In this document: one piece after another, positions 1 to 10,252 of the stretch
Layout of the letters: the number at the start of each line of letters is the position of its first letter
Position numbering within the stretch: position 1 is the first letter of the stretch
NCBI GenBank assembly: GCA_017444545.1
Contig: JAFSWJ010000335.1
Span: forward strand, 1 to 10,252
Source: Lachnospiraceae bacterium
GTDB taxonomy: Bacteria; Bacillota; Clostridia; Lachnospirales; Lachnospiraceae
Direction of reading: 5' to 3'
DNA: 10,252 nt
Program-made: the position numbers and the translations under genes
Notes under the pieces: model-generated
What the model was told of the DNA's origin: nothing
Database searches by the model: none
The model's input: the letters and a program-made list of their open reading frames with translations, nothing else

Positions 1-5
1 ACATA

Positions 6-40
6 AAAGTGGGACAGAGATACGTCCCCTGTCCCACTTT
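6..40. repeat. Perfect 12-bp inverted repeat, REP-like palindrome
   Basis: Bases 6-17 (AAAGTGGGACAG) are the exact reverse complement of bases 29-40 (CTGTCCCACTTT), leaving an 11-base loop. The block GGGAC at 11-15 can also pair with a second GTCCC at 24-28, so two competing stems are possible. The right arm is followed by CGTGG and not by a run of T, so it is a poor intrinsic terminator for + strand transcripts. On the - strand the stem is followed by a short T-rich stretch (TTTTATGT), so weak termination of a leftward transcript is possible. The GGGACAGAGATACGTCCCC/GTCCC composition resembles the dispersed palindromes often found with REP-associated (Y1) transposases in Clostridia. That link is from memory and was not searched. 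No transposase is in the window. Confidence 0.7.
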
Positions 41-57
41 CGTGGAAATGAAATATA

Positions 58-66
58 TGGTATAAT
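58..66 (+). promoter_or_regulatory. Extended -10 promoter for the operon
   Basis: The sequence TGGTATAAT combines a perfect TATAAT (61-66) with a TG one base upstream (58-59), which is the extended -10 form read by the housekeeping sigma factor. A -35 box at the usual distance (about 38-43, TTTCGT) is poor, which fits reliance on the extended -10. Transcription would start near 73, giving an untranslated leader of about 35-37 bases before the first gene. It is the only promoter I could support, and the tight packing downstream means it could drive all eight genes. The candidate -35 region overlaps the right arm of the inverted repeat at 6-40. Confidence 0.6.
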
Positions 67-109
67 TTGATATCTATGTATACAAGATATATGGGAACGG
101 AATAAACAA

Positions 110-1177
110 ATGGGATTAGAGTTTTATAAAGGAAAAAAGGTCCTCATAACGGGGCATACGGGATTCAAGGGAACCTGGCTTGCAAAGATACTGCTTGATG
201 CGGGGGCAAAGGTCAGCGGGCTGGCACTTGACAGCGAGACAGTACCTTCTCTCTATGATCTGACGGGGATAGGACAAAGGATAGATGAGAGCATTTTTGA
301 TATCAGGGATTACGGAGCGACACTCAGCATAGTCAGGAGCAGAAAGCCTGATATAGTTTTTCATATGGCGGCACAGCCGATAGTGCGGGTATCGTATGAT
401 GAGCCTGTCAGGACATTTCAGACAAATGTCATGGGAACGGTGAACATACTGGATGCAGTCAGGCGTACGGAAAGCGTGCGTTCGTTTGTGAATGTGACCA
501 CCGACAAGGTTTACCTGAATGAAGACAACGATACAGCCTTCACTGAGGATATGCCGCTTGACGGATATGATCCCTATTCCAACAGCAAATCCTGCTCGGA
601 GCTGGTTACACATTCCTACAGGAAGTCATTTTTTGGAGACAGACAGGTTTCCATCTCCACAGCCAGAGCCGGGAATGTCATAGGAGGGGGAGATTTTTCA
701 AAGGACAGGATAATACCTGACTGCGTCAGAGCAGCCCTCGGGAGGGATGAGATAATAGTCCGGAACCCCGCTTCGATCAGACCCTTTCAGCATGTACTCG
801 ATCCGCTTTTTGCATATCTTCTCATTGCGGAAAAGCAGTTCGGACACAAGGAACTGGAGGGGGCATATAATGTGGGACCGGAGATATCAGACTGCATCAG
901 CGCCGGGGAAATAACGGAGCTTTTCATCAAATACTGGGGGCATGGTCTGGAATGGATCGACAGATCCGACGGGGGACCGCACGAGGCCGGTTTTTTACGT
1001 CTTGACTGCACGAAGATGAAGGATACGTTCGGGTGGAAGCCTGTATGGGATATCAAAAGAGCAGTCGAGGAGACGGTGAACTGGACAAAGGTTTATGCTA
1101 ACGGAGGAGATGTAGTCGCAGAGATGGAACGAGAGATAAAAGAATTCATGAAGGATCGCGGTGAAAAGGATGTTTGA
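110..1177 (+). CDS. rfbG: CDP-glucose 4,6-dehydratase
   Basis: This 355-residue cytoplasmic enzyme of the extended short-chain dehydrogenase (NAD-dependent epimerase/dehydratase) family converts CDP-D-glucose to CDP-4-keto-6-deoxy-D-glucose. The nucleotide-binding glycine motif is TGHTGFKG at residues 14-21, a form typical of this subfamily. The catalytic region shows TTDK at 130-133 and the YxxxK pair Y156/K160. Two further stretches, ARAGNVIGGGDF and RNPASIRPFQHVLDPL, are subfamily signatures that separate it from dTDP-glucose and GDP-mannose dehydratases. Length is normal for the family. The ATG at 110 lies 7 bases after a modest GGAA (99-102), and the glycine motif falls at the expected distance from it. 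It is the first gene after the promoter. RfbH, the next enzyme of the pathway, follows directly. The cytidylyltransferase (rfbF) that would make its substrate is not in the window and may lie upstream. Confidence 0.95.
   Translation: MGLEFYKGKKVLITGHTGFKGTWLAKILLDAGAKVSGLALDSETVPSLYDLTGIGQRIDESIFDIRDYGATLSIVRSRKPDIVFHMAAQPIVRVSYDEPVRTFQTNVMGTVNILDAVRRTESVRSFVNVTTDKVYLNEDNDTAFTEDMPLDGYDPYSNSKSCSELVTHSYRKSFFGDRQVSISTARAGNVIGGGDFSKDRIIPDCVRAALGRDEIIVRNPASIRPFQHVLDPLFAYLLIAEKQFGHKELEGAYNVGPEISDCISAGEITELFIKYWGHGLEWIDRSDGGPHEAGFLRLDCTKMKDTFGWKPVWDIKRAVEETVNWTKVYANGGDVVAEMEREIKEFMKDRGEKDV
1164..1170 (+). promoter_or_regulatory. Candidate ribosome binding site for rfbH
   Basis: AAAAGGA lies 11 bases before the ATG at 1182, a little long but usable. 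It sits inside the end of rfbG, so rfbH translation is probably coupled to rfbG termination at 1177. A GAGGAG abuts the ATG directly and is too close to act by itself. The alternative GTG start at 1161 has AAGGA at 1151-1155, 5 bases upstream, so the choice of start is not settled by the ribosome binding site alone. Confidence 0.4.
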
Positions 1178-1181
1178 GGAG

Positions 1182-2504
1182 ATGAACGAAAAAGAGGCCC
1201 GACAGGAGATACTTGACCTTGTGGCCGAATATGCAAAAAAATTCAAATGCGGCGCAAAGCCGTACAGTGACGGGGAAAGGATCCCCTATGCAGCCAGGGT
1301 TTATGACGAAAAAGAGATGGTGAATCTTGTGGACAGTTCCCTGGAATTCTGGCTGACCGCAGGAAGGTACACGGATGAATTTGAAAAGAGGTTTGCGGAT
1401 TATCTGGGCGTCAGATACGTTTCTGTCGTAAATTCCGGATCATCGGCAAATCTTTGTGCGTTTATGGCACTGACCTCCCCTTTACTGAAAGAGCGAAGGA
1501 TCAAAAGAGGAGATGAGGTCATCACTGTTGCGGCAGGCTTTCCGACTACGGTGGCCCCTATACTTCAGTATGGAGCGGTACCGGTGTTTCTTGATGTGAC
1601 TATCCCGGGATACAACATAGATACGAGTCTTCTCGAGGAAGCACTGAGTGAGAAAACAAAGGCTGTGATGATCGCTCATACCCTTGGCAATCCTTTTGAT
1701 CTGAAAACGGTGAAGGAGTTTTGCGACCGCCACAGTCTCTGGCTTGTAGAGGACAATTGTGACGCTCTGGGATCCGAGTATACAATGGACGGAAAAACAT
1801 ACCTGACCGGAACGGTAGGCGATATCGGGACCAGCAGCTTTTATCCGCCTCATCATATGACCATGGGCGAGGGCGGAGCGGTATACACGAACGACCCTCT
1901 GCTTCACAGGATAATAAGATCGATGAGAGACTGGGGCAGGGACTGCATGTGTCCTCCCGGTACCGACAATTTTTGCGGGCACAGATATGACGGGCAGTAC
2001 GGAACCCTGCCAAAGGGCTACGACCATAAATACGTGTATTCACATTTGGGATACAATCTCAAGGCTACCGACATGCAGGCGGCTGTGGGCTGCGCCCAGC
2101 TGGATAAATTCCCTTCCTTCGTAAAAAGAAGAAGAGAGAACTTTGATATGCTTTACGAAGGACTTTCGGATGTACAGGACAGACTCATACTTCCTGTGGC
2201 GACTGAAAACTCCAAACCATCGTGGTTCGGATTTTTGATGACTGTGAGGGAAGGTATTTCCAGGGAAAAGGTTGTCAGATACATTGAGGAAAAGGGAGTC
2301 CAGACCAGGATGCTTTTTTCCGGAAATCTCATCTGCCATCCCTGCTTTGATGAATACAGAGATAATAAAAACGCTTACAGGGTCGTGTCAGACCTGAAAA
2401 ACACAGACACCATTATGAACGATTCCTTCTGGATAGGCACCTATCCCGGAATGGATGAGGCCAGGATCAATTACATGGTGAAGACCATAAAAGAGGCGTT
2501 ATGA
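1182..2504 (+). CDS. rfbH: CDP-4-keto-6-deoxy-D-glucose 3-dehydratase (E1), RfbH
   Basis: This cytoplasmic enzyme has the aspartate-aminotransferase fold and uses PMP and a [2Fe-2S] cluster to remove the C-3 hydroxyl of CDP-4-keto-6-deoxyglucose, opening the route to 3,6-dideoxyhexoses. Counting from the ATG at 1182 (440 residues), the usual PLP lysine is replaced by histidine in FYPPHHMTMGEGG (H224), which marks the E1/RfbH dehydratases rather than sugar aminotransferases. Cluster ligands are visible as C193, C255, C257 and C265. The CxC-x7-C part matches Yersinia E1, while the first gap is 61 residues rather than 57. I chose ATG 1182 because the N-terminus then lines up with known RfbH proteins and the first ligand falls at Cys193 as in Yersinia E1. 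GTG 1161 and ATG 1170 are possible alternatives. E1 needs a ferredoxin-type reductase (E3, AscD/RfbI), which is not in the window. It sits 4 bases after rfbG and overlaps the next gene by 4. Confidence 0.94.
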   Translation: MNEKEARQEILDLVAEYAKKFKCGAKPYSDGERIPYAARVYDEKEMVNLVDSSLEFWLTAGRYTDEFEKRFADYLGVRYVSVVNSGSSANLCAFMALTSPLLKERRIKRGDEVITVAAGFPTTVAPILQYGAVPVFLDVTIPGYNIDTSLLEEALSEKTKAVMIAHTLGNPFDLKTVKEFCDRHSLWLVEDNCDALGSEYTMDGKTYLTGTVGDIGTSSFYPPHHMTMGEGGAVYTNDPLLHRIIRSMRDWGRDCMCPPGTDNFCGHRYDGQYGTLPKGYDHKYVYSHLGYNLKATDMQAAVGCAQLDKFPSFVKRRRENFDMLYEGLSDVQDRLILPVATENSKPSWFGFLMTVREGISREKVVRYIEEKGVQTRMLFSGNLICHPCFDEYRDNKNAYRVVSDLKNTDTIMNDSFWIGTYPGMDEARINYMVKTIKEAL

Positions 2505-4111
2505 AGGATGTAAGTCTGCTGGACTGTACGCTGCGTGACGGCGGCTTTGTAAATGACTGGAATTTTGGTCACGGCAATATCATAAATCTTCTCGAGAGAT
2601 CGGTATCCGCAGGTATCGATCATATTGAGATCGGCTTCATAGATTCTTCTGTGGAGTTTAACATAGACAGATCGATTACTCCCGATACGGATGGCATTGA
2701 AAAGATATTTGGCGGAGTGGACAAGGAGAAATCAAAGCTCATTGCCATGATCGACTATGGCACCGTTCCAATAGAGCGTATCTGTGATGCAAAGGATTCC
2801 CTCCTTGACGGCATCAGGGTCATGATCAAAAAAAAGACCAGAAAGGAAGCGGTGGGCTTTTGCCGTGCGCTCAAAGAAAAAGGGTATCTGGTATTTGCCC
2901 AGCCCGTATCCATCACCGGCTACAGCGACGGAGAGATGAGGGAACTGACAAAGGACATAAATGATTCAGGTCTTTTTGCCATGTCCATTGTTGACACTTA
3001 CGGACTGCTGGATCGTTCTGCTCTGCTCCATTATTTCAACATCATGGATGAGGGTCTTGACGGAAATGTCAGGATCGGATATCACGCTCATAATAATTTC
3101 CAGCTGGCCTATTCAAATTCCATATCCCTCATAGAGGAGACCAGGGATGACAGGCCGCTTCTCATAGACGGCTCGGCCTTTGGCATGGGAAAGAGTGCAG
3201 GAAACTGCCCTTTGGAGCTTCTGACCATGTATGCAAACACGCATCTGGGGAAAAAATATGATACCAATCAGATACTGGAGATGATAGATACCTGTATCAG
3301 AAATATCTATGCAGTAAGTCCCTGGGGATATCAGATGCAGTATTATCTGTGTGCCTCAAATGACTGTCACCCCAAATACAGCCAGTATCTGATGAAGAAA
3401 AAGACCCTCTCCGTCAGATCCATAAACGAGATCCTCGGGATGATAAAACCGGAGGAAAGGCTTGCGTTCAACGAGGAATACATAGAGGGACTGTATCTTG
3501 AATATCAGAAGAATGATATAAATGACAGCGCCGCAAGAAAGAAGTTAAGAGATGAGTTTGAAGGGAAGGAGATACTGATCGCCGGTCCGGGAAAATCGGT
3601 CATTTCAAAAAGGGAAGTCATCGACTCATACATAAGGGATGAAAAACCGGTCATTATGTCGATAAATACGAACTTTGACGGGATAGGGTCGGATTATATC
3701 TTTCTTTCAAATTCAAAGAGGTATATGCAGCTGTCATCATCGCTTGAAAAATTGCGGGAAAACGGACTGAAGGTGATCGCCACATCAAACGTCACCAGCG
3801 CCAGAGGAAGCTTTGACAGTGTTATAGATTACAGTTCGCTCATCGATGAGGAATGTTCTATCCCGGACAATTCGCTTCCGATGCTGCTGCGGCTGCTGTC
3901 GGATCTCGGCGTGAAAAAGATAGCTCTTGCGGGCTTTGACGGCTATTCAAGTGAAGCCAGAGTGAACTATTACAATGAAGATATGGAATATGATTTTGCA
4001 CACAATTACGCTCTGGAGCTGAACGAATACACTGCAAAGGTGATAAGGAATCTGAGGGAAAAGGGGACGGAGATCATCTTTGTGACGGAGTCAAGATATG
4101 AAAAATATTAA
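2501..4111 (+). CDS. Two-domain protein: DRE-TIM (HMGL-like) aldolase domain plus Rossmann-like C-terminal domain
   Basis: Residues 1 to about 275 form an HMGL-like TIM barrel of the DRE-TIM metallolyase family, which makes or breaks C-C bonds of 2-keto acids with a divalent metal. Visible marks are LLDCTLRDGG (R12, D13), the metal-binding HxHN at H195/H197/N198, and the GMGKSAGN loop at 228-235, closest in form to 4-hydroxy-2-oxovalerate aldolase. From about residue 355 a second domain begins with a strand and glycine turn (ILIAGPGKS, G362-S366), then SINTNF and DYIFLSNSKRY. This resembles a Rossmann-type domain like those of DUF115/sialyltransferase-like proteins, but its function is unknown to me. 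The 536-residue length fits the 'aldolase catalytic domain' proteins found in polysaccharide clusters. Its position between rfbH and the ThDP enzyme suggests it supplies or processes the carbon unit added to the sugar. The ATG overlaps the rfbH stop by 4 bases (ATGA), with AAGAGG 4 bases upstream. The true substrate is not predictable from sequence alone. Confidence 0.8.
   Translation: MKDVSLLDCTLRDGGFVNDWNFGHGNIINLLERSVSAGIDHIEIGFIDSSVEFNIDRSITPDTDGIEKIFGGVDKEKSKLIAMIDYGTVPIERICDAKDSLLDGIRVMIKKKTRKEAVGFCRALKEKGYLVFAQPVSITGYSDGEMRELTKDINDSGLFAMSIVDTYGLLDRSALLHYFNIMDEGLDGNVRIGYHAHNNFQLAYSNSISLIEETRDDRPLLIDGSAFGMGKSAGNCPLELLTMYANTHLGKKYDTNQILEMIDTCIRNIYAVSPWGYQMQYYLCASNDCHPKYSQYLMKKKTLSVRSINEILGMIKPEERLAFNEEYIEGLYLEYQKNDINDSAARKKLRDEFEGKEILIAGPGKSVISKREVIDSYIRDEKPVIMSINTNFDGIGSDYIFLSNSKRYMQLSSSLEKLRENGLKVIATSNVTSARGSFDSVIDYSSLIDEECSIPDNSLPMLLRLLSDLGVKKIALAGFDGYSSEARVNYYNEDMEYDFAHNYALELNEYTAKVIRNLREKGTEIIFVTESRYEKY
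4087..4090 (+). promoter_or_regulatory. Ribosome binding site for the HAD hydrolase gene
   Basis: GGAG lies 7 bases before the ATG at 4098 and within the last codons of the aldolase gene. It supports the start that gives a 14-base overlap, the longest clear overlap in the operon. Confidence 0.55.
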
Positions 4112-4745
4112 GCTGGTCATCTTTGATCTGGACGGAACGCTGTTCAATACAAAGCCCGGGATCATGAAGGCGATCATGAAGACGATGGATGAAAAGGGTC
4201 TTGAAAGGCCATCGGAAGAGATCTGCGATTCCTTCATCGTACCTCCGATAGAGGACAGTTTTGTCAGGGTATACGGAGTCAGCAGGGAGGAGTCAAAGGA
4301 ACTATCAAATCAGTTCAGGGGTTATTACGGGGAGGATGACTACCTGTATCAGACCGAAGAATACGAGGGTATGAGGGAAACTCTTTCGGAACTGAAAAAG
4401 CGTGGAATGAAGCTGGCTCTTGCAACCTACAAAAAAGAGTGGATGGCAGAAAAGCTTTGCAGGCATTTCGGATATGATGTATTTCTCGACAGTCTTCACG
4501 GGAGCGATCCCGAGGGAAAGCGCACAAAAGCCGGTATCATAAATATGTGCATGGAGGAGTGCGGATGCGCAAGCAGCGAGACGCTGATGGTTGGGGATAC
4601 GGATTTTGATGCACTGGGTGCAAGGGATGCAGGGACTGCTTTTGCAGGAGTCACCTATGGGTGCGGCTTTGCGAACAGGAAAGATGTGGAGTTTTATGAG
4701 GGGGCAGTCGCAATAGACTCGCCAAAGGAGCTGCTTGAATTATGA
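4098..4745 (+). CDS. HAD-superfamily hydrolase, subfamily IA (phosphoglycolate-phosphatase-like)
   Basis: This soluble phosphatase of 215 residues has all four HAD motifs. Motif I is FDLDGTLFNT (nucleophile D10, acid D12), motif II is the threonine of LATYK (T110), motif III is the lysine region GKRTK (K141 or K144), and motif IV is VGDTDFDA (D167, D171). The helical region between motifs I and II is a cap of the C1 type seen in Gph and beta-phosphoglucomutase relatives. Nothing in the sequence fixes the substrate. Being coupled between the aldolase and the ThDP enzyme, it is a candidate to dephosphorylate a small keto or hydroxy acid made for the sugar branch, but a role on a sugar phosphate or in housekeeping repair is equally compatible with the motifs. 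It overlaps the aldolase gene by 14 bases and the next gene by 4 (ATGA). Confidence 0.88.
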   Translation: MKNIKLVIFDLDGTLFNTKPGIMKAIMKTMDEKGLERPSEEICDSFIVPPIEDSFVRVYGVSREESKELSNQFRGYYGEDDYLYQTEEYEGMRETLSELKKRGMKLALATYKKEWMAEKLCRHFGYDVFLDSLHGSDPEGKRTKAGIINMCMEECGCASSETLMVGDTDFDALGARDAGTAFAGVTYGCGFANRKDVEFYEGAVAIDSPKELLEL

Positions 4746-6550
4746 AAAAAAAGGTATCAGAGATCATAGCGGATTTTCTGGTTTCAAAGGGAATACAGAC
4801 TGTTTTCACGGTCACAGGCGGGGGAGCGATGCACCTCAATGATTCCCTTGGGCATAATAAGAACCTGCACTGTATATATAACCATCATGAGCAGGCATCT
4901 GCCATAGCTGCCGAGGCCTATGCCAGATACAGCGGACGGATCGCGGCAGTCTGCGTGACCTCCGGACCCGGCGGTACCAATGCCATCACAGGGGTCCTGG
5001 GGGGATATCTGGATTCAGTGCCGATGCTTGTGATATCAGGGCAGGTAAAAAGGGCGACTACAGTGGGGGCATATGACCTGCCGCTGCGCCAGCTTGGAGA
5101 CCAGGAATATGACATAGTAAAAAGTGTTTCAAACATGACCAAATATGCGGTCATGGTGACAGATCCCTACGAGATCGAATATCACCTTGAAAAGGCATAT
5201 TTTCTGGCCACAAACGGAAGAAAGGGCCCGGTATGGATAGATGTGCCCCTTGATGTACAGGGAGCATATGTAGAAACAGATGATCTGTACGGTTATGACG
5301 GCAGGGATGACGATGAGGTGGAAAACCCTGTTTACAACAAAGCTTTTACCGGAAAGATCCTGGAAAAGATAAATGAAGCAAAAAGACCGCTCATACTTGC
5401 GGGGGAAGGGATATATTTCGGAAATGCCCACAAAGAATTTCTGGAATGCATAGATGCCCTGAAGATACCGGTAGTCACGGCATGGAATGCAAATGATCTC
5501 ATACCCGATGACAGCCCGTATTTTGCCGGGCGTCCCGGCAGCGTTGGCACCAGAGGCGGGAACTTTGCCGTACAGAGTGCGGATCTGCTGCTGGTTCTGG
5601 GATGCCGCATGAACATCAGGATCATAAGTTATAACGAATATAACTTTGCAAAGAATGCATACAGGATAATGGTGGACATAGATGAGGCAGAACTTCAAAA
5701 GCCCACGATAAAGATCGATATGCCGGTACATGCGGATGTGAAGGATGTGCTGAAGGATCTCATCCTTCATTCAAAGGAAAAGACAGCAGATCACGGAAAA
5801 TGGACTGCCTGGTGCAGGGATATCAATCACAGATATCCGGCATGTCTGCCGGAGTATCTTGAGGGTGGCAGACCGTTGAATCCGTACGCATTTATTAAAC
5901 GGCTGTCAGAATATCTGTCCGAAGGCGATGCGGTTATCTGCGGAAACGGCGCAGCCTGTGTACAGACTTTTCAGGCATTTGAGATGAAGCGGGACCAGAG
6001 GGTTTTCACCAATTCGGGATGCGCGGCCATGGGCTACGGATTTCCGGCGGCGGTGGGTGTCTCAGTCTGCAGAGGAGACAACAGGACCGTGTGCATAGAC
6101 GGCGACGGAAGCTTCATGATGAACCTGCAGGAACTGCAGACTGCGGTGTACAACAGGCTTGACCTCAAGATCTTCATTTTGAACAATAACGGATATCATT
6201 CTATCAGACAGACACAGACAAACCTTTTTAAGCCTCCGCTTGTCGGGGTTTGCGACGGGAACGGAGTCAGTTTCCCTGATTTTGAGAGACTGTCATACGG
6301 CTTTGGAGTTCCTTATTTCAGGATAAATTCCATAGGGGAAACAGATACTTCAACATTTGATCGGATATTTTCCGAAAACGGACCTGTCATCATTGAAGTG
6401 GTTGTCGATGAAAAGCAGAATTTTGAGCCGAAGCTCTCAAGCAGGATGACAGAGGACGGAAAGATGGTATCACCTGATATAGATGACATGTTTCCTTTCC
6501 TTTCACGGGAGGAGTATGAGGCTGTACATGCCGGGGCGCTTGATCTGTAA
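4742..6550 (+). CDS. Thiamine-diphosphate enzyme, acetolactate synthase/YerE-like
   Basis: This 602-residue protein has the three-domain layout of acetohydroxyacid synthase. The N-terminal pyrimidine-binding domain carries the cofactor-activating glutamate in HHEQASA (E50) followed by SGPGGTN. A middle domain of about residues 190-345 is of the type that binds FAD in this family. The C-terminal domain has the ThDP/metal motif GDGS at 454-457 ending in NNNG at 481-484. Such enzymes decarboxylate a 2-keto acid and transfer the acyl carbanion to an acceptor. A true IlvB would normally sit with ilv genes and a regulatory subunit, which are absent. Next to rfbG and rfbH the better comparison is YerE of Yersinia, a ThDP flavoenzyme that adds a two-carbon unit from pyruvate to the C-4 ketone of CDP-4-keto-3,6-dideoxyglucose. 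A C-4-branched sugar is therefore predicted. The start overlaps the HAD stop by 4 bases, with AAGGAG 11 bases upstream. Family certain, acceptor inferred. Confidence 0.87.
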   Translation: MKKKVSEIIADFLVSKGIQTVFTVTGGGAMHLNDSLGHNKNLHCIYNHHEQASAIAAEAYARYSGRIAAVCVTSGPGGTNAITGVLGGYLDSVPMLVISGQVKRATTVGAYDLPLRQLGDQEYDIVKSVSNMTKYAVMVTDPYEIEYHLEKAYFLATNGRKGPVWIDVPLDVQGAYVETDDLYGYDGRDDDEVENPVYNKAFTGKILEKINEAKRPLILAGEGIYFGNAHKEFLECIDALKIPVVTAWNANDLIPDDSPYFAGRPGSVGTRGGNFAVQSADLLLVLGCRMNIRIISYNEYNFAKNAYRIMVDIDEAELQKPTIKIDMPVHADVKDVLKDLILHSKEKTADHGKWTAWCRDINHRYPACLPEYLEGGRPLNPYAFIKRLSEYLSEGDAVICGNGAACVQTFQAFEMKRDQRVFTNSGCAAMGYGFPAAVGVSVCRGDNRTVCIDGDGSFMMNLQELQTAVYNRLDLKIFILNNNGYHSIRQTQTNLFKPPLVGVCDGNGVSFPDFERLSYGFGVPYFRINSIGETDTSTFDRIFSENGPVIIEVVVDEKQNFEPKLSSRMTEDGKMVSPDIDDMFPFLSREEYEAVHAGALDL

Positions 6551-7570
6551 ATGAAAAAGCTGGATATACTCTATCAGTTCAACGAAAAATATGCTCCCTT
6601 TGCGGGAACATCCATCGCATCCGTGTTTGAAAACAACAGACACATGGATGAGATCAGGATTTTTATCCTTGGAGAGGATCTGTCTCAGAGTACAAAGGAC
6701 AGGCTCCTTGGATTTGCCGCCGGGCATGAAAGAGAGATGATCTTTATTGACTCCGAAAGGCTTCTGAGGATGATGAAGGAGATAGGGATGCCGACATACA
6801 GGGGATCGTATGCGGCCAATATGCGGCTTTTTGCAGGATCCCTGCCTCAGATAGACTCAAAGAAGCTTTTGTACCTTGATTCCGATACGATAGTTGACGG
6901 GGAACTTGATGAACTGATGGAAACAGACATGGAAGGATACCCTGTGGCCATGGTACTTGATTCTCTGGTCAGAAAGCACAAGCTGCGCCTTGGATTCGAG
7001 GCGGCGGAACCCTATTTTAATTCAGGGATGATGCTTTTTGATATGGAGGAGTGGAGGAGGAGACGCTGCTCTGAAAGAATAGCTGAGCATGTGAAAAATG
7101 TACGGGCCTGGTACCCTTCACCCGATCAGGATCTAATAAATGTGGTTCTGAAGGGGGAGATATTGAGGCTTCCCCCGAAGTACAACATGCAGCCGGTACT
7201 CCTTGCCTTCAATACCGCGGATTACATGAAAACATTCGGACCGGAAGGATTCTACAGCTTCGGCGAGATCAGAGAGAGCATCAGGGAGACGGTGATATAT
7301 CATTTTTTCAGGTTTGTGGGAGAGTTTCCATGGCATGAAGGGAATCTGCATCCGGACAATGATCTCTTTAACAGATACCTGGCACTGTCGCCATGGAAGG
7401 GATATGAGAAAAAAAGGTCAGATGCCGGTGCAGTGCTGAAGTTTGAAAAGGTATTGTACCGGATACTGCCTGGAAAGATATTTATCAGGCTTTTCCGCAT
7501 TGCCTACGAGATGTTTATAAAAAAAGCAAATGCAGACTCATTGAAAGAGAAAGTAAACAGGACGATGTGA
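6551..7570 (+). CDS. Glycosyltransferase family 8 protein
   Basis: This 339-residue cytoplasmic or membrane-associated retaining glycosyltransferase has a GT-A fold. The N-terminal strand ILYQFNEKYAPFAGTSIAS matches the start of GT8 enzymes (compare LgtC, WaaJ and glycogenin). The metal-binding DxD is LYLDSDTIVDG (D110, D112), followed by the family stretch PYFNSGMMLFD and the late histidine/proline/tryptophan block HFFRFVGEFPW (H251-W261), which stands where GT8 enzymes have H-x-G-x-x-KPW. The usual KPW is FPW here, so that part is modified. GT8 enzymes mostly use UDP-glucose or UDP-galactose, so this protein more likely adds an ordinary hexose to the glycan than the CDP-sugar made by genes 1-5. 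The ATG follows the previous stop with no gap (TAAATG). The best purine-rich stretch (GGGG, about 6534-6537) is too far away, so translation probably depends on reinitiation. The basic C-terminal tail (about residues 285-339) may contact the membrane. Confidence 0.9.
   Translation: MKKLDILYQFNEKYAPFAGTSIASVFENNRHMDEIRIFILGEDLSQSTKDRLLGFAAGHEREMIFIDSERLLRMMKEIGMPTYRGSYAANMRLFAGSLPQIDSKKLLYLDSDTIVDGELDELMETDMEGYPVAMVLDSLVRKHKLRLGFEAAEPYFNSGMMLFDMEEWRRRRCSERIAEHVKNVRAWYPSPDQDLINVVLKGEILRLPPKYNMQPVLLAFNTADYMKTFGPEGFYSFGEIRESIRETVIYHFFRFVGEFPWHEGNLHPDNDLFNRYLALSPWKGYEKKRSDAGAVLKFEKVLYRILPGKIFIRLFRIAYEMFIKKANADSLKEKVNRTM
7559..7562 (+). promoter_or_regulatory. Ribosome binding site for the GT2 gene
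   Basis: AGGA is 7 bases from the ATG at 7570 and only 4 from the GTG at 7567. The spacing favours the ATG, which overlaps the preceding TGA by one base (TGATG). Confidence 0.5.
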
Positions 7571-8565
7571 TGAAAAAGATAAGCATACTGATACCCTGCT
7601 ACAATGAAGTTGAAAATGTGAAGCCTATATCAGAGGCTGTGGTAAAGATCATGGAAGAGGAGCTGTCACGTTATGATTATGAGCTTGTTTTCATAGACAA
7701 CTGCTCCGAGGACGGAACCAGAGAGAAGCTTGAGGAAATCTGTGCCGCAAACAAAAAGATCAAGGCTATCCTGAACGTGACAAATTTCGGACAGTTCAAT
7801 TCGCCATTCTACGGTATGTGTCAGACTACGGGCGACTGTACCATTTCCATGTGCTGTGATTTTCAGGATCCTCCGGAACTTATCCCTAAGTTTGTGGAGG
7901 AATGGGAAAAGGGCTACAAGATCGTAAGTGCCATCAAGACAAGCAGCAAAGAAAACGGCATCATATATTTCCTCAGGAGCTGTTACTACAAGGTGATCAG
8001 GAATATGTCCTCGGTCAAGATGATAGAGCATTTCACCGGAACAGGACTGTATGACAGATCCTTTATCAACCTGATATCGCAGCTTGATGATCCCATCCCC
8101 TTTCTGAGAGGTATAGTTGCGGAATACAATTTCAAAAGAAAGGACATCCCCTATACCCAGAATGAGAGACGGGCCGGAAAAACCCACAACAATTTCTACC
8201 TGCTCTACGATGCGGCGATGCTTTCTATCACTTCCTACACCAAGGTGGGACTGCGTCTTGCCACCTGGGCAGGCTTTGCCATCGGCGCAGTTAGTTTCAT
8301 AGTGGCGCTGGTATTTCTGATCCTGAAACTCACTCACTGGGACAGTTTTCAGGCAGGTTATGCACCCATGATCATCGGCGTTTTCCTCCTGGGTTCCATA
8401 CAGCTTTTCTTCATAGGCTTTCTGGGAGAATACATCCTCAACATTAATACGCGTATCATGCACAGGCCGCTGGTGGTGGAGGAGAGGAGAATAAATTTTG
8501 AAAAGTCCGGGGATGAAACCGGTAAAGACGCAGATGAAACAGGGAAGAAAGAGGAAAAGAGATGA
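7570..8565 (+). CDS. GT2 glycosyltransferase, DPM1/GtrB/ArnC-like, with two C-terminal membrane helices
   Basis: This inner-membrane protein (331 residues from ATG 7570) is likely to move a sugar from a nucleotide donor to a polyprenyl phosphate on the cytoplasmic face. The GT-A domain shows ILIPCYNE (6-13), IDNCSEDGT (42-50) and the metal/donor motif CDFQDPPE with D97 and D100, all characteristic of the DPM1-like branch of GT2. The loop ERRAGKTHNN (from about 199) is the arginine-containing acceptor-phosphate segment found in GtrB and ArnC. Two hydrophobic helices follow, about residues 230-250 and 262-285, then a charged tail. Length is typical for GtrB-type enzymes. It precedes a large polytopic protein with a 4-base overlap, which fits a two-step system in which the lipid-linked sugar is used outside. 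The donor could be the CDP-sugar of genes 1-5 or plain UDP-glucose, and sequence alone does not decide. A GTG at 7567 is the alternative start. Confidence 0.9.
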   Translation: MKKISILIPCYNEVENVKPISEAVVKIMEEELSRYDYELVFIDNCSEDGTREKLEEICAANKKIKAILNVTNFGQFNSPFYGMCQTTGDCTISMCCDFQDPPELIPKFVEEWEKGYKIVSAIKTSSKENGIIYFLRSCYYKVIRNMSSVKMIEHFTGTGLYDRSFINLISQLDDPIPFLRGIVAEYNFKRKDIPYTQNERRAGKTHNNFYLLYDAAMLSITSYTKVGLRLATWAGFAIGAVSFIVALVFLILKLTHWDSFQAGYAPMIIGVFLLGSIQLFFIGFLGEYILNINTRIMHRPLVVEERRINFEKSGDETGKDADETGKKEEKR

Positions 8566-10244
8566 TAATCACTCTCGTTAACTGGGCATGGGCTTTTGCA
8601 TCTTTTTTTCTGACCGGAATGCTTGTGCGAAAGATCATAGGAAAAATCACGGGATGGTACATGCAAAAGGGAGATGAGATAGTAGTCTGCGGGATTGTTC
8701 TTTGTACTGTTTATGCTCAGGTCTTCAGCCTGTTTTACAAAGTTGGCGTTCTTTGTACGCTGATACTGGTTCTCATCGATGCAGCAGCTCTGGTCATATG
8801 CAGAAAAGAAATAATACGATCGTTAAAATCTGCATCCCGTCCCGGGATACCCCTGTGGAAAGGCTTTGTATGCCTGGTCTTTGGCTTCTTTTTTCTGATG
8901 GCGGCAACCCTGAAGGTTGAACATGTGGATTCATATCTCTATCATGCTCAGTCGATAGAGTGGAATGAGCTCTACGGAGCTGTGAAGGGGCTGGGGAATC
9001 TCCATGCAAGGCTTGCATACAACAGTTCATTTTTCTGCCTGCAGGCGCTGTTCAGCCTCAGAGGATTAACGGGAAGATCGCTTCATGTATTGAATGGCCT
9101 GTTCTGCTTTCCTGCTTCAGTGTATTCTTTTGGAACGATGAAGATCTTTGATACAAAAAGAGTATGTGCATCAGATCTGGTCAGGATGATCACCTTCTTT
9201 TATGTTCTGTACACGGTGGGTTATATTTCATCGCCCTGTTCTGATATTCTGACTCTGCTCGTGCTCATATACGTGATGACCAGGTGGACTGAGGCAGCAG
9301 AGGAGGGAAGGGATGACAGACTTCAAAACACGGCTTTTTTGGGTGTGATCACTGTATATCTGGTTACGTTGAAGCTGTCAGCTCTGCCGTTTGTAATGCT
9401 TTGTCTGTATCCTTTGTACATCTTCGTGAAAGAGAGAAAATGGAGGGGGATGATCACCATGCTTTTGTCGGGAACATTGGTGATAGCTCCGTTTTTTGCC
9501 AGAAATATCATACAGTCGGGATATCTGCTGTATCCCTTCCCGGGAATCGACCTCTTCAGTTTTGACTGGAAGATACCGGCGCAGAAGGCTGCCTACGAGA
9601 GCAAAGAGATAATGGCCTGGGGCAGAGGTATGACGGACAAAGAATTGTATGACAGCGGATTTTCCGTATGGATACACCGATGGTGGCAGCTGCTTGACAG
9701 CGAATACAAGCTCTATGTTCTGATCGATCTTGCAGCCATTATTTTTGATATCCGGATCCTGATCAAAAGCATCAGAAGGAAAAAGATGGATGCAAGGGTA
9801 TTTCTGATCATTGTGACCATCGCGGCATGGTCATACTGGTTTTTTACAGCACCAATAATAAGATACGGTATGCCGGTTGTTGTGCTTGTTCCCGCAGTAA
9901 GCATGATGTTTGCAGACCGGAGTATGAGATCATGCTTTGCCGGACTGACAGGCTTTTTTGTTGCCGTATTGCTTTTTCAGCTTGTACCGTCATTTGATAC
10001 ATACAATTGCAAGATTATTTATCCCGAGGACTATCCTCTGAATGAAGGAAGGGAAAATGAGATCCTTTCAGCGGATGGAAATGAATTTATCATTTATACC
10101 CCGATGAAGGGTGCGGACCTGCCGGAATATCCCATATACCATCAGTTTCCGGCAGTACCTTCAAAGGTCAATATAAGTGAGACAGAAATGAGAGGGAAGG
10201 ACTTTTCTGATGGATTCAGATACAAAAGTATTACGGGAGAGTAG
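8562..10244 (+). CDS. Polytopic membrane protein, LIC_10190-like, possible GT-C glycosyltransferase
   Basis: This 560-residue protein has roughly 12 hydrophobic segments: near residues 3-22, 40-58, 60-78, 100-118, several between 145 and 312, and a last cluster between 385 and 470. It ends in a hydrophilic tail of about 90 residues. After the fourth segment comes EHVDSYLYHAQSIEW (E120, D123, H128) and then GLGNLHARLAYNSSFF. I associate this region with the LIC_10190 family of membrane proteins found in surface-polysaccharide loci. Its position in the first large loop recalls the acidic catalytic motif of GT-C transferases, which use polyprenyl-phosphate sugars outside the membrane. The role is inferred. 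A polymerase or another transport function is possible. The ATG overlaps the GT2 stop by 4 bases, with GAGGA 6 bases upstream. The stop is TAG at 10242-10244. Only 8 bases follow in the window and show no terminator, so the operon may continue. Confidence 0.75.
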   Translation: MIITLVNWAWAFASFFLTGMLVRKIIGKITGWYMQKGDEIVVCGIVLCTVYAQVFSLFYKVGVLCTLILVLIDAAALVICRKEIIRSLKSASRPGIPLWKGFVCLVFGFFFLMAATLKVEHVDSYLYHAQSIEWNELYGAVKGLGNLHARLAYNSSFFCLQALFSLRGLTGRSLHVLNGLFCFPASVYSFGTMKIFDTKRVCASDLVRMITFFYVLYTVGYISSPCSDILTLLVLIYVMTRWTEAAEEGRDDRLQNTAFLGVITVYLVTLKLSALPFVMLCLYPLYIFVKERKWRGMITMLLSGTLVIAPFFARNIIQSGYLLYPFPGIDLFSFDWKIPAQKAAYESKEIMAWGRGMTDKELYDSGFSVWIHRWWQLLDSEYKLYVLIDLAAIIFDIRILIKSIRRKKMDARVFLIIVTIAAWSYWFFTAPIIRYGMPVVVLVPAVSMMFADRSMRSCFAGLTGFFVAVLLFQLVPSFDTYNCKIIYPEDYPLNEGRENEILSADGNEFIIYTPMKGADLPEYPIYHQFPAVPSKVNISETEMRGKDFSDGFRYKSITGE

Positions 10245-10252
10245 AACTTGAA

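Follow-up and report, generated by a model that had tools for sequence, protein, structure and literature searches.

A Lachnospiraceae operon that may build a CDP-3,6-dideoxyhexose with a long C-4 branch

What would a bacterium make with an operon in which the genes leading to a CDP-4-keto-3,6-dideoxy sugar are followed by an aldolase, a HAD phosphatase and a YerE-like ThDP-dependent lyase? The question is raised by the window examined here, a stretch of 10,252 nucleotides from a Lachnospiraceae bacterium. In the yersiniose A route, RfbF, RfbG and RfbH act together with reductase steps and the branch has two carbons; to our knowledge, neither an aldolase nor a HAD enzyme belongs to it. The two systems have in common RfbG, RfbH and a YerE-like ThDP enzyme for a CDP-3,6-dideoxy-4-ketohexose, whereas the window possesses the aldolase and the HAD enzyme and its reductase is unlinked. 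YerE itself uses pyruvate, according to PMC12247030. The aldolase and HAD genes in the operon suggest a donor other than pyruvate.

Our preferred answer, to which we give a probability of roughly 0.6, is that the end product of these enzymes is a CDP-3,6-dideoxyhexose whose C-4 carries a long hydroxylated branch. The sequence gives the enzyme families, motifs, operon and conservation; what we infer is which aldehyde is used, how long the chain is and with what stereochemistry, and that reduction and attachment follow. RfbG and RfbH would convert CDP-glucose to CDP-4-keto-3,6-dideoxyglucose. With pyruvate and the phosphate of an aldehyde, namely of a short aldose, the aldolase would form the phosphate of a 4-hydroxy-2-oxo-3-deoxy acid of the ulosonic type, from which the HAD enzyme would take the phosphate. 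The YerE-like enzyme would then decarboxylate the 2-keto acid, the rest of the acyl unit joining the C-4 ketone, and the new side-chain ketone would be reduced by a reductase whose gene lies near the operon in the majority of relatives but probably at another place in this genome. Finally, the GT2, a probable polyprenyl-phosphate glycosyltransferase, would pass the branched sugar to undecaprenyl phosphate and so to a surface glycan.

The operon and its predicted CDP-sugar acceptor

The five genes named in the preliminary description (rfbG, rfbH and those for the aldolase, the HAD phosphatase and the ThDP enzyme) are all found on the plus strand, at 110..6550, as one tight operon (Table 1). If the start codons are taken as listed, neighbouring genes share 17, 4, 14 and 4 bases at the four junctions. 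Beyond the ThDP gene the operon adds a GT8, then a GT2 resembling PgfS and last a membrane protein. The entire eight-gene order is found again in a same-genus genome (L167), with 74–92% identity per gene, and is therefore no chance arrangement. A promoter scan of bases 1–400 returned one site against 1.1 in shuffled sequences; the palindrome pattern at the start of the window has six matches in the assembly against none in a reversed control.

Table 1. Features of the window, with evidence
Feature	Positions	Strand	Evidence
REP-like palindrome, 5' of operon	6..40	no strand	perfect 12-nt arms
rfbG, CDP-glucose 4,6-dehydratase	110..1177	+	TIGR02622, 417 bits (cut-off 278)
rfbH, CDP-4-keto-6-deoxyglucose 3-dehydrase (E1)	1161..2504	+	PRK15407, 717 bits (cut-off 423)
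Aldolase, whole gene	2501..4111	+	PF00682, 63.7 bits
Aldolase N-terminal HMGL/DRE-TIM barrel and linking helices, residues 1-337	2501..3511	+	PF00682
Aldolase C-terminal domain, MptE/GT42-sialyltransferase fold, residues 338-536	3512..4111	+	
HAD phosphatase	4098..4745	+	PF13419, 117 bits; motif DLDGT
YerE-like ThDP-dependent lyase	4742..6550	+	TPP_enzyme N, M and C; 377 bits to JanthE (8rph)
GT8 glycosyltransferase, same operon	6551..7570	+	PF01501, 122.8 bits
GT2 of PgfS/ArnC type	7567..8565	+	PgfS, 180 bits; ArnC, 112 bits (neither model reaches its cut-off)
LIC_10190-family membrane protein	8562..10244	+	NF047510, 288 bits (cut-off 100)

RfbG and RfbH both exceed curated cut-offs, that is, the 4,6-dehydratase and 3-dehydrase of the yersiniose A pathway are present. 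Aligned to 3bcx, RfbH has a histidine pair at 231-232 and cysteines at 200, 262, 264 and 272. Gene neighbourhoods were compared in 80 aldolase loci, the best of at least 579 confirmed relatives by similarity to the window's aldolase. In 55 of these the flanks reach 8 kb or more before and 7.5 kb or more after the aldolase; flank families were called by BLAST thresholds rather than curated models, and neighbour clusters were named from profile scans of one or a few representatives each. Some loci come from near-identical genomes (L044 and L048, for example), and Fisher tests on co-occurrence are uncorrected for kinship. Among the 47 full-flank loci with a ThDP gene, rfbG or rfbH lies within the flank in 36 and a relative of the GT2 in 32. 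In the 11 remaining genomes, with no rfbG or rfbH nearby, RfbH exceeds its cut-off elsewhere in 11/11, against 0/9 of the genomes with the synthetase-type loci described below. This genome-level co-occurrence backs the acceptor first proposed, a CDP-4-keto-3,6-dideoxyhexose, so that a CDP-3,6-dideoxy sugar is a supported prediction for the acceptor.

Neither rfbF nor a linked reductase is found in the window. RfbF was not detected at cut-off in the window's own assembly, which is 66% complete; since the sister genome G183 carries it on another contig than the operon (355 bits), its absence was dropped as an argument against the pathway. As for the linked reductase of the branch ketone, expected by analogy with yersiniose A, the best match in the 66% complete assembly is at 24%. 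Homologues (34–41%) occur in 7/7 same-genus genomes; in G183 the copy shares a contig with the operon, some 26 kb away.

The aldolase, its partners and a probable phosphate step

Like DmpG (1nvm) and 3dxi, a putative aldolase, the window's aldolase has the HMGL/DRE-TIM barrel, the Arg-Asp pair and the His-x-His motif. The corresponding R12, D13, H195 and H197, which we take to be metal and active-site residues as in the DmpG class, are kept in 76/76 rows counted (five partnerless loci being left out of an 81-row alignment). The enzyme differs from DmpG in falling below the family cut-offs, in its residue at the place of His21, presumably the catalytic histidine of DmpG, and in a fused second domain. 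At that place, after the RDG motif, 67 of the 76 rows have Tyr and 9 have Phe, and curated 4-hydroxy-2-oxovalerate aldolase models are missed (80.9 bits against a cut-off of 229, and 67.9 against 286). An ordinary 4-hydroxy-2-oxovalerate aldolase was rejected on these two grounds, which also weigh against our preferred reading.

The second, C-terminal domain, missing from the preliminary description, is conserved over about 200 residues, with N389, N430, G478, D480 and G481 kept in every one of the 76 rows. Its fold is that of MptE and the GT42 sialyltransferases. The window's match to the MptE-like family is not significant (12.5 of 34.6 bits), and 3/58 members match, at a best E of 2.2e-4; a PDB profile search reached a best E of 0.041, and a Pfam scan gave scattered weak matches only. 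The stretch following AGFDGY seems shorter than that of Cst-II, in which we take His188 to be the catalytic residue of the lid.

The genes beside the aldolase indicate what it may make. In the best 80 loci, 66 have a ThDP gene, nine have a CTP_transf_3/KdsB-type (CMP-ulosonate-synthetase-type) gene called by BLAST and in five cases also profile-scanned, none has both and five have neither; among the partnerless loci, L005 and L043 are cut at the aldolase end, whereas the flanks measure roughly 9 kb each in L034, and 9 kb and 4.8 kb in L056. ThDP lyases and synthetases of this type both act on 2-keto acids, so that the probable product of the aldolase is a 3-deoxy-2-keto (ulosonic-type) acid. 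It had been suggested that the enzyme makes or trims a 2-keto acid; making is the more likely. On the aldolase tree, from which L005 and L043 were left out, partner labels change at least three times, on supported branches, but the number of swaps is less certain than the support values suggest because five of the nine synthetase-type rows are long-branched (L066) or odd in composition (L064, L072, L077, L079).

The preliminary description would have given way had the aldolase and HAD genes parted company with the ThDP gene in other genomes. For the aldolase it held good: the two genes stay together in the 66 loci above and, among 39 loci sampled through the ThDP enzyme alone, in 10 of the 11 with a ThDP identity of 55% or more, while the contig of the eleventh stops 308 bases away; the aldolase is present in 1/17 at 45–51% and 4/11 at 38–42% identity. 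The samples overlap, with three pairs of ThDP rows identical between the two sets and several same-genus loci apparently shared with the first. In the ThDP tree, which leaves out 5/66 first-set rows of fewer than 520 residues, a clade of 65 rows that includes the window has 64 aldolase-linked rows and one without the aldolase. Nine of the 73 aldolase-linked rows fall outside it, among rows lacking the aldolase, and the aldolase-linked label is built in because those loci were picked by aldolase.

The HAD gene is less constant, being present in 42/66 ThDP loci, yet it is found in 0/24 of the ThDP-drawn loci without an aldolase and in 9/15 of those with one. It also accompanies the aldolase in 7/9 synthetase-type loci, which have no ThDP gene. 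Its best profile models, PpaX and phosphoglycolate phosphatase, are both below cut-off. A family of AroB-like phospholyases occurs in 8/66 ThDP loci, never together with the HAD gene, and this mutual exclusion favours the phosphate removal envisaged at the outset, so that a phosphate step in donor-acid formation is supported by gene content. In 16/66 ThDP loci neither gene is in the flank, and a phosphorylated intermediate may therefore not be general. The AroB-like loci count against the model, as cyclisation would turn the product into something other than a simple 2-keto acid.

In the KdsA-KdsC-KdsB pathway to Kdo and in NeuB-NeuA, an ulosonic acid is made and then activated by a CTP_transf_3 enzyme, in the case of Kdo after a HAD enzyme has removed its phosphate. 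Gene content suggests the same steps in the nine synthetase-type loci, with the difference that a pyruvate-type aldolase would replace the PEP-dependent KdsA or NeuB. KdsA exceeds its cut-off in 0/6 synthetase-type Bacillota genomes and strong NeuB matches occur in 1/6. The partner swap points to an uncharacterised ulosonic-acid synthesis in Gram-positive bacteria. A broader proposal, which we advance tentatively as possible rather than probable, is a bacterial PEP-independent route in which a two-domain aldolase with a built-in cytidylate-sugar-type domain supplies either CMP-ulosonate or the acyl donor for branches of at least four carbons on CDP-3,6-dideoxyhexoses, the AroB-like phospholyase giving a carbocyclic branch in some lineages. 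If this is true, the sugars displayed by the Lachnospiraceae include a large set with long branches that is uncharacterised.

The ThDP enzyme, its precedents and the alternatives

The ThDP enzyme has all three TPP domains, a catalytic-type Glu50 in HHEQ and GDG at 454. The nearest solved chain, matched end to end, is 8rph, the YerE-like JanthE of Janthinobacterium (PMC12188165); the next is AHAS at 261 bits. Lys567 of JanthE is Lys in 102/102 aligned rows, whereas the window has GDG for the CDG of JanthE and other residues at its V121, Y268 and P293. An ordinary acetolactate synthase, in a polysaccharide operon by chance, would account for the top named profile among the matches listed, the AHAS large subunit, but at 366 of 538 bits this falls short, as do all 25 listed of 55 NCBIfam matches. 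With JanthE the nearest solved enzyme, and with the relatives of the window's ThDP enzyme tied by genome to RfbH, a plain acetolactate synthase was rejected and has hardly any probability left. Acyl transfer onto the ketone of a CDP-deoxy sugar would fit this genome-level link to RfbH.

The closest published chemistry appears to be that of ErwE from Pectobacterium atrosepticum. In PMC12247030, ErwE prefers 4-hydroxy-2-oxo acids and long hydroxylated donors are recorded for both ErwE and MMAR_2332; erwiniose is a 10-carbon sugar (PMC8657720). The preference of ErwE, and the acceptance of 4-hydroxy-2-oxovalerate with benzaldehyde by JanthE (PMC12188165), speak for our preferred reading. The preliminary description had expected a branch unlike that of yersiniose, and its donor idea has a precedent in these enzymes. 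The erwiniose pathway is alike in its YerE-like ThDP enzyme, CDP-4-keto-3,6-dideoxyglucose acceptor, 4-hydroxy-2-oxo acid donor and long C-4 branch; it differs in serving a Gram-negative exopolysaccharide, and the comparison covers the enzyme and its chemistry. Literature searches for an aldolase in the erwiniose, caryophyllose or a related cluster listed nothing on it beyond PMC12247030. In the window, an aldolase of a class fitting a 4-hydroxy-2-oxo acid donor clusters with the ThDP gene.

An erwiniose-type branch could also arise if the aldolase took a small free aldehyde, acetaldehyde for instance, and so gave 4-hydroxy-2-oxovalerate; the HAD enzyme would then serve on the side, in repair or on some other phosphate ester. 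Such donors are used by ErwE and MMAR_2332 (PMC12247030), JanthE takes 4-hydroxy-2-oxovalerate with benzaldehyde (PMC12188165), and HAD and AroB-like genes are both missing from the 16 loci noted above. We nevertheless think this unlikely, as the HAD gene is bound to the aldolase and missing from all 24 aldolase-less ThDP loci, the aldolase lacks the DmpG-type histidine, and no acylating aldehyde dehydrogenase was recognised among the 19 neighbour clusters listed in at least four loci, part of them profile-scanned. Two sugars might instead be made for the same glycan, the ThDP enzyme using pyruvate for a yersiniose-like two-carbon branch and the aldolase and HAD enzyme making a separate ulosonic acid. 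The synthetase-type loci that pair HAD and aldolase with no ThDP gene speak for this reading, as do YerE-type ThDP genes in the same family that are accompanied by rfbH and a reductase and by no aldolase; it is made improbable by the finding of a CMP-ulosonate synthetase in 0/66 and 0/39 ThDP-type loci, which would leave a separate ulosonic acid with no activating enzyme nearby, and by the gathering of 64 of the 73 aldolase-linked ThDP rows in one clade with a single aldolase-less row.

More doubtful by far is an aldolase that runs in reverse or acts on the CDP-sugar, gripped by the C-terminal cytidylate-sugar-type domain while the branch is shortened or lengthened in the barrel. The fold of that domain is the one of the CMP-sugar-using GT42 enzymes, its five residues are invariant and either set of partner genes leads one to expect a cytidylated sugar. 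However, the domain is equally like MptE, for which we know of no use of CMP-sugars, the interdomain arrangement is not fixed by the full-length model (pTM 0.56), and the synthetase-type genomes have no RfbH above cut-off.

Significance

YerE-like enzymes serve mostly cell structures such as LPS, and for most of those found in silico the product structure is undescribed (PMC12247030). The long-branched reading names a testable donor for such an enzyme, the acid from the operon's own aldolase, and the operon is probably a variant of the sugar-branching route studied in other bacteria, with substrates and product that we infer. The enzymes would add catalysts for chiral tertiary alcohols, and long-branched sugars could have a bearing on how phages bind and on recognition by the immune system. 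They may be common on these anaerobes, since 37 of 150 sampled genomes of the window's family, its own included, encode a ThDP relative at E 1e-120 or better. The Lachnospiraceae nearest the source bacterium are chiefly from the animal gut.

The operon and its enzymes

On sequence evidence, the operon is best called a YerE/ErwE-type sugar-branching system of Lachnospiraceae-like Firmicutes that has an aldolase with two domains and a phosphatase, both putatively dedicated to it. The window is one entire contig (G000:C229) of a draft assembly, 66% complete and in 381 contigs, and its nearest named relatives are Lachnospiraceae, many of rumen or gut origin. It carries eight plus-strand genes with hardly any gaps between them: rfbG, rfbH, aldolase, HAD phosphatase, ThDP enzyme, GT8, GT2 and a membrane protein. 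The first five make up the cassette of the preliminary description, and all were found where it placed them. Its model, in which the aldolase and HAD protein feed a ThDP enzyme that would branch a CDP-sugar at C-4, stands with comparative support, the chemistry being predicted.

RfbG and RfbH both score above the cut-offs of their curated models. A full-length alignment of RfbH to the solved structure of the E1 enzyme, 3bcx (519 bits), includes the double histidine and four cysteines (200, 262, 264 and 272 in the window RfbH) presumably involved in catalysis and the iron–sulphur cluster. The ThDP enzyme lies below the acetolactate synthase cut-offs among the matches listed, and its closest solved chain is 8rph. 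The publication on that chain identifies it as JanthE, a YerE-like enzyme that takes several 2-keto acids, including 4-hydroxy-2-oxovalerate with benzaldehyde (PMC12188165). Lys567 of JanthE has a conserved lysine counterpart in 102/102 aligned ThDP rows; GEG replaces the GDG of the ThDP motif in five of the 102.

Partners of the aldolase and the acceptor sugar

A scan of genome contigs with the aldolase gave a sample of the best 80 of at least 579 confirmed relatives. A ThDP relative accompanies the aldolase at 66/80 loci and a CTP_transf_3/KdsB-type gene without ThDP (synthetase-type loci) at 9/80; none has both, and five have neither, two of which (L005 and L043) stop at the aldolase. This mutual exclusion gives a Fisher's exact p of 8.6e-9, uncorrected for kinship, among these best 80 of at least 579. 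BLAST identified all nine KdsB-type genes; Pfam scans covered four of them and an NCBIfam scan one more, which scores above one KdsB subfamily model and below others. Since the aldolase tree requires at least three changes between the ThDP and synthetase labels on supported branches, the partner has probably been swapped more than once, a count weakened because several synthetase-type rows are long-branched or of a composition unlike the others. CMP-ulosonate synthetases and ThDP lyases both accept 2-keto acids, and because this substrate is common to the two partners, the most economical view is that the aldolase yields a 2-keto acid of the ulosonic type whichever partner it has.

A different source of the acid in the synthetase-type genomes would be KdsA or NeuB. 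KdsA scores above cut-off in 3/9 of them (Fusobacterium, Gastranaerophilales and a Cyanobacteria-type genome) and in none of the six from Bacillota, whose assemblies are of unstated completeness. The NeuB profile exceeds Pfam's low cut-off in 7/9, with strong matches (248–303 bits) confined to one genome, G003; the other seven matches (27–35 bits) coincide in position with weak KdsA matches and would be DAHP-synthase-like genes. With no KdsA above cut-off in the Bacillota genomes and strong NeuB confined to G003, no other convincing source is seen by these two profiles in 5/6 Bacillota synthetase-type genomes, again assemblies of unstated completeness.

The synthetase-type loci (L066, L072, L073, L077, L078, L079, L058, L064 and L007), with HAD present in 7/9, possibly represent an unusual ulosonic-acid route, Gram-positive bacteria included. 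The archaeal locus L056 (Methanomassiliicoccaceae) combines rfbG, aldolase, HAD and rfbH; no ThDP gene lies in its flank, which reaches 4.8 kb downstream. Another aldolase locus, L069, joins a HAD and an ATP-grasp domain in one frame (see table) and has no ThDP or cytidylyltransferase gene within its short flanks.

Coordinates of individual features
Feature	Location	Position	Setting
REP-like perfect palindrome, AAAGTGGGACAG...CTGTCCCACTTT	window	6-40	start of contig
HAD and ATP-grasp domains in a single frame	L069	4325-6172	adjoining aldolase

Among the 47 ThDP loci with long flanks, from the same best 80 of at least 579, RfbH is encoded nearby in 34, RfbG in 30 and RfbF in 31. RfbH above cut-off occurs elsewhere in the genome in 11/11 ThDP-type genomes without rfbG or rfbH nearby, against 0/9 synthetase-type genomes, which ties the ThDP setting to a CDP-3,6-dideoxy-4-ketohexose.

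The phosphate step and the kinds of ThDP enzyme

The 66 ThDP loci (from the best 80 of at least 579) comprise 42 with HAD, eight with an AroB-like gene, none with both and 16 with neither (Fisher p 1.3e-4). The one AroB-like gene scored reaches 431 bits with TIGR04425, against a cut-off of 400. AroB-type enzymes also take phosphate off a 3-deoxy-2-keto acid phosphate, chemistry that fits a phosphorylated aldolase product. The eight loci are a puzzle nonetheless, because a cyclised product would no longer suit the decarboxylase; the branch might be carbocyclic there. At these loci (L018, L021, L028, L031, L040, L050, L061 and L067) HAD is absent and a FabG-like reductase is often present.

For a second sample, similarity to the ThDP enzyme was the sole criterion (E 1e-120 or better, 150 genomes of the window's family). 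The scan found 40 places in 37/150 genomes, the window counted, and 39 loci were analysed with flanks, the window's own place being left out. HAD follows the aldolase, as it occurs at 9/15 loci with aldolase and 0/24 without, or 8/14 and 0/20 when both flanks reach 5 kb or more (34 loci).

The aldolase itself goes with the kind of ThDP enzyme, being present in this sample at 10/11 loci where the latter has at least 55% identity to that of the window, at 1/17 with 45–51% and at 4/11 with 38–42%; the aldolases of this last group are distant, yet likewise long and two-domain-like. In a quick tree of 102 ThDP rows, 61 of them first-set rows aldolase-labelled by construction, 64 rows of one 65-row clade are linked to an aldolase; the remaining row, L120, has a contig end 308 bases away. 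Of the 26 rows in a second clade, nine are aldolase-linked and 17 lack the aldolase.

Two further groups were seen in the second sample. L138, L140, L144 and L147, one from the window's genus, combine a distant two-domain-like aldolase (28–31% identity) with another YerE-like ThDP group. L124, L127, L130 and L136, from the same family, have rfbF, rfbG, rfbH, ThDP and reductase together, without aldolase or HAD, and resemble Gram-positive versions of yersiniose-type clusters.

Relatives, export and literature

The aldolase is found at E 1e-60 or better in 16/19 same-genus genomes, the window's own counted, three of them only at 30–41% identity, and in 0/12 genomes of other families in the order. 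The sister genome G183 has the same eight-gene order at 74–92% identity, with RfbF on a different contig. A reductase relative flanks 39/47 full-flank ThDP loci (from the best 80 of at least 579); none is linked in the window, and homologues (34–41% identity) occur in 7/7 same-genus genomes, the G183 copy ~26 kb off the operon. Searches of open-licence literature found no publication on the aldolase–HAD–ThDP set.

The window GT2 is PgfS- and ArnC-like, below both cut-offs. A GtrA-type membrane protein (PF04138; one scored) occurs in 15/47 full-flank ThDP loci (from the best 80 of at least 579), and a YfhO-type membrane protein lies between HAD and ThDP in 7/16 same-genus loci. The PgfS/ArnC-like GT2 together with the GtrA-type and YfhO/PgfM-type proteins suggests that the sugar would be transferred to undecaprenyl phosphate, flipped and attached to a surface glycan. 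The pattern of the REP-like palindrome has six matches across the window's assembly, against none for a reversed control.
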